A stretch of DNA of 64,000 nt, taken from positions 124,001 to 188,000 of the forward strand of contig JANWYD010000009.1 of assembly GCA_025057155.1 (NCBI GenBank), written 5' to 3'. This document shows, one piece after another, positions 1 to 64,000 of this stretch (position 1 is its first letter; every line of letters begins with the position of its first letter). Source of the DNA: Chloroflexaceae bacterium. GTDB taxonomy: Bacteria; Chloroflexota; Chloroflexia; Chloroflexales; Chloroflexaceae. A program made the position numbers and the translations under genes. Under the pieces are notes generated by a model. The model made no database searches. It had not been told where the DNA came from and saw only the letters and a list, made by a program, of their open reading frames with translations.

Positions 1-668
1 TGCCACTTCTCGTAACTCTTCAGGTCGGCGAAGGGTCCCGGAGCGTCGGGGTGCCAGAGAGCTACATCGGGGTAGAGGTCGGCATCGCGCACGGGCAGCC
101 GGCCCCGCAGCTCGGGCACGTAACGCTCGCCGATCAGGCAGAGCATGCGTTGCAGGTTCTCGGGGCTGTTGTTGACCCAGTACTGGTGCAGGCTGATGAA
201 GCTGTGCAGGTCGCGGAAGCGCCCGGGCAGGAACTTCAGGACCTTCGTCAGCCCCTTGACCATGGCAAGCTGACGCGACACCTCGCCATGGCCGTGCCTG
301 GGTTTGAGGGCCTGCATGATCCCGTGGTGGCCGCCTTCGGCGCTCTGATCGCCGAGGGTGAACTTACCCATGCGCGTCAGCCGCGCCAGGGCGGGGTTGC
401 TCATAATCACGGCGACCGGGCAGGAAGCCCCGGCCAGGATAGGCTCGAGCGGGCGCACATAGGCCTCGCCGAAAAGCATCGCGCCGAGCACAAAATCGGC
501 GCGGGCCACCTCGTCTTGCACCTCGGCGAGGCGGGCCGGATCGGCCAGATCCGCGCTGGTGTAGACATTGATGGCGACTGGCACGCCGTAGTCGCGCTGA
601 ATGGCGGCGGCAGCGGCCCGCAGCCCGACGGTGTAATTATCCTGGGTCGTGAGCACGACGATTCGCAT
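1..668 (-). CDS. bchH: Magnesium chelatase subunit H (BchH), N-terminal part, runs off the window
   Basis: This is the N-terminal ~222 residues of the large porphyrin-binding subunit that, with BchI and BchD, inserts Mg2+ into protoporphyrin IX, the first committed step to bacteriochlorophyll. The frame starts at an ATG (666-668) preceded by an AAGGAGG ribosome site and reads MRIVVLTTQDNY, then a stretch ending LWHPDAPGPFADLKSYEKW, which matches the BchH/ChlH N-terminal pattern. The gene continues beyond base 1, so the metal-chelating part is not visible. The homologous CobN of cobalamin synthesis is the main alternative; the LWHPDAP-FADLK segment favours BchH. If correct, the organism makes bacteriochlorophyll. 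Confidence 0.85.
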   Translation of the reverse strand, partial: MRIVVLTTQDNYTVGLRAAAAAIQRDYGVPVAINVYTSADLADPARLAEVQDEVARADFVLGAMLFGEAYVRPLEPILAGASCPVAVIMSNPALARLTRMGKFTLGDQSAEGGHHGIMQALKPRHGHGEVSRQLAMVKGLTKVLKFLPGRFRDLHSFISLHQYWVNNSPENLQRMLCLIGERYVPELRGRLPVRDADLYPDVALWHPDAPGPFADLKSYEKW

Positions 669-797
669 TGCTGCCTCCTTGCATGCGAAGCGAGGGCCGG
701 ATACCGGCGATCGTACACCCCTGCCGCGCCGCGTCGGGGGAGGGAATCTTCACGCCGGGTAAGGAAGGCGCAACCGCAACCGCGGGGCGGGGGCGCG

Positions 798-965
798 CCC
801 CGCATGGCATTACCGGTTCCGGGGGCGGTTGGGGGCGGCGCGCCTCGGATGGGGCGCCGGTTCCGGGGCCGCCGGGGGGCCGCGCCGCGCCTCGGATGGG
901 GCGCCGGTCCCGGGGCAGGCGGGGGGCGGCGGCCCGCCCCGGATGGGGTGCCGGTCCCGGGGCCG
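798..965. repeat. Tandem repeat, ~47-bp period, about 3.5 units
   Basis: The core CTCGGATGGGGCGCCGG recurs at about 844, 891 and 938 (the last as CCCGGATGGGGTGCCGG), with a more diverged unit near 798. Each unit also carries GGTTCCGGGG or GGTCCCGGGG. Unit spacing is 47 bp between the clear copies. Confidence 0.75.
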
Positions 966-967
966 AC

Positions 968-996
968 GTAGAGACGGCCCGGCGGGCCGTCTCTAC
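968..996. repeat. Perfect inverted repeat, 13-bp stem
   Basis: GTAGAGACGGCCC pairs exactly with GGGCCGTCTCTAC across a 3-base loop. There is no following T tract on either strand, so it is not a standard terminator. It may be a dispersed extragenic palindrome. Confidence 0.7.
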
Positions 997-1006
997 GGGT
1001 CGCCGC

Positions 1007-1101
1007 GGGGGGATGATTCGTCGGGATGGGCGCGCGTCGCCACGGGGCGGGTTCACCGGCACCGCCGGGGGGATCATCCGCCGGGATGGGCGCGCGTCGC
1101 C
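1007..1101. repeat. Direct repeat, two ~35-bp copies 60 bp apart
   Basis: The segment GGGGGGATGATTCGTCGGGA (from 1007) and its partner GGGGGGATCATCCGCCGGGA (from 1067) are both followed by TGGGCGCGCGTCGCC. The intervening 25 bp differ. Confidence 0.7.
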
Positions 1102-1163
1102 GAAGGGCCGCGGCGTGCCGCCCCGTAGATCGTCTTATACCCCTACGAGGTATTTTCGATCGC

Positions 1164-1191
1164 GTGTCACTCTTGTGCGGTATGGTATACT
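1164..1191 (+). promoter_or_regulatory. Possible sigma-70 promoter for trxB
   Basis: A TATACT -10 box (1186-1191) lies 16 bp after GTGTCA (1164-1169), a 4-of-6 match to TTGACA. It sits about 60 bp before the trxB start. The -10 is good and the -35 weak. Confidence 0.4.
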
Positions 1192-1250
1192 ATGCCTGTG
1201 CCATCCGCAGGGGGGTATGCTCCCCTGTGCGTTCGCGAGGAGGGTTTTGC

Positions 1251-2213
1251 ATGCACAACAAAGTTGTGATTATCGGCTCGGGTCCCGCGGGCCTGACCGC
1301 CGCCCTGTATGCCGCGCGCGCCAATCTGGAGCCGCTGGTGGTGCGCGGGTTGCAGCCCGGCGGCCTGATCGCCACCACCGCTGAAGTCGAGAATTATCCG
1401 GGCTTCGTCGAGGGCATCGGCGGCTTTGAACTCGCCGACAACATGGAGAAGCAGGCCGCCCGCTTCGGCGCCCGCTTTCTGGATACCCTGGTGACGCGGG
1501 TTGACGCCGGGCAGCGCCCCTTCGCCCTTACCACCGACGATGGCCAGCAGCTCACCGCCGATACCATCATCGTCTCCACCGGCGCCTCGCCGCGCAAGCT
1601 GGGCGTCCCCGGCGAGGAGCGCCTGGCCAACCGCGGCGTCAGCTACTGCGCCACCTGTGACGGCTTCTTCTTCCGCGGCAAGAAGGTGGTGGTGGTCGGC
1701 GGCGGCAATAGCGCCCTCGACGAGGGTCTGTTCCTCACCCGCTACGTCAGCGAGCTGATCATCGTCCACCGCCGCGACACGCTCCGCGCCGATGCCATCT
1801 TGCAGGAGCGCGCCTTCAGCAACGAGAAGATCCGCTTCGTCTGGAACAGCGTCGTCGAGGAGATCCTCGGCGAGGACCGCGTGACTGCCGTGCGCATCCG
1901 CAACCTGAAGACCGGCGAGACCAGCGAACTGGCCACCGATGGGGTCTTCCCCTACATCGGCCACGTGCCCAACACCAAGCTCTTCGAGGGCATTCTGACG
2001 CTGGACGAGGGGGGCTACATCGTCACCGACGGACGCCAGCGCACCAATGTGCCCGGCATTTTCGCCGCTGGCGACGTGGTGGACCACATCTACCGCCAGG
2101 CGATCACCGCCGCCGGCGAGGGCTGCAAGGCGGCCATGGAGGCCACCTGGTACCTGGCCGAGCAGGAGCACGCCGCCAAAAAGGCCGCCCAGGCCGAGAG
2201 CGTGTCATCGTAA
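1251..2213 (+). CDS. trxB: Thioredoxin reductase (FAD, NADPH, CATC active site)
   Basis: A 320-residue flavoprotein disulfide reductase expected to pass electrons from NADPH through FAD to thioredoxin in the cytoplasm. The start at the ATG at 1251 is supported by GAGGAGGG upstream and by the protein beginning MHNKVVIIGSGPAGLTAALY, the FAD dinucleotide fold. The redox pair CATCDG, the NADPH fold GGGNSA, the HRRDTLRA element typical of NADPH binding and the C-terminal GIFAAGDV FAD motif are all present and in the usual order. Length is normal for the low-molecular-weight bacterial family. Gly-Gly-Gly-Asn replaces the more common GGGDSA. The gene stands alone, divergent from bchH, and ends in a nested hairpin. 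Confidence 0.93.
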   Translation: MHNKVVIIGSGPAGLTAALYAARANLEPLVVRGLQPGGLIATTAEVENYPGFVEGIGGFELADNMEKQAARFGARFLDTLVTRVDAGQRPFALTTDDGQQLTADTIIVSTGASPRKLGVPGEERLANRGVSYCATCDGFFFRGKKVVVVGGGNSALDEGLFLTRYVSELIIVHRRDTLRADAILQERAFSNEKIRFVWNSVVEEILGEDRVTAVRIRNLKTGETSELATDGVFPYIGHVPNTKLFEGILTLDEGGYIVTDGRQRTNVPGIFAAGDVVDHIYRQAITAAGEGCKAAMEATWYLAEQEHAAKKAAQAESVSS

Positions 2214-2218
2214 CGAGT

Positions 2219-2287
2219 GGGGCAAGAGGATATTCAGGGGAGGGTCTGGGAGGGTTTCACCCTCCCAGGAAAACACCTTCTTGCCCC
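2219..2287 (+). terminator. Nested hairpin after trxB
   Basis: CTGGGAGGG (2246-2254) pairs with CCCTCCCAG (2260-2268), and an outer GGGGCAAGA (2219-2227) pairs with TCTTGCCCC (2279-2287). There is no strong T run, so it is a possible rather than canonical terminator. Confidence 0.45.
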
Positions 2288-2309
2288 TGATGAGGATTAA
2301 GAATTGAGT

Positions 2310-2457
2310 CCGGTATAGCCCGCGAAGGCGGGCTTCGCATCAGTAGCCCGCGGCTTCAGCCGCCGGGCTATCGGGTGAATACCGGTTTCTATTCTTCATC
2401 TTCATCAGCCGCCGGGCTATCGGGCGAATACCGGTTTCTATTCTTCATCTTTATCAG
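2310..2457. repeat. REP-like element with a 49-bp internal tandem duplication
   Basis: A stem-rich segment (TAGCCCGCGAAGGCGGGC, then GTAGCCCGCGGCTTCAGCC, then GAATACCGGTTTCTATTC) is followed by a second copy of its last ~49 bp starting at 2406. The same element recurs in reverse orientation at 33758-33833. It contains nested inverted repeats and no coding frame. Confidence 0.8.
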
Positions 2458-2465
2458 GGATCTAA

Positions 2466-2480
2466 GGAAACCCGGTTTCC
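2466..2480. repeat. Dispersed palindrome GGAAACC/GGTTTCC
   Basis: GGAAACCCGGTTTCC lies just past the nuoN stop. It belongs to the window-wide palindrome family whose fuller copies read GGGGAAACC-N-GGTTTCCCC. Confidence 0.7.
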
Positions 2481-2488
2481 CCAGCCCC

Positions 2489-4117
2489 CTACATCCCCGC
2501 CACGGTCTGCACCCGGCTGATCACCCCCAGAATGAGGTTCGGAAACAGGCCCACGACGATCAGCGGCACGACCGCTACCACCACCGCGGCCACGATGGCC
2601 GGCGGCGCCGACAGGGGCGTTTCGCTCGACGGCGGGGCGATGAACATGGCCTTGAGCAGCCGCAGGTAATAGTAGAGGCTGATCAGCGTGGTGATCACCG
2701 CCACCACCACCAACCAGCGCGCTCCACCCTGCCAGGCGGCCATGAAAACGTAGAACTTCGCAAAGAACCCTGCCAGCGGCGGGATGCCCGCCAGCGAGAG
2801 GATGCACAGCGTGAACAGAGCGGCCAGGCCCAGGTTCCGCCGCGCCAGGCCGTTGAGATCGGCGATCTCGTCGCCCCCGACGAGCAGGTTGATCGCTGCC
2901 AGCGCCCCGAAGGCCCCCAGATTGGTCAGGGTGTAGACCACCAGGTAGTACAGCAGCGCCGCCGCGCCCTGGTCGCGGTCGAAGGGCTGCGGCGCGGCCC
3001 AGGCCACCAGCGCCAGCAGCACGAAGCCGGCGTGGGCCACGCTCGACCAGGCCAGCAGGCGCTTGGCGTTCGTCTGCGGCAGGGCCGCCAGGTTGCCCAC
3101 CACTACCGTGAGCAGCGCCAGGAAGGCCGCCAGGCTGGTCCAGCCGCCCAGGTCGGCCAGGCTGGCCCCGCCGCTGAGCGCGGGGAAGGCCGTGGTCAGC
3201 AGGCGCAGGAGCAGGATAAAGCCGGCCGCTTTTGAGGCCGTGGAGATAAAGGCCGTGATCGGCGTGGGCGCGCCCTGGTAGACGTCAGGCGCCCAGCCGT
3301 GGAACGGCACCGCCGCCACTTTGTAGCCTACCCCGGCAATCACGAAGACCATCCCCAGCGTCAGCAGCCCCGAACCAGGGCCGGCGTCGCCGGCCAGTTG
3401 GGCGATGCGCGAAAACTGCGTCAGGTCATTCGCCGTCACATTGCCGGCCAGGGCGCTGGCGGCGTAGCCGTAGGCCAGGCTCATCCCGTAGAGCAGGATG
3501 CCCGACGACATGGCCCCGAAGAGGAAGTACTTCATCCCCGCCTCGGACGAGCGCGCGTCGTTGCGGAAGTAGCCCGCCAGAATGTACAGCGGGATGCTCG
3601 TCAGTTCCACTGCCAGATAGGCCATGATGAACTCGGTGGCCCCGGCCATCAGGCACATGCCCAGGGTCGAGAAGAGGATCAGGGCGTAGAACTCGGCCGG
3701 ATGGGCGCTCGGACGGTAGTCCAGGCACAGCAGGCTGGCGATGAAGGCCGCGCCGATGAAGGTCAGCCGGGCGATCATTGTCAAGTGGTCGGTGGCGAAG
3801 GCGCCGGTGATTGGCTCGCCGCCGGGGCCGCCGCTCTGCAGATTGCGCAGAATGGTGAGCAGCCAGTCGAGCGCCGCGTTGCCGATCGGCCCCTGCGGGG
3901 CGCGGGTGCCGGGCACATAGGCGCTCTGCAACAGGGCGATGACGAACACCAGCCCCAGCCCGATCGCCGTCAGCGAGGCCGAGGAGCGCACCCGTTCCAG
4001 TTGCGCCTCGGGCGTGCGGCCCCATTTCTCGAAGATGTCCGAGCCGAGCACCAGCAGCGCCAGCACCAGCAGCAGGATCTCCGGCAGCAGCCGCGGGATG
4101 TCGGTGATCTGAAACAC
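2489..4117 (-). CDS. nuoN: NADH-quinone oxidoreductase subunit N (NuoN)
   Basis: A 542-residue polytopic antiporter-like subunit of the complex I membrane arm, thought to take part in proton translocation. The start is a GTG (4115-4117) with AAGGAG eight bases upstream; the protein then reads [17 protein letters not shown]. Family landmarks are the glutamate in [15 protein letters not shown], the lysine in [16 protein letters not shown] and the second lysine in STASKAAGF. Length is slightly above the usual ~480-500. It is the last gene of the nuo cluster and is separated from nuoM by a tandem repeat array, so it may be less strongly coupled to the upstream genes. Confidence 0.95.
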
Positions 4118-4147
4118 CGGTCACTCCTTAGGATAACCTCTGCGCGA

Positions 4148-4410
4148 AGTTCTGGGAGGGCGCGGCCCTCCCCGCGGAACGCTCGCGCCCTGGTCGTGTG
4201 GAGGAGGGCGGGGAAACCAGGTTTCCACACGCCCCTGCCTGCCGGGAGGGCGCGACCCTCCCGGGAACGCTTGTGCCCTGGTCATCAGGGGGCGGGTGGG
4301 GAAACCAGGTTTCCACACGCCCCTGCCTGCCGGGAGGGCGCGACCCTCCCGGGAACGCTTGTGCCCTGGTCATCAGGGGGCGGGTGGGGAAACCGGGTTT
4401 CCCCACGCCT
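4148..4410. repeat. 88-bp tandem repeat between nuoM and nuoN
   Basis: The palindrome GGGGAAACCAGGTTTCC starts at 4210, 4298 and 4386, exactly 88 bp apart. The intervening sequence, including CTGCCTGCCGGGAGGGCGCG and AACGCTTGTGCCCTGG, is essentially identical in the two full units. A diverged half-unit precedes them from about 4148. The third palindrome is the fullest (GGGGAAACCGGGTTTCCCC). There are no variable spacers, so this is not a CRISPR array. Confidence 0.9.
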
Positions 4411-4495
4411 CTGCCCGTCGCGGTAGCGCATCCCAGAGGGTTGCGCGCAGCGCTCCCGGAGCGGCATCGAACACCCAGGCTATCCGGACAGACGC

Positions 4496-6007
4496 CTATC
4501 GCCCCGCCACCACCACCCCGCTGAGCTGGGCCACCACCGGCTGCACCCCGGTGTTGATCAGCTCGGTGAGGATGGCCGGGTAGATGCCCACCACCACCAG
4601 GATCACCGCCAGGATGATCGCGCCGGTACGCTCCTGCCAGGTAAGCGCGGGCAGCTTGAAGAACTCGGGGTTCTTCACCTCCCCATCGAAGGTGGCCCAG
4701 ACCGCGCGGAGAATGTAGGCCCCGGTGACGGGGATGGAGATGGCGGCGATCACCGCAATCAGCGGGTAGCGTTCCCACACGCCCAGGAAGATGGTGAACT
4801 CGGCCCAGAAGCCGGCCAGCCCGGGCATACCCATGGACGACAGGCCGCCGAGGATGAACATCCACGCCGCGAAGGGCATCACCTTGCGCAGGCCGCCGAG
4901 TTCGGGCAACTGGCGCGTGTGGGTGCGATCATAGATCATGCGCCCGACGACTGCAAAGAACAGTGCCGTCATAATGCCATGGGCGAACATCTGCAACACC
5001 GCACCGGTCATCGCCAGTTGGGTGGCAGCGGCCAGCCCCATCAGCACCAGGCCCATGTGGCTCACTGACGAGTAGCCGATAATAAACTTGGCGTCGCGCT
5101 GGGCCATGGCAATCGTCGCCCCGTACACGACGTTGAAGATGGTCAGCACGGCAATCACCGGCAGCCAGAGGTTCGCCCCCACCGGCATCAGCCACATCGC
5201 CGCCCGAATACAGCCATAGGCCCCTAGCTTCATTAGCACGCCGGCGTGGAGCATGCTCACCGCTGTGGGCGCCGCCACGTGTCCGGTCGGACTCCAGGTG
5301 TGGAAGGGGAACATGCCCGCCAGCACGCCGAAGCCCACGAACATCGGCAGGAAGAAGATGCGCTGCAGGTCGCCCGCCAGGGTCACGCTGCGCGACAGCA
5401 CCAGCATATCGAAGGTGCGCAGTCCCGAGCCGAAGTACAGCCCCAGCATGCCGATGATCGCCAGCGCGCTCCCAGCCATGAGGAACAGGGTAAGCTTCAT
5501 CGCCCCGTACTCTTTGCGCGTGCTGCCCCAGACGCCGATCAGCAAATACATCGGCAGCACGGCCAGTTCGTAGAAGACGAAGAAGAGAAACAGGTCGAGG
5601 GCGACAAACACTCCGTACACCCCGGTGGTCAGCAACAGCAGCAGCACCCAGTACTCTTTGACCCGCTCCTCGATGTTCCAACTCATCAGCGCGCCGGTGA
5701 AGATTACCACGCCGTTGAGCACCAGCATTGGCAGGCTGATCCCGTCTACGCCAAGCAGATAGGAGATGCCGAGCTGGGGGATCCACTCCAGCCGCTCGAT
5801 GAACTGGAAGCCGCCCCGGATCGGATCGTAGGCCAGCCAGACCAGCAGGGAGAGCACCAGCGAGATCAGCGCGAAGATCGCCCCGGTCCAGCGCATGGCC
5901 TCGGCCTGGCGATTGGGGATGAGGGCGATGATCGCGGCGGGCGCGACCGTGCTGAGCCAGATCAGGCTCAACCAGGGGATGGTGGTCGGAAGCGTGAACA
6001 GGCCCAT
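4496..6007 (-). CDS. nuoM: NADH-quinone oxidoreductase subunit M, second copy (NuoM)
   Basis: A 503-residue antiporter-like membrane subunit. I take the ATG at 6005-6007 (MGLFTLPTTIPWLS); a TTG four codons upstream is possible, and neither has a clear ribosome site. The key residues of the family are visible: glutamate in FFVFYELAVLPMY, lysine in VLMKLGAYGCIR, FPFHTWSPTGH, and a second lysine in RDAKFIIGYSSVSHMG. It follows another nuoM gene after ~60 bp, and the two proteins are clearly diverged. Together with NuoL and NuoN they give four antiporter-like subunits where most complexes have three. Its length fits NuoM (about 500 residues). Confidence 0.95.
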   Translation of the reverse strand: MGLFTLPTTIPWLSLIWLSTVAPAAIIALIPNRQAEAMRWTGAIFALISLVLSLLVWLAYDPIRGGFQFIERLEWIPQLGISYLLGVDGISLPMLVLNGVVIFTGALMSWNIEERVKEYWVLLLLLTTGVYGVFVALDLFLFFVFYELAVLPMYLLIGVWGSTRKEYGAMKLTLFLMAGSALAIIGMLGLYFGSGLRTFDMLVLSRSVTLAGDLQRIFFLPMFVGFGVLAGMFPFHTWSPTGHVAAPTAVSMLHAGVLMKLGAYGCIRAAMWLMPVGANLWLPVIAVLTIFNVVYGATIAMAQRDAKFIIGYSSVSHMGLVLMGLAAATQLAMTGAVLQMFAHGIMTALFFAVVGRMIYDRTHTRQLPELGGLRKVMPFAAWMFILGGLSSMGMPGLAGFWAEFTIFLGVWERYPLIAVIAAISIPVTGAYILRAVWATFDGEVKNPEFFKLPALTWQERTGAIILAVILVVVGIYPAILTELINTGVQPVVAQLSGVVVAGR

Positions 6008-6065
6008 ACGTGCTTTCAAGGGAGCGCGCGCTCCCGCTATGGGCGCGGTGCGCCCGCAAATACGG

Positions 6066-7733
6066 TCAACTCAGCGCCCGCTGAAACACGGCGACGAGCT
6101 GGGTGGCGGTGGTGTTTGCCAGGTTCATCAGCGGCCCGGGATAGACGCCGATCAGCAGCATGAGCGCCAGCAGCGGCAGCATCGTCCAGAACTCGGCCGG
6201 CCGCAGGTCGGCCAGGCCCTTCCAGCGTTCGTTGAGCGGCCCCAGGAAGAGGCGCTGGAACATCAACAGCAGCGCCAGGGCGGTGACGATCAGCCCGATG
6301 GTCGCCAGGGCGGTGAAGAGCGGCAGAGTCGCCCAGGCCCCGCGGAAGATGAAGAACTCCCCCACGAAGCCGGCCAGCCCCGGCAGGCCCAGGTTGGCGA
6401 ACATGGCCGTGCCCATCACCCCGGCGAAGGTGGGGGCGATCACCCGCAGCCCGCCGAAGTCGTTGAGACTCCAGGTGTCCGTCCGCGCGTGCAGGGCACC
6501 GGCGAGGTAGAACAGGGCCGCCGTGGAGAGGCCGTGGGCCACCAGTTGCACCATCACGCCGTTGAGGGCGATGGCCCGGCTGTCCTGGGCAGCCCCGCCG
6601 GGCAGCGCGGCGGCGGCGGCGATGCCGAGCATTACGTAGCCCATATGGTTGATCGAGGTGTAGGCGATCAGCCGCTTGATGTCGCCGCCCACGTTGGCCA
6701 GGGCGCCGAACGCGCCAGCGACGATCCCCACCAGGGCCAGGGCGCCCATCACCGGCGCGAAGTACTGACTGGCATCCGGCACGAAGGGCAGCATGATCCG
6801 CAGCATGCCATAGGCCCCCATCTTGCTCATCACCGCGCTGAGGAGGATGCTGCCGGCCACCGGGGCCTCGGCGTAGGCGTCGGGCAGCCAGGTGTGGAAG
6901 GGCCACACCGCCAGTTTGATGGCGAAGGCGATGAAGATCGCCCAGAAGGCGATGCTGGTGTAGAGCAGCGGGTAGCGTCCCAGCACGTTCGCCACGCCGA
7001 GTCGCTCCATGTAGGCGAAGAGGATGTCGCGGAACGTGCCCGTCACCCCCTCCACCGGCAGGCCCAGGCCCAGCCGCCCCAGAGCGATCAGGTCGAAGGT
7101 GGGGAGGCCCGCCTGCCGCACCGACAGGTAGATGACCTGAAAGAGCAGCAGCATGCCGATCGAGCCGGCCATAGTGTAAACAAAAAACTTGAAGGCGGCG
7201 TAGCGCCGGTTCTCGCGCCCCCAGAGCTGAATGAGGAAGTAAGCCGGAACCAGGCTGAACTCCCAGAAGATGAAGAAGAAGAAGAAGTCCAGGGCCACGA
7301 AGAAGCCCAGCATCGCCGCCTGGAGCAGCAGCAGCAGGGCGTAGTGGGCCTTCACCCGGTCGGTGAGCCGCCAGGAGGCCAGCATGGCCACCGGGGCGAT
7401 CGCCGTCGTCAGCAGCACCAGGGGCAGGCTCAGCCCATCCACCCCCAGGAAGTAGTCCACGCGGACGGCCTGGATCCAGGGGATCTTCTCCACCAGTTGC
7501 ACCGCGCCCTGGCCCCCGGCGCTGGCCGTTGGGTCAAAGCGCGACCAGACCACCAGGGCGATGGCCAGGGGCACGCCCGTCCACGCCGTGGCCCCCAGGC
7601 GCGCGATCCGGTCGTCCAGGCGCAACGCAGCAGCCAGCCCCACCAGCAGGATGCCCGCCAGCGGCGAGAGGACCAGCAGCGTCAGCCAGGGCACGCCATC
7701 GGGTGAAGGGATCAAGTATGCGGGCAGATCCAT
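6066..7733 (-). CDS. nuoM: NADH-quinone oxidoreductase subunit M, first copy (NuoM)
   Basis: A 555-residue antiporter-like subunit starting at the ATG at 7731-7733 with CAGGAA upstream. Landmarks are FIFWEFSLVPAYFLI (conserved glutamate), KLAVWPFHTWLPDAYAEAP, SKMGAYGML (lysine) and GDIKRLIAYTSINHMGYV (lysine). It is about 50 residues longer than the second NuoM; the N-terminal third carries an added loop around FDPTASAGGQGAVQLVEK. The gene upstream is not nuoL, as would be usual, but an inserted DNA methyltransferase plus a short remnant, so its transcription probably depends on readthrough across ~1.8 kb of foreign-looking DNA. Confidence 0.95.
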   Translation of the reverse strand: MDLPAYLIPSPDGVPWLTLLVLSPLAGILLVGLAAALRLDDRIARLGATAWTGVPLAIALVVWSRFDPTASAGGQGAVQLVEKIPWIQAVRVDYFLGVDGLSLPLVLLTTAIAPVAMLASWRLTDRVKAHYALLLLLQAAMLGFFVALDFFFFFIFWEFSLVPAYFLIQLWGRENRRYAAFKFFVYTMAGSIGMLLLFQVIYLSVRQAGLPTFDLIALGRLGLGLPVEGVTGTFRDILFAYMERLGVANVLGRYPLLYTSIAFWAIFIAFAIKLAVWPFHTWLPDAYAEAPVAGSILLSAVMSKMGAYGMLRIMLPFVPDASQYFAPVMGALALVGIVAGAFGALANVGGDIKRLIAYTSINHMGYVMLGIAAAAALPGGAAQDSRAIALNGVMVQLVAHGLSTAALFYLAGALHARTDTWSLNDFGGLRVIAPTFAGVMGTAMFANLGLPGLAGFVGEFFIFRGAWATLPLFTALATIGLIVTALALLLMFQRLFLGPLNERWKGLADLRPAEFWTMLPLLALMLLIGVYPGPLMNLANTTATQLVAVFQRALS

Positions 7734-7759
7734 AGATGCGTTCCTGAGGTGAAAATCAG

Positions 7760-7912
7760 CTAATCTTCCACTGGCAGCTTACGATACTGCTGCAAATCTT
7801 CTACGGAGAAATTATCGGGCGGAACAAGACGGCAATGCTTTTCTCGCATTGCAAGAATACCGGGCGTGCTGTCTGGCACTTTTGTCTCGGCCAGCAGTTC
7901 ATTAATATTCTC
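7760..7912 (-). pseudogene. Short coding remnant downstream of the methyltransferase
   Basis: An open frame of 50 codons follows a TGA at 7913-7915. It reads ENINELLAETKVPDSTPG, then ILAMREKHCRLVPPDNFSV, then EDLQQYRKLPVED and a stop. Composition looks like a real hydrophilic protein C-terminus and, as in the neighbouring methyltransferase, is AT-richer than the nuo genes. The only ATG in frame (7847-7849) would give 29 residues; an ATT at 7904-7906 would give 48. I do not recognise the family. It may be the 3' end of a partner gene, such as a restriction endonuclease or antitoxin, lost after insertion, or a tiny intact gene. Confidence 0.45.
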
Positions 7913-7983
7913 TCACACTGCAATTGGCCAGAGATATGGCGAAAACAGGTTCACTCACACCCGTTAAACCGCCTGTTTTTACG

Positions 7984-9363
7984 TTAGACCAAACTTATAG
8001 CGCTACCGGGCCAGCGCAAAACAACAACCTCTTCTCGCAACTGCGCTCTGGTTGCGGTAGCGATGCGTGTGCGAAAGAGATCTATGCTTACGACCTCATA
8101 GCCCAGAGTTTGCGCTATATCTGCCAGGAGTTCGCCTGTTCGTATCATCACTCGAAAATAGGAAGCCTGATCGCCGACAACATATGCTAGCTGTGCCCCT
8201 GGACGTAAAACGGCACGCAGATCGGCAAGATGCCGTGCTATGCCCCCAAAGTAGAGTTTCGCAACTTTTGCGTATAGTCGTTCAAAACCTGAAGTTTTTT
8301 GTAATTCGGCGCGTCGAGCCTCAATTGCGTCAGCAAGATGTTGGATTTTGGGGAATGATGCCACCCATTGGTCGTCATTATCCGCCCTGTACACATTGCG
8401 AGTATTAGAGCGCAAAAGATTTTGTTTCAGAGCCCGCAGTTCTGTCTTACTCTGAATAAATCCAAGCAGTACGCTCTCAAGTCGCGTTGTTCGAGTGTAA
8501 TCTTTTTCATTTGGATAAGGAGGAGAAGTGATGACCGCATCGATCGAACTGTTTTGCAACACATCTGATATTCGTCGGGCGTCTGCATGATATACTACCG
8601 CTTCTGTGCGATCGAACTGCTGTAACTGTCGCAGATCTCTCGCCATTACATAGATGCCATCTAACCAGGCGGCGATAACTGGAGCATCCAGCTTCTTTGG
8701 GCCAATCCCAACTTCTGGCCCAAAATGCAGGTTGCTAATAGAGAACGCCAGGGCTTTCGCAAGCGCGAGTCGCTGATGTCTTTCAAATCGCGGATCTGCG
8801 TTTTGTCGTAAGCAATCGAGAAGGACAAGAACCTTGTGTAATGGAAGGGGACTGATGGAGTTGGCGAGTAAGAGCTGCATAAGCTCCGGATTGATAGTTC
8901 GTAGACTCTTATCTGTAAGGTCATTCTCAGTTATTTGGTTAAGCAAAGGATTATCTGTAATCCCATCCTCTTCGAGTATTCTTAACGCAATTTCTGCCAC
9001 ATGCTCGGAATGTTTCACGAGACTTTCGGGATCGGGAGACCAGTCAACTTTGACCTGTCCTGCAAAATGCGCCAATGGGTTCGCTTCGAAACCTGTACTT
9101 GGAACGCCTAACTTCTTACATTCAACCAGCGTTGTGCCGGTACCGCAAAATGGGTCGAGAACACGGTGATGATCTCGGAGATCAAATCGCCGCACATAAT
9201 CACGAACCAGGTGCGGAGGGAAGGAAAGCACGAAACGATACCAGCCGTGAGCAGGCCGATCCTGGTCAAACAGTTTGTTGATGTCGCCGTTGCTTACGCG
9301 GCGATCATTCGTTTGTTCATCAGGCGCTGTTGCCGGATAGGGGCTCGCTTCGCGATAATCCAT
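7984..9363 (-). CDS. Site-specific DNA methyltransferase (amino-MTase) inside the nuo cluster
   Basis: A 459-residue protein starting at the ATG at 9361-9363 behind AAGGACGC. It carries the SAM-binding motif I LDPFCGTGTTLVECKKLG at residues 69-86 and the catalytic motif IV AVITSPPYPNEKDY at about 276-289. TSPPY is typical of enzymes methylating the exocyclic N4 of cytosine or N6 of adenine. Motif I precedes IV with ~200 residues between, which could hold target recognition. Base composition is plainly AT-richer than the genes either side, pointing to horizontal transfer. It lies in the same direction as nuo, between nuoL and nuoM, where nothing is expected. No intact endonuclease is adjacent, only the short remnant at 7760-7912. 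It could be an orphan regulatory or protective methylase. Confidence 0.88.
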   Translation of the reverse strand: MDYREASPYPATAPDEQTNDRRVSNGDINKLFDQDRPAHGWYRFVLSFPPHLVRDYVRRFDLRDHHRVLDPFCGTGTTLVECKKLGVPSTGFEANPLAHFAGQVKVDWSPDPESLVKHSEHVAEIALRILEEDGITDNPLLNQITENDLTDKSLRTINPELMQLLLANSISPLPLHKVLVLLDCLRQNADPRFERHQRLALAKALAFSISNLHFGPEVGIGPKKLDAPVIAAWLDGIYVMARDLRQLQQFDRTEAVVYHADARRISDVLQNSSIDAVITSPPYPNEKDYTRTTRLESVLLGFIQSKTELRALKQNLLRSNTRNVYRADNDDQWVASFPKIQHLADAIEARRAELQKTSGFERLYAKVAKLYFGGIARHLADLRAVLRPGAQLAYVVGDQASYFRVMIRTGELLADIAQTLGYEVVSIDLFRTRIATATRAQLREEVVVLRWPGSAISLV

Positions 9364-9529
9364 CGTTTGCGTCCTTGATGTTGCAACCGCGCATCATCTA
9401 GACACGCTGCACGCGAGAGGCGTTTCCCGGCAATTTCTCTTTCCGGTGAGAAGCAGCGAGTTCCGGGCCGCTGCGAATAAAGTTCGTGGCATTGGCCCTC
9501 CAAACTTCCACAACAGGCGAAGTCTCACG

Positions 9530-11770
9530 TTACCGCCGCAGCACATACAGATAAAACACCGCCAGCACCACCACCCCGGCGAAGACGTAGCCCACATAAT
9601 CCTGGGCCCTGCCGGTCTGCACGCGGCGGGTGTTTTTGCCCGTCGCCACCGTGCCGCCGGCCAGCGCATCGGGGCCGTCGTTGAACAGGGTGTCGTCCAC
9701 AATGAAGTTAAAGCGCCCCACAAACAGGGTGATCTGGCCGATGCCGTCAATGACGCGGTTGAGGATCTGGTCAATGAAGGCCCAGAACAGGGCCAGCACT
9801 GCCACCAGGCGTCCAAAACTGGCCTGGTAGAGTTCGTCCACCCGGTACTTCTCGTGGAGCAACCGGAACAGCCCCGGCGCGCGCGTCGCCAGCGGGTCGG
9901 CGTCGCTGGCGCGGGCGAAGGCCCCGGCGTAGAACGTCCACCCCGCCGCGATGCCGCCCAGGGCCGCCAGCAGCGAGATGCCCGCCACCAGAGGGCTGAA
10001 GGGCAGGGCCTCCTGGCCCCACAGGTCGCTCAGCCAGTGGCCGCCGGGGATGGCGAAGGGCAGGTTGAACAAGCCCGCCGTTACCGCGAAGGCGGCCAGC
10101 ACCACCAGCGCGGCGGTCATGGTCGGGTCCTCGTGCCAGTGGATGCCGTGGCGCTCCTCGTGTTCGTCGTGATGCGCATCGGCGTGATGCGCGGCCTTGC
10201 GGGGCGCCTCCGGGTTGTGGAACACTACCGGGTGCTCGCCGCGGAAATTCCCGAAGAACACCAGACGCCACTGGCGGGTCATGTAGAACGCCGTGAGGAA
10301 GGCTGCGGCGGTCAGCACGCTGAAGACGATCCAGTGTCCGCCCTTGAAGGCGTCGGCCAGGATCTCGTCCTTGCTCCAGAACCCGGCGAAGGGCGCCACG
10401 CCGGCCAGGGCCAGGTAGCCTGCGGTGTAGGTCCAGAAGGTCCAGGGCAGATGGGCGCGCAGCCCGCCCATGTTGCGAATGTCCTGCGCGGTCTGCTGGG
10501 CGGCGTACTCGTCCCTGTGGTGGAGGCGCTCGATGGCCGGGGTGGCCTCCATGGCGTGGATGACCGAGCCGGAGCCGAGGAACAGCAGGGCCTTGAAGAA
10601 GGCGTGGGTCAGGAGGTGGAACAGCGCGGCGACCCAGCCGCCGATGCCCAGAGCGGCGACCATGAAGCCCAGTTGCGAGAGCGTCGAGTAGGCCAGGATG
10701 CGCTTGATGTCAAACTGCGCCACGGCGATGGTGGCGGCGAAGAAAGCCGTGAAGGCCCCGATGAAGGCCACCACCCCCAGGGCCGCGCCGCCGTCGGCCA
10801 GGAAGATCGGGTAGGTGCGGGCCACCAGGAACACGCCCGCCGCCACCATCGTGGCCGCGTGGATCAGCGCCGACACCGGCGTCGGACCCTCCATCGCGTC
10901 GGGCAGCCAGACGTGCAGGGGGAACTGGGCCGATTTGCCGATGGTGCCGCAGAAGAGCAGCAGGGCGATGCCGGTGGCGTGGCTCAGACCGAAGAAGCCT
11001 CGCTCGGCGCCAATGCGCTCTAGAAACGCCGGGTTGAAGATCTCCCCCTCGTTGACCCCCAGGGTCAGACTGCCGGCCTGCGTGTAGAGGTAGACCAGTC
11101 CCAGCAGCATCAGCACGTCGCCGATGCGGGTGACGATGAAGGCCTTGACCGCCGCGCGGTAGGCTTGCGGGCGCTCATAGAGAAAGCCGATCAGCAGGTA
11201 GGAGCAGAGGCCCATAATCTCCCAGGCCATAAAGAAGAGCAGGAGATTATCGGCCATACACATCAGCAGCATCGCCGCCGTAAAGAGCGAGATAAAGCTG
11301 AAGAAGCGGCTCTGGCGGGCATTGGCGGCCATGTAGCCCAGCGAGAAGAGGTGGATGCAGGTCGCGGTGATCGTCACCATCGCCAGCATGGCCGCCACGG
11401 GGGTATCCACGTAGAGCCCCATCGTGAACACACTGCTCCCGGTGGGCGCCCAGGCGATGCGTTGCACCAGGTTCGGCTCGGGGAAGGCGAAGGCCCCGTG
11501 CTTCTCACCCGCGCCGTGCTCTTTGGCAGCGCCGTGCTCCTCCCCGCCGTGGCCGCCGGCCAGGCTCACCACCTGCCCCTCGCGCAGCGCCAGCCCCTGG
11601 GCCGTCGCGGCGAGCAGGCCCACTGCCAGGACCGTCGCCAGCAGCATGAGGGCGATGGCCGTCCAGCCACTGGCGGGCTTGCTGTGGCGCAGGGGCGTAA
11701 AGGTGATCAGCGCGCAGCCGAGCAACGGCAGCGCCGGGATGAGCCAGGCCAGTTGGAGAAAGAGAGCCAT
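9530..11770 (-). CDS. nuoL: NADH-quinone oxidoreductase subunit L (NuoL), extended
   Basis: A 746-residue distal antiporter-like subunit with the long lateral helix that spans the membrane arm. The start is the ATG at 11768-11770 with GAGGA upstream. Landmarks are FFMAWEIMGLCSYLL (glutamate), GKSAQFPLHVWLPDAMEGPT (lysine) and FDIKRILAYSTLSQLGFM (lysine). It is over 100 residues longer than the E. coli protein. Three additions stand out: a His/Glu/Gly-rich loop near residues 75-97 (GGHGGEEHGAAKEHGAG), a His-rich loop near 525-548 (HHADAHHDEHEERHG), and ~28 residues before RRVQTGRAQDY in the lateral-helix region. The inserted methyltransferase gene follows it. Confidence 0.95.
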   Translation of the reverse strand: MALFLQLAWLIPALPLLGCALITFTPLRHSKPASGWTAIALMLLATVLAVGLLAATAQGLALREGQVVSLAGGHGGEEHGAAKEHGAGEKHGAFAFPEPNLVQRIAWAPTGSSVFTMGLYVDTPVAAMLAMVTITATCIHLFSLGYMAANARQSRFFSFISLFTAAMLLMCMADNLLLFFMAWEIMGLCSYLLIGFLYERPQAYRAAVKAFIVTRIGDVLMLLGLVYLYTQAGSLTLGVNEGEIFNPAFLERIGAERGFFGLSHATGIALLLFCGTIGKSAQFPLHVWLPDAMEGPTPVSALIHAATMVAAGVFLVARTYPIFLADGGAALGVVAFIGAFTAFFAATIAVAQFDIKRILAYSTLSQLGFMVAALGIGGWVAALFHLLTHAFFKALLFLGSGSVIHAMEATPAIERLHHRDEYAAQQTAQDIRNMGGLRAHLPWTFWTYTAGYLALAGVAPFAGFWSKDEILADAFKGGHWIVFSVLTAAAFLTAFYMTRQWRLVFFGNFRGEHPVVFHNPEAPRKAAHHADAHHDEHEERHGIHWHEDPTMTAALVVLAAFAVTAGLFNLPFAIPGGHWLSDLWGQEALPFSPLVAGISLLAALGGIAAGWTFYAGAFARASDADPLATRAPGLFRLLHEKYRVDELYQASFGRLVAVLALFWAFIDQILNRVIDGIGQITLFVGRFNFIVDDTLFNDGPDALAGGTVATGKNTRRVQTGRAQDYVGYVFAGVVVLAVFYLYVLRR

Positions 11771-12133
11771 GCGCCATCCTCACATCGGTTCAACGGGTAC
11801 GTGTGCACATTTGCCGCCAGGCACGCAGTGCAGCGCTTTTTGAAGCTCTCCGCGCACTCTGCCGCACCAATGCGTTCAACACTATCTCAACGGCTGAATT
11901 GCTTTCCGCAAGGCGCCCCTTGCCTCTACCCTGTCACGTGCTGTGGCCTCCGCTGCGAGGAGGTTCCGAGGGGCTGCCTCACCCCTCCGAGCTTTCTTCT
12001 TCCTGGTGCAGCGGGGCTTCGCCGCGCCGCCACCAGGTAAGGGAGGATCTTTGGGGGCCTGCGGCCCCCGCAACCCCGCCAGGGACAACGTGACAAAGTA
12101 GAGCTACACGGCAATCCAGAATCCAAAATCGCC
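11771..12133. other. 363-bp spacer between nuoK and nuoL, no gene seen
   Basis: No frame here resembles a protein. Visible elements are GGGGGCCTGCGGCCCCCG (about 12053-12070), a strong short hairpin, and a heptad-type tract GCAATCCAGAATCCAAAATC (12111-12130) directly after the nuoK stop. It is unusually long for a gap inside a respiratory operon. Confidence 0.55.
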
Positions 12134-12451
12134 TCACCCTTTCAACGAATCCACTGCATCGGCATTGACAGTAAGCCAGTTGCGATAAATAGCAATGACC
12201 ATCGCCAGACCCACGGCGGCTTCGGCGGCGGCGACGCAGATGATGAAGATGGCGAAGGTCTGCCCGGTGATGAAGCGCGGCTCCAGGTAGCGCCAGAAGG
12301 CCACCAGGTTGATGTTCACCGCGTTGAGCATCAGTTCGACGCCCATAAGCACCCCGATCAGGTTGCGCCGTGACAGGGCGCCGAACAGACCAATGCAGAA
12401 CAGGGCCCCGGCGACGACCAGCACCGCCTCAAGGGGAACCGCCGCAGTCAT
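12134..12451 (-). CDS. nuoK: NADH-quinone oxidoreductase subunit K (NuoK)
   Basis: A 105-residue membrane subunit with three predicted helices, of normal size. The conserved block [21 protein letters not shown] carries the intramembrane glutamate of helix 2, and [20 protein letters not shown] carries that of helix 3; both are central to the hydrophilic axis of complex I. Its ATG overlaps the nuoJ stop by four bases (ATGA), indicating translational coupling. Confidence 0.96.
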
Positions 12452-13116
12452 GGTTGTGTCTCTCCTTCACTGATCGGCGTGGCGCGGGGCGCGGGCGCCG
12501 GCTCGCCCGCCGGGGCCTCCACCGGGGGCGGTTGCGCCAGGCGCTTGCGAAGTTCATGCTCCTCGGCCAGGGTGAGCACGCGGCGGCGCCGGGCGCGCTC
12601 CTCGAAGGCGATCACGATCGCCCCGATCAGCGCCACGGTGAGCAGCACGCCGGCCACCTGGAACTGCAACAGAAACTCATAGACGAAGGCGCGCCCCAGT
12701 TCGTTCACCCCGGCCAGCGGCTCGGGCGTGCCGGGAGGGCCAGGCGGCGCGGGGATGTTCCAGCGGTGCGCGATAACGGTCGGAACAATAGCGACGGCGA
12801 AGAGCAGTGCGCTGATCGCCGCGGTGAGCCAGAGGCGCCACCCGCCCACCAGTTGCCGCACCCCCTCCCCGGTCACCTGGCGCGTCAGCATAATCGCGAA
12901 CAGAATGAGGATAGAGATTGCTCCGACATAAACCAGCACCTGCACGACGGCCAGGAACTCCGCCTCGAGCAGCAGGTACAGCGCGCCGACGCCGAAGAAG
13001 CAGGCGATCAGCCACAGGGCCGCATGAATGACGTTGCGCACCGTCACCACCATCACTGCCGCGCCGATGACCAGGGCCGCGATCAGCCCGAAGATGATCT
13101 GGATGACCGTTGCCAT
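12448..13116 (-). CDS. nuoJ: NADH-quinone oxidoreductase subunit J (NuoJ)
   Basis: A 222-residue membrane subunit with five predicted helices (the first at [20 protein letters not shown]). The middle block [20 protein letters not shown] is the NuoJ signature, with the pi-bulge-containing third helix. After the last helix a soluble ~55-residue tail is rich in Arg, Pro and Ala ([19 protein letters not shown], then [19 protein letters not shown]), longer than in most NuoJ. It is tightly coupled to nuoK and eight bases from nuoH. Confidence 0.95.
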
Positions 13117-13123
13117 AGCCCCC

Positions 13124-14461
13124 CTACCGCAGCGTGGCGGTCAGCGTGTCGCGGTACTCATCGAGGTCAATCCGGCCCTGCTGGGCCTGCGCGGCGGCGA
13201 AGATACGCGCGAGCGCAATGTAGGCGACGAGGTTCAGGGCCAGGGTGACGCTGAAGGCCACGCCCCAGCGCAGGAGCGGCGACCAGTGCAGGGTGAAGGT
13301 GATGCCCTGCTCCGGCCCCCAGCGCAGCAGCGCCACCCAGATCGCGGCGCTTACGATGTTCACCAGCGTGAGCGGAATGAGAAACTTCCAGCCAAAATCC
13401 ATCAACTGGTCCACCCGCAGCCGCGGAAAGGCCCCCCGCAGCCAGACCATGACGAAGAAGAAGGCGTAGGTCTTGGCCAGCAGGTAGAACACCCCCAGGA
13501 AGCCGGCCAGGACGTTGAACACCCAGTTGCCGTCGGGATTGGCGGGCGAGATGGCCCGGGCGTAGAGCCAGCCCACGCCCGGACCCTGCCAGCCCCCGAA
13601 GAAGATCACCGCGGCGATGGCGCAGAGCAGGAAGTTGAGCACGTACTGGGCCAGGTAGAACAGGCCGAATTTCATGCCGCTGTACTCGGTCATGTACCCG
13701 GCGACGATCTCCGAGTCGGCTTCGGGAATATCGAAGGGTGTGCGCTCACCTTCGGCCAGGGCGGCAATAAAAAAGACGATGAAGGCCAGAAAACCTACCG
13801 GCGTGAAGATGAACCAGCCCAGGCCCAGATCGGGAATGCCGGGCACGTCAGCGACACTGATGAACAGGCCCGCCTGGGCCTCGATCAGTTGCACAATCGA
13901 GAGCGTCCCCGTCAGCATCACCACCGCCAGCAGGCTAAGCACGGCGGGGATCTCGTAGCTCACCATCTGGGCCACGGCGCGCATGGCCCCCAGCAGCGCA
14001 AACTTATTGCTCGACGCCAGGCCGGCCATCATCAGGCCCACCGCGCTGATGGACGAAATGGCGAAGAAGAACAGCAATCCCACATTTAGATCCACCGGCA
14101 CCATCCCCGGACCCCAGGGCAGCACGGCGAACATCAGCATGGTCGGGGCGACCACCACGCAGGGCGCCAGGAAATGCACCCACTTATCGGCGGCGGCGGG
14201 AACGATGTCCTCCTTGGTGAACATCTTCACGCCATCGGCGATGGGCTGGAACAAGCCCGCCGGACCGACCCGGTTCGGGCCGATGCGGTCCTGCATCCTC
14301 GCGATGGCGCGCCGTTCGTAGTAGGTCAGGAAGAGCATCTGTAGCGGCGCGATGACAAAGAGCAGGGTAGCGACGGCGAGGTGGCTGATCAGGGCGATGG
14401 CCCAGCCGGGCCAGTTCAAGCCAAGCGTGCGATTGAGGAGCGCGTCAATGATATCGTACAT
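13124..14461 (-). CDS. nuoH: NADH-quinone oxidoreductase subunit H (NuoH)
   Basis: A 445-residue membrane subunit that forms much of the quinone-binding chamber and connects the peripheral and membrane arms. Typical elements are YYERRAIARMQDRIGPNRVG early on, GLFQPIADGVKMFTKED, and RTPFDIPEADSEIVAGYMTE with the acidic loop lining the quinone channel, followed by WLRGAFPRLRVDQLMDFGWK. It is longer than the ~325-residue E. coli protein, through the C-terminal third. It starts six bases after nuoI. Confidence 0.96.
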   Translation of the reverse strand: MYDIIDALLNRTLGLNWPGWAIALISHLAVATLLFVIAPLQMLFLTYYERRAIARMQDRIGPNRVGPAGLFQPIADGVKMFTKEDIVPAAADKWVHFLAPCVVVAPTMLMFAVLPWGPGMVPVDLNVGLLFFFAISSISAVGLMMAGLASSNKFALLGAMRAVAQMVSYEIPAVLSLLAVVMLTGTLSIVQLIEAQAGLFISVADVPGIPDLGLGWFIFTPVGFLAFIVFFIAALAEGERTPFDIPEADSEIVAGYMTEYSGMKFGLFYLAQYVLNFLLCAIAAVIFFGGWQGPGVGWLYARAISPANPDGNWVFNVLAGFLGVFYLLAKTYAFFFVMVWLRGAFPRLRVDQLMDFGWKFLIPLTLVNIVSAAIWVALLRWGPEQGITFTLHWSPLLRWGVAFSVTLALNLVAYIALARIFAAAQAQQGRIDLDEYRDTLTATLR

Positions 14462-14467
14462 AACCGG

Positions 14468-15694
14468 TCACTCACCCTGCTGTTCGGCAGCCTTTTTAGC
14501 GGCATTCTTCGCCCGAATGGCAGCCAGGCGCGCGGCCTTCTCATCGGCGGGCGCAGCCCCTGTCCCGGCGGCCTCGCCCGAAGGCGCGGGGGGCCCGTCG
14601 GCAGGCGGCGCGGGAGCAGGCTCGGGCGCGGATACGTTCGCCGCCTCTGAAGCGCCATTGGCGCCTTCGGCAGCTTTTTTGGCGGCATTCTTCGCGCGGA
14701 TGGCGGCCAGGCGCGCGACCTTCTCATCGGTGGGCGCGGCGGGAGTTGCTTCGGTCGGCGAGGCGCCGTCAGCGCCTTCGGTAGCTTTTTTGGCGGCATT
14801 TTTGGCGCGGATGGCGGCAAGCCGGGCGGCCTTTTCATCGGCAGGCGCGGCTTCGGCGGGGGCTGCTGGCGGCTCAGCCGCACCGCTAGCTTTCTTCGCC
14901 GCGTTGGCCGCCTTGATCGCCGCCAGTTTCGCCGCCTTCTCCTCAGGGGTCAGTTTACGTCCCTCGGCGGGCGCTGCGGCAGGCGCTTCGGGCGCCGCTG
15001 CGACGGCCGCGGCGGCTGCGGCGGCCTCGAGTTCGCGCCGGCGCGCGGCGATCTTCTCGGCGAGGTTGGGGGCCATGCCGATCACGTCGGGACGGCGCTT
15101 GATGTTGCCCTGCAGCTTCTTCAGCGCCCCATCGCGCACCTCGGCCCACATCGTCGGAGCGATGCGCTCGTAGTACGAGATCGGGCGGTTCAACTGCTCC
15201 TTGAACACCGTCAGTTTCTGGTGCTCCGACGTTGACAGCTCGAATTCGTGGTCCATCTTGATCGCGTCGAAGGGGCAAACTTCGGCGCAGAAGCCGCAGC
15301 TCATGCAGGCATCGTACTCGATCACGAACTCGGCCACGGCGGGCACCGGCTTGCCGGTGGCCGGGTCTTTGGCCTGGGTCATATGAATGACCTGGGGCGG
15401 GCAGATGCGTTCGCACTGGAAGCACGAGGTGCAGAGTTCATGCCCGGTCTCCTCGTCGTAGAGCAGGATAGGCATGTTGCGGTAGGCTTCGGGCAGCTTC
15501 GGGCGTTCCTCAGGGTACTCAAACGTAAAGACCCCGTGGATGTCATTGAACCCCTGGTTCTTACGGAACGATCCGGTCCAGTGCTTCCAGACCACCGCCA
15601 TGCCGTCGAGCAGGCCCAGGCCGGGGATGCGGCGCGCGGCGCGCTGTCCTCGCTCGACCGTCACAACTTGACCGCGTTCGATCTTGATCGTCAT
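14468..15694 (-). CDS. nuoI: NADH-quinone oxidoreductase subunit I (NuoI) with a repetitive Ala/Lys tail
   Basis: The first ~190 of 408 residues are an ordinary NuoI, the peripheral-arm protein carrying clusters N6a and N6b. The two 4Fe-4S motifs are CTSCFQCERICPP and CMSCGFCAEVCPFDAIKMD. Most NuoI end near 160-220 residues; here about 200 more follow, rich in Ala, Pro, Glu and Lys. Four near-identical blocks of the type DEKAARLAAIRAKNAAKKA lie at about residues 251, 286, 323 and 384, separated by Pro/Ala-rich linkers. Each block looks like a basic amphipathic helix. No frameshift is visible. It sits directly after nuoD, with no nuoE, F or G between them. Confidence 0.93.
   Translation of the reverse strand: MTIKIERGQVVTVERGQRAARRIPGLGLLDGMAVVWKHWTGSFRKNQGFNDIHGVFTFEYPEERPKLPEAYRNMPILLYDEETGHELCTSCFQCERICPPQVIHMTQAKDPATGKPVPAVAEFVIEYDACMSCGFCAEVCPFDAIKMDHEFELSTSEHQKLTVFKEQLNRPISYYERIAPTMWAEVRDGALKKLQGNIKRRPDVIGMAPNLAEKIAARRRELEAAAAAAAVAAAPEAPAAAPAEGRKLTPEEKAAKLAAIKAANAAKKASGAAEPPAAPAEAAPADEKAARLAAIRAKNAAKKATEGADGASPTEATPAAPTDEKVARLAAIRAKNAAKKAAEGANGASEAANVSAPEPAPAPPADGPPAPSGEAAGTGAAPADEKAARLAAIRAKNAAKKAAEQQGE
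14489..14944 (-). repeat. Four-copy coding repeat in the nuoI tail
   Basis: Four copies of a 57-bp coding unit (on the plus strand, CTTTTTTGGCGGCATTCTTC and variants, then GGATGGCGGCCAGGCGCGCG) encode the DEKAARLAAIRAKNAAKKA blocks. Copies start at codons 251, 286, 323 and 384, with spacings of 35, 37 and 61 codons. Similarity is high at DNA level too, suggesting recent expansion. Confidence 0.85.
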
Positions 15695-15759
15695 GGCAAT
15701 CTATTTCTAGTGCAGTGCGAAGCGACCTGTTGCCCAACGCCGACCGCTGGCGGAGGGGT

Positions 15760-15779
15760 GGGGAAAACCAGGTTTCCCC
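15760..15779. repeat. Dispersed palindrome GGGGAAAACC/GGTTTCCCC
   Basis: A copy of the window-wide palindrome in the ~210-bp spacer between nuoD and nuoI. Its presence inside the operon means either that it does not stop transcription or that it attenuates it. Confidence 0.75.
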
Positions 15780-15905
15780 GCCTTCGTCACCGTTTGCAGC
15801 GTTCTTCCCCCCTCCCAGCCTCATCCCGCCGCTGGAGGTAGAAGCCCGGTCGCCTTCCCCGGCGGGGGAAGGTGCAGCGAGGGGACGGGGCCGGCAAAGA
15901 TTCGA

Positions 15906-17015
15906 CTAGCGATCAACCTCGCCCATCACAATATCAATGCTGCCCAGAATGACCACTACATCGGCCACCTTGTAGCCCCGGCACATGTCCCCAAGGGGAG
16001 TAAGGTTGATGAACGAGGGTGCGCGGACCTTGTAGCGATAGGGCCTTGGGCTGCCATCACTCACCAGGTAGAAGCCCAGTTCGCCCTTGGGCGACTCGAT
16101 GCGCGCGTAGGCGTCACCGACGGGCGGACGCACGTTCTGGCGCGCCTTGGGGTTGATATGGCCGCCTCTGGCGTCGGGCAGTTGCTCGATGACCTGTTCG
16201 ATAATGCGCTTACTCTGGCGCATCTCCTCGATGCGCACCAGGAAGCGATCATAGACATCGCCGACCGAGCCGACGGGGATGTCGAAATCGAAACGGTCGT
16301 ATACACTGTACGGTTCAGCCTTGCGGATGTCGTAGGGAATGCCTGAACCCCGCAGCACCGGACCGGTGACGCTGTAGGCCAGAGCCAGTTCTTTGGGGAG
16401 AATGCCGATGCCCTCGGCCCGTTGCATGAGGATCTCATTCTCGCGCAGGAGCCGTTCCAGTTCATCCACGAACGCCGGCATCGCCACCAGCAGCTCTTTC
16501 AATCTGGGCATAAACTCCGGCGGCAGGTCGCGCACCACCCCGCCAAAGCGGAAGTAGTTGCACATCATCCGCGCGCCGGAGGCCATCTCGAACAGATCCA
16601 GGATCTTCTCGCGTTCGCGCATCCCGAAGGCCAGTTGGGTCTGCCACATCCCCATATCGTTGATGAGGAAGCCCAGCGCGCCGGCATGGTTGAGGATGCG
16701 CGTCAGTTCCACCATCAGCACGCGAATATACTCGGCTCGCTCGGGGACCTCGATGCCGGCCAGTTTTTCCACCGCCATCGCATAGGCATGGTTGTTGGCC
16801 ATCGAGTTGAAATAATCCAGCCGATCGGTATAGGGCATATTTTGCAGATAAGTATTCTGCTCGGCGATCTGCTCATGGTTGCGGTGGAGATAGCCAAACA
16901 CCGGTTTGAGATCAATGATCGTCTCGCCATCAACCGTCACCAGCATGCGGAACACCCCATGGGTAGACGGGTGCTGCGGGCCGATGTTAATCTGGAGTTC
17001 TTCGGTCTTGAACAT
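15906..17015 (-). CDS. nuoD: NADH-quinone oxidoreductase subunit D (NuoD)
   Basis: A 369-residue 49-kDa-type peripheral subunit that, with NuoB and NuoH, shapes the quinone site. The N-terminus contains [20 protein letters not shown], whose His pair (QHPSTHG) lies at the quinone head group. Further landmarks are [20 protein letters not shown], the [13 protein letters not shown] segment, [11 protein letters not shown] and [20 protein letters not shown] near the end, and the C-terminal [13 protein letters not shown]. Length is slightly short of the E. coli fused CD protein portion but normal for a separate NuoD. It starts 18 bases after nuoC. Confidence 0.96.
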
Positions 17016-17033
17016 GGCGCTCGTTCCCTACCC

Positions 17034-17561
17034 TTACTCATCCGCGCCAATATACTTATCGCCCTGTTTGGGAAAATCTTTGCGCATGGGCCAGCCTTCA
17101 AACTCGTCCCACATATAGATGCGCCGGAGGTAGGGGTGGTTCGTAAAGATAATGCCGAAGAGATCGAAGGCCTCGCGCTCGTGCAGGTTGGCCCCCGGCC
17201 AGTAAGGAGTGAGCGAGGGCACCTCTGGCGCCTCGCGCGGGACGCGCACCTTCAGCACCAGCCCCTCGCCTCCTTCGAGGGTGTAGAAGCGATAGACCAG
17301 TTCAAAGATCCCGTCGGCCAGGTAGTCAACCACAGCAATATCGGAGAGAAAGGCATACCCGAGGGTGTCGCGCAGGTAGAGCGCCGCCTCGACGATCCGC
17401 TCAGCCGCCACAACAGTGTCGTTGGTGACGAAGGGCGCCGGTTGCGGGCCGTGGGCCGGCGGCGGCGCGACGCGCAGCGGCGCAGGCTCCAGCACCGCGC
17501 CGGGGAGATCGCGGGCCATGCGTTCGCGCAATTCTTCGGGACTAAGCCTGGGCATCGCCAA
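17034..17561 (-). CDS. nuoC: NADH-quinone oxidoreductase subunit C (NuoC)
   Basis: A 175-residue 30-kDa-type peripheral subunit. It contains [34 protein letters not shown] and the signature [23 protein letters not shown], followed by [20 protein letters not shown]. NuoC is separate from NuoD here, unlike in E. coli. The start at 17561 overlaps the nuoB 3' end by 20 bases; an ATG two codons in (MPRLSPEEL) is equally likely. Confidence 0.95.
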
Positions 17562-18339
17562 CCTCGTTGCGCTTCAGATCGTCCACGGCGATCTCCGGGG
17601 CCACGCCCCGGGCCTTGAGAATGTTCTCAAGTTCCACCGTGGGATCCATGATCGGGAAGGTGCGCACAATCTCGGGGTGTTCGATCTGTCCGCTGCGCCG
17701 TTCGCCATGCTCAGGCGAGGTGTACGGGCTGACCAGCGGCAGGCCGCCCACAGGGTCAATCAGCTTCCCGTCCACCTCGAGACCCTTCGCGCCAAAAGCG
17801 GGCACAGGAAAATCGCTGGTCTGGGGCTTGTCGCCCTCGCCATACCAGCGCACGCGCCCGAGTTTCTGCCGGTCAATCTGCTCTTGAAGCGTCATCAGCG
17901 CATGCAGCAGCGCCTCAGGTCGGGGCGGGCAGCCGGGCACGTACACGTCCACCGGGATGAGCAGATCAATGCCACGCAGCACGTTGTAGCCATCGCGAAA
18001 GGGACCGCCCGAGGTGGCGCAGGCGCCCATCGAAATCACGTAGCGCGGCTCAGCCATCTGGTTGTAGAGCCGCACCACCTGGGGCGCCATCTTCTTGGTC
18101 ACCGTGCCCGCAACGATCATCAGATCGGCCTGCCGCGGCGACGCGCGGAACAACTCGGCCCCGAAGCGGGCCACATCGTAGCGGCTCAACCCGAAGGCCA
18201 TCATCTCGATGGCGCAGCAGGCCAGCCCAAAGGCCATCGGCCAGATTGACGAGCGCCGACCCCAGTTATAAAAGCGATTGAGCGTGGAGAGGAAGATGCC
18301 TTGCCGCTCCAGATCAAGCTGAATCTCATGTTCGCTCAT
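17542..18339 (-). CDS. nuoB: NADH-quinone oxidoreductase subunit B (NuoB), C-terminally extended
   Basis: A 265-residue subunit that holds cluster N2, the last iron-sulfur centre before quinone. The four ligands are visible in [13 protein letters not shown] (adjacent cysteines), [12 protein letters not shown] and [16 protein letters not shown]. The quinone-facing stretch [20 protein letters not shown] is intact. About 85 residues follow the family core, a hydrophilic extension ending [13 protein letters not shown], making it longer than the usual ~160-220. The 3' end overlaps nuoC. Confidence 0.95.
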
Positions 18340-18432
18340 AGCTGATAACGGATTCCGAGGGCCGCGCAGTATACGCCAGGACGGCCGCGAGGCGCGGCGT
18401 CCGTTGACCCGGAACGGGTCCTCCTCTGAATC

Positions 18433-18789
18433 CTATACCCATTCTAGGGCGCCTTTGCGCCATTCATAGAGCAGCCCGGCGGTCAGAATGAGCAGGAACA
18501 CCGCCGCGGCCGTGAAGCCGTAGAGCCCGAGCTGGTTGAAGGCGACCGCCCAGGGGTAGAGGAAAACGACCTCGATGTCGAAGATCACAAAGGCCAGGGC
18601 GTAGAGGTAGTACTGCACCTTGAACTGCACCCGCAGATCGCCGATGGCCTCCAGGCCGCACTCGTAGGTTGACTGCTTGATCGGCGTCGGCCGTTTGGGG
18701 CGCAGAAAGTAGGCCAGCGCCAGGGACGCCAGAGGAAAACTCACCGCAGCGATGAAAAAGATGGCAATGAAGGCATAGTTTGCAAGCAT
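18433..18789 (-). CDS. nuoA: NADH-quinone oxidoreductase subunit A (NuoA)
   Basis: A 118-residue membrane subunit with three predicted helices, the first gene of the cluster. The loop [19 protein letters not shown] contains the conserved Cys near the quinone channel, and the second helix reads [20 protein letters not shown], the NuoA signature with acidic residues. The start at the ATG at 18787-18789 follows GAGAGGGTAGGGACGGCC. A good promoter lies ~50 bp upstream. The gap to nuoB is 93 bases. Confidence 0.96.
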
Positions 18790-18835
18790 GGCCGTCCCTA
18801 CCCTCTCTGGCGCGGTCTCCGAGTGGAACGGGCCA

Positions 18836-18865
18836 AGTATAGCATAGTTTTGAAGTTACGCGCAA
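18836..18865 (-). promoter_or_regulatory. Promoter of the nuo cluster
   Basis: Reading the minus strand, TTGCGC (18860-18865) and TATACT (18836-18841) are separated by 18 bp. The expected transcription start is ~40 bp before the nuoA ATG. It is the only convincing promoter I see ahead of nuoA. Confidence 0.6.
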
Positions 18866-18897
18866 ACGTCACCTTTGCGAAAATCCGCATCGCAAAG
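18861..18897. promoter_or_regulatory. Possible operator: three TTTGCG half-sites at the nuo promoter
   Basis: CGCAAA (18861-18866), TTTGCG (18874-18879) and CGCAAA (18891-18896) form two inverted pairs: CGCAAA-N7-TTTGCG overlapping the -35 box, and TTTGCG-N11-CGCAAA just upstream of it. The arrangement suits a dimeric regulator. The regulator is unknown. Confidence 0.4.
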
Positions 18898-18899
18898 AG

Positions 18900-19263
18900 G
18901 CGCACCCCTTCTTGCGATCTATATCACAAGGGAATTACATTCATTGCCTTCAGGGCATGGTGTACAACCCGGGGAAACCCGCTTCTTCGTACCGTGCCGG
19001 ACAGGGGGATGGGGAAGGCTACGCTCTCCGATCAGCTTCCTCTGTACAGCCGCGAGGATTCGCCTCATACGAAGCATCTCCCCGGAAGGATGCAGCCCTC
19101 CGCGAGTCCTCCGGCACATAGCATCCTGGCGCGCCGGGGGTGCGCGGCTGCGCCGCGCGCAGGCAGGCGGCCCGTTCGGGCATCAGCGTGACGCCAGCAA
19201 GTCTCGATGCGCCGCGCCCGATCCGCAATCCACAATCGGCAATCTAACGTCACGCCAGGGGGC
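18900..19263. other. Non-coding spacer upstream of nuoA and downstream of the FHA gene
   Basis: No gene is convincing. It contains a G/C-rich hairpin region near 19130-19165 (GGTGCGCGGCTGCGCCGCGC) and a heptad tract (ATCCGCAATCCACAATCGGC, 19221-19240). The short open frames are not protein-like. Confidence 0.55.
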
Positions 19264-19716
19264 CTACGCGGTCAGCAGCTTCAACTCCACGCGTCCAACC
19301 CGGATGATGTCGCCGTCGTGCGCCTCGGTGCGCGAGCGGACTTCGAAGCCGTTCAGATAGGTGCCGTTTGTGCTGTGGAGGTCCTCGAGTTGCCATACCC
19401 CGTCGTGCCATTCCAGACGGGCATGTTCGGCCGAGAGAAACGTGTCGTTTAGGGAGATGTCGGCCTCGGTGCTGCGACCGATGATGGTAATGGGCGCCAG
19501 GGGGAAGCTCTTGCCCACGGGAATCCCCGTCTGCCCGGCGGAGACGACCACCAGTTGCCCGTACTGGCTGGCCGGGAGCGGGGCGGGGCTGGCCCCGCGG
19601 AGGTCGCGGGCCACCACGCGCAACACCTGCCAGAGGAAAAAATAGAGCAAGAACACCACCGCCACGCGCAGCAGAAGGAGGAGCACGCCGATGGAGAGAT
19701 TCGCGATGTCGAACAT
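19264..19716 (-). CDS. Membrane-anchored FHA-domain protein
   Basis: A 150-residue protein with one N-terminal membrane helix (about residues 9-35, VLLLLLRVAVVFLLYFFLWQ) and a C-terminal forkhead-associated domain. FHA hallmarks are IIGRSTEADISLNDTFLSAEHARLEW (Gly-Arg, then Ser-x-x-His) and LEDLHSTNGTYLNG (Asn-Gly). FHA domains read phosphothreonine on partner proteins. This layout resembles FhaB/FipA of Actinobacteria, which works at cell wall and division sites with Ser/Thr kinases. Its ATG follows the stop of the upstream FHA gene with no gap. No kinase is nearby in this window. Confidence 0.87.
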   Translation of the reverse strand: MFDIANLSIGVLLLLLRVAVVFLLYFFLWQVLRVVARDLRGASPAPLPASQYGQLVVVSAGQTGIPVGKSFPLAPITIIGRSTEADISLNDTFLSAEHARLEWHDGVWQLEDLHSTNGTYLNGFEVRSRTEAHDGDIIRVGRVELKLLTA

Positions 19717-20433
19717 CTAGCTGTCGCGAAAGGTCAATTCCAGGCCGCCCAGGGAGATGATGTCGCCGTCGCGAAGGGCGGTTTCGCTGACGCGCGCGCC
19801 GTTGACGAAGGTGCCATTCGTGCTGCCCAGATCGATGATCCAGAACCGCCGTTGCCGGTAGCGCAACTGGGCGTGGTGGCGCGAGACGCGGCTGTCTTCG
19901 AGGATGACATCGTTGTTGAGGCCGCGCCCGATGGCGATGGCGGTGCTCTCCAGAGGGATTGAGTGCGGCCCTTCGGGCGTCTGGAGCAGTAGCAGGGCGT
20001 GGTTCTTGCGCGCTGCTGGCGCGGCGGCAGCCGGCGGAATGACCTGGGTGGTCTCCGCCCCCTGGCTGTTGGTCATCTCGGCGACGACCTGGATGGTGCG
20101 CTTCGGCACCGCGGCGTCTGCGGCCAGCATCACGCGGGGGTGTTCGAGCATGGCAAAGCCGCGTTCCTGGGCCAGTTCGCTCAGGTAGGTGGCCATTTCC
20201 TGCTCGATTTGCGGCCGCACCGGCTCGAAGGCGGCGAAATCCTGCGGATTGAGGTAGGCGCGGTAGAAGCTCGGCACGATCACGCGCCTGACGCTGATGG
20301 TCTGGTGGCTCTCCATAGCCCGCTCCAGGCGCCGGGCGATCTCCACTGGCTGCACCGGGCTGCGGAAGAGGCGCGCCACCGACCCCTCTACCAGTTGCTC
20401 CATGAATTGCTCAAAGCGGCTCAGCGCCGACAT
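19717..20433 (-). CDS. DUF3662 plus FHA domain protein (FhaA-like)
   Basis: A 238-residue soluble protein. I take the ATG at 20431-20433 because CGAGGAGCGA lies just upstream and the conserved domain begins immediately: SRFEQFMEQLVEGSVARLFR, then VQPVEIARRLERAMESHQTI. This is the DUF3662 module found at the N-terminus of FhaA proteins. After a short Ala-rich linker (IPPAAAAPAARK) the FHA domain follows, with IAIGRGLNNDVILEDSRVSRHH and IIDLGSTNGTFVNGARV. In Actinobacteria FhaA is a target and partner of wall-regulating Ser/Thr kinases. Paired with the membrane FHA gene in one transcript. Confidence 0.88.
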   Translation of the reverse strand: MSALSRFEQFMEQLVEGSVARLFRSPVQPVEIARRLERAMESHQTISVRRVIVPSFYRAYLNPQDFAAFEPVRPQIEQEMATYLSELAQERGFAMLEHPRVMLAADAAVPKRTIQVVAEMTNSQGAETTQVIPPAAAAPAARKNHALLLLQTPEGPHSIPLESTAIAIGRGLNNDVILEDSRVSRHHAQLRYRQRRFWIIDLGSTNGTFVNGARVSETALRDGDIISLGGLELTFRDS

Positions 20434-20545
20434 GGCTGTCGCTCCTCGAATTGCCGGTCCAGGCGGGTTGCCCGTGTCCCTGCCACCGTAGCGCACCCCT
20501 CTGCATGGCGCAGAGGCTTCGCCCTCCTGGAACCCTTGCACCCGG

Positions 20546-21214
20546 TCATAGGCGCGGCCTTATCGGCTCGCCCAGGTAGATCGGCTCCAGGGTCGCCAGG
20601 TCATCCTGTTCGCCGCTGACCAGACGCTGCCAGGCCAGTTCGGCCAGAAAGGCGGGCCGGCGCAGGTTGGCCGCCGGGCGCGGAAAGAGCGCCCGCGCGC
20701 CAAGCGCGCCCTGAATCCGGGCCACGGCGCCCTCGTCCAGATCGCCACAGAACAGGGCCTGGTCCTCAACCGCAGCGCAGAGTTCATCCAGGGTCACGTT
20801 GCGATCCGGCTCGCGGCGCACCGGATCGGCGGCGAAGTGAAACGCCGCCGTCGCGAAGCGGTCGCGTCCCAGGCGGATCAACGGGTAGATCGGCACGCCA
20901 GCATGAGCATGCTGGTAGGCCAGGGCCTCCAGGGTGCTGATCCCCAGCAGGGCCAGCCCGCCCGCCAGGGCCAGGCCCTTGGCCACGCTCATGCCCACCC
21001 GCAGGCCGCTCCAACTGCCCGGGCCAAGGGCCACCCCCACCGCCCGCAGCGCCCCGCGTTCCACTCCGGCGTAGCCGAGCAACCGGTCGAGTTGCGGCAG
21101 CAGTTGGGCCGTATGGTTGCGCCCCGACTCCCAGACGCACTCCGCCAGCGGCCCGCGCCCATCGTACAGCGCGATCCCCGTGAGGCTGGTCGCAGTGTCT
21201 ATTGCCAGCAGCAT
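20546..21214 (-). CDS. tsaB: tRNA threonylcarbamoyladenosine biosynthesis protein TsaB
   Basis: A 222-residue ASKHA-fold protein that, with TsaD and TsaE, transfers threonylcarbamoyl to A37 of tRNAs reading ANN codons. It begins MLLAIDTATSLTGIALYD, the phosphate-loop-like N-terminus, and contains VALGPGSWSGLRVGMSVAKGLAL, the most conserved TsaB block, with Ser and Gly where many members have GPGSFTGLR. The rest of the C-terminal half is variable, as usual. The partner gene tsaE lies ~275 bp upstream in the same direction; tsaD is not in the window. Confidence 0.92.
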   Translation of the reverse strand: MLLAIDTATSLTGIALYDGRGPLAECVWESGRNHTAQLLPQLDRLLGYAGVERGALRAVGVALGPGSWSGLRVGMSVAKGLALAGGLALLGISTLEALAYQHAHAGVPIYPLIRLGRDRFATAAFHFAADPVRREPDRNVTLDELCAAVEDQALFCGDLDEGAVARIQGALGARALFPRPAANLRRPAFLAELAWQRLVSGEQDDLATLEPIYLGEPIRPRL

Positions 21215-21489
21215 GTTCCCATCCCGGCAGGTTCAGGGGCGGACAGAACAGACGAGCCAACGCTGCTTCCATCGCTTTCGGACGCCCCCGGCCGCGGCTC
21301 TGGTCTCCCCTCCCCCGCGTGCGGGAGCAGGGGGAGGGGGTGAAGGTGAAATAGCGCATCCCAACGCCATAAACTTCATCTGGGCTCGTGCGTTCTATCT
21401 GTCCCTAAAATATCGAGCAGGGTAGCAGGAAAACCCACCTTATCTCCACCTCTGGCCCCTCCGGTTCAAAAACGCGCCGGAGGCGCGGG

Positions 21490-22014
21490 TCATCCGTGAA
21501 ACGCCGTCTCCTTAAATGCCGTCACCAGTTCGACGTAGCGCCGGCCGTGAGGAACGAAGCGCAGCCGGCGCTTGGTTTCGCTGAGATGCTGCATGTAGAT
21601 CGCCAGATGCTCGGCGGGGATGCGCCCCAGCGCCCGCTCGGGCCACTCGATCAGACAGACGCCCTCGCCCGACCAGAGTTCTTCGAGGCCAATGGTCGCC
21701 AGCTCGCGCTCCTCGGCGATACGGTACAGATCGACATGGTAAATCGGCATACCCCGATGGCGCGGACCGGCGCGGTACTCGTTCACCAGGACAAAGCTGG
21801 GGCTGGTGACCAGATCGGGTGAATCGAGACCCCGCGCGACCCCGCGCACGAACTGGGTTTTCCCGACGCCGAACGTGCCCGCCAGCAGCACGACATCCCC
21901 CGCGCGCAGGCGCTCGCCGAGCCGCTGGCCGACGCGCTCGGTCTGCGCGGGGCTATGGCTGATGAAATCAAGCTCGTGGGCGGTCTGGGCCGCCGGCAGG
22001 CGCTGGTCGCTCAT
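21490..22014 (-). CDS. tsaE: tRNA threonylcarbamoyladenosine biosynthesis ATPase TsaE
   Basis: A 174-residue P-loop ATPase of the t6A synthesis complex. The Walker A motif is LAGTFGVGKTQFVRGVARGL (consensus GxxGxGKT); TsaE landmarks SPSFVLVNEY, IYHVDLYRI and the C-terminal CLIEWPERA are all present. Length is normal. The start at 22014 lies inside the 3' end of the upstream membrane-protein gene (47-base overlap). Between tsaE and tsaB are ~275 bp with a CCCCCTCCCC-type inverted repeat and no gene. Confidence 0.93.
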   Translation of the reverse strand: MSDQRLPAAQTAHELDFISHSPAQTERVGQRLGERLRAGDVVLLAGTFGVGKTQFVRGVARGLDSPDLVTSPSFVLVNEYRAGPRHRGMPIYHVDLYRIAEERELATIGLEELWSGEGVCLIEWPERALGRIPAEHLAIYMQHLSETKRRLRFVPHGRRYVELVTAFKETAFHG

Positions 22015-22990
22015 CGGTTGTATTGTAGCACGGCGGAGCAGAGCGGCGGATCGCAGGCAATGGCAGGCGCGGCAGCAGCCCGGCGAGGAGGCCGGTGGCG
22101 ATGATCGCCTGGGTCAGCCCGGCAATGGTATCCGGGGTTCGCTCGCCGAGGATGAACACGGCGGGGATGAGCCAGCTCAGCATCAGCGGGTACCAGGGCC
22201 AGGCGGGCCGCCAGCGGATGACCACGAAGGCGATCCCGACGGCGATGTAGATCACCGAGAGGGGGTAGAGCAGCGTATTCAGCAGCACCAGGGCGCCAAA
22301 GGGGTCGTGGCGCCCGTGGCGCCACCAGAGGGCCGCGGCCAGCAGCCCCAGCACCGGACCGAAGGGCAGCGCGAGGAGCGGCCGGTCAGGCAGAGCCACG
22401 CGATAAGCGTTGAGGCCATGGCGCCACTGCACGTAGATCTGCGGGCCGGCGATCAGCGCCGCGCCTCCCCAGAGCAACGCGCAGATGCCGGCAAAGAAGC
22501 CGAGCAAGCGCCAGCGGCCCTCGCGCAGCGCCAGCCATAGCAGCCACAGGGCCCCCAGAATGGTAGCCTGGGGCTTGAGCAGGCACAGGGCCAGAAGCAG
22601 CGCCGCGCGCCGGTCATGGCCTGAGCGCATGGCCTGCTCGGCAAGCATCAGGCCCACCAGGGCCAGCAGCGTGGTCTGCCCGATCACCAGCCCCTGCATC
22701 AACGGCAGCCAGAGCAGCAGCCAGAGCAGGGCGACGCGCCCGCTCATCCGCTTCGCCCAGCGTTCAAAGCCGATGATCGAGAGCAGTTGCACCAGCACTC
22801 CGCTGACCTGCCAGGGCAGCAAGGCCAGGGGCGCCGCCAGCAGCAGCGTGGCTGGCGGATAGGCGTACCAGCCGGCTTCGTAGGCCCTGCCATCGGGCAT
22901 GGTAAACGCGCCATACGGGTCGCCGCCGGCCAGCCAGTGCAATACGGCCCCCATCAATGAACGCCAGTCCGACAGCCAGAATTGCTCCAT
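21968..22990 (-). CDS. GT87-like polytopic membrane protein (DUF2029)
   Basis: A 340-residue protein dominated by hydrophobic helices (about nine). Features that recall glycosyltransferase family 87 (polyprenyl-phosphate-mannose-dependent alpha-mannosyltransferases) are an early extracytoplasmic loop with GGDPYGAF and GWYAYPPATLLLAAPLALLP, and LCLLKPQATILGALWLLWLA, the KPQ/KPH element. No substrate can be assigned. The tail past residue ~315 (Pro/Arg/Ala-rich) overlaps tsaE, suggesting the two are co-transcribed. A divergently oriented AAA+ gene starts ~440 bp away. Confidence 0.72.
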   Translation of the reverse strand: MEQFWLSDWRSLMGAVLHWLAGGDPYGAFTMPDGRAYEAGWYAYPPATLLLAAPLALLPWQVSGVLVQLLSIIGFERWAKRMSGRVALLWLLLWLPLMQGLVIGQTTLLALVGLMLAEQAMRSGHDRRAALLLALCLLKPQATILGALWLLWLALREGRWRLLGFFAGICALLWGGAALIAGPQIYVQWRHGLNAYRVALPDRPLLALPFGPVLGLLAAALWWRHGRHDPFGALVLLNTLLYPLSVIYIAVGIAFVVIRWRPAWPWYPLMLSWLIPAVFILGERTPDTIAGLTQAIIATGLLAGLLPRLPLPAIRRSAPPCYNTTDERPAPAGGPDRPRA

Positions 22991-23327
22991 CGGCGAACCT
23001 CATTCGTGTGGCCGGATAAGGTCGGAAGGGCGCCGTCCTCCCGACCGGGCCCCGGTTCATCGGACAGCCCTCTCCCCGGCAAGGTGTTGGTGTCGTTGCA
23101 AGCCACAGTAGCACATACCTATTACGACCGTTCTCTTTCCTCGCGCCTGGCGACGGGGAATGCCAGACCTGTTGCCCGGAGCGCATATCCCCCGGTCGCC
23201 TTGAGACGCCATAGACGGCAATCGAAAATCCAAAATCCACAATCCGCAATCGAATAAACGGGTTGAGCCGTACAGAGACCCGGCAGTATTAGCCTGCCTC
23301 GGTACCGGCGCGCTATAGGCGCGCATA
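22991..23327. other. Spacer between divergent GT87-like and AAA+ genes
   Basis: No gene is apparent. It contains an inverted repeat GGTCGGAAGG / CCTCCCGACC at about 23018-23045, a heptad tract GCAATCGAAAATCCAAAATC continuing CACAATCCGCAATCG (23219-23253), and a GCGCGCTATAGGCGCGC near-palindrome around 23308-23324. Confidence 0.55.
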
Positions 23328-23355
23328 CGTCAGAGCGTTATACTACGCACTGACG
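23328..23355 (+). promoter_or_regulatory. Inverted repeat around a -10 box ahead of the AAA+ gene
   Basis: CGTCAGAGCG (23328-23337) and CGCACTGACG (23346-23355) form a 10-bp inverted repeat with one mismatch. The TATACT -10 candidate (23339-23344) lies in the 8-bp centre. A repressor bound here would block the polymerase. The -35 region is poor, which may mean activator dependence. Confidence 0.45.
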
Positions 23356-23427
23356 CGCGGTTGCGCGTTATGTTGGGTGCAAAAGCGTTTCACTGACCCG
23401 CATCTTCACATCGCAGACTGGAGACGT

Positions 23428-25044
23428 ATGCGCTACCTGCTCGATCAGCAATCCTACGACGAGATGCTTCGCCGCAAGGGCCATTCGCGCGATTGCTACG
23501 TCCGCGACACCGAATACCTGCACCATCTGTATATTGACGGGGTCAAATACACCGTGGCGCGCGCGGTGTACGCCTGCTTGAAAGAGGCCCAGGCCAGGGA
23601 AGACAGCGACGCCATCCTCCACCTCCAGATGCATGTGCATGACCTCGAGCAGTTGATCGCCGAGGCGCGGGCGCGGGGCGAGAACATCGCCAGTCTGCGC
23701 GCCCTTGGCGACCCGCCGCCCTCAGAGGACGAGGCGCGCCCGCACCTGAACAACAGCTTCCTGCCTCCCCCGCCCCAGACCCTGGCGGAAACCGGCCTCA
23801 ACCGCACCTTTCTGACCGAGCACCTCCTGCGCGTGCTCTACAATCGCGGGCGCATGACCGGACGCGAACTGGCCGACGCGCTATGTCTCTACTACCGGAT
23901 TGTCGAGGAATTGATCCAGGATCTGCGGCGGGTGGAACAGATTGACATCATTGGGCAGAAAGGCTTCGGCGACATCAACTACGAGTATGTGCTCACCCCC
24001 CGCGGGCAGGAGGCCGCCCAGGCCGCCCTGCTCAAGACCCAGTACGCCGGCCCGGCCCCGGTGCCAATTGACGACTGGATCGCCTCGGTCAAGGCCCAGA
24101 CGGTCAAGAACGTCAAGGTGACGCGCAAAAACATCCGCGACGCCTTCCACGGCCTGGTGATTGACGAGTCGATCCTCAACTGGGTCGGCCCGGCGGTAAA
24201 CTCGGGGTCCTCAGTGATGCTCTTTGGCTACCCTGGCAATGGCAAGACCACCATCGCCGAGCGCATCACCCACCTGATGGGGGATGACATCTTTATTCCG
24301 CAGACGATCTACGCCGACGGCGCGATTATTAAAATGTACGACGCTATTGTGCATGAACCGCCGAAGCGCCCCTGGGACGAGCAGCAGGAGTATGACCGGC
24401 GCTGGGTGCGCATCAGCCGCCCGGTGGTGATCGTCGGCGGCGAGTTGACCCTGGAGCAGTTGAACCTGATCTACAACGAGTCGTCAAAAATCTACGAAGC
24501 GCCCTTCCAGATGAAGGCCAACTGCGGCATCTTCCTGATTGACGACTTCGGGCGCCAGCAGGTGCGCGTCTTCGACCTGCTCAACCGCTGGATCGTGCCC
24601 CTGGAGAAACGCTTCGACTACCTCAACACCGTCACCGGGCAGAAGATCCAGATCCCCTTCGACCAGTTGATTATGTTCTCCACCAACCTGGACCCGAAGG
24701 ATCTCGGCGATGAGGCCCTGTTGCGGCGCATCAAGTTCAAGTTTGAGATCATTGACCCCACTGAGGAGCAGTGGCGGGAGATCTGGAAGATCATGTGCAA
24801 GGCGCGGGGCGTGCGCTACGACGACCGGGCGCTCGATTACCTGGTCAACAAATGGTACAGGCCGGACAACCGGCCCTTCCGCATGTGCCAGCCGCGCGAT
24901 ATCCTCGACCAGTTGATTTCCATCGCGAAATACAACATGGAACAACCGGCGCTCACCGCCGACCTGCTCGACGCGGCCTGTCTGACGTACTTCCCCAGCA
25001 AGGAGAAGAAGAACTTCGGGGCCAAGGTGCGGCTGGATCTCTAA
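23428..25044 (+). CDS. AAA+ ATPase with an N-terminal winged-helix-like region, function unknown
   Basis: A 538-residue soluble protein from the ATG at 23428 (a GTG 51 bases upstream is possible). The N-terminal third is helical; about residues 140-195 (GRMTGRELADALCLYYRIVE then a VLTPRGQEAA strand) resemble a winged helix. The ATPase module has Walker A MLFGYPGNGKTTIAERI at ~264-280, Walker B GIFLIDDFGRQQVRVFD, sensor 1 IMFSTNLDPKDLGDEALLRR with an arginine finger candidate, and a C-terminal lid. The sequence is AAA+ of an uncharacterised bacterial group. It stands alone, so the context gives no role. Confidence 0.8.
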   Translation: MRYLLDQQSYDEMLRRKGHSRDCYVRDTEYLHHLYIDGVKYTVARAVYACLKEAQAREDSDAILHLQMHVHDLEQLIAEARARGENIASLRALGDPPPSEDEARPHLNNSFLPPPPQTLAETGLNRTFLTEHLLRVLYNRGRMTGRELADALCLYYRIVEELIQDLRRVEQIDIIGQKGFGDINYEYVLTPRGQEAAQAALLKTQYAGPAPVPIDDWIASVKAQTVKNVKVTRKNIRDAFHGLVIDESILNWVGPAVNSGSSVMLFGYPGNGKTTIAERITHLMGDDIFIPQTIYADGAIIKMYDAIVHEPPKRPWDEQQEYDRRWVRISRPVVIVGGELTLEQLNLIYNESSKIYEAPFQMKANCGIFLIDDFGRQQVRVFDLLNRWIVPLEKRFDYLNTVTGQKIQIPFDQLIMFSTNLDPKDLGDEALLRRIKFKFEIIDPTEEQWREIWKIMCKARGVRYDDRALDYLVNKWYRPDNRPFRMCQPRDILDQLISIAKYNMEQPALTADLLDAACLTYFPSKEKKNFGAKVRLDL

Positions 25045-25130
25045 CGGAACGGCGCGGCGAGAGGCAGGGCTGGCGGAACGGTTACAGCCCGACCCTCCGG
25101 CGCATCTGGTTGAGCTTCTTCCCCCTTCCT

Positions 25131-25156
25131 GGCGGGCCACAGGCCCGCCATTTCTT
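25131..25156 (+). terminator. Rho-independent terminator after the AAA+ gene
   Basis: GGCGGGCC (25131-25138) pairs with GGCCCGCC (25142-25149) across a 3-base loop, followed by ATTTCTT. It lies ~90 bp past the stop. Confidence 0.7.
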
Positions 25157-25447
25157 GTGCGCGAAAAGACAAGTTTGGCATTGCTTCAAGATCGCGCGGT
25201 TCTAGAGCGTCTCTGCCGCGTCCATACGCCCTGCGCCTTTTGTCACAATTTCGCACGGATTTTGCACAGGTTAGACAAGCTGATCGCGTTCGGATATAAT
25301 TCCTTTTGCAAGTAAGCGGCGTCTAACGCATCTGCCCCGAGTCCAGCTCCCGCCGTGAGAGAGTGGCCAGCCATACGCAACCCGGCGTGGCGGCGGATGG
25401 TTAGTTCTGTTCCAATTGCACGAGCATTGCAAGGGAAGGAAGCGACG
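25157..25447. other. Leader region of the sdh operon
   Basis: No gene. It contains the sdh promoter at 25272-25300 and a 5' leader of ~140 nt before the sdhC start. I see no riboswitch structure in the leader. Confidence 0.5.
25272..25300 (+). promoter_or_regulatory. Strong sigma-70 promoter of sdhCAB
   Basis: TAGACA (25272-25277), a 5-of-6 match to TTGACA, is followed after 17 bp by a perfect TATAAT (25295-25300). It is one of the two best housekeeping promoters in the window. Confidence 0.75.
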
Positions 25448-26176
25448 ATGACAGGGGTCCTCACGCTTTACCGAACGTCGGTCGGCAAGAAGGTGATCAT
25501 GGCGGTCACCGGTTTCATCCTTGTCGGTTTCGTGGTCTTCCACATGTACGGCAACCTGAAGATGTACCAGGGGCCGGAGGTGTTCAACGCCTATGCGGCG
25601 GGACTGCGTGAACTGGGCTATCCTGTCTTCGGGCATGAGCACCTGCTGTGGGTCGCCCGTGTCATTTTGCTGGCCTCGGTAGTGCTGCACATCTGGTCGG
25701 CCACCATGTTGACGATGCAGAGCCAGAAGAATACATTCGCCAACGGCGTGAGCAGCATGAGACGCTATGGGGAGAAGAAGCGCCAGACGGGCTACGCTGC
25801 CTATACCATGCGCTTTGGCGGGATTGTGATCTTCCTGTTCATCATTTACCATCTGCTGCATCTTACCTTCGGGGTCGTGGGATACGGGCCGGGTGAGTTC
25901 AAGCATCCGCACGGCGGCGAGTACGAGGTGTACAGCAATGTTGTGAAAGGCTTTCAGAACCCGCTGATCTCCGGCTTTTACATCTTTGCGATGATCCCCC
26001 TGGGGCTCCACCTGTACCACGGGGTGTGGAGCATGTTTCAGACCCTCGGCCTGAATAACGCGATGTATACGCGGCTGCTGCGTGGTCTGGCGGTTCTGGT
26101 CGCTCTGGCGGTGGTGATCGGCAACATCTCGTTCCCGATCGCGGTGATGGCCGGGATCGTCGGCCCGGCGGCGTAA
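25448..26176 (+). CDS. sdhC: Succinate dehydrogenase cytochrome b subunit (SdhC)
   Basis: A 242-residue membrane anchor for complex II with five predicted helices, of the single-subunit diheme type used by menaquinone-linked enzymes (B. subtilis and Wolinella group); no separate SdhD is present. The ATG at 25448 follows GGAAGGAAG and the protein begins MTGVLTLYRTSVGKKVIMAV. Histidines positioned within helices (FVVFHMYGNLKMYQG, SVVLHIWSATML, IIYHLLHLTFG, GLHLYHGVW) are candidates for heme b ligation. It opens the sdhC-A-B operon. Confidence 0.92.
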   Translation: MTGVLTLYRTSVGKKVIMAVTGFILVGFVVFHMYGNLKMYQGPEVFNAYAAGLRELGYPVFGHEHLLWVARVILLASVVLHIWSATMLTMQSQKNTFANGVSSMRRYGEKKRQTGYAAYTMRFGGIVIFLFIIYHLLHLTFGVVGYGPGEFKHPHGGEYEVYSNVVKGFQNPLISGFYIFAMIPLGLHLYHGVWSMFQTLGLNNAMYTRLLRGLAVLVALAVVIGNISFPIAVMAGIVGPAA

Positions 26177-26197
26177 TTGGTGAGGAGCAGGTGAGCG

Positions 26198-28171
26198 ATG
26201 AGCGAGACTAAGAGTGAGACGACAACTCGCACCGGCGTGCGCACGGTCGAGTATGTCAAGAGTCTGGACTCCAAAGCCCCCGGCGGCCCGATCGAACAGC
26301 GCTGGGACAAGCACCGCTTCGAGATGAAGCTGGTGAACCCGGCCAATCGGCGCCGGTACACGATTATCGTGGTAGGGTCGGGGCTGGCCGGCGCCTCGGC
26401 CGCTGCGACGCTCGGCGAGCAGGGCTACAACGTCAAGTGCTTCTGCTATCAGGACAGCCCGCGCCGCGCCCACTCGATCGCCGCCCAGGGCGGCATCAAC
26501 GCCGCCAAGAACTACCGCAACGACGGCGACAGCATTTTCCGCCTCTTCTACGATACGGTGAAGGGGGGCGACTTCCGCGCCCGTGAGAGCAATGTCTATC
26601 GCCTGGCCCAGGTGTCGGTGAACATCATTGACCAGTGCGTGGCCCAGGGGGTGCCCTTCGCCCGCGAGTACGGCGGCTACCTTGATAACCGCTCCTTCGG
26701 CGGCGCCCAGGTGAGCCGCACCTTCTACGCTCGCGGCCAGACCGGGCAGCAGCTCCTGCTCGGCGCCTATCAGGCCCTCTCGCGGCAAATCGCCGCCGGA
26801 ACGGTCAAGATGTACCCCCGCACCGAGATGCTCGACCTGGTAGTAGTTGATGGCCGCGCGCGCGGCATCATCACCCGCGATTTGGTTACCGGGAAGATCG
26901 AGCGCCACGTGGGCGATGCGGTGGTGCTGGCCACCGGCGGCTATGGCAACGTCTTCTATCTGAGCACCAACGCCAAGGGCTGCAACGCCACGGCCATCTG
27001 GCGCGCCCACCGGCGCGGGGCGTTCTTCGGCAATCCCTGCTTCACCCAGATCCATCCCACCTGCATTCCCGTCACCGGCGATCACCAGAGCAAGCTCACG
27101 CTGATGAGCGAGTCGCTGCGCAACGACGGGCGCATCTGGGTGCCCAAGAAGAAGGGCGATACCCGTCGGCCCCAGGACATTCCCGAAAGCGAGCGCGACT
27201 ACTATCTGGAGGAGCGCTACCCGGCCTTTGGCAACCTGGTGCCCCGCGACGTGGCCTCGCGCAACGCCAAGCAGGTCTGCGACGAGGGCCGTGGGGTCGG
27301 CCCCGGCGGCCAGGGGGTGTACCTCGACTTTGCCGACGCGATCAAGCGGCTGGGCAAGCAGAAGATCGCCGAACGCTATGGCAACCTCTTCGATATGTAC
27401 CAGCAGATCACCGGCGAGAATCCCTACGAGGTGCCGATGCGCATCTATCCCGCCGTGCACTACACCATGGGCGGGCTGTGGGTGGATTACAACCTGATGA
27501 GCACTATCCCCGGGCTGTTCGTAGCCGGCGAGGCTAACTTCTCCGACCACGGCGCGAACCGCCTCGGCGCATCGGCGCTGATGCAGGGCCTCGCCGATGG
27601 CTACTTCATTCTACCCTACACCATCGCCAACTTCCTGGCCGGCGTCAAGCCAGGCGGCCTCAGCACCGACCACCCGGCCTTCGCCGAGGCCGAGGGCGAG
27701 GTGACGGATCGCATCAAGCGGCTGCTCAGCATCAACGGCAAGCGCACCGTCGACTCCTTCCACCGCGAACTGGGCCGGTTGATGTGGGACGAGTGCGGCA
27801 TGTCCCGCAATGATGCCGGTCTGCGTAAAGCGCTGCGGCGCATTCCCGAGTTGCGCGAGGAGTTCTGGCAGAACGTGAAGGTGCCGGGAGAAGGCGGCGA
27901 ACTGAACCAGGAACTGGAGAAGGCGGGGCGCGTGGCTGACTTCTTCGAACTGGCCGAGCTGATGTGCATTGACGCTCTGCATCGCACCGAGTCCTGCGGC
28001 GGGCACTTCCGCGAAGAGAGCCAGACCGAGGACGGCGAAGCCAAGCGTGACGACGAAAACTTCTCCTACGTCGCCGCCTGGGAATACACCGGCGACCTTG
28101 CCAAACCCGAATTGCACAAGGAACCGCTGGTCTTCGAATACGTCAAGCCATCGCAGCGCAGCTATAAGTGA
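26198..28171 (+). CDS. sdhA: Succinate dehydrogenase/fumarate reductase flavoprotein subunit (SdhA)
   Basis: A 657-residue catalytic subunit that oxidises succinate to fumarate. After a ~45-residue lead the FAD fold reads [36 protein letters not shown] carries the His expected to bind FAD covalently. Substrate-site elements are THPT-like [15 protein letters not shown] in [24 protein letters not shown], and [16 protein letters not shown]. Close to the long B. subtilis/Wolinella type. RBS GAGGAGCAG precedes the ATG at 26198. The stop codon abuts a heptad hairpin before sdhB. Confidence 0.95.
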
Positions 28172-28238
28172 TTTTGGATTTTAGATTTTGGATTTTGATT
28201 GTAGGCAATCCGAAATCCAAAATCCAAAATCTAAAATC
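28170..28238. repeat. Heptad repeat forming a long inverted repeat between sdhA and sdhB
   Basis: (GATTTTG)-type heptads, four units at 28170-28201, are followed after 4 bp by the inverted set (CAATCCG, AAATCCA, AAATCCA, AAATCTA...) at 28206-28238. The two arms can pair along most of ~30 bp. The left arm overlaps the sdhA stop. It would fold in the mRNA between two subunit genes. Confidence 0.9.
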
Positions 28239-28261
28239 TCTAATGGGGAGCGATAGGAACC

Positions 28262-29044
28262 ATGAAGCTCACTCTCAAGGTCTGGCGTCAGAAGAACAGC
28301 AAGACGCCAGGCGAGTTCAAGACCTACCAGGCCGACCATATCAGCCCGGATATGTCGTTCCTGGAAATGCTCGATGTGGTCAATCAAGAGCTTATCTTGA
28401 GGGGCGAGGAGCCGATCGCCTTTGACCATGACTGCCGTGAGGGCATCTGCGGCATGTGCTCGCTGATGATCAACGGCGTCGCCCACGGCCCCAAGGCGGC
28501 GATCACCACCTGCCAGTTGCACATGCGCAGCTTCAAAGATGGTGACACTATCACCATCGAGCCGTGGCGCGCTTTGCCTTTCCCGATTATCAAAGACCTG
28601 GTGGTGGACCGGTCGAGCTTCGACCGGATCATCCAGGCCGGCGGGTACATCAGCGTCTCCACCGGCTCGGCCCCCGATGCCAACACCATCCCCGTACCGA
28701 AGCCCGACGCCGACAAGGCCATGGACGCCGCCGCCTGCATCGGCTGCGGAGCCTGCGTCGCGGCCTGTCCCAACGGCTCGGCGATGCTCTTCGTGGCCGC
28801 CAAGGCCGCCCATCTGAGCTTCCTCCCCCAGGGCCAGGCGGAACGGTATCAGCGAGCAGTCAACATGGTGATGCAGCAGGATCTCGAAGGCTTCGGCAAC
28901 TGCACCAACATCGGCGAATGCTCCGCCGTCTGCCCGAAGGAGATCAGCATGGACACTATCGCCCGGCTTAACCGCGATCTGATTGTCGCCGCGCTCAAGG
29001 GCATCGAACCAACGGTGCAGCCGGCCGCGGCCAAGGCCAGTTAA
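28262..29044 (+). CDS. sdhB: Succinate dehydrogenase iron-sulfur subunit (SdhB)
   Basis: A 260-residue electron-transfer subunit linking SdhA to the quinone-reducing SdhC. Three cluster motifs are visible: the 2Fe-2S set [15 protein letters not shown] (with a further Cys in ITTCQLHM), the 4Fe-4S set [14 protein letters not shown], and the 3Fe-4S set [14 protein letters not shown]. Length is normal for the menaquinone type. The ATG at 28262 is preceded by GGGGAGCGATAGGAACC. A terminator follows, closing the operon. Confidence 0.95.
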
Positions 29045-29069
29045 GCGGCAGCCGGTTCTCGCCGGACAT

Positions 29070-29106
29070 GCCAGCCGCGCCCTGGGGGCTCGGCTGGCGT
29101 TTTTGT
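29070..29106 (+). terminator. Rho-independent terminator of sdhCAB
   Basis: GCCAGCCG (29070-29077) pairs with CGGCTGGC (29091-29098), followed by GTTTTTGT. This is the most canonical terminator in the window. Confidence 0.85.
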
Positions 29107-29264
29107 AATGCAGGCAACGGCGTTGCTTGCACACGCCTCCACCGGTCTACCGCATCTCCTGCACACCTTGCACCGAGGCTTGCCGATCACCCGTGACCGC
29201 CGGGACGCAACGTAGCCGTTGCGTCAACCTTTCTGAGAAATGCTCTAGCCAGGCGACGGGGCGT

Positions 29265-32200
29265 TTATCCCAGCAAGACGGCAATCGCCGCGTCGAGCTG
29301 GCGGTCGCGGCCCGACGCCCACTCGCCCAGCGGGCGCTCAACCTCCACATCAACCGGTCGCCCGCGCCCCTCAAGGTCCTCTCCCTCGGGCGTTACGACA
29401 TACAAGCGCGGCAGGCGAAACCAGACCCCGTCCAGCAGACGGATGCCATAGGTCCAGATAACCGCCCCGGCGGTAGGACGGCCGACGACCTTGCCCAGCC
29501 CCAGCCGGCGGTAGCTCTCGCTCAACACCTCGGTATTGCTCGCCGAACGTTCGTTAGTAACGAGCACCGTCGGCTTGTTGAGGACGCGGTTGCCCGCCAG
29601 ATGGCCGGCATCAGCGCCGTTGCGTTCGCGAAAGCCGCTGAGGACAGTGGAGCGTCGCATCAGAACGTCGAGCACAAAGGTCGCCGTATGGCCGCCGCCG
29701 TTGTAGCGCACATCAATGATGACGCCTTCCTTGCTGTAGGTCTCGGCGTCGAGATCGGCCAGGAACTGCTGATAGGCCGCGTAGCTCATCTCTTCGATGT
29801 GCACGTACCCCAGGCGCCCGTTGCTCATGCGGTGAACGTACTGCTCGTTGGCAATCACCCAGTCGCGGTAGCGTAGCCGCTCATACGCATCGGCGTCCAC
29901 CGGGCGCAGGGCGACATCGCGCCCCTGGTCGCCATCGGGTGTGTCGGCGAAGGTCAGGCGCACGCGGCGCCCGGCGCTGCGGCGCAGGAGTTGATCCAGG
30001 CTTGTTTCCGGCCCGACCGGTATCCCATCCACGGCGCGCAGATACTCGCCAGGGCGCGGGGGGTGTTCGGCACGAGCCGCGGGGCTGTCGGGCACGAGCC
30101 GGGCGACGCGCAAGCGCCCGGTGGCGCGTTGCTCAGCCGCATCAAAGATGATCCCGGTGTAGCCGTCGCTGCCCGTCCAGTCATTAGAGTAGCTTCCGAG
30201 ATGCGAGGCGCGTAATTCGCCAACCATCAGATTGATTACGGTATGCAACTCAGCGGTAGTGTGCACACCGGCGACCAGCGGCGCGAAGCGCTCGCGCACC
30301 CGCGTCCAGTCCTGGCCGCGAAAGGTGGGGTCATAGAAACTGTCGCGCAGGGCGCGCCAGGCTTCATTGAAGATCTGCCACTTCTCGCGGTGAAAATCCA
30401 CGTTGACATCCCCGCGCAGATTGACGCGCACGGGGTCATTGCCGCCGGGAAACTTGCGCACGGTGACGTAGCCGTCTTCGAGGTAGAAAAAGGCCTTGCC
30501 ATCGGGCGTGAACTGCAGAGCGCGCTTATCGCCATCGGTCGCGGTCAATTGCCGCGGGGCCTGGTCGGCCCGTGGTTCATCGAGCGGCAATGTCCAGACA
30601 TTAACTTTTTCGGCAACGGTGGCGAGCAACAGCAGATCCTTGCTGTCGGGGCTGATGGCCTCAGCGCTGGCGTTCATCTGAAGCGGCGTGAGGAAGCGCA
30701 GCCACTGTTCAATGCCTTCAAAGACGATCTCCAGCGGCGAGGACGGGGACGTAGCGGGCGGATCGCCGGCATCGGGCTTCGCCGTAACGGAGGCCGCGCC
30801 GTCAGATGGCCGCTCGCCCGTTGCCCCCTGCTCTGTCTCAGCCTGGCGGCGCTCAGCGGCAGGGGCGCCCTCCCCGCCGGCCCGCTCGCCGGGATTCGGC
30901 TTCTCAAACAACCGCTCGAACTCGGCCTCACGAAAGATCGGCGGCGGCGGACGCAGGTCCACCCGCACAATCTGGGTCTCGGCGCGGTACTGTTCGGTCG
31001 TAAAGATAATGAACTGCCCATTCGGCGCCCAGAGCAGATCGCCGCCGCCGACGTTGCTGAGAAAGCTGACCTGGCGCGGCTCGCCGCCTGCGGCGGGGAT
31101 CACGCAGACATTGCTAAAATAGCGTTCGTCCTGGGCCAGGAAGGCGATCCAGTACGAGTCGGGCGACCAGGCCAGATCCCTGGCGAACACGAAGCGCGCC
31201 CGACACAACTCCCGGCGTTCGCCGCTGGCCAGGTCGAGGACGCATAGCGAATCCTGGCCGCTGATGTAGGCCACCGCTTTACCATTGGGCGCAACACGGG
31301 GCAGGCGCTTGGGCGTCAGATCCCAGGTCAGGCGCGTCTCCTGGCGGGTGGTGAAGTCGTAGCGGTAGAGTTCGTCCTCGCCATGACGGTCGGAGACGTA
31401 GATCAAACTGTTGCTGTCGGGGGTCCAGACAATCTGGCTCTCGCGCGCCGGTGTATCGGTGACGCGAAACGAAGGTCCCTGGCGGATATCGCGGTCGGTC
31501 TCTTTATCGGCGAAGTCAGCAAAAATCTCGCCACGGGCGACAAAGGCGATTTTCTTGCCATCGGGGCTGAGGCGCAACTCGGAGAACCAGCGCGGCCAGC
31601 TCTCCACTCGCACGGGGGTATGCTTGGTATCAGCGCGCACCCGCACATCAATCGGCTCGCACGCGCCCGACGCCGGATCCAGCCGCCAGAGGCGCCAGTC
31701 ACGCTCGAAGACGATCAGCCCGCTCCGCCGGGCAATCGCCGGGAAGCACAACCGTCCCTCAGTAAAGCGGGTAACCTGGCGCGGTTCGCTCCCGTCCAGC
31801 GGTACGTACCAGATATTCTCAACGCCGTCACGGTCACTGACGAAGTACAGCCCCTGGCCATCAGGCGCCCAGAGCGGCGCGGTGTTGCGCCCGGCGTAGG
31901 GGGCGGCAATCGCCGGATGGCCGTTGGCGCTGCCAGGACCGGCGATCTTGCGTAAGGCTGTATAGTCGGTCGTCACCGGCGCGATCCAGATCTCATCGGG
32001 GGCGAAGGGATTGGGACCACGCCGCCACCAGCGGTTGCGCGTGTTGGCAAAGGCCAGCCACTCCCCATCAGGCGAGACGCTCACGTGCGCCAGGTTCTCA
32101 TAGGGTTCGCTGTACACCAGCACTGGCGTGCCCCCATTCAGATCAACGCGGTAAATATCGGGGCGGATCCGTTCGCGATCCGAGGTAAAGAAGATGCTCT

Positions 32201-32510
32201 GGCCGTCAGGCGCCCAGTCCTCGACGTGGCAGAAGGCGTCGTGGAAGGTTAATTGCCGGACGGGACCGCCGCCGAGCGGCAGCACATAGATATCGCCCGA
32301 ACCGCTGCGTCCCGACGTAAAGGCAATGCTCGCCCCATCAGGGCTGAAGCGGGGCGCGTAATGAGATGCCTGGTGGGCGGTGATGCGCTCGGCAGGGCCG
32401 CCACTGGCGCTTGCCAGCCAGATGTCGCCAGCATACACAAAGGCGATCTGCCGTCCATCGGCGTCAATGGCGGGGGTCCGCAGGTATAACTGAGGTGCGG
32501 GTTCGCTCAC
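29265..32510 (-). CDS. Tricorn-like protease (beta-propellers, PDZ, serine peptidase core)
   Basis: A 1081-residue protein of peptidase family S41B. It starts at a GTG (32508-32510). The N-terminal ~550 residues show repeated WD/TolB-type beta-propeller blades (FSPDGASIAFTSGRSGSGDI, WAPDGQSIFFTSDR, SPDGKKIAFVARGE, WSPDSYWIAFLAQDE). A 50-residue Pro/Ala/Glu-rich linker near residue 560-600 follows. The C-terminal third has LRASHLGSYSND (candidate catalytic His), a PDZ-like region near LVPDSPAARAE, and VTNERSASNTEVLSE near residue 989 with the candidate nucleophile. In archaea, tricorn trims proteasome products to short peptides. No signal peptide, so probably cytoplasmic. Confidence 0.9.
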   Translation of the reverse strand: MSEPAPQLYLRTPAIDADGRQIAFVYAGDIWLASASGGPAERITAHQASHYAPRFSPDGASIAFTSGRSGSGDIYVLPLGGGPVRQLTFHDAFCHVEDWAPDGQSIFFTSDRERIRPDIYRVDLNGGTPVLVYSEPYENLAHVSVSPDGEWLAFANTRNRWWRRGPNPFAPDEIWIAPVTTDYTALRKIAGPGSANGHPAIAAPYAGRNTAPLWAPDGQGLYFVSDRDGVENIWYVPLDGSEPRQVTRFTEGRLCFPAIARRSGLIVFERDWRLWRLDPASGACEPIDVRVRADTKHTPVRVESWPRWFSELRLSPDGKKIAFVARGEIFADFADKETDRDIRQGPSFRVTDTPARESQIVWTPDSNSLIYVSDRHGEDELYRYDFTTRQETRLTWDLTPKRLPRVAPNGKAVAYISGQDSLCVLDLASGERRELCRARFVFARDLAWSPDSYWIAFLAQDERYFSNVCVIPAAGGEPRQVSFLSNVGGGDLLWAPNGQFIIFTTEQYRAETQIVRVDLRPPPPIFREAEFERLFEKPNPGERAGGEGAPAAERRQAETEQGATGERPSDGAASVTAKPDAGDPPATSPSSPLEIVFEGIEQWLRFLTPLQMNASAEAISPDSKDLLLLATVAEKVNVWTLPLDEPRADQAPRQLTATDGDKRALQFTPDGKAFFYLEDGYVTVRKFPGGNDPVRVNLRGDVNVDFHREKWQIFNEAWRALRDSFYDPTFRGQDWTRVRERFAPLVAGVHTTAELHTVINLMVGELRASHLGSYSNDWTGSDGYTGIIFDAAEQRATGRLRVARLVPDSPAARAEHPPRPGEYLRAVDGIPVGPETSLDQLLRRSAGRRVRLTFADTPDGDQGRDVALRPVDADAYERLRYRDWVIANEQYVHRMSNGRLGYVHIEEMSYAAYQQFLADLDAETYSKEGVIIDVRYNGGGHTATFVLDVLMRRSTVLSGFRERNGADAGHLAGNRVLNKPTVLVTNERSASNTEVLSESYRRLGLGKVVGRPTAGAVIWTYGIRLLDGVWFRLPRLYVVTPEGEDLEGRGRPVDVEVERPLGEWASGRDRQLDAAIAVLLG

Positions 32511-32572
32511 GGTAGTGGGTTTCTCTCTTATGAGCTTTTCTCAACATGATTGACAGCCTGTTGGAGGGGGCG

Positions 32573-32591
32573 GGGGAAACCAGGTTTCCCC
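32573..32591. repeat. Dispersed palindrome GGGGAAACC/GGTTTCCCC
   Basis: A perfect copy (GGGGAAACCAGGTTTCCCC) in the ~200-bp spacer between the SDR and tricorn-like genes. Confidence 0.85.
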
Positions 32592-32708
32592 GACCTCCTT
32601 CCAGAGGGGGCTGCGTGCGGGCGCGCGCCTGCCTCAGGCGGAAGGGGAGTTGCGAGAAGGCTGCGCCTCCCGGCGCCCTCCAGACGTGCAACCTTCTTCG
32701 ACCGGAGA

Positions 32709-33518
32709 TTACCCTTCCGGCTTTGACGGGACCGGCCCGGCGGACGTCTCCCAGGTAATCGCCCGGCTCAGGAGCGCCTCGACGGGACCGGGCAACATTC
32801 GCGCCGCCCAGATTGCCAGGCGGTCGCCGAAGGTGACATAGGCGCGCCGGGGTTCACGACGCGCCGCGCGGAGGATCACCCGCGCAACCGCCTCGGGCGG
32901 CACAGCGGGCGGCGCCATGCGACGCTGTTCCCTGCCCGCACCAAGGCGATGCGCGCGAAACTCGGTGCGCGTACTGCCCGGACGCACTACCGTCACCCTG
33001 ACGCCGGCGCCAAGCAACTCCATCCGCAGCGTCTCGCTCAATCGCTCCAGAGCCGCCTTGGTAGCGGCGTAGCCGCCCAGGTAGGGCAGAGGCTGCTCGG
33101 CGAGCACCGTCGAAACATTAATGATCTGGCCCCGCCCCTGGGCGCGCATCAGCGGCGTTACCGCCTGCATCAACCACAGCGGCCCGAACAGGTTCACCGC
33201 CAGGGCGCGCTCCAGATCGTCGGCAGACAGATCGGCCACCGGTCCGGCGAGACCCACACCAGCGTTGTTGATCAGGATGTCTACCCGCCCATGCCGACCG
33301 CGGGCGAACTCGACCAGCGCCCGGCACTGTGCCGGATCGCTTACATCGGTCGGGACCGCCACTGCGCCGGGCAGATTGGCCGCGAGACGTTCCAGCGGCT
33401 CACGGGAACGCGCTGCCAGCACCAGCCGCGCGCCAGCCGCGGCGAACAGGCGCGCGGTCGCTGCGCCAATGCCAGCCGAAGCCCCGGTAACGATAACGAC
33501 GCGATGACGTGGATCCAT
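32709..33518 (-). CDS. Short-chain dehydrogenase/reductase
   Basis: A 269-residue classical SDR. I choose the ATG at 33516-33518 (MDPRHRVVIVTG...) because the Rossmann fold starts within ten residues; a start ten codons upstream is possible. Motifs in order: cofactor loop VTGASAGIGAATARLFAAAG, NNAGV in LINNAGVGLAG, catalytic Ser in NVSTVLAEQ, and YAATK (Tyr and Lys) in LGGYAATKAALERLS. RPGSTRTEF is the usual PG element. The basic residue after the glycine loop (AARSREP) is compatible with NADPH. The substrate cannot be predicted. Confidence 0.9.
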   Translation of the reverse strand: MDPRHRVVIVTGASAGIGAATARLFAAAGARLVLAARSREPLERLAANLPGAVAVPTDVSDPAQCRALVEFARGRHGRVDILINNAGVGLAGPVADLSADDLERALAVNLFGPLWLMQAVTPLMRAQGRGQIINVSTVLAEQPLPYLGGYAATKAALERLSETLRMELLGAGVRVTVVRPGSTRTEFRAHRLGAGREQRRMAPPAVPPEAVARVILRAARREPRRAYVTFGDRLAIWAARMLPGPVEALLSRAITWETSAGPVPSKPEG

Positions 33519-33667
33519 ATGCCAGGAGTTACATAACGCCTTACCCATGTACTGGCAGGGCGTCGAACAGGAGGGTCTGGGATGGCTACGGCCTCAAACC
33601 CTCCTATCAGGCGGGGGCATAGGGACACCGATTTCCCTGCTCTCTTCCGGGAACTATTCAGACAGGC

Positions 33668-33715
33668 GCTTATATGCATCACTGTTGAATAGCTTATATG
33701 CATCACTGTTGAATA
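33668..33715. repeat. 24-bp perfect tandem duplication
   Basis: GCTTATATGCATCACTGTTG (then AATA) occurs twice, head to tail, 33668-33691 and 33692-33715. The unit is AT-rich, unlike its surroundings, and includes the NsiI-like palindrome ATGCAT. Confidence 0.9.
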
Positions 33716-33757
33716 GACTGCATGCGCATTATTAGTTTGATGAAGATTTAAGTATAT

Positions 33758-33833
33758 AAACCGGTATTCGCCCTGTAGCCCGGCGGCTGAAGCCGCGGGC
33801 TACCGATGCGGAGCCTGCCTTCGCGGGCTATAT
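33758..33833. repeat. REP-like element, reverse copy of 2310-2404
   Basis: Read on the minus strand this contains TAGCCCGCGAAGGCAGGC, GGTAGCCCGCGGCTTCAGCC and GAATACCGGTTTATA, matching the element at 2310-2404 almost base for base, in the opposite orientation and without its tandem extension. Confidence 0.85.
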
Positions 33834-33889
33834 AAACAAAGTTTTCGTTATACCCCCTCCCCAACCCTCCCCCGCCAGGGGAGAGCGCC

Positions 33890-33960
33890 CGCCGCCTCCC
33901 CTCGTTGGGGGGAGGCTGGGAGGGGGGCGGAAAGGCCGGGAAACTTCCTTTACAGACTAA
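33890..33960. repeat. Dispersed repeat, copy 1 (partner at 44831)
   Basis: GGGAGGGGGGCGGAAAGGCC then GGGAAACTTCCTTTACAG matches GGGAGGGGGGCGAAAACGCC then AGGAAACTTACTTTATAG near 44852-44890. Both copies are preceded by a C-run/G-run inverted repeat and lie in gene spacers. Confidence 0.7.
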
Positions 33961-34030
33961 TTATCGCCGGATCTCACCGAGACCCTATATACAACAATCC
34001 CAAATCCCAAATCCCAAATCCAAAATCGTC

Positions 34031-34966
34031 TTACCCCGTCAAATGCTTACAGATCCCTGCTTTGATCGTCTGTCCGGGCACCACGTGACCGAGCATGCGC
34101 TCCAGCAGCAGAGCGGCATCAATAAGTGCAGGCAGATCCAGCCCGGTCGCGATGCCCATTTCGTGGAGCATATGGGTCAGGTCCTCGGTGCAGAGATTGC
34201 CCGGCGCTCCGGGGGCGAAGGGGCAACCGCCAATCCCGCCGATGCTGCTGTCGAACTCGGTCACCCCGACCTGAAGGGCGGCCAGGACATTGGCCAGGCC
34301 CGCGCCACGGGCGCTGTGGAGGTGCAGACGCAGTGATTGTCGCGGAAACCGCTCGCGGAAGGCCAGCACCACCTGCCGCACCAGCACCGGGTGGGCCATG
34401 CCGGTCGTATCGCCGAGCGTCAGCCGTTCTGCGCCCAGGTCGAGCAGGCGGCCACACAACTCCAGAACGCGCTCGATCGGCACGTGGCCCTCGAAGGGGC
34501 AGCCAAAGGCCACCGAGAGGACCGCATCGAAGGGGATTCCCGCCGAGCGCACCACCTCGCTCATATCGGCGACATTGGCCAGGGACTGCTCGACGCTCAT
34601 GTTCACATTACTGCGATTGTGGCTCTCGGTCGCGCTGAGGAAGACCTGCACCGCATCGGCCCCCGCCGCCACTGCACGCCGCGCGCCCACCACGTTGGGG
34701 GCGATTGCGCTGTAGGTCACCCCGGAACGGCGCCGCAGCCCGGCGAACACCTCGGCGGTGTCGGCCATCTGCGGTACATTCTGTGGGCGCACAAAGGCGC
34801 CGACTTCAATCTCGGTCAGGCCGGTAACGCCAAGGGCGTCAATCAACTGGAGCTTCTCATCCGTGGAGAGGATCTTTTCCTCGTTCTGCAAGCCGTCGCG
34901 CGGCCCGACCTCGCGAATATGGACGCGCGCCGGCAATCCCGGCCAACCCGCTACTTCTGTCATCAT
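34031..34966 (-). CDS. Hydroxymethylglutaryl-CoA lyase-like enzyme
   Basis: A 311-residue TIM-barrel enzyme of the HMGL/DRE-TIM family, expected to cleave HMG-CoA to acetyl-CoA and acetoacetate or a similar 3-hydroxyacyl-CoA. Start at the double ATG 34961-34966. Motifs: EVGPRDGLQNE (first metal and catalytic Arg-Asp), QVFLSATESHNRSNVN, LGDTTGMAHPVLV, LHLHSARGAGLANVL (metal His pair) and SIGGIGGCPFAPGAPGNL with the lyase signature Cys. The usual HDTRG or HDTYG is replaced by HSARG, losing a well-conserved Asp; this may indicate altered substrate use. The neighbouring zinc-ribbon gene ends 16 bases upstream. In leucine breakdown this gene is often mvaB. Confidence 0.85.
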   Translation of the reverse strand: MMTEVAGWPGLPARVHIREVGPRDGLQNEEKILSTDEKLQLIDALGVTGLTEIEVGAFVRPQNVPQMADTAEVFAGLRRRSGVTYSAIAPNVVGARRAVAAGADAVQVFLSATESHNRSNVNMSVEQSLANVADMSEVVRSAGIPFDAVLSVAFGCPFEGHVPIERVLELCGRLLDLGAERLTLGDTTGMAHPVLVRQVVLAFRERFPRQSLRLHLHSARGAGLANVLAALQVGVTEFDSSIGGIGGCPFAPGAPGNLCTEDLTHMLHEMGIATGLDLPALIDAALLLERMLGHVVPGQTIKAGICKHLTG

Positions 34967-34982
34967 TGACCTCCGGCAGCCG

Positions 34983-35192
34983 CTATTCCTCTTCGTCGCG
35001 CCGGGCGCCGCGCGCCGGCCTGCTCCCCTGACCTCCGTTGGCAGGACCGTCGCGACGCGTGCGGCAGCGCGGGCAGCGCGTCGGTTCGTGCAGAAAGCCC
35101 TTGTCGGCGTAAAACTCCTGCTCGCCAGCGGTAAAGATAAACTTCTCACCGCAACTGCGGCAGATTAGCTCCATATCCCGGTAGAATGGCAT
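34983..35192 (-). CDS. Small zinc-ribbon protein
   Basis: A 69-residue protein. Two CxxC pairs (CRSCGEKF and CPRCRTRR) bracket the block FTAGEQEFYADKGFLHEPTR, which is the hallmark of a widespread small zinc-ribbon family of unknown function. The tail after residue 45 is Arg/Gly/Glu-rich and disordered-looking. The start at the ATG at 35190-35192 is placed by the typical spacing to the first Cys; an internal ATG six codons later is possible. It is probably co-transcribed with the HMGL-like gene downstream. Confidence 0.8.
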   Translation of the reverse strand: MPFYRDMELICRSCGEKFIFTAGEQEFYADKGFLHEPTRCPRCRTRRDGPANGGQGSRPARGARRDEEE

Positions 35193-35339
35193 AGGGTGTT
35201 ACCGTGGTTGCCCGCCAGCGAGACCACCGGGCAACCGCGTGCGCCCGGCGCGGGGCTGTCTTTTGCAATACATTGCTCTATTGTAACACGCCGGTCACTC
35301 TGGTGAGACAGGCTCAGGAGAAAAGAGAGTCCCCTGTGG

Positions 35340-35379
35340 GCGCAACCCTCCGGGTTGCGCGCAACCCTCCGGGTTGCGC
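35340..35379. repeat. Tandem GCGCAACCC/GGGTTGCGC palindromes
   Basis: Two copies of GCGCAACCCTCCGGGTTGCG (plus final C), at 35340-35360 and 35359-35379, overlap by two bases. They follow the stop of the ligase fusion gene on the minus strand and may act as its terminator. A 13-bp duplication (CCTCAAGATCACC) overlaps that stop. Confidence 0.85.
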
Positions 35380-35386
35380 CTCAAGA

Positions 35387-38300
35387 TCACCGCCTCAAGA
35401 TCACCAGAATCCAGAACCCAAACGCGAGATCCGGCCAGAAGTAGAACTGGTCCACCAGGCCATGGGCCAGCGCGGCGCTCATCGCGGCGATGAGGCCCGC
35501 GCAGAGGGCCTGGCCGTCGCGCAGGCCACCCCCGGCGTCACGGTAAAAGCGGAGGATGAGCCAGGCAAAGGCGACCAGCCCCAGGGGCCCCATACGCAGG
35601 GCGATGTCCAGAAACAGATTGTGAGGGTGCGAGGTGTTGATCTCGCTGGTGCCGGCCAGCTCGGAGGCGATGTAGGCCGGATAGAACTGCCCGAACTGGT
35701 CAAGCCCGACGCCCAGGGGATGGTCGCGCAGCATCGCCAGCGCCGAGGCCCAGGTCTTCAGGCGCACCGCGCCACTGGCCCCGACGGGGTTGAAGCGTTC
35801 GATGTCCAGCGCCACGGCGACGACCAGGGCCAGCAACGCCGCGCCGCCAAGGGCCCCCAGCGCGAGGCGCGCGCGCCGGTCGCGCCAGAAGGAGCGCGGC
35901 GGCAGCAGCGCCGCCAGGAGCGCAGCGGCCACCAGCGCGCCCAGGTAGGCCCCTCGCGAGAAGGAGACCAGCAGGCCGCCCGCGCACAGTGCGGCCACCA
36001 GCGCTGCCGGCAACGCCTGGCGCAGCCCTTCGCCACGGCTTGCCGCCCCCCAGAAGGCCCCATAGGCTAGCGCTGCCGCGACCGGCCAGTGGCGTCCCAT
36101 CGCCAGCCCCAGGTTGTTGGGATGCCCGTACAGCCCTGCCACCCGTTGCACGCCCTCCACCAGGAAGCGATCTTCGCCGAAGCCGGCCTTGTCGCCAAAG
36201 AGCGGCGCCAGGTTCAGCCCGACGAACTGCAACAGCCCCACCAGCCCCGCCACGGCCCCACCTGCCAGCCAGAACCACAGCACCTTCCGCCAGTAGACCT
36301 CGGGGCTGCCATGGGCCAGACGCGCCCCGGCGAGCCAGGCCAGCCCTACGAACAGCAACGGTTCCAGCACCGTCCAGCGGAACTCGCGCAGAGCCAGGTT
36401 ACGCGCCTCGGCGATGTACACGCCCCACCCGGCCGCCGCCAGAAACAGACCAATCGGCGCCAGTTCCACCACCCAGGCGGTAGCGCCAGCCAGACGCGGG
36501 CGCCGCCCTGGCCACGTTCCCACCTGGCGCACGACCACGGCAGCGCCCGCAATGAGGAGTAGGATTTCGTGCAGGGGCAGGTACAGACCGCTCTCGCGGA
36601 TGCCGAAGCGGGTGTCGAAGAGGCCCTTGGGGATGAAGTAGCACGGCAGGGTAAGCGGGACCAACAGCAGGGCGAGATCCGGGCGCGCCAGGGCCAGCGC
36701 CGTGAAGAGGACCAGTCCCGCCAGGGTCAGCGGCAGTTGCGGCGAGGCGCGGTAGGCGATCAGCGCGGCCACCAGCATGCAGGCGACAATCAGGCTATCG
36801 GGCTGAATGAGCCGGTCGGCAAGGCGCGAGCTGCCCTCGGCGCGCCGCTGCGCCTCCCGCAGTCGCCTCAGGGCGTCAGCGGCCGCCGGGAAGGCCAGGC
36901 GCAGCGTGGCGCCAATGCTCGCCATCAGGGCTACGATCAGCGCCAGGGGGCCGTGGTCGTACAACCAGCCCCAGGGACGCGCTCGCTCGACAATGAAGCG
37001 CTCCGGCGCGCCTGGCCCGCGCACCTCCAGCGTATGCTCGCCATCTGGCAGGGCCGGGGTCGCCAGCGCCGGCAACCCGTCCAGCGCCCCCGGCGTCAGG
37101 GTCACCCCCGCGCCGTTGAGAGTGGCAACGAGCGGCGTCGGCAGATTGCCGAGGAGGGTAAGGCGCGCCCCGGTGAAACGGATGCGCCAGCCATCGGGCA
37201 ACGCTTCCACCGCCGGGTGGGTCCAGGGATGCGCGCCAACCCCGGCCCGGGCGGGGGCGCGGGTGTAGGCCGCCAGGGCCTCGAAGGCCGGCAGCGGCTG
37301 CCAGTCGCGCGTCACCAGGGCGAAGTAGGGCGTGGGATCGTCGGGGTCCGGCTCGGCATAGCCGCCGTAGCGCAGCATCCAGACGTTCATCACCCCTATC
37401 CAGGGCCATTCGGTGCGGGCGCGCTCCATGTGGCCGACCAGGTAGCGCGCTTTGGTCTCTTCGCTTACCGGCGCGCCCCAGGTGTAGCGCCGCTCGGCAG
37501 GAACATGCTCCGGGGCGGCGTTCCAGCCAAACTCGGTCACCCAGATCGCCGTGCCGGCGTCGCCGTTGCGCTCCATCACTTCGCGCAGCAGCACGATCCG
37601 GCTCACATCGTTGCGCGTGTCAACCGGGCGGCGCCAGTTCCAGTTGTCCCGTCCGCGCAGAAAGACGTAGCGGTGCTCGTCAGGAGGCTGTCCGAGGCCA
37701 TAATTCTGGGCGGCCATCACATCGAAGTAGGCCGCGCCGCCGGCTTTGTAGACCCGGTCGAGGTACTCCAGTTCGGTCATCGGAGCGCGATCGTCGAGCC
37801 CGTCGGTGGGAGCCAGACCGGGGAAGAGGATCACCACGGCGGGATTGGCCGCGCGCGCAGCAGTGGCGCCCGCCCGCAACAGTTCCACGAAATCCTCGGG
37901 GCGGGGCGTCTCCCAGTTCCACTCGTTCTTCAGGTTCGGCTCGTTCCAGAGTTGGAAGTAGCGCACCACCGGGCCGCCGGGCGCGTCGTCCGCGCCATCG
38001 CCGTCGTACCGCTCGACCACGGCGCGCACAAAGGCGGCGTAGTCGGCGAAATCATCGGGCGGGCCGGTGGAGTTTGCGTCGCGCTCCAGACCGGCCTGAA
38101 AGTAGGGCGAGGCAGCGGCCCGCTCGCGGGCCCACAGAGGCGGGCGCTCCAGGCGCCAGATCAACTCGACGCCCGCGGCGCGGGCTTCGGCGGCCAGACG
38201 GTCGTACTTGGCCCACGCCGACACCGCGCCGACCGTCGCCAGGTTGCGTCGATCCTCGAAGTCGCCGCGACCGTGGATCTCGATATCCTCCCATGGCGCC

Positions 38301-38560
38301 TGCATCCGCGCATAGCGCGCCCCCAGGGCGCGGACCAGGGCAAAGGAGCGCCGTACCGCTTCGGGATCGGGTTCGAGGTGGATATTGAACAGGTTTACGC
38401 CCAGCACCGGCCCCCCCGCGAAGGGGATGGGGCGCGGATCGGGTCTGAAGGTCACGCCGCGATTGGCTGCGTTATCGGCCCAGACCACGGCGGCCAGGGC
38501 CGCAAGCAGCAGCAGATCGAGCAGCAACAGCAGAAGGAGACGCTGACCGGCGGTGTTCAT
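35387..38560 (-). CDS. Glycoside hydrolase-like domain fused to an O-antigen ligase-like membrane domain
   Basis: A 1057-residue protein. Residues 8-28 form a signal-anchor helix. Residues ~50-440 look like a clan GH-A (beta/alpha)8 glycosidase: the acid/base Glu lies in YFQLWNEPNLKNEW (E207) and the nucleophile Glu in AIWVTEFGWNAAP (E343), each at the end of a strand. A beta-rich segment (about 455-540) follows. From ~550 to the end are about a dozen hydrophobic helices with the Wzy/WaaL feature LEPLLFVGLAWLAGARL and the motif TSHPHNLFLDIALRMGPLGL near residue 980. The glycosidase part should face outside. A single continuous frame supports a real fusion. The likely substrate is a lipid-linked surface glycan. 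Confidence 0.85.
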   Translation of the reverse strand: MNTAGQRLLLLLLLDLLLLAALAAVVWADNAANRGVTFRPDPRPIPFAGGPVLGVNLFNIHLEPDPEAVRRSFALVRALGARYARMQAPWEDIEIHGRGDFEDRRNLATVGAVSAWAKYDRLAAEARAAGVELIWRLERPPLWARERAAASPYFQAGLERDANSTGPPDDFADYAAFVRAVVERYDGDGADDAPGGPVVRYFQLWNEPNLKNEWNWETPRPEDFVELLRAGATAARAANPAVVILFPGLAPTDGLDDRAPMTELEYLDRVYKAGGAAYFDVMAAQNYGLGQPPDEHRYVFLRGRDNWNWRRPVDTRNDVSRIVLLREVMERNGDAGTAIWVTEFGWNAAPEHVPAERRYTWGAPVSEETKARYLVGHMERARTEWPWIGVMNVWMLRYGGYAEPDPDDPTPYFALVTRDWQPLPAFEALAAYTRAPARAGVGAHPWTHPAVEALPDGWRIRFTGARLTLLGNLPTPLVATLNGAGVTLTPGALDGLPALATPALPDGEHTLEVRGPGAPERFIVERARPWGWLYDHGPLALIVALMASIGATLRLAFPAAADALRRLREAQRRAEGSSRLADRLIQPDSLIVACMLVAALIAYRASPQLPLTLAGLVLFTALALARPDLALLLVPLTLPCYFIPKGLFDTRFGIRESGLYLPLHEILLLIAGAAVVVRQVGTWPGRRPRLAGATAWVVELAPIGLFLAAAGWGVYIAEARNLALREFRWTVLEPLLFVGLAWLAGARLAHGSPEVYWRKVLWFWLAGGAVAGLVGLLQFVGLNLAPLFGDKAGFGEDRFLVEGVQRVAGLYGHPNNLGLAMGRHWPVAAALAYGAFWGAASRGEGLRQALPAALVAALCAGGLLVSFSRGAYLGALVAAALLAALLPPRSFWRDRRARLALGALGGAALLALVVAVALDIERFNPVGASGAVRLKTWASALAMLRDHPLGVGLDQFGQFYPAYIASELAGTSEINTSHPHNLFLDIALRMGPLGLVAFAWLILRFYRDAGGGLRDGQALCAGLIAAMSAALAHGLVDQFYFWPDLAFGFWILVILRR

Positions 38561-38680
38561 CGGGGCCGATTGTATGCGGGGAGGGAGAGGCTGTCAACGC
38601 AGGGACGCGCGGCGCGCCAGGTGTGAAGGGCATCTCCGGGAGGGCTTGCCTTCGCAGAACCTCCCCACGGGCAGGGGCAT

Positions 38681-38699
38681 GGGGAAACCGGGTTTCCCC
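38681..38699. repeat. Dispersed palindrome GGGGAAACC/GGTTTCCCC
   Basis: A perfect copy, and the clearest extended one: GCAGGGGCATGGGGAAACC pairs with GGTTTCCCCCACACCCCTGC, a ~19-bp stem in all. Confidence 0.85.
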
Positions 38700-38728
38700 C
38701 ACACCCCTGCTGGACGGGAGGGCCAACC

Positions 38729-39316
38729 CTACTTGCGGCCATTCACCGAGGCGCGATCTCTGTTCCACACTCTGGCGGTGCGGCGGAAAAATTGCACCGC
38801 CAGCACCACCAGCGCCACTACCAGCAGCAGCGCCAGAATGGGCAGCACGATCGCTACGATGCTCAGGAAGAGCGAGGTTGCGTCTTCGATAAAGCTCAGG
38901 ACGGGATTGGCCGTCCCCGCGGTGGCCGTCGTCACTACCGGGCGTACCGCGCTGCGTGTCAGATGGGTGCTCCCGGCAACGATCAGGCCAGCCACGGCTA
39001 CGATCACAGGATTGACGACCGCCACATCGCCCTGGCTAGCCAGGGCCAGGATCGCGCCCGCGATGGGCGTGATGATCAGCCCGGCGGCATGCAGCACGCT
39101 GTCCACCACCGGTGCCTTGTCGCCCACGAAGTCCAGCGCCGCCAGGGCGGCGATGATTAAGAGAACAAAAACGTTGGTTAACAGGTCGAATGGCGCGGCG
39201 AGTTGAATCCACCCCAGGCGCGCGAAGATGCCAATGGTCAACAGGGGAAGATAGGGGTTCAGCCCGGAGGCCATCGCCAACCCAAGGCCGGACGCCAGCG
39301 CGATCAAGCCCTCCAT
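38729..39316 (-). CDS. DUF4126-type membrane protein
   Basis: A 195-residue protein with about five hydrophobic segments. The N-terminal block MEGLIALASGLGLAMASGLN followed by PYLPLL and the phrase FVGDKAPVVDSVLH are characteristic of DUF4126 proteins, whose role is unknown. The C-terminus ends in a basic tail (FFRRTARVWNRDRASVNGRK). Spacers on both sides hold palindromes, so it is probably a single-gene unit. Confidence 0.78.
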   Translation of the reverse strand: MEGLIALASGLGLAMASGLNPYLPLLTIGIFARLGWIQLAAPFDLLTNVFVLLIIAALAALDFVGDKAPVVDSVLHAAGLIITPIAGAILALASQGDVAVVNPVIVAVAGLIVAGSTHLTRSAVRPVVTTATAGTANPVLSFIEDATSLFLSIVAIVLPILALLLVVALVVLAVQFFRRTARVWNRDRASVNGRK

Positions 39317-39473
39317 ACGCGGTTGCCTTTCGTGTGCGTGAGTTCAGAAACGGAACGGGCGACCGGCACGTCGCAGCTCGCCCCGGTCGCCCGTCCCTCG
39401 TGACGTCCCCGTTCTCCATGACGACGGAGCCGGCGAAAAAGTTTCACCCGGAGCGCCCTCTGGGCAGGGGTAT

Positions 39474-39492
39474 GGGGAACCCCGGGTTCCCC
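39474..39492. repeat. Dispersed palindrome, variant GGGGAACCCCGGGTTCCCC
   Basis: A perfect 19-bp palindrome seven bases from the stop of the antiporter gene (minus strand), a position suited to termination. Confidence 0.8.
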
Positions 39493-39498
39493 ATACCC

Positions 39499-40626
39499 TC
39501 ACCCTCCGATCACCCCCCTGGTGATATAAAAGAACCCCAGGCCGGTAATCGCGTACACCGCCAGCAACTGCGCCCCTTCAAGCCAGTTGCTCTCACCGTC
39601 CACTGCAATGATCGTCGCGAGTAGCACCGCCAGCGTCAGCGCCGCCACCTCGAGCACCGTGAAGAAGAGCGTCATTGTATGACCGACGAGGAGGCCGACA
39701 AAGACCAGCAGCGGCCCAACCAGCAGCGCCACCTGCATCGAGGACCCCATGGCAATCGTCATCGCCAGGTCCATTTTGTTCTTGAACGCCATCTGCACCG
39801 CCACGATGTGCTCGGCGACGTTGCCCACCAGAGGAATGATGATGATCCCGATGAATAACTCGCTCAACCCCAGAGCCTCGGCAAAGGGTTCAACCGTCCC
39901 CACCAGGAACTCGCTCAGAAAGACGATGCCCAGCGTGCTGATCGCCAGCACGCCAAGGGCGACCGGCACGCTCCACTTCGCCCTGTGGGTCTCTTCATCG
40001 TGGGAAGCGAGTTTTGCCGTGGCACGTCCGCCCACACCCCGTTCAGGCCGGCGGAAGGTGAAGATCAGGCTGAGCACATAGAGCACGATCAGCACGCCGG
40101 CTACGCCCAGACTCAAGGCGTTCAGCGATGGATCCTTCACGTCGGTAGTCAGCAGATCGAGCCGGCCGAACTGGATTTCTCGCACCACCTCGAATAGCGT
40201 CGGAATAATCAGCCCGATCACCGCCAGGGTCATCATCGAGGCCGCCACGCTGGCCGCCTGCCGGTCGAAGTGCTGGAGGCCGTTGCGCAGGCCGCCAAGC
40301 AGCAGGGCCAGACCCAGGATCAGCAGCAGGTTGCCCAGGATGGAACCGCTGATCGAGGCCTTTACCAGCTCGATCTTCCCCTGTGCGAGCGCCACGATCG
40401 AGATAATCAACTCTGCGGCATTCCCCAGCGTCGCGTTGAGCAAGCCGCCCACCTTCGGGCCGGTGTGCACCGCCAGTTCTTCCGTGGCTTCACCGAGAAA
40501 GCCGGCCAGGGGAATCAGCCCCAGGCAGCATACTATAAACAGCAGCAATTCGTTCCGCAATCCCGGCACGAATTCGAGTACGAAGGCCACTGGCACAAAG
40601 ATGATCAAAAAACGCAGCCACTTCAC
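39499..40626 (-). CDS. Calcium/proton antiporter (CAX family)
   Basis: A 375-residue protein with 10-11 predicted helices that exchanges cytoplasmic Ca2+ for protons. The two inverted alpha-repeats are visible: GLLNATLGNAAELIISIVAL near residue 63 and LVGNVAEHIVAVQMAFKNKM near 270, each with the essential acidic residue (Glu). An acidic, Lys-rich cytoplasmic loop separates the halves (KLASHDEETHRAKW). I place the start at a GTG (40624-40626) preceded by AGAGGGGG; the long upstream extension of the same frame is not protein-like. Confidence 0.9.
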   Translation of the reverse strand: MKWLRFLIIFVPVAFVLEFVPGLRNELLLFIVCCLGLIPLAGFLGEATEELAVHTGPKVGGLLNATLGNAAELIISIVALAQGKIELVKASISGSILGNLLLILGLALLLGGLRNGLQHFDRQAASVAASMMTLAVIGLIIPTLFEVVREIQFGRLDLLTTDVKDPSLNALSLGVAGVLIVLYVLSLIFTFRRPERGVGGRATAKLASHDEETHRAKWSVPVALGVLAISTLGIVFLSEFLVGTVEPFAEALGLSELFIGIIIIPLVGNVAEHIVAVQMAFKNKMDLAMTIAMGSSMQVALLVGPLLVFVGLLVGHTMTLFFTVLEVAALTLAVLLATIIAVDGESNWLEGAQLLAVYAITGLGFFYITRGVIGG

Positions 40627-40866
40627 AATGGACCCCCTCTGGCACGGCCACCGGCTACGCGACCGGCCCCGATATAATCCCACGGCCCGGGCAACATTCG
40701 TCGCTCGCGGTAGGCGCAACACAACGTTTGCATGGGTCGTGACCCGCCAGCGCGCCGGGCGCCTGAAGGCCATCGCCGTTGGGGTAATCCCCAGGGACGT
40801 TGCACAACCCTGAATCCAGACCGTTCGATGGATCTCCTCGCCCCGAAGTAGAAGTATACTAGAGAA

Positions 40867-42798
40867 ATGACAATCCATAATCCGAATGGCGCACCTATCG
40901 AGCGCGTGATCATCACCCGGCGTGGGCGGCCCAAAGGACCGCCCGGGACGGGCGCGCCCTCCGGCGGCGCTGCGCCCGCCAAACCCTGGTCCGAGCGCTG
41001 GAAAGAAGTGCGCGCCGCCTTCCGCAACGTCCCGCGGGCCTTCGCTCTGGTCTGGCAGGCCCACCGCAGCGCGACCCTGATCCTGGCGCTGATTACCCTC
41101 GTGAATGGCCTGTTGCCGATCTCCCAGGCATGGGTGGCGAAGCTGATCATTGACGCGGTCGTAGTCGCCGTGACAAGCAGCGTCGCTCCGATGAGCGCGT
41201 TGCGCGCCGCGCTCCCCTACCTGCTGGTGGAGTTCGCCCTACTCACCCTGGGGGCCGCGCTCACTCAGGCCCGTTCCCTGGCCGAGCATATGCTCAACGC
41301 GCGCCTCAGCAACACGATCAACACGGCCATCATCCGTAAATCGCTGGCCCTCGATTTGCAGTTCTTCGAGGACGCGCAGTTCTACGACAAGCTGCAGAAT
41401 GCTCGCCGCGAGTCAAACTGGCGCGGAATCAGCATCATCAATGCCAGTTTCAACCTGGCGCAGAACGTGATCACCCTCGGCTCCTTTGCCGTGGGGCTGA
41501 TCGCCTTCAGCCCCCTGGTGGCGCTGATCCTCTTCGGCGCGACGCTGCCCTCTTTCGTGGCCCAGACCCACTACAGCCGCCTGCACTTCCGCCTGCTCAC
41601 CTGGCGCGCCCCCGAGTTCCGCAAGATGACCTACCTGGAGCATCTGCTCACGGTTGACAGCAGCGCCAAGGAGATCAAGCTCTTCGGCCTGGGGGAGCCA
41701 TTGCTCCAGCGCTACCAGGATCTGTTCTGGAAGTTCTATCGTGAGGATGCCGCCCTGGCGCGGCGCCGCTCGCTGATCAGCACCCTCTGGGGGCTGCTGG
41801 CCTCAGCGAGTTACTACGGCGCCTACGCCTGGATCATCTGGCAGACCGTTTCTGGTACCATTAGCATCGGCGCGATGACCTTTTACCTGACGCTGTTCCG
41901 CCAGAGCCAGGGAGCCTTCCAGGGTGTTTTCCACAATGCCGGCCAGCTCTTTGAGAGCGGTCTCTTCCTGGAGAACCTCTTCGGCTTCCTCTCCCTCGCG
42001 CCGCAGATGATCACCGGCAGGGGGCGCAAGGCGCCGCGGCCCATTCGCCAGGGCATCGAGTTCCAGGGGGTCAGTTTCCGCTATCCCGATCGGGAGGAGT
42101 ATGCCCTCCGCGACGTCAATCTGCGCGTGCTTCCGGGGGAGAAGATTGCCCTGGTGGGGGCCAATGGCGCGGGCAAGACGACCCTGATCAAGCTGCTCAC
42201 GCGCCTCTACGACCCTACTGAGGGCCGCATCCTGCTCGATGGGGTGGATCTGCGCGAGTATGATCTGGACGACCTGCGGCAATGCATCGGGGTGATTTTC
42301 CAGGACTTCGTGCGCTACCAGGTCACTGCTCGCGAGAACATCGGCTTCGGCCAGATCGAAGAACTGGCCAACGAAGAACGTATTCTCTCGGCCTCGGCCC
42401 GCGGCGGCGCCGACGAGGTGATCGCCCACCTGCCGCAGGGCTACGACACCATGCTGGGGCGCTGGTTTGAAAACGGCGCCGAGCTCTCAGGCGGGCAGTG
42501 GCAAAAGATTGCCCTGGGCCGCGCCTTCATGCGCGACAGCGAGGTGCTGGTCCTCGACGAGCCAACCTCGGCCCTCGACGCCGAGCGCGAGTACGAGATC
42601 TTCCGGCGGTTTCGCGAGCTTACCGCCGGGCGCATCGCCTTCCTGATCAGCCATCGCTTCTCCACCGTGCGCATGGCCGACCGCATCGCTGTCATCGAAG
42701 GGGGCCGCATCACCGAACTTGGCGCCCATCATGAACTGCTGGCCCTCGGCGGGACCTACGCGCGACTCTTCAATATGCAGGCCGAAGGGTATCGGTAG
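40867..42798 (+). CDS. ABC exporter, fused permease and ATPase
   Basis: A 643-residue half-transporter that would act as a homodimer. A ~50-residue Pro/Arg-rich N-terminus precedes six helices (about 70-350). The ATPase holds Walker A VGANGAGKTTLIKLL, Q-loop IFQDFVRYQV, signature ELSGGQWQKIALGRAF, Walker B LVLDEPTSALDAE and switch His in FLISHRFSTV. This matches type IV exporters that move lipids, peptides or drugs. A TATACT box lies seven bases before the start (40855-40860), without a good -35; if it is used, the mRNA would be nearly leaderless. Substrate unknown. Confidence 0.93.
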   Translation: MTIHNPNGAPIERVIITRRGRPKGPPGTGAPSGGAAPAKPWSERWKEVRAAFRNVPRAFALVWQAHRSATLILALITLVNGLLPISQAWVAKLIIDAVVVAVTSSVAPMSALRAALPYLLVEFALLTLGAALTQARSLAEHMLNARLSNTINTAIIRKSLALDLQFFEDAQFYDKLQNARRESNWRGISIINASFNLAQNVITLGSFAVGLIAFSPLVALILFGATLPSFVAQTHYSRLHFRLLTWRAPEFRKMTYLEHLLTVDSSAKEIKLFGLGEPLLQRYQDLFWKFYREDAALARRRSLISTLWGLLASASYYGAYAWIIWQTVSGTISIGAMTFYLTLFRQSQGAFQGVFHNAGQLFESGLFLENLFGFLSLAPQMITGRGRKAPRPIRQGIEFQGVSFRYPDREEYALRDVNLRVLPGEKIALVGANGAGKTTLIKLLTRLYDPTEGRILLDGVDLREYDLDDLRQCIGVIFQDFVRYQVTARENIGFGQIEELANEERILSASARGGADEVIAHLPQGYDTMLGRWFENGAELSGGQWQKIALGRAFMRDSEVLVLDEPTSALDAEREYEIFRRFRELTAGRIAFLISHRFSTVRMADRIAVIEGGRITELGAHHELLALGGTYARLFNMQAEGYR

Positions 42799-42815
42799 GA
42801 AAACTGGTGTTCCGT

Positions 42816-42836
42816 GCGCAACCCTCCGGGTTGCGC
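42816..42836. repeat. GCGCAACCC/GGGTTGCGC palindrome
   Basis: A perfect copy 17 bases past the ABC exporter stop, where it could help end transcription. Same family as 35340-35379. Confidence 0.8.
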
Positions 42837-42866
42837 GCTACAGCGTTCCCCTGCGGCCATAGGCGC

Positions 42867-42954
42867 GGGGAAACGCGGTTTCCCTACGCCCCAACCGGCG
42901 GCGGGGCCGCCCGACCCTCCATCAGGCAGGGGTGCGGGGAGACCGGGTTTCCCC
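42867..42954. repeat. Two dispersed palindromes, variant copies
   Basis: GGGGAAACGCGGTTTCCC (42867-42884) and GGGGAGACCGGGTTTCCCC (42936-42954), 69 bp apart, lie in the spacer ahead of the hydratase gene. Confidence 0.8.
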
Positions 42955-43034
42955 GCCCGCTTTAACCGGTTCTGGGGCCGGTCTCATCCGGCTGTTCCGG
43001 GCTTACGTTGAAATGAGAGAGGAGGAAAACAGGT

Positions 43035-43823
43035 ATGATCCTGGATCAATCCACCATTGTCGAACTCGCTAGCATGTACCTGCGCGCCGAGCGCGACGCC
43101 GCACCTGTGCCGCCGTGGCGCGAACGCTTCCCCGGCGTCACGGAAGACGACGCCTACGCCATCCAGAACGAACTGCTGCGGCTGCACCTGGCCAATGGCG
43201 CAACCCTGGCCGGCTGGAAGGCCGGCGCGACCAACCCCGGCGCACAGGCGACCTTCGAGCTGCGCGACGCGGTCTACGGGCGGCTCCTGAGCGAACGGCG
43301 CCTCTCCAGCGGCGTCACGCTGCCTATGGCGGCGCTGATCCACCCCCGCGTGGAGTGCGAAGTTGCGTTCGTCCTCGCCCGCGACCTGAGCGGCCCTGGC
43401 GTAACCCCCGAGGCGGCCCTGGCCGCCGTGCAGGGCATGGTCGCCGCGTTTGAAATTGTCGACTCGCGCACCACTGGCTGGGCGGCGAAGATGCCCGAGC
43501 TGATCGCCGACAATGTCTTCCAGGCCCGCTATGTGCTCAGCGAACGCGTTGTGCCAGTCACAGACGTGGACCTGGCCGCGCTCGAGGTGGTGCTGTTCCG
43601 CAATGGCCAGGAAGCGGCGCGCGCCCGGGGCGCCAGCGTGCTGGGCAGCCCGGCCAACGCCCTGGCCTGGATGGCGAACCGCATAGCCGCCCACGGCCAC
43701 GCCCTCCGGGCCGGCCAGGTAGTGCTGGCCGGCTCGCTGACTCCGCTTGTTCCCTGCGCCCCCGGCGACACCTTTGAGGCCGTGTTCGATCACCTCGGGC
43801 CGATACGCGTGACTTGCGGATAG
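43035..43823 (+). CDS. 2-keto-4-pentenoate hydratase family protein
   Basis: A 262-residue protein of the fumarylacetoacetate hydrolase/MhpD fold. It begins MILDQSTIVELASMYLRAER with AGAGGAGG upstream. Family features are YAIQNELLRLHLANGATLAGWK (substrate-binding Lys), PRVECEVAFVLARDL with the metal-binding acidic residues, AFEIVDSRTTGW, and AGQVVLAGSLTPLVP near the end. Related enzymes act in aromatic meta-cleavage pathways (hydratase or oxalocrotonate decarboxylase). No other aromatic-degradation genes are nearby, so the substrate is open. A strong terminator follows directly. Confidence 0.85.
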   Translation: MILDQSTIVELASMYLRAERDAAPVPPWRERFPGVTEDDAYAIQNELLRLHLANGATLAGWKAGATNPGAQATFELRDAVYGRLLSERRLSSGVTLPMAALIHPRVECEVAFVLARDLSGPGVTPEAALAAVQGMVAAFEIVDSRTTGWAAKMPELIADNVFQARYVLSERVVPVTDVDLAALEVVLFRNGQEAARARGASVLGSPANALAWMANRIAAHGHALRAGQVVLAGSLTPLVPCAPGDTFEAVFDHLGPIRVTCG

Positions 43824-43868
43824 GCGAGTCAGGCGCGATGTTTCAAACCCGCCTGACTCGCTGTTCTT
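43824..43868 (+). terminator. Strong terminator-like hairpin
   Basis: GCGAGTCAGGC (43824-43834) pairs perfectly with GCCTGACTCGC (43851-43861), followed by TGTTCTT. It begins one base after the hydratase stop codon. Confidence 0.75.
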
Positions 43869-43896
43869 CATGGCTCGGCAACTCTGTTATGTAGAA

Positions 43897-43982
43897 GTGT
43901 GGAGATGTAGAGATGTGGAGATGTAGGTATTCGATCTGAATCAAGTATCACGGACACCTCCACACCTCCACACCTCCACACA
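43897..43982. repeat. GGAGATGT / CACCTCCA short tandem repeats
   Basis: GTGTGGAGATGTAGAGATGT and the following GGAGATGTAGG face CACCTCCACACCTCCACACC across ~26 bp and can partly pair. A related tract, CTACACCTCCACACCTCCAC, lies at 49706-49725 between the alpha-E and ATP-grasp genes. Confidence 0.75.
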
Positions 43983-44051
43983 ACAACGAGGCCCCCTCTC
44001 GAACGTGGAGAGGGGGCAGGCAGGGACGGGAGACGCGACGGAGCCGCGCCT

Positions 44052-44585
44052 CTACTTCTTGGAAATGTCCACGCTATTGACCGCGGTCTTCATCACCATC
44101 TGGCTGAACTGCGTCTGCGCCTCGACGGCTTTCTGCGCGGCCTCTTGCCAGGTCGCCATAATCTTCTGCGCCTGGTTCATGTCCCACATCTGGGCGAACA
44201 TGCTTGGCTCAGCCTTCTTGAGCAGATCGAACCAGTTCTCCGAGAAGCGCATCTGGGTTTCGGCCCACACCCGCGTCATCTCCAACATCTGTCGGCTCCA
44301 CTCCACCGGAGTCGTCGGCACGCCTGGAACGGATGGCATCGCTGGCATCGCCGGCATATTCACCGAGGCCGCAGCAACACTCTCAGCCCAGAGACGGGTC
44401 AGCTCCACCTGCTGCTCAATCGCGTAGCGCACTGTGCCACGCCACGTTTCCACTGTTTTCTGCCAGGCCTCAGGGCTTTGCGGTGTCGTCATCGCCTGCA
44501 TCGAGCTCATCCAGCTCTCCCAGACCTTCTGCTGCGTGCCGGTCCAGGTCTTGATCATATCGTTCGCCTGCTTCGACCAGTCCAT
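44052..44585 (-). CDS. Phasin-like or PhaE-like helical protein
   Basis: A 177-residue, almost wholly helical protein rich in Trp, Met, Gln and Ala, with repeated heptad-like segments (MIKTWTGTQQKVWESWMSSM, then KTVETWRGTVRYAIEQQVEL). A Pro-rich hinge (MPAMPAMPSVPGVP) splits two helical halves, and the second half repeats the Trp-x-x-x-x-Gln pattern (MWDMNQAQKIMATWQEAA). This resembles phasins that coat polyhydroxyalkanoate granules and the PhaE subunit of class III PHA synthase. The synthase PhaC is not in the window, so granule association is inferred. Confidence 0.65.
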   Translation of the reverse strand: MDWSKQANDMIKTWTGTQQKVWESWMSSMQAMTTPQSPEAWQKTVETWRGTVRYAIEQQVELTRLWAESVAAASVNMPAMPAMPSVPGVPTTPVEWSRQMLEMTRVWAETQMRFSENWFDLLKKAEPSMFAQMWDMNQAQKIMATWQEAAQKAVEAQTQFSQMVMKTAVNSVDISKK

Positions 44586-44971
44586 ACCAATCCTCCTCAG
44601 TATTCTCCGGCCCTCCGATGTAGACCTACACCGGTTCGCGCATTTCCCTGGTGGTTACAACTCCGAGGGTATCAGCGAAGGTTACATATGAGTTACGTCG
44701 AACCATTGCCTGTACAACCAGACTGTGGTACGGTTACCTATGGAGGGGCGAACATGTAATGACAGGCGGCCCCACCTCTCGGCGCCTGCGCGGAAATGCT
44801 GGGCAGGTTCAGACGCGAGCGCGTCCGGCTCCTCCCCCCAGCGGGGGGGGTTGGGAGGGGGGCGAAAACGCCAGGAAACTTACTTTATAGCCTGATCAGA
44901 CGCCCTCTCTCTGAACGCCAACAGGCAATACGCCATCGTAAATCCTATCAAGAGAAAACCGGCCTGTAGTG
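44586..44971. other. Spacer between divergent phasin-like and CrtI-like genes
   Basis: No gene. A CTCCTCCCCCCAGCGGGGGG inverted repeat (about 44829-44850) starts the second copy of the dispersed repeat shared with 33890-33960, running to about 44890. AT-rich DNA around 44660-44760 could hold promoters for either gene, but no pair of boxes is convincing. Confidence 0.55.
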
Positions 44972-46516
44972 ATGAAACGCGATCGCAGCCCGCTGAAAGC
45001 CGCCTACGAGGTGATCGTGATCGGCGCCGGCATTGGCGGCCTGACCGCGGCGGCTTTACTTGCCGCCCGCGGCAAAGATGTGCTGGTGCTTGAACAGCAC
45101 TACCTCCCCGGCGGCTCGGCGCAGACTTTTCCCAGCGGAAAATACCGCTTCGACGTCGGCCCCAAGTTGTTTTTCGGCATGGATCCGACCCGCGGGAACA
45201 TGCGCTTCCATGCTGAGGTATTCGCCGAGCTTGACGAATGGCCCGACCTGATCCACTATGACAGTTATTACACCCTCAAGCATCCCCGTGGCGCCCTGCG
45301 AGTCGCCGGTTCAATCGAGGAGTACACTACGCAACTGAGCGCCGCGTTCCCCGAAGAGGCTGCAGGCATCCGCGCCTTCTATCACCACCTGGAGGCCCTG
45401 CACGGGCTGTTTGTGGGCGTTCCTAATCTGCCTCTCGACGATCCCTGGTCCCTGGTCCGTCTGATCTGGCGCGTGCCCCTTGATCGGCTGCTTGACCTGA
45501 ACCGCTGGAGCCGCGTCACGCTCGGCGAACTCTTTGACCACTACATCGCCTCGCCTGAACTGCGGGCGATCATTAACGCCGAGTTTGTCGCCTTCTGCTA
45601 CGCCGACATTGACGTCGCGCCCGCCGTGCTGGGCGCCCTGGTGCTGATTGAGCGCCACAAGGGCGGCGGCGCGTTCACCAGGGGCGGCAGCGGCGAACTG
45701 GCCAATGTGCTCATTCGCGGCCTGGAAAAGCACGGCGGGCGCATCGCCTACCGCAGTCGCGTGCGCCGCGTAATTGTCGAGGACGGTCGCGCCTGCGGCG
45801 TCGAACTCGACAACGGCGCCCGCATCGCCGCTCGCTGGGTTATCAGCAATGCCGGGGTGATCAACACCTTTGGACGCGCCGGCACGCCGGTTGAGCCGCT
45901 GGTGGAGCGGCGCTGGCTGCGCCCCGAGACCCTGGCTCGTGTTGATCGCCTCAAGTACACCGGCTCGTTCGTTACCCTCTTCGCCGGAGTAGATGCTCGC
46001 GTGTTTCCCCCCGGCACCGACCCGCATACGCTGTACCTCGACCGCTACTACTCGAGTGTGCGCGACATGCGCATGATCTGCTTCTGCAACTCGTCCTTCA
46101 AAGACCCGAGTCTGGCTCCGCCGGGCAAGCATGCCGTGCAGGTCGTGTACTTCGACCCCGAGTTCGGGGCCTTCGAGAGCTGGCGGCGCGACGAGGGCTA
46201 TGCGGCGCGCAAAGATGCCGCCTGCCGCCGCGCGCTGCGTATGGCCGAAGAGGTCTTTCCGGGCTTCACCGCTGCGCTTGATCACCTCGAAGTCGGCACA
46301 CCGCTGACCTATGCCGACTACCTGGCGAAGTGGGGCGGCGGCTGGGGCGCGCACATGACGGTGGATCAATTCGCCTTCCGGCGCTTTCAGCACAAGACCG
46401 ATGTAGAGGGCCTGCTCCTGGTCGGCGCCGACACCCATCCGGGCATCGGGGTCGTAAGCGTCACGATGAGCGGCATGAACTGCGCGCGCCTTATCGCGCC
46501 ACCGAGGTACACATGA
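44972..46516 (+). CDS. CrtI/CrtISO-like FAD-dependent oxidoreductase
   Basis: A 514-residue flavoprotein of the phytoene desaturase / carotenoid isomerase / retinol saturase superfamily. The dinucleotide fold is VIVIGAGIGGLTAAALLAAR followed by VLVLEQHYLPGGSAQTF, the family's second motif. The C-terminal FAD block reads GLLLVGADTHPGIGVVSVTM, also diagnostic. I take the ATG at 44972; a GTG one codon earlier is possible. Exact substrate is not predictable; carotenoid or isoprenoid processing is plausible in a phototroph. The next gene overlaps it by four bases. Confidence 0.85.
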   Translation: MKRDRSPLKAAYEVIVIGAGIGGLTAAALLAARGKDVLVLEQHYLPGGSAQTFPSGKYRFDVGPKLFFGMDPTRGNMRFHAEVFAELDEWPDLIHYDSYYTLKHPRGALRVAGSIEEYTTQLSAAFPEEAAGIRAFYHHLEALHGLFVGVPNLPLDDPWSLVRLIWRVPLDRLLDLNRWSRVTLGELFDHYIASPELRAIINAEFVAFCYADIDVAPAVLGALVLIERHKGGGAFTRGGSGELANVLIRGLEKHGGRIAYRSRVRRVIVEDGRACGVELDNGARIAARWVISNAGVINTFGRAGTPVEPLVERRWLRPETLARVDRLKYTGSFVTLFAGVDARVFPPGTDPHTLYLDRYYSSVRDMRMICFCNSSFKDPSLAPPGKHAVQVVYFDPEFGAFESWRRDEGYAARKDAACRRALRMAEEVFPGFTAALDHLEVGTPLTYADYLAKWGGGWGAHMTVDQFAFRRFQHKTDVEGLLLVGADTHPGIGVVSVTMSGMNCARLIAPPRYT

Positions 46517-47388
46517 ACGAACTGCTTGCCCTTCGCGAGGCGGCGCTGAGCCTGGTCGCCGGCATTCGCCCTGGCGAAGCTCTCAACGCGCCGCCTCCCA
46601 CCGGCCATCCCTCCGTCGGCCCCGAACTGGCTGACCGGCTGGCCACTGCTGTGCGCGCCCTCAAGATCGCCGCCGCCAGCGACGATGGCCTCGCCGTGGA
46701 CTACGTCGCCCTGCGCGACAGCCCGGCCTATGCCGATTATGTCGAGCAGGTAACGCCCCTCCTGGTCACGTTCGACCCGTCGGTGCTGCCCGACCGCGGC
46801 ACGCGGCTGGCCTTCTGGATCAACCTCTACAACGGTATGATCCTCGACGGCGTGGTGGCTTACGAAGTGCGCCGCAGTGTGCGCGCAGGACTCGGAGGTC
46901 TGGGCTTTTTCCGCCGTATCGCCTACATCGTTGGCGGCTACCGTCTCTGCGCCGACGACGTCGAGCACGGGATTCTGCGGGCCAATGCTGGCAACCCCTT
47001 CCTTCCCGGACCCCAGTTCGCCGATGACGACCCGCGCCTGACCTGGGCCATTACCCCCCTCGAACCGCGCATCCACTTCGCCCTCAACTGCGCCAGTCGC
47101 TCCTGCCCGCCCATCGCCGTCTACGACGGCAGGCGGATCGAGGCCCAGCTTGACCTGGCTGCCCGCTCGTTCGTCGGCGCCGATACCGAACTTGACCCTC
47201 GGACGGGCACGCTCCTCGTCTCGTCAATCTTCAAGTGGTACCAGGCCGACTTTGGCGGGCTGGAAGGCGTTCTGCGCTTCATTCGCGCCCACCTCCCCCC
47301 CGATGACGAGCGCCGGCGCTGGATTGACGCTCAGACGGAGGTGGCTCTGGCCTTTAAGCCCTACGACTGGTCGCTCAACGCTCGCTAG
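46513..47388 (+). CDS. DUF547 domain protein
   Basis: A 291-residue soluble protein whose ATG overlaps the preceding stop (ATGA), so it is translationally coupled to the CrtI-like gene. DUF547 landmarks are FWINLYNGMILDGVV, ADDVEHGILRAN, PRIHFALNCASRSCPPIAVY (Cys and Arg) and SIFKWYQADFGG. The fold is thought to be related to papain-like/transglutaminase proteins, but the activity is unknown. No signal peptide is seen. The coupling hints at a joint role with the oxidoreductase. Confidence 0.85.
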   Translation: MNELLALREAALSLVAGIRPGEALNAPPPTGHPSVGPELADRLATAVRALKIAAASDDGLAVDYVALRDSPAYADYVEQVTPLLVTFDPSVLPDRGTRLAFWINLYNGMILDGVVAYEVRRSVRAGLGGLGFFRRIAYIVGGYRLCADDVEHGILRANAGNPFLPGPQFADDDPRLTWAITPLEPRIHFALNCASRSCPPIAVYDGRRIEAQLDLAARSFVGADTELDPRTGTLLVSSIFKWYQADFGGLEGVLRFIRAHLPPDDERRRWIDAQTEVALAFKPYDWSLNAR

Positions 47389-47481
47389 GCGCCCGGCAGA
47401 CCCGGAGCCGTCCGGGCCCGGCCATCGGGTAGAGGCGCGGAAAATCCGGTCTGCGCCGTAGGCGCAACCCTGGCCGTAGAG

Positions 47482-47502
47482 GCGCAACCTTGAAGGTTGC
47501 GC
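47482..47502. repeat. GCGCAACC/GGTTGCGC palindrome
   Basis: GCGCAACCTTGAAGGTTGCG (plus final C) abuts the stop of the transglutaminase gene (minus) and lies ~95 bp past the DUF547 stop (plus), so it could serve both convergent transcripts. Confidence 0.75.
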
Positions 47503-48455
47503 TACTGCTGCTGCTGCTGCTGGGCCTCGAACGACTCATCCGCCTCGACCGCCGCGGCGTGGCCCGCCAGCACCGGCAGCACCTCCTCGTCGGCGATGGG
47601 CGCCTCGGTCGGGGCCACTTTGACCCCCACTTCTAACACGCTCTCGGCCTGACCCTTGTAGACCCCCTTCGTTGGCGGCACATCGGCGTAGTCGCGCCCC
47701 ACGGCGGTGCGGATATGCCGCTCTCCGGCAATCAGGTTGTTTGTCGGGTCAAAGCCCACCCACCCCAGTTCCGGCAGCAGCGCCTCGACCCAGGCATGAG
47801 TCGCGTCCTGCGCGGAGCGGTCGTGATCCTCCACCCGGTGGAAGAGGTAGCCGCTTACATACCGGCAGGGAATGCCGAGGGGACGCAGCAGAGCGATCAT
47901 GATATGCGCGTAATCCTGGCACACCCCTCGCCGGGCGGCCAGGGCCACATCAATCGGTGAGTCGACCTCGGTGTGCTCCGGATCGTAGGCGAAGGCGTCA
48001 TAGAGCCGCGCGTTCAACTCGCGCAGCAGGGTGAGCGGATCATCGCGACGGCAGACTTCGAGTTCGCGGGCCAGATCATCGAGCAGCGTCGTCGGATGCG
48101 CGAAAGCGCTGGGCGCCAGAAAATCCCAGAGATCCTCACGCTCGGTCAGCGCGTCGAGCGCGGCCCAGGCGTCGGAGTCAAGCCGGTCGGGAAGTAATGG
48201 CGGCGGCTGGAGGATGACCACCGCCTCGGCGGTAATGGTGGTGGTGCGGTGTGGCGCAGGGATACTGAAGTGATGAACAATATTGCCGTAGCAATCGGTG
48301 TAATGTTGCACACGAGCAATGGGGCTTGTAACCAGGCGAAAGCTCAGACAGCGCTGCGAACCTTCCGAGCGGGGCTGCTTGCGCACCTCGGTGATGCTTT
48401 CCCTCACCGGCGCGCTGTAGCGCAAACGGGTCTTATGCAGAATAGAATAATACAT
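47502..48455 (-). CDS. Transglutaminase-like protease-fold protein with a poly-Gln tail
   Basis: A 317-residue protein of the bacterial transglutaminase-like family. I place the start at the ATG at 48453-48455 (MYYSILHKTRLRYSAPVRES), the typical N-terminal beta domain start; upstream codons look non-coding. The catalytic core shows Cys in AARRGVCQDYAHIMIALLR, His in QDATHAWVEALLPELGWVGF, and Asp in DPTNN, in the right order. The C-terminus ends with seven glutamines encoded by a CAG run, rare in bacteria. It is the last gene of a trio with alpha-E and ATP-grasp genes. Confidence 0.88.
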   Translation of the reverse strand: MYYSILHKTRLRYSAPVRESITEVRKQPRSEGSQRCLSFRLVTSPIARVQHYTDCYGNIVHHFSIPAPHRTTTITAEAVVILQPPPLLPDRLDSDAWAALDALTEREDLWDFLAPSAFAHPTTLLDDLARELEVCRRDDPLTLLRELNARLYDAFAYDPEHTEVDSPIDVALAARRGVCQDYAHIMIALLRPLGIPCRYVSGYLFHRVEDHDRSAQDATHAWVEALLPELGWVGFDPTNNLIAGERHIRTAVGRDYADVPPTKGVYKGQAESVLEVGVKVAPTEAPIADEEVLPVLAGHAAAVEADESFEAQQQQQQ

Positions 48456-48675
48456 ATGGCTGGTGCAACTCCAGGAAACCTGTTCGGGAATCAATAGACC
48501 ACCGACCACGGCCACATCTGCCGCGCCCAATCCACGATCCACAATCCAGAGTCCTCCTATAGCGTTTCTCGAAAAGGTTGATCCACCCCGATGGCGGCAG
48601 AAGCGCCCGCGAGCCATGCGGCTCAGCGCCTCAGCGCCTCAGTGCCTCAGTGGATCAAGCATTCCAGTCAGTGCT

Positions 48676-49638
48676 CTAGGTGTCAAGGGCCTTCTCTACG
48701 GGGTAGGTCACGTAGGTCTGATAGATCGCGCTGTGGATGGCGATACACTGGCGTTGGATGCCATCGAGGTAGGCGTGCATATTATCGGCCATGATCTCCT
48801 CAACCTGGCCATAATCGAGCGAGGCGCGCAATCGGCCCGCCAGACGCTCGGCCCGCCCGCCGCCGCGGATGCCGGCGCTCTGCGCAATCACTTGCAGTCC
48901 GCGTTGCACCCGGTCGGCGGCAAAACGCACCGAGTGGGGAAACTCGGCGTCGAGCAACAAAAACTCCGCGACTGTATGAGGCTGCACATCAGCAGTATAC
49001 ACCTTGCAGTACGCCTCGAACGCGGTGGCGCACTTGAGCAGCCCGACCCAGTCGTTGTACTCCAGCATCAGCGCCGGATCATCTGGCGCCTCCAGATAGG
49101 GGCGGAAATGCACGTCGAGGAGCAGCGCTGTCGCGCCGGCCCGTTCCAGGTAGCGGCCGACCTGAATGAAATACCAACCCTCGCCGTGGCTCATAGTGCT
49201 GTCGGTGATACCCTGAAAGAGATGCGCGCCTTCTTTGATCGCCTGATAGAACTCAATCGGCTCTCCCTGCCAGACCTGCTCCGGGGTTGCCGCGCGCACA
49301 GAGAGGTACAGGCGGTTGACCTGCTCCCACATCTCCGAACTGATCTGCTGGCGCACCTGCCGGGCGTTCTCACGGGCCAGCGCGATGCAATTGACGATGG
49401 CATTGGGATTTTCGGGATCGAAGGTTAAAGTCCGGGTGATGGCATAGGCGTCAGCGAGGCCCTGGGGGGGCGTGTCGGTGCGCAGGGCGGCCAGCAGCCG
49501 TCTCCAGCGCGGCTCGACCGATTCGGGGGTTTGATCGAGCATCAGGTTCAACCCGACACCGATCAGTCGCGCCGTATGTTCGGCTCGTTCCAGGTAGCGA
49601 CTCATCCAGTAGAGGCCATCAGCTACGCGTGAGAGCAT
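48676..49638 (-). CDS. Alpha-E domain protein (DUF403)
   Basis: A 320-residue all-helical protein beginning MLSRVADGLYWMSRYLERAE, the very conserved family N-terminus (LSR-A--LYW--RY-ERAE). Later blocks include RENARQVRQQISSEMWEQVN and WYFIQVGRYLERAGATALLL, an internal repeat of the N-terminal motif. The biochemical role is unknown. The family nearly always sits with a circularly permuted ATP-grasp gene and a transglutaminase, as here, and may assist the ligase. Confidence 0.92.
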   Translation of the reverse strand: MLSRVADGLYWMSRYLERAEHTARLIGVGLNLMLDQTPESVEPRWRRLLAALRTDTPPQGLADAYAITRTLTFDPENPNAIVNCIALARENARQVRQQISSEMWEQVNRLYLSVRAATPEQVWQGEPIEFYQAIKEGAHLFQGITDSTMSHGEGWYFIQVGRYLERAGATALLLDVHFRPYLEAPDDPALMLEYNDWVGLLKCATAFEAYCKVYTADVQPHTVAEFLLLDAEFPHSVRFAADRVQRGLQVIAQSAGIRGGGRAERLAGRLRASLDYGQVEEIMADNMHAYLDGIQRQCIAIHSAIYQTYVTYPVEKALDT

Positions 49639-49806
49639 ATCATGCTAACGTAACGAGGTGCAGGGTCAGCCATTCAGGATTCCGGTTTCTCCACACTTCA
49701 CATCTCTACACCTCCACACCTCCACAATCACTGTAAAGAGTGAGGCGCTCAGTGGCAAGCAGGCGTGAACGATAGCTGACTCTCCAGCCAATCCAGGAAC
49801 GGCCCG

Positions 49807-51279
49807 TCACTCGAACAGAACCCACGTATCCTTGCTGCCTCCGCCCTGCGACGAGTTGACCACCAGGGAGCCTTTGCGCAACGCCACACGGGTAAGGCCC
49901 CCCGGCACAATCGTAATCTGGTCGCCGCTGTTGAGGATGTAGGGGCGGAGATCGACATGGCGCGGCTCGACCCGGCCATCAACAAAGCAGGGAGCGCGCG
50001 AGAATTGTAGCGTGGGCTGGGCGATATAATTGCGCGGATTGGCCTCGATCAGGCGCCTGAAGCGCTCGCGCTCCTCAGCAGTGCTGTGGGGGCCGATGAG
50101 CATCCCATAGCCCCCCGACTCACCCACTGCCTTCACTACCAGTTCATCCAGATGCTCGAGCACGTAGGCCCGTTCCCCCGGATCATTGCAGAGATAGGTC
50201 TCGACATTTGAGAGGATCGGCTCTTCGCTCAGATAGTATTTGATCATCTTCGGCACATAGGCGTAGATCGCCTTATCGTCGGCCACGCCGGTGCCCACAA
50301 CATTCGCCAGGCTGACATTTCCAGCGCGGAAGGCGTTGAACAGCCCCGCCGCACCGAGGATCGAATCGGCGCGGAAGGCCAGGGGATCAATAAAATCGTC
50401 ATCCACCCGCCGGTAAATCACATCCACCCGCCGCAGGCCGGCTGTCGTGCGCATGTACACGACGTTGTCGTGCACCAGCAGGTCACGGCCCTCGACCAGT
50501 TCCACCCCCATGAGCCGGGCGAGGAAGGTATGCTCAAAGTAAGCCGAGTTGTACACCCCCGGTGTTAACAGCACAATGGTCGGCTCGGGCCGATGCGGGG
50601 ACGCCAGCGCGCGCAGGGTCGTGAGCAGCGCATGGCCGTAGTGGTCTATCGAACGCACGCCATAATTGGCAAACAACCCCGGAAAGGCCCGTTTCATCAC
50701 TGCCCGATTGGTGAGCATGTAGCTCACCCCGCTGGGCACGCGCAGGTTATCCTCCAGCACCACGAACTCGCCCGATGGCAGACGCACCAGGTCCGTACCG
50801 GTAATCGAGATATACACCCCTTGCGGCACCGCGACGTTCCGCATCTCGCGGCGGAAGTGCGGGCAGGTGTACACCAGTTCGCGCGGAATGATCTTATCGG
50901 CCAGAATGCGCGCCTGATGGTAAATGTCGTGCAAGAACATGTTCAGCGCGCGGATGCGCTGTTTCAGCCCCGCCTCAATCACCGCCCATTCGTCGTGGGT
51001 CACGATCCGCGGCAGCAGGTCATAGGGAAAGATGCGCTCGACGCCCTGCTCGTCGCCGTAGACGGTGAAGGTGATGCCCTGATTGAGAAAGGTGAGATCG
51101 GCGTAGCTTTGCCGCTGCTGGAGGTCGCGCGGGGAGAGTTCCTGCAGGCGCTGGTACAGGAGCCGGTAGTGGGGGCGTGGTTCACCCGCCTCGTCAAACA
51201 TCTCGTCGTAGGCGGGGCCGAGATCGTAGGTGGCGAAGAGCGAATGGCCGTTCGCGCGCGCGCGGTGCTCGGTGAGCAT
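49807..51279 (-). CDS. Circularly permuted ATP-grasp protein (type 2)
   Basis: A 490-residue predicted ligase. Blocks seen are [71 protein letters not shown] (nucleotide and metal binding), [36 protein letters not shown] (ATP-binding loop) and the C-terminal [14 protein letters not shown]. These are the hallmarks of the CP_ATPgrasp family, expected to form amide bonds on an unknown substrate. It is the first of three genes transcribed toward alpha-E and transglutaminase; the gap to alpha-E is ~170 bp and holds short tandem repeats. Confidence 0.92.
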
Positions 51280-51516
51280 AGATGTGCAGTGCTAGGGCTT
51301 TCTACCGAATCTGAAGCCAGACATCGGAGAGAGCTGAGCGGGCGGCGCTGCCACGACTACGGCGGTTCTTCTCTCGGGATTATTCGCTATAATACCCCCT
51401 TCCGCGCCCGCCGTCAACCGGGAATTAACACCGGGCGGGGCATGCGACGGTAAGCTCGAAGCACTGGCACAGCCAGTGCTTCGGCCCAAATCTGGCAATG
51501 AAACGCAGACGCCGTG

Positions 51517-52428
51517 CTAATCGCCCATCCCCTCGGCGCTCGCGGGGATCACCCGCTTGCGCAGATCGACCTCCTTCACCCGGTAGACGTCCCAGGCCAG
51601 ACCCGCCGCCTCCAGGCCGCGGATCACGTAGCCCGAGATGTCAATCTGCCACCAGCGCAGGCCATGGAAGGCCGAGCGAGGGAAGGCGTGGTGATTGTTG
51701 TGCCAGCCCTCGCCGAACGCCAGCAGACCGACGACAAAGTTGTTGCGGCTCGCGTCGCGCGTCTGATAATCGCGCCCGCCAAAGGTGTGGCAGATCGAGT
51801 TGACGCTCCAGGTCACGTGGTGGGTGAGAAAGACCCGCACCAGCCCCCCCCAGATCAGCCCGCTCCAGCCGGCGATCAGGAAGGGGATGAGCAGCCCCAA
51901 TCCGGCCCACAACAGCCAGGTGCGCGAGGCCCAGACAACGTCAGGGTCGCGCTTCAACCAGGTGCCGTACACGTCCACGTTCTCTTTGTGGTGGAACAGC
52001 CAGCCCATATGCGCGTGCCACAGGCCCTCCAGCGGGCTGTGAGGATCGTCTTCGCCATCGGAGTGGGCGTGGTGCTGAATATGCGTCGAGGCCCAGGCGA
52101 TCGGGCTGCCCTCAAAGGCCATGCTGCCCATGATCAGGAACAGGCGCTTTAGCCACGAGTGGGTCTCAAAACTCTTGTGGGTCAGCATCCGGTGGTAACC
52201 GACCGTGATCCCCAGACCGGAGACGGCGTAAAACACCAGCATCAGCGTTACGTCCAGCCAGTCAACAGCGCGGTTCCACAGCATCACCACGGCATAGATT
52301 GTGGCCAGAAACGGTAGTACGACCACGATCAAGACGCTAATTTTCTCGCCAAGACTCTTCTCAAGTTGGGGTTCGACCGGAGCGGAGGGTGCGACGCGGG
52401 CCATCTGGTATCTCCTTAATAATGACAT
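51517..52428 (-). CDS. Membrane fatty acid desaturase (acyl-CoA/acyl-lipid delta-9 type)
   Basis: A 303-residue diiron desaturase with four predicted helices. The three histidine boxes that bind iron are HRMLTH, HIQHHAHSDGEDDPHS and HNNHHAFPRSAFHG, in order and spacing typical of stearoyl-CoA desaturase relatives. The ATG at 52426-52428 follows AAGGAGATACC. It would add cis double bonds to membrane lipids using O2 and reductant, so the cell must tolerate oxygen. It stands alone with its own promoter. Confidence 0.93.
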   Translation of the reverse strand: MSLLRRYQMARVAPSAPVEPQLEKSLGEKISVLIVVVLPFLATIYAVVMLWNRAVDWLDVTLMLVFYAVSGLGITVGYHRMLTHKSFETHSWLKRLFLIMGSMAFEGSPIAWASTHIQHHAHSDGEDDPHSPLEGLWHAHMGWLFHHKENVDVYGTWLKRDPDVVWASRTWLLWAGLGLLIPFLIAGWSGLIWGGLVRVFLTHHVTWSVNSICHTFGGRDYQTRDASRNNFVVGLLAFGEGWHNNHHAFPRSAFHGLRWWQIDISGYVIRGLEAAGLAWDVYRVKEVDLRKRVIPASAEGMGD

Positions 52429-52462
52429 CTGGCCGCGTATCCTTCCGCGGCCACTGCATCCC

Positions 52463-52491
52463 AGTGTAGCTCGCGCTCTCGCGTCGCGTAA
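52463..52491 (-). promoter_or_regulatory. Possible promoter of the desaturase gene
   Basis: On the minus strand, TTACGC (52486-52491) and TACACT (52463-52468) are 17 bp apart, ~35 bp before the start codon. Confidence 0.45.
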
Positions 52492-52598
52492 GTGCGTCCA
52501 GTCCAGTCATTCGTCACCATTGACCTACTTTGTGACGTTGTGCACACCTAACCAGGGGCCTATGACGGGGGTCACGGGACAAGACCGAGCGGGGGTGC

Positions 52599-52616
52599 GG
52601 AGAAACCCGGTTTCCC
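52599..52616. repeat. Dispersed palindrome, variant copy
   Basis: GGAGAAACCCGGTTTCCCC, about 30 bp beyond the stop of the response regulator gene on the minus strand. Confidence 0.7.
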
Positions 52617-52646
52617 CGCACCTCTGAAGCGCCGTTGAACCGGAGC

Positions 52647-53324
52647 TTACCCCAACCCGTGCTGCTGCGCCCAGAGAGCCGCCTGGGTGCGGTCACGGAC
52701 GCCAAGTTTGCCGAGGATGTTGCTGATGTGATTCTTCACCGTGCCGATGCTGATCAGCAAGGTCTCGCTGATCTCCTGGTTGGTGCGCCCCCGCGCCAGC
52801 AGGGCGAGAATGTCCCGTTCGCGTTCGGTGAGGAAGGCCAGGCGCTCTGCAGGCGCCGGCATCGCGGCAGGCTTGCTCCCTTCCACCTCGTGCGCCAGCC
52901 GCCCCAGATGGGGCAGCATCTGAGCGGTGATCTCCGGCGCCAGCAGCGCGCCGCCGGCAGCGACGGTGCGCACCGCATCAGCAAGGGCTTTGTGATCCAC
53001 ATCCTTCAACAGGTAGCCCCGCGCACCTGCCGCAAGCCCCCGAAAGACATACGCATCGTCACGAAAGGTCGTCAAAATGATCACCGCCGGGCGCGATCCC
53101 CGTTCCGCCAGCCGCCGGGTGGCCTCCACGCCGTCCATCACCGGCATCAGCACGTCCATCAGCACCACGTCAGGGTCGAGTGCGGCGACAAGCTCCAGGG
53201 CTTCCTGCCCATTGCTGGCCTGGCCCACCACCTCGATGCCGGGTTTGCGCGCCAGCAGCGTAGCAATTCCCGTGCGGATCAAAGTCTGATCATCCACAAT
53301 CAATACGCGGATCTTCTCGCTCAT
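52647..53324 (-). CDS. NarL/FixJ-family response regulator
   Basis: A 225-residue two-domain regulator. The receiver has VLIVDDQTLIRTGI (acidic pocket), phospho-acceptor Asp in DVVLMDVLMPVMDG, and the switch TTFRDDAYVFRGL with Lys in GYLLKDVD. The C-terminal LuxR-type helix-turn-helix reads LTERERDILALLARGRTNQE then ISIGTVKNHISNILGKL. I take the ATG at 53322-53324, which follows GAGGTG; one 13 codons upstream overlaps the kinase stop (ATGA), so coupling is strong either way. Partner of the sensor kinase directly upstream. Confidence 0.92.
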   Translation of the reverse strand: MSEKIRVLIVDDQTLIRTGIATLLARKPGIEVVGQASNGQEALELVAALDPDVVLMDVLMPVMDGVEATRRLAERGSRPAVIILTTFRDDAYVFRGLAAGARGYLLKDVDHKALADAVRTVAAGGALLAPEITAQMLPHLGRLAHEVEGSKPAAMPAPAERLAFLTERERDILALLARGRTNQEISETLLISIGTVKNHISNILGKLGVRDRTQAALWAQQHGLG

Positions 53325-53359
53325 CGTTGGCACCTCGTCGCGGCCCTCTGTGGAAAGAC

Positions 53360-55342
53360 TCATACGCCTTCGGTCGGCAACACCACCCGTAAGCGCCATC
53401 CGCCGCCGGGCAACGGTCCGGCCTCCATCCCGCCGTTGAGGGCCTCGGCCCGCTCACGCAGGCCCACCAACCCGAAACGCTCGCCCGATCCCGGTCGAAA
53501 CGCCGGGGGCGCCGCGTCGCCAGAGTCGTCATTCGTGACCGTGACCGTGATATAGCCTCCCTGGATCACAACCTGCGCCTCGATCCGGGTGGCGCGGCTG
53601 TGCTTGCGAGCGTTGGTCACGCCCTCCTGCACCGCGCGGTAAACGGTGCAGGCCAGCGCGTCCGGCAGGTTCTCAAGCTCACTGTCGAGCATCAGCGTCA
53701 CCTGCGGCGGCGCCACCGCCGACGCTGCCAGTTCCCCCAGCGCCTGCGGCAGCTCCTTGCCTCGCACCGGCAGTTCGGCATCGGCCACGGCCAGCATGCT
53801 GCGCCAGGCCAGACGTAACTGTTCGCGGCTCTCGCGCACCTGTTCCAGGGCCGCTTCGGCGTCTTCGGCTGCCAGATCCTCGGCCAGTTGCAGGTGCAAA
53901 TGCACCATCACCAGCCGCGATCCCAGATCATCATGCACCTCACGGGCCAGTCGCGCTCGCTCAGCCGCCACCGCCAGCATACGCGCCTCGGCCATCTGCT
54001 GCTCAATTTCCGCGCTCAACAGCGCCAGACGCAACTCCGCCTGCTTGCGCCGCTCGAGTTGCCGGCGGGCCAGCAGCAACGGTCCGCCGACCGCCGCCGC
54101 CGTCACCGCACCGATCAGCAGGGCGTTATGATCGAACCGCTCCGGTCCCCAGTATGCTGCAAGCGTGGTGATCCCCACCAGCAAGGCCGCCAGGTGCAGC
54201 ACGATCTGGCGCACCGGCAGCCGCACCGCCACCTGCCAGAGCACCAGCAAGAGTCCCAGCAAGGGTGTGAGGGTGTGGGCAAGTTGCGCCAGCGCCAGGA
54301 TGGCCACCGACTGCGCCGCCAGACCCACCTGGATCAGCCACAGATGCGTGATGCGCTGGGTGGTCACGTAGGCGAGCATCAATACCGCCGCCCATACCAG
54401 AAGCATCTTGAATGATCCCGGCGCCAGTGGCCGTTCCAGCGCGGCGGAGCTGATCGTCAGAGCCAGAAAGACCCCCGGCAACACCCACGTGAGCACCCGG
54501 TTCAGCGGCCGCGCGATCACCGGTTCATCAGACGGAAGAACATGCTCCAGCGACGGGACGCCGGCAGGCGGCTCGGCCGCGCCCTGGCGCAACGTCGCCA
54601 CCGTGGCTCGCAGGCGTTCCAGCGCGCTGGCGGCGGCGGCCCGCGTCTGGCTCACTGCCGCCTCAACCCGTGAGAGGTTGCTCTGCGCCTGCGCCAGCGC
54701 CGCCGCCACACTCTGCTCAGTGCGGGCGAGGGCCGTCTGCACTTCATCAATGATCGTCTGCGCGAGCCGGTGGCGCTCCTCCAGCATGATGCGTTGCTGC
54801 ATCTCCCGCAGGCCCGCGGCCAGCGCATCGTAGCGCTGCTGCACCTGCTGTAACATGTGCTGCACCTGCTCGCTCCGGCGCTGCTGGCGCAGGTAGAAGA
54901 GCGCCGCGATGATCGCGCAGGTGGCTGGAAAGGCCAGCGCCAGGTTGCCCTGTAGCCAGTCTATCAGGTTCGCCGTGGCCACCAGCAGCATCCCGCTCCA
55001 GACCGCATAGGCTCCCACCGCGAAGGTAATCCATAGCCACGCCGGAAACAGGGCGATAGCCTGGAGCACCAGCGCCAGATACACATAATCGAGCAGCGGC
55101 GCGGGCGCCAGCGCCTGTGCCAGGGCCGTCAGCGCCACCTGCCCGAGCAAGAAGAGCACCTGTCCCCAGCGGGGCAACCGTCGCGCCGGAACGAAGGTCA
55201 CCGCGATCAGGCAGACGCCGCACAGCCCTGCCAGCGTCACCAGCCGCCAGGCGGCATAACTCTGCCCGAGGGCGCTTAGGGGCGCGCCAAGCAGCGCCAG
55301 CGTCACCACGCTCTGCACGGCAAACGGATAAGGCAGAGCCAT
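53360..55342 (-). CDS. Sensor histidine kinase with a duplicated, partly degenerate DHp domain
   Basis: A 660-residue membrane kinase (start at the ATG 55340-55342 behind GGAGG; an ATG 14 codons upstream has no such site). The N-terminal half has ~5 helices, then a coiled segment EERHRLAQTIIDEVQTAL (about residues 188-254) that follows the HisKA_3 pattern but has no His at the phosphorylation site. A second set of helices (285-425) leads to a proper HisKA_3 box ERARLAREVHDDLGSRLVMV (H470), then the ATPase with VQEGVTNARKHS (N box) and FGLVGLRERAEALNGG. So the chain looks like two kinase halves in tandem, the first lacking its catalytic domain. Coupled to the response regulator. Confidence 0.88.
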   Translation of the reverse strand: MALPYPFAVQSVVTLALLGAPLSALGQSYAAWRLVTLAGLCGVCLIAVTFVPARRLPRWGQVLFLLGQVALTALAQALAPAPLLDYVYLALVLQAIALFPAWLWITFAVGAYAVWSGMLLVATANLIDWLQGNLALAFPATCAIIAALFYLRQQRRSEQVQHMLQQVQQRYDALAAGLREMQQRIMLEERHRLAQTIIDEVQTALARTEQSVAAALAQAQSNLSRVEAAVSQTRAAAASALERLRATVATLRQGAAEPPAGVPSLEHVLPSDEPVIARPLNRVLTWVLPGVFLALTISSAALERPLAPGSFKMLLVWAAVLMLAYVTTQRITHLWLIQVGLAAQSVAILALAQLAHTLTPLLGLLLVLWQVAVRLPVRQIVLHLAALLVGITTLAAYWGPERFDHNALLIGAVTAAAVGGPLLLARRQLERRKQAELRLALLSAEIEQQMAEARMLAVAAERARLAREVHDDLGSRLVMVHLHLQLAEDLAAEDAEAALEQVRESREQLRLAWRSMLAVADAELPVRGKELPQALGELAASAVAPPQVTLMLDSELENLPDALACTVYRAVQEGVTNARKHSRATRIEAQVVIQGGYITVTVTNDDSGDAAPPAFRPGSGERFGLVGLRERAEALNGGMEAGPLPGGGWRLRVVLPTEGV

Positions 55343-55574
55343 TGTGGTGATAATCCTCCGTTGGGGCGATGCCTTTGCCTTCATGATTTTAGTGTAGCAC
55401 ACTCGTCTGTGCTCCCTGCGGCTGCGCCGCGCGCCAACGGGGCGCAGTCGGGTTGAGAGAAGGTCCGCAGCCCCCGTTGACCTGTGGTAGAATGCAGAGT
55501 GAGCAAACGCTCAGGTCTGCCGCGCCAGGCGCCTGAGCGTCTCTATGTGTCGCCATCGCTGGCGCTGAGGACGT

Positions 55575-57407
55575 ATGCTGCGTCACGATCTTCGCAACAT
55601 CGCTATTATTGCCCACGTCGATCACGGCAAAACCACCCTGGTTGACGCCATGCTCAAGCAGAGCCGCGTCTTCCGCGAGAATCAGGCCGTTGAGGAACGG
55701 GTGCTTGACTCCAACGCCCTCGAACGAGAGCGCGGGATTACCATTCTCTCCAAAACGACCGCCGTTACCTACCGGGGCACGAAGATCAACATTGTAGATA
55801 CGCCCGGCCACGCCGATTTCGGCGGCGAGGTGGAACGGGTGATGAATATGGTTGACGGCGTCCTGCTTCTGGTTGACGCCGTTGACGGCCCTATGCCGCA
55901 GACAAAGTTCGTGCTCCGCAAGGCCCTGCAGGCCGGCCACCGCGCCATTGTGGTGGTCAACAAGATTGACCGGCCCCAGGCGCGTCCCAACTGGGTCATC
56001 AATGAAACCTTCGACCTGTTTGTCGATCTCGGCGCCAGCGATGAACAGGCCGAATTCGCCACCATCTTCACCAATGCCCTGGCCGGTCACGCCGGCCGCT
56101 CGCCGCTCAAGCTGCACGACTCCCTCGAACCGCTCTTTGAGGCCATCCTTGACCGCATCCCGCCCCCTGAGGTTGATGTGAACGCCCCGGTCCAGTTCCT
56201 TGTGACCACCAGCGTCTATGACGATTACAAAGGCAAAATAGTTACGGGCCGGCTCAGTCGCGGCACGCTCAGCAAGGGGCAGGCCCTCGTGCGCATCGAT
56301 CGCCACGGTGCGATCCATCCCGCGCGCCTCAGCCAACTGTTCGTCTACAACGGCCTGGAACGTCAGGAGGTTGAGCTGGCCCAGGCCGGCGATATTATCG
56401 CCCTTGCCGGGATCGGCGACGCCAGCATCGGCGATACCATCGCCGACGCGCTCCAGCCCGAAGCTCTTCCCCCTATTAAGGTCGAGGAGCCGACGGTGCG
56501 CATGACCTTCGGCGTCAATACCAGCCCCTTCGCCGGTCGTGAAGGAACTTTCGTCACCTCGCGCAAGCTCCGCGAACGCCTCTACCAGGAGACCGAACGC
56601 GATGTGGCCCTGCGGGTCGAAGACACCGAGAGCCCCGATGTCTTTCTGGTCGCCGGACGTGGCGAACTACACCTCGGCATTCTGATCGAAACTATGCGCC
56701 GCGAAGGCTACGAGTTCCAGGTCTCTCGCCCTGAAGTGATACTCCATGAGGACGAGCACGGGAATCGCCTGGAACCGATTGAACTGGTTGAAATCGAGGT
56801 GGCCGCTGATTACCAGGGCGTGGTGGTCGAACTGCTCGGCAAACGCCAGGGCGAGATGCGCGATATGCACGTCCGTGATGATGGCAGCGTGCATTATGTC
56901 TATCTCGTGCCGACCCGCGGTTTGCTCGGCTTCCGCCAGCTTTTTCTCAGCGCCACTCGCGGCACCGGCGTGCTCAATAGTCTGTTTTACGGCTACGCGC
57001 CCTTCAGGGGTGAGATCGCCGCGCGTGAAAATGGCTCGCTCATCGCCTCCGAAAGTGGCGTCGTCACCACCTACGGCATCAACCAGGTACAGGATCGCGG
57101 CGTCTTCTTCGTTACCCCCGGCCAGGAAGTGTATGCGGGCATGGTGGTCGGCCAGCATATCCGCGACGTAGACCTCGAGGTCAACGTCTGCAAGGAAAAG
57201 CACCTCACCAACATGCGCAATAACAGGGGCGCCGAGAATATCCGCCTTGAGGCCCCGCGCACCCTCTCCCTTGACGACGCCATCGAGTATATCGGCGACG
57301 ACGAACTGGTCGAGGTCACCCCTAAGGGCTGGCGACTGCGGAAAAAGCTGCTCAGCGCCGACGAACGGCGTCGCGAAAAGAAGAAGCGCGACCTCTCCCC
57401 GGCCTGA
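55575..57407 (+). CDS. typA: Translational GTPase TypA/BipA
   Basis: A 610-residue ribosome-associated GTPase that helps in 50S assembly and stress adaptation. G-motifs: [16 protein letters not shown] (G1), [10 protein letters not shown] (G2), [17 protein letters not shown] (G3), [14 protein letters not shown] (G4) and TNAL in a later loop. EF-G-like domains follow, with the BipA-specific C-terminal region ([20 protein letters not shown] then [14 protein letters not shown]). Length fits the family (~605-615). It stands between the divergently transcribed kinase and the sigma factor. Confidence 0.97.
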
Positions 57408-57671
57408 GCGGCAAGGACGATGCGCGAACCGCCCCTACCCGCGAGGGGCACAATCCAAAATCCGCAGCGTTCCTTCTCTCATCCTCTTCTCATCCAGACC
57501 TAACCCCATTCTTAGCCCTCTGGTCTATACTACCCTTCTGACGTCCCCCGGGAGCACCCCGACTCCCGCTGGCTCTCGTCCCCACGAGGATCACCTCTGT
57601 TAACGGGACAAGCAACTCGTTCGTCTGGTTCGGTCGCAGCCCGAACAACGAACCTGAAAGGGGAGCGACCC
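57408..57671. other. Spacer and long leader of the sigma factor gene
   Basis: Contains a heptad tract (CAATCCAAAATCCGCAG, 57451-57467), a TATACT box (57526-57531) without a clear -35, and ~140 bp of leader with a GGTTCGGTCGCAGCCCGAAC hairpin before the start. No gene. Confidence 0.5.
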
Positions 57672-58613
57672 ATGACCAATCCGGCGGTTATCAGCCCCGG
57701 TGCTACCGACTCAATCATTCTATATCTCAACGAGATCGGTGACGAGCCGCTCTTGACCTTTGATCAGGAACAGGCCCTGGCCCGCGCGATGGCCGAGGGC
57801 CTGGAAGCGGCCAACCGTCTCGCAGCCGAGCCACACCTGCCCGTCGCCGAGCGCCGGCGTCTGGAGCAGCAGGTCGCCGCGGGCGAGCGGGCGCGAGCTC
57901 AGTTGATCAATTCTAACCTGCGCCTGGTGGTTAGCATCGCGCGTCGCTACCAGGGGCACGGGCTGAGCCTGCTGGATCTGATCCAGGAGGGCAGCCTGGG
58001 TTTGATGCGCGCCGTAGATAAGTTCGATCCCAGCCGTGGCCTGAAGTTCTCAACCTACGCCACCTACTGGATCCGCCAGAGCGTTGGGCGGGCTATCGCC
58101 GATCACGGGCGCACGGTGCGTCTGCCGGTGCATCTGGGCGAGCGGCTCTCGCGGCTCGCTCGCGTGCGCCAGCAGTTGATCCAGCGTCTCGACCGCGAAC
58201 CGACGCCGGAAGAGGTCGCCAGCGAGGCTGGCCTCACCCCTGAGCAGGTGACGCGCGCCGAGCAGGCCGCGCTGACCCCGGCGTCGCTTGACGAAGCGCA
58301 CACCGAGGACGGCACCGGCACGCTGGCTGAGGTGATCTCCGATCCGCTGCAGCCCTCCCCGCTCGATGAGGTGTCGCACACGTTGCTGCGCGACGATCTG
58401 AGCGAGGCGATGTCGCACCTGACGCCTCGCGAGCGCCACATCCTCTGCCTGCGCTACGGGCTGCACGGCGAGCCGGCGCTGACCCTTGAGCAGATCGGCC
58501 AGCGCCTCAACCTGACCCGCGAGCGCGTGCGGCAACTTGAGAGCGAGGCCCTCAAGAAGTTGCGCGACCCGCTGCTGGGTCGCCGGCTGCATGGTTACTT
58601 TGAAGAGGCGTAG
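57672..58613 (+). CDS. RNA polymerase sigma factor, sigma-70 family (group 2-like)
   Basis: A 313-residue sigma factor without the long region 1.1 and non-conserved insert of RpoD. Region 1.2 is DSIILYLNEIGDEPLLTFDQ; region 2 is NLRLVVSIARRYQGHGLSLL, DLIQEGSLGLMRAVDKFD and KFSTYATYWIRQSVGRAI (-10 recognition); region 3 and region 4.2 (LTLEQIGQRLNLTRERVRQL) are complete. RBS AAAGGGGAGCG precedes the ATG. The recognition helices are close to RpoD, so it should read similar promoters. Probably a secondary (stress or stationary) sigma factor. Its 3' end overlaps the convergent TPR gene by 19 bases. Confidence 0.93.
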   Translation: MTNPAVISPGATDSIILYLNEIGDEPLLTFDQEQALARAMAEGLEAANRLAAEPHLPVAERRRLEQQVAAGERARAQLINSNLRLVVSIARRYQGHGLSLLDLIQEGSLGLMRAVDKFDPSRGLKFSTYATYWIRQSVGRAIADHGRTVRLPVHLGERLSRLARVRQQLIQRLDREPTPEEVASEAGLTPEQVTRAEQAALTPASLDEAHTEDGTGTLAEVISDPLQPSPLDEVSHTLLRDDLSEAMSHLTPRERHILCLRYGLHGEPALTLEQIGQRLNLTRERVRQLESEALKKLRDPLLGRRLHGYFEEA

Positions 58614-60103
58614 AGCGGCAACATGCCCAGCGCCAGTTCCGCTCTCCGGCGCCAGTCAGAGGCAGGCGCCAGATCGGCAGCGCGGATAAGCGCGGTGCGC
58701 GCGTTCTCCGCGTCGCCGAGGTTCGCCAGTGCTGCTCCGAGGTAATACAACGCGGCGGGGCCGCCGCCGGTTTGCTGGGCCGCGCGGGCGGCTTCCGCCG
58801 CGCTCGCGAACTGGCCACAGTGGTAGCGATGGGCGGCCAGCACGGTCAGGGCCTCTGGATTGCCGGCTGACCTGGTTGCAGCCGTTTCGGCGAACGACAA
58901 CCCCGTTTCACACAGTTCAAAGGTGGTGGCGAGGTGAAACTTCGCCGCCAGCAGCGCATAGCGGCCCTGGTCAGCCTGCGGGGCCAGGGCCACCGCGCGC
59001 CGGTAGGCCCGGCTGGCCTGATCATATTCGCGACGCGCGGCATACCAACTGGCCCAGGCCAGCGCCACGCCCGGATCATCGGGGCGCAGACGCGCAACGG
59101 CGTCAAGTTCATCGTGCGCTGCATCGCTGGCGTTATTCGTCAGATAGGTCAGCGCCAGCAGCGTGCGCGCTCGCGGGTCATCAGGGTGCGCCTCGACCAG
59201 GGCTTGCAGCCGTTTCAGGCCACCGCTGGCATCGCCAGCGCGCCATCGTGTATAGGCGGCGTAGGCCGCAGCGCCGAGAGCATCGGGGCCATGCGGATCA
59301 ACGCGCGTAAACTGCTCCTCGGCCAGACCATACAGACCCAGGTGCAGGTAAAACATGCCCAGGAGCTGGGGCCGCCCGGCTGGCGACGCGTCAAGCGCGG
59401 CCCGGAGTCGACGCGGACCGTCACCCGTCACGGGCAGCAAGGGGCTGATCAGCGGGTCGTTGCGCGCCAGGGGAACGGCCAGGGTCAGATCCTGGCGCGC
59501 AACTTCGGGAGCGCTGCCCGCGCGCAACGCAGCCAGGCGAAAGCGGGCGGCTTCGGCCCAGGCCGGCGGCAGCGGCTCCGCCAGGGCTGCCTGCATCCCG
59601 GCCATCGCCAGCAGGTACTCGCCTCGCCGCAAGGCTTCGTCGGCGGCCAGCAGGCGCGCCGGGGCGCGATAGGCGCACGCCTCGGCTGAGCGGCAATCCT
59701 CCGCCAGCGCCCAGGTGCGCGCCGCCAGATCGCTCCGCCCGGCGTCGGCGAGCGCCCGCCCCAGGTAGAGCAAGGCGCGCTGATAATCCACCGGCCCCAG
59801 GCCGCGCAACATTGCCGCGCGCAACTGGCGCTCGGCGGCGGCGTGCTCGCCGCGCAGCGCCCGCAGCATCCCCAGGCGCGCCTGCGCCTCGGGCAACGCC
59901 GGCGCCAGCGGAGTCAGGATCGCCAGCGCCTCATGGTAGCGCCCCGCAGCGAAGAGCCGGTCGGCGGACCGCAACCCGTCGCGATGGTCAGGACGCAGCG
60001 CCAGGACGAGCGCCGCGACCAGCAGCAGCAGCAGCAGCGCCGCCCGCGCGAGAAGCGTCACCACTGCCCGCCAGCGCCGGGGGAATGGTGCGAGGATGTC
60101 CAT
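58595..60103 (-). CDS. TPR-repeat membrane-anchored protein
   Basis: A 502-residue protein with an N-terminal membrane helix (residues ~17-37, LARAALLLLLLVAALVLALR) and then tandem tetratricopeptide-like helices across the rest (for example LFAAGRYHEALAILTPLAPA, ARTLLALTYLTNNASDAAHD, ASWYAARREYDQASRAYRRA). I place the start at the ATG at 60101-60103, just ahead of the helix. Such proteins are usually scaffolds; no catalytic domain is visible. The C-terminal codons overlap the convergent sigma gene. Confidence 0.82.
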   Translation of the reverse strand: MDILAPFPRRWRAVVTLLARAALLLLLLVAALVLALRPDHRDGLRSADRLFAAGRYHEALAILTPLAPALPEAQARLGMLRALRGEHAAAERQLRAAMLRGLGPVDYQRALLYLGRALADAGRSDLAARTWALAEDCRSAEACAYRAPARLLAADEALRRGEYLLAMAGMQAALAEPLPPAWAEAARFRLAALRAGSAPEVARQDLTLAVPLARNDPLISPLLPVTGDGPRRLRAALDASPAGRPQLLGMFYLHLGLYGLAEEQFTRVDPHGPDALGAAAYAAYTRWRAGDASGGLKRLQALVEAHPDDPRARTLLALTYLTNNASDAAHDELDAVARLRPDDPGVALAWASWYAARREYDQASRAYRRAVALAPQADQGRYALLAAKFHLATTFELCETGLSFAETAATRSAGNPEALTVLAAHRYHCGQFASAAEAARAAQQTGGGPAALYYLGAALANLGDAENARTALIRAADLAPASDWRRRAELALGMLPLYASSK

Positions 60104-60240
60104 CCTGCCGCTTTCAGAATCCACAAGACCTGGACGGAGAGGGCGTTCCCCCTTATGCCGGTCCCTGCGCAATACCCGGCACGCGCATAACCGCCAGCTT
60201 CACCTATCCGGCAATCGAAAATCCAAAACCCAAAATCGCA

Positions 60241-62088
60241 TTACCTTTCCCCGCGGGGCCAGAGCGCCCAGACAATCGCCGCCGCCGCCGCCATCCACGC
60301 GCGGCTCGCCTCCTTCTCGAAGCCACGGGTGCGCAACTGTACGCCGCCGAGGAACAGCCCCGTCGCCAGCATCCCCCCGGCGAGCCGGTCGCTCGAACGC
60401 TCCACGCGGCGGATGCCGCGCTCCAGACGCGACAGGTCCGAGCGCAGGAGAAGCTCTCCGCGATTGGCCGAACGGTAGTAGGCCTCCATCTGCCGGGGCA
60501 GTGAGAAAAGCAACTGCCCCAGGTCGCGCAATTCTTTCTGCGCCCGCTCGGCCCAGTTGACGCCGTTCCGTTCGCGCTCCAGCAACATCTGCGCGAAGGG
60601 GCGCAACTCGTGGAACAGGTTGATGTCCGGGCAGATCTCCGTCGCCAGACCGGCGACCATGCTCAGGGCCCGCCCGAAGTACAGCAGATCCTGCGGGATC
60701 TGGAAGGGCAGATCGTAGAGAATATCCTTGGTTTCATCGAAGATCGCCTCGACATCAATACTGGTCATCTCACGCATGGTGCGATTGTAGGAGTGGCGCA
60801 GCATAATCTGCATGGCCTGGACAATCTGGCGGCGATCAGCGCCGGGGAGGATCATGTTCAATCGATCCAGCGCGTCAACGATCCGCTCGGCGTCATTCAT
60901 CGCCAGGCCCAGCACCCCGCTGCGCACGATGTCCATCGTCTGCGGCGGCAGCGCACCGACCATGCCAAAATCCACAAAGATCAGAGTGAAGGGCCGCCCT
61001 GGCGCCGCGGCATGCGCCTCGGCATCGCCAAAGAGGTGCCCGTCAGGGAGCACGCCGTTCCCGTTGGGGACGTTCGCCGGGGACTTGCCGTTGGTAAAGA
61101 CGCCGTAGTTGACTGGCAGTTCGGGATCCACGCGCACGAACAGGTTCCCTGGATGGGGATCGGCATGAAAGAAGCCATCAATGAAAAACTGCTTCAAATA
61201 GCAGTTGTTCAGCCGCGCAGCCAGTTCCACCCGGCTGACCCCCAGCGCGTCCAGCGTTCGCAGATCGGTGATCTTGATGCCGCTGATGCGTTCCATCACC
61301 AGCACGCGCCTGGTGGTCAGTTCCAGGATCGGCTCGGGAAAATAGATCCCGTAGACCCCGGCGAAGTTCTTGCGGAACGTGGCCGCGTTACGCCCTTCTT
61401 CCACATAGTCCAGTTCGAGCATCAGGACTCTGGAGAACTCGGCCAGGAGCGCCTCCAGGTCGGCGCGACGGCGGATCGGGGGGTAGTTCTTGATGAGCCG
61501 GATAACCCAGGAGACCGCGCTCAGATCCACCTTGATGATCTGTTCGATGAAGGGGCGTTGCACCTTGATGGCTACGTCGCGCCCGTCATGAAGGGTAGCG
61601 AAGTGCACCTGGCCAAGCGAAGCGGCGGCAACGGTCTCCTCCTCAAAGCGCAGGAACAACTCGCTTGGCGGCGCGCCGAGTTCTTCGATAATCACCTGCA
61701 GCACGTGACTGGCCGGCGCCGGCGGCACCTCGTCCTGCAGCCCGGCCAGCTCCCGGCGCACCACTTCCGGCACAACATCGGCGCGCGAGGAGAGAAACTG
61801 GCCGAGCTTGATCTGCATCCCGCCCAGTTCTATGGCCAGCTTGCGAAAATCACGGGCCAGACGCCGCCAGCGGCGGTTGGCGCTGCGCCGTACCAGCCAG
61901 CGCAGTACACCAATCTGGCCCAGAAAAATGTCCCAGACAAAAACATGAATGACGACCCGAAGGAAGTATGCGGAAACGCGCAAAAATCGCTTGCGCGCGT
62001 GAAACGACGGCGTTGCGCCAGAGCGGGGGGCGCCATCTCGATCAGGCATAGTTACAGTCACGCCAGAAGACCGCGTATCTTGCGTCAT
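60241..62088 (-). CDS. ABC1/UbiB-family atypical kinase
   Basis: A 615-residue protein of the UbiB/AarF/ADCK family. Family markers are KLGQFLSSRADVVPEVVRRE (the KxGQ motif), VAAASLGQVHFATLHDG (Ala-rich loop), VAIKVQRPFIEQI (Lys), FFHADPHPGNLFV and IFVDFGMVGALPP (catalytic Asp and metal site). Two hydrophobic segments lie at the C-terminus (WMAAAAAIVWALW is one). UbiB supports quinone biosynthesis in other bacteria; here a menaquinone-related role is an inference. An ATG 14 codons in (MPDRDGAP) is an alternative start. Confidence 0.92.
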   Translation of the reverse strand: MTQDTRSSGVTVTMPDRDGAPRSGATPSFHARKRFLRVSAYFLRVVIHVFVWDIFLGQIGVLRWLVRRSANRRWRRLARDFRKLAIELGGMQIKLGQFLSSRADVVPEVVRRELAGLQDEVPPAPASHVLQVIIEELGAPPSELFLRFEEETVAAASLGQVHFATLHDGRDVAIKVQRPFIEQIIKVDLSAVSWVIRLIKNYPPIRRRADLEALLAEFSRVLMLELDYVEEGRNAATFRKNFAGVYGIYFPEPILELTTRRVLVMERISGIKITDLRTLDALGVSRVELAARLNNCYLKQFFIDGFFHADPHPGNLFVRVDPELPVNYGVFTNGKSPANVPNGNGVLPDGHLFGDAEAHAAAPGRPFTLIFVDFGMVGALPPQTMDIVRSGVLGLAMNDAERIVDALDRLNMILPGADRRQIVQAMQIMLRHSYNRTMREMTSIDVEAIFDETKDILYDLPFQIPQDLLYFGRALSMVAGLATEICPDINLFHELRPFAQMLLERERNGVNWAERAQKELRDLGQLLFSLPRQMEAYYRSANRGELLLRSDLSRLERGIRRVERSSDRLAGGMLATGLFLGGVQLRTRGFEKEASRAWMAAAAAIVWALWPRGER

Positions 62089-62387
62089 ATTTGTCGTTGG
62101 TCGGTTGATACTCTCCAGGATTATACCAGAAACCCCGTGCCGACGATGACCCGCTTATGGGGAGAATCGGGACCGCTGAACTTGCGCCTGCGGCTGGCGA
62201 GCGCGGGATAGCGTTCACATCTACCGAAAACGTTCGCACCGCAGCGGGCGCGGAGGGCCTCAAAAAGCTAGCCTCTCCGCGCTTCCGCGCGCTCTGCGGG
62301 AAATCTGAACCCAGACGCCTGCGGCCTACCGTCCGCGCTCCGCCGCGCCCTCTGCGGCAAACCCGAGGCGGCGCTTTTCGGCCTGAG
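62089..62387. other. Spacer between divergent ubiB-like and ffh genes
   Basis: No gene. It carries the ubiB-like promoter (62120-62128) at one end. The middle has GC-rich imperfect direct repeats of the type CGCxCTCTGCGGxAAA (about 62287-62362). Confidence 0.55.
62120..62128 (-). promoter_or_regulatory. Extended -10 promoter for the UbiB-like gene
   Basis: On the minus strand TGGTATAAT is a perfect extended -10 (TGN-TATAAT), ~32 bp before the ATG at 62088. No good -35, as expected for this class. Confidence 0.6.
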
Positions 62388-62416
62388 TTGACTCCCTCCT
62401 GTCAAGCGGCTACAAT
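62388..62416 (+). promoter_or_regulatory. Promoter of ffh
   Basis: TTGACT (62388-62393) and TACAAT (62411-62416) are 17 bp apart. The transcript would carry a ~140-nt leader that includes a CTTTTTTTCTT pyrimidine run (62470-62480). Confidence 0.7.
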
Positions 62417-62563
62417 GTGACGGTAATCATCCTGCAGCAATTTCCAGAGCGTTCTTGCTCGCCAAGAATCCTTTTTTTCTTCCAATCGTTTTGTGACCGG
62501 CCGCCGTCTAGCCACGGCAACGCCGCATGGGATCTGAGCCCCGCCAGCACAAAGTGAACGCCA

Positions 62564-63946
62564 ATGTTTGAAAGCCTTTCCGACCGCCTCCAGGCGGTGT
62601 TTCAAAAACTCGGCAGCAAGGGCCGCCTTGATGAGAATGACGTCCGCGAGGCGATGAAGTCAGTCCGCCTGGCCCTGCTTGAAGCCGACGTGAACTATAA
62701 GGTTGTTAAAGATTTCGTCGCCCGCGTCACCGAACAGGCCATTGGCGAAGAGGTCACGAAAAGCCTGACGCCCCATCAGCAGGTGGTGAAGATCGTTCAC
62801 AACGAACTGATCAACCTGCTGGGGGTTGAAAATGCGCCGCTGCAGGAAGCCCGGCCTGGCCCGACTGTGATTATGCTTGTCGGGCTTCAGGGCACCGGCA
62901 AAACGACCCTGGCCGCCAAACTGGCCCTGCATCTGCGCAAGAAGGGGCGCCGCGTGCTGCTCGCCGCCTGCGACGTGTACCGTCCCGCCGCCATCACTCA
63001 GTTGGAGACCCTCGGCAAGCAGTTGAACGTGCCGGTCTACAGCGAGGGCGCGTCCGCGCGTCCGCCGGATATCGCCGCCCGCGCCGTGGAACAGGCCCGG
63101 CGCGATCTGGTCAACGTGGTGATTATTGACACCGCGGGCCGCCTGCAGATTGACGAGCCGTTGATGCAGGAACTCGCCGAGATTGACGCGCGAGTGCATC
63201 CCACCGAGCGACTGCTGGTCGTTGACGCTATGACCGGCCAGGAAGCGGTGCGGGTCGCCGAGGCCTTTAACGCGCGCGTGAACCTGACCGGCCTGGTGAT
63301 GACGAAGATGGACGGCGATGCCCGTGGCGGCGCGGCGCTCTCGGTCCGCGCCGTTACCGGCGTACCGATCAAGTTTCTGTCCACCGGCGAAAAGGTAGAC
63401 GCCCATACGCTGGAGCCGTTCTACCCTGACCGGCTGGCCTCGCGCATCCTCGGCATGGGCGATGTGCTCTCGCTCATCGAGAAGGCCGAGCAGATGTACG
63501 ACGCCGAACAGGCCCGCGCAATGGAAAAGAAGCTGCGCAAGGGCAAGTTCGACTTCGAGGACTTCCTGACCTCTATGCAGCAAATGCGCAAGCTCGGCCC
63601 GCTGCAGGAACTGCTCAAGCTCATCCCCGGCCTGGGCCAGCTAGCCCGCCAGGAAGAACTGGTTGATGAGCGCCAGCTGAAGCGCATCGAAGCCATGATC
63701 TTCTCGATGACCCCCTATGAGCGCCGCAACCCCGAGGTGATCAAGGGCAGCCGTCGCGCGCGAATTGCCCGCGGCAGCGGCACCTCTGAGCGCGAAGTGG
63801 CCGCGCTGGTCAAGCAGTTCCAGCAGATGCAGCGTTTGATGAAGCAGATCGCCAGCGACCAGGGCCGCGGCGGGCGCCGCGGCGGGCGCGGCGGGCGCGG
63901 CCCCGACGGCCTTGATATTAACGAATTGATGCGTATGCTGAAGTGA
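62564..63946 (+). CDS. ffh: Signal recognition particle protein Ffh
   Basis: A 460-residue GTPase that delivers signal-sequence proteins to FtsY at the membrane. The N domain begins MFESLSDRLQAVFQKLGSKG; G domain motifs are VGLQGTGKTTLAAKLA (G1; usually GSGKTT), AACDVYRPAAITQL, DTAGR in IIDTAGRLQIDE, and TKMDGDARGG. The Met-rich M domain follows (FLTSMQQMRKLGPLQELLKL, IFSMTPYERRNPEVIKGSRR, then RIARGSGTSEREVAALVKQF) with the RNA-binding helix-turn-helix intact. A Gly/Arg run (RGGRRGGRGGRG) lies near the C-terminus before INELMRMLK. The SRP RNA gene is not seen here. Confidence 0.97.
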   Translation: MFESLSDRLQAVFQKLGSKGRLDENDVREAMKSVRLALLEADVNYKVVKDFVARVTEQAIGEEVTKSLTPHQQVVKIVHNELINLLGVENAPLQEARPGPTVIMLVGLQGTGKTTLAAKLALHLRKKGRRVLLAACDVYRPAAITQLETLGKQLNVPVYSEGASARPPDIAARAVEQARRDLVNVVIIDTAGRLQIDEPLMQELAEIDARVHPTERLLVVDAMTGQEAVRVAEAFNARVNLTGLVMTKMDGDARGGAALSVRAVTGVPIKFLSTGEKVDAHTLEPFYPDRLASRILGMGDVLSLIEKAEQMYDAEQARAMEKKLRKGKFDFEDFLTSMQQMRKLGPLQELLKLIPGLGQLARQEELVDERQLKRIEAMIFSMTPYERRNPEVIKGSRRARIARGSGTSEREVAALVKQFQQMQRLMKQIASDQGRGGRRGGRGGRGPDGLDINELMRMLK

Positions 63947-63970
63947 CCGCGCGGGGCAACCCTCCAGACT

Positions 63971-64000
63971 CCAGGTTGTTCACCCTGTTGGGCAACCTGG
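63971..64000 (+). terminator. Hairpin after ffh at the window edge
   Basis: CCAGGTTG (63971-63978) pairs with CAACCTGG (63993-64000). The sequence ends here, so a T tract cannot be checked. Confidence 0.4.

Follow-up and report, generated by a model that had tools for sequence, protein, structure and literature searches.

A probable decayed Type II restriction-modification cassette with an intact methylase between nuoL and nuoM in a Chloroflexaceae genome

A DNA methylase gene is found inside a complex I operon in the 64,000-nucleotide stretch of Chloroflexaceae DNA analysed here (the window), and the locus raises the question of how the gene came to stand between nuoL and nuoM, what the short coding remnant downstream of it represents, and whether the two together form a defence system. 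The window lies on contig 9 of a 5.13-Mb draft assembly of 189 contigs (G000), in which the insert is single copy. The genes nuoL, methylase and nuoM are co-directional on the minus strand (Table 1). A preliminary description, made from the letters alone, had placed a methylase with the motifs LDPFCGTGTT and TSPPY in this position, with about 170 bp of spacer upstream and a 50-codon open stretch downstream; the open reading frame, Pfam and NCBIfam results confirm the arrangement, and the spacer measures 166 bp. The insert is very probably a recently acquired and decayed Type II restriction-modification (R-M) cassette of which the methylase survives as an orphan.

Table 1. Positions of the features discussed, in the numbering of the window (REase, partner endonuclease)
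Feature	Position	Strand	Basis
nuoL, complex I subunit L, 746 aa	9530–11770	minus	NCBIfam NDH_I_L 2.4e-164; Pfam
Foreign insert, ~1.77 kb, borders approximate, in place of the short spacer of relatives	7757–9529	minus	Congener spacers, shared nuoM leader, GC drop
Spacer, nuoL stop to methylase start, 166 bp	9364–9529	minus	
Methylase open reading frame, 459 aa, intact, between nuoL and nuoM	7984–9363	minus	PADLOC, Pfam
Open stretch of 50 codons, stop to stop, holding both REase pieces	7760–7912	minus	
Relic piece 1, corresponding to residues 99–117 of the 265-aa REase	7847–7903	minus	hmmsearch domain 1, 13.7 bits; tblastn
Relic piece 2, corresponding to REase residues 240–263	7775–7846	minus	hmmsearch domain 2, 16.9 bits
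Retained nuoM leader, likely ribosome-binding site	7734–7757	minus	22/23 nt as in G003
nuoM, complex I subunit M, 555 aa	6066–7733	minus	NCBIfam NDH_I_M 1.4e-142
Palindrome GGGGAAACCNGGTTTCCCC, starts	2464, 4210, 4298, 4386, 15761, 32573, 38681, 39474, 42867, 42936, 52599		

The insert and its empty site

A search of 61 genomes, own genome included, yielded NuoM in 57, and 30 nuoM loci were fetched, one being that of the window. The nuoL–nuoM spacer is measurable in 26 of the 29 others, the lengths being approximate, with nuoL ends extended to the next stop. It is about 3–224 bp in 24 of these relatives; G048 (397 bp) and G006 (955 bp) have longer ones. Two congeners have a complete spacer, of 42 bp (G001) and 102 bp (G002). 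The three loci that could not be measured are L030, which starts inside nuoM, and those of congeners G003 and G004, the contigs of which end in repeat-rich spacer about 210–220 bp before nuoM. tblastn shows no methylase match in any of the 29 other fetched loci. The methylase is also absent from all four same-genus genomes, three of which give partial matches with E-values of 3e-6 to 5e-6 and the fourth none.

The sequence adjoining nuoM is of the genus type. Of the 23 nt before nuoM, 22 are common to the window and G003, which sets the approximate insert border given in Table 1; with G004, 17 nt are shared until the sequences diverge.

The methylase has a GC content of 0.491, and the remainder of the window 0.649. 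Its GC3 is 0.439, and nuoL and nuoM show 0.909 and 0.928, a disparity that speaks for recent arrival. The difference between methylase GC and flank GC was determined at 71 homologous loci (9 of 80 were dropped, with flanks <4 kb or open reading frames >600 aa); the mean is −0.044 (sd 0.042), the value here is −0.158, and only one of the 71 loci is lower. Thus the low GC content seen at first reading holds, as does a foreign methylase inserted at the nuoL–nuoM junction, which is indicated by the low GC3, the absence in congeners and the short spacers of relatives. The statement that the two nuo genes are normally contiguous stands in the form of near-contiguity, with G048 and G006 as loci with longer spacers.

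That an assembly chimera put foreign DNA into the nuo operon is extremely unlikely. The assembly is a draft in many contigs and the contigs of two congeners break in the corresponding repeat-rich spacer, but the two flanks are parts of a single operon, each with 96–97% protein identity to congener G002, the leader before nuoM is genus-type, and a chimera would need exit and re-entry within the same spacer.

At the insert, no mobile-element ends and no duplicated target site were evident. This, with the draft state of the genome, counts against an acquired cassette as the explanation, and a transposon insertion was rejected since neither matching terminal repeats nor a target duplication stood out. 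A 14-nt inverted pair (7806/9426) that is 86% complementary lies inside the insert borders and was treated as chance. The spacer upstream of the methylase was also considered as a repeat element and rejected: it is single copy in the genome, and in 20 near genomes nothing convincingly related to it was found, the sole weak match being 40 bp in G037 (E-value = 0.008).

A 19-bp palindrome, GGGGAAACCNGGTTTCCCC, is found at 11 window sites with at most 3 mismatches, and at none in shuffles. There are 135 exact copies in own genome, 187, 282 and 1306 in three congeners and 9 in the fourth; six genomes outside the genus have 0. The palindrome precedes nuoM in G002–G004. From these counts it is apparently a genus-restricted, strongly amplified repeat. 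The spacer of G006 (locus L028, ~955 bp) carries a different element, an open reading frame of >200 codons among short tandem repeats, which by eye we take to resemble Rpn-type proteins.

An intact methylase and a relic endonuclease

The methylase is a Type II amino DNA methyltransferase (PADLOC MTase_II PDLC03224, 4.5e-41; Pfam N6_N4_Mtase, 3.7e-9), with DPFCGTGTT at residues 70–78 and TSPPY, a motif common in m4C enzymes, at residues 279–283. A structural model (pLDDT 88.1) was not used for naming; of seven Foldseek matches to it at E ≤0.001, five are Trm11-type tRNA methylases, and TM-scores by query length are ≤0.31. phmmer against PDB gave five weak matches. In an alignment of 66 of the 81 available sequences the methylase keeps 155 of 158 near-invariant columns (≥95% conserved in the other 65 aligned). 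All 3 deviations are conservative, and the family median is 2 with a range of 0–6. Compared with two Roseiflexus copies, codon position 3 differs at 0.62 and positions 1–2 at 0.14–0.20. Judged by alignment and codon positions, the methylase is an intact coding sequence under long-term constraint, the measured span of which includes time before insertion.

The preliminary description had proposed that the 50-codon stretch was left from a partner endonuclease or an antitoxin, and that a profile search might identify it. tblastn of the stretch against the fetched loci gave two matches to the gene that immediately follows homologous methylases, covering remnant residues ~4–22 and ~18–48. This gene encodes a conserved protein of ~265 aa that is recognized by PADLOC as REase_II PDLC03404 (2.5e-119 and 2.8e-114 for two intact examples); Pfam shows no match to the same two examples. 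A REase profile built from 41 intact homologues matches the remnant in two neighbouring domains (profile positions 99–117 and 240–263), with a total of 31.2 bits and an E-value of 1e-8 (hmmsearch). The remnant is the only match to the profile at E ≤10 among the 1727 open frames of the window. The best of 2000 shuffled remnants (1068 reported by the program) reaches 8.7 bits, and the reversed remnant gives −2.8.

The two pieces are joined in frame, and REase codons 1–98 and 118–239 are gone. No profile match to N-terminal REase sequence is found between the methylase and the relic. The relic retains 12 of 13 positions that are ≥90% conserved, with Tyr244 (invariant, 41/41) replaced by Cys. The first GTG of the frame is codon 12 and the first ATG codon 22, so that it could specify at most a 29- or 39-residue scrap, without the nuclease core. 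By its profile match, the remnant is two pieces of the partner Type II endonuclease, which has lost its N-terminus and its putative nuclease core. The profile search thus upheld the suspected endonuclease leftover and contradicted the antitoxin. That the remnant is an antitoxin or another small gene partnered with the methylase has next to no probability; it entered only as the alternative of the earlier reading, and the two-domain match, the lack of an ATG before codon 22 and the lack of a Pfam match in a search of the remnant rule against it, or against an unrelated small gene.

Residues E162, D164, E165, P180, Q182 and K184 of the intact family are each invariant (41/41), and all lie in the deleted stretch. 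Presumably, E162-x-D164-E165 and Q182-x-K184 are motifs of catalysis, and residues E162, D164, E165, Q182 and K184 look catalytic. phmmer of the REase against PDB shows no relevant match. The AlphaFold model of the L068 REase (mean pLDDT 91.8) gave no Foldseek match at E ≤0.001 and was not used for naming. A second-look structural alignment places residues ~108–245 beside nucleases, all with Z <8 and with unrelated proteins also listed: a Pyrococcus repair endonuclease (7.4), a Holliday junction resolving enzyme (7.2), BsaXI (7.0), DrdV (6.4), EndoMS (6.3) and MspI (4.8), the top row being a protein of unknown function (7.8). We take these nucleases to be of the PD-(D/E)XK kind, and the model is only suggestive of such a fold in the partner endonuclease.

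No other copy of the REase family is found in the G000 assembly at E 0.001. With an intact Type II methylase, a cognate endonuclease present only as a relic and no other copy found, the insert is not a functional Type II R-M system and, from its gene content, cannot restrict DNA by itself. The methylase has no partner endonuclease and shows evidence of a former one, as in an orphan methylase. An established defence gene, which the preliminary description had entertained, is not supported, given the destroyed endonuclease, the failure to find another family copy in the genome and the four congeners without the methylase.

REase relatives paired with a C5-cytosine methylase and not an amino-methylase are found at loci L149, L151, L157 and L159. 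Two of these are in genomes of the order, read by eye from motifs; the other two rest on annotation, one being on a Klebsiella plasmid and one on a Paracoccus plasmid that also carries a Vsr gene. The pairing with annotated cytosine methylases on the two plasmids suggests, by analogy, that the target site may contain cytosine; with the TSPPY motif, the window methylase may be an m4C and not an m6A enzyme. Plasmid records holding a REase relative number 64, all with <60% identity.

Endonuclease loss among related methylases

The best 80 of at least 577 methylase relatives in public genomes, from many phyla, were surveyed for the REase directly downstream. Two of the 80 loci end too soon to be scored. 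Among the 78 readable loci, the REase is intact at 44 and fused at 3; at 11 it is broken (some possibly sequencing errors in draft genomes), and 20 have none in the locus. The intact REase starts at a median of 3 bp past the methylase stop, with a range of −56 to +60. In a quick tree of 86 rows the REase state changes at least 21 times. Thus, as read from these loci, retention of the methylase after endonuclease loss is common in this family (31/78), and the many parallel cases make it suitable for study of how endonuclease loss proceeds.

The window methylase forms a clade with three copies from genus code g23 (G042, G048 and G056; loci L062/L063), two of them named Roseiflexus, with an SH-aLRT support of 99. 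All three are without REase. This counts against arrival of a complete R-M system: the working endonuclease may have been gone before the cassette arrived, in which case an orphan methylase was transferred. Such a transfer is possible but doubtful. The sister copies favour it, but the relic keeps nearly all of its conserved positions, which suggests recent loss, and the two named Roseiflexus loci show no relic and, with G042, lie in other surroundings.

The methylase is found at E ≤1e-100 in 13 of 61 genomes, own genome included, and four of these 13 (G011, G019, G021 and G034) have the REase. A REase-family match (E 0.001) is present in 9 of 82 genomes of the order and is lacking from each of the four congeners. 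Across the phylum, the methylase occurs at E 1e-60 in 31 of the 400 genomes sampled, a count that includes own genome.

This distribution bears on whether the orphan is established and selected, either because it protects against the entry of R-M systems that share its specificity or because it acts as an epigenetic regulator, with expression from the nuo operon. Such selection is unlikely. The methylase is intact, its codon positions show long-term constraint against the Roseiflexus copies, copies with no REase or a broken one are frequent among relatives, and five cyanobacterial REase-less copies form a coherent tree group. However, the methylase is missing from every congener sampled, is patchy in the phylum and is strongly foreign in composition, and the measured constraint includes time before insertion. 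Dam is likewise a solitary amino-methyltransferase and is a conserved orphan methylase with a cellular role. Unlike a lineage regulator of the Dam or CcrM kind, the window methylase is in 0 of 4 sampled congeners and, on present evidence, would not be a lineage-conserved regulator.

Phage or plasmid carriage was also considered and rejected. A phage collection shows no match to the methylase at E 1e-20, and the plasmid matches are two Leptolyngbya plasmids at 51%. One contig of the viral collection IMG/VR carries a methylase that is 62% identical (L176, 5001–6302), with no family REase in the 11.3 kb fetched. Fusions of methylase and endonuclease in one frame are found at L079 (8040–10205), L110 (72–2174) and L134 (2516–4780), in two Pyrinomonadaceae records and one Verrucomicrobia record. 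The methylases of L138 and L139 are nearly identical (end branches 0 and 0.003) and come from bins named Chloroflexia and Phycisphaerae; the likeness represents either a recent transfer or mis-binning.

Course of decay and expression

An acquired R-M cassette that decayed in place would have the following history, the order of insertion and decay being our inference. A Type II cassette, methylase then endonuclease, would have arrived horizontally in the repeat-bearing nuoL–nuoM spacer after the lineage split from the sampled congeners. The endonuclease gene would then have lost about its first 98 codons, and a second deletion would have removed ~122 codons with the putative nuclease core, fusing the two scraps in frame. 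The methylase frame would have stayed intact, giving an orphan without restriction partner; the host genome is probably still methylated at the site of this enzyme. In an R-M system the methylase protects and the endonuclease harms, and loss of the endonuclease first is the tolerated order.

The R-M systems at L068, L120 and L111 (PADLOC MTase_II PDLC03224-like with REase_II PDLC03404) have a methylase of the same family and the same order of methylase then endonuclease. Both relic pieces of the window are in the right order and strand by comparison; however, the endonuclease here is destroyed and the site is inside a respiratory operon. The orphan methyltransferases that PMC6471742 describes from R-M decay in Halobacteria likewise are intact methylases without a restriction partner; in the window, by contrast, legible endonuclease remains persist and the methylase lies between nuoL and nuoM. 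According to the same source, endonucleases of Type II are far fewer than the methylases, as decaying systems would lead one to expect. A literature search found no report of a methylase between nuoL and nuoM. R-M decay is a common kind of event, the location is moderately unusual and the relic is unusually legible. The locus appears as a readable intermediate between an R-M system and an orphan methylase, with the endonuclease reduced to two fused scraps and the methylase frame untouched.

A scan of the coding strand of the insert shows no promoter-like site. There are 6 terminator-like sites in the insert on both strands, vs 2.9 ± 1.7 in shuffles; the sole one on the coding strand (7852–7832, inside the relic) is a weak but possible terminator, with 7 pairs, 4 of them G-C. 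Since all genes are co-directional, read-through of the methylase from nuo transcription is likely, and the methylase is probably expressed from nuoL–nuoM transcripts. Co-expression with complex I is plausible from the gene arrangement, and the nuo operon may give the methylase transcription without a promoter of its own. A further conjecture is that the complex I operon captured the methylase, so that genome methylation would follow respiratory expression, serving as an epigenetic mark coupled to respiration or as permanent protection from R-M systems that share its specificity, the endonuclease deletion having made the capture possible. This is very unlikely.

Two nuoH genes are found on contig 9 of the assembly, at contig positions 143–1171 and 137349–138365, which points to a further set of complex I genes close to the contig start. 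The genome thus probably has two such sets, with the methylase insertion in one of them. Two complex I gene sets are also stated for Chloroflexus aurantiacus in PMC3150298.
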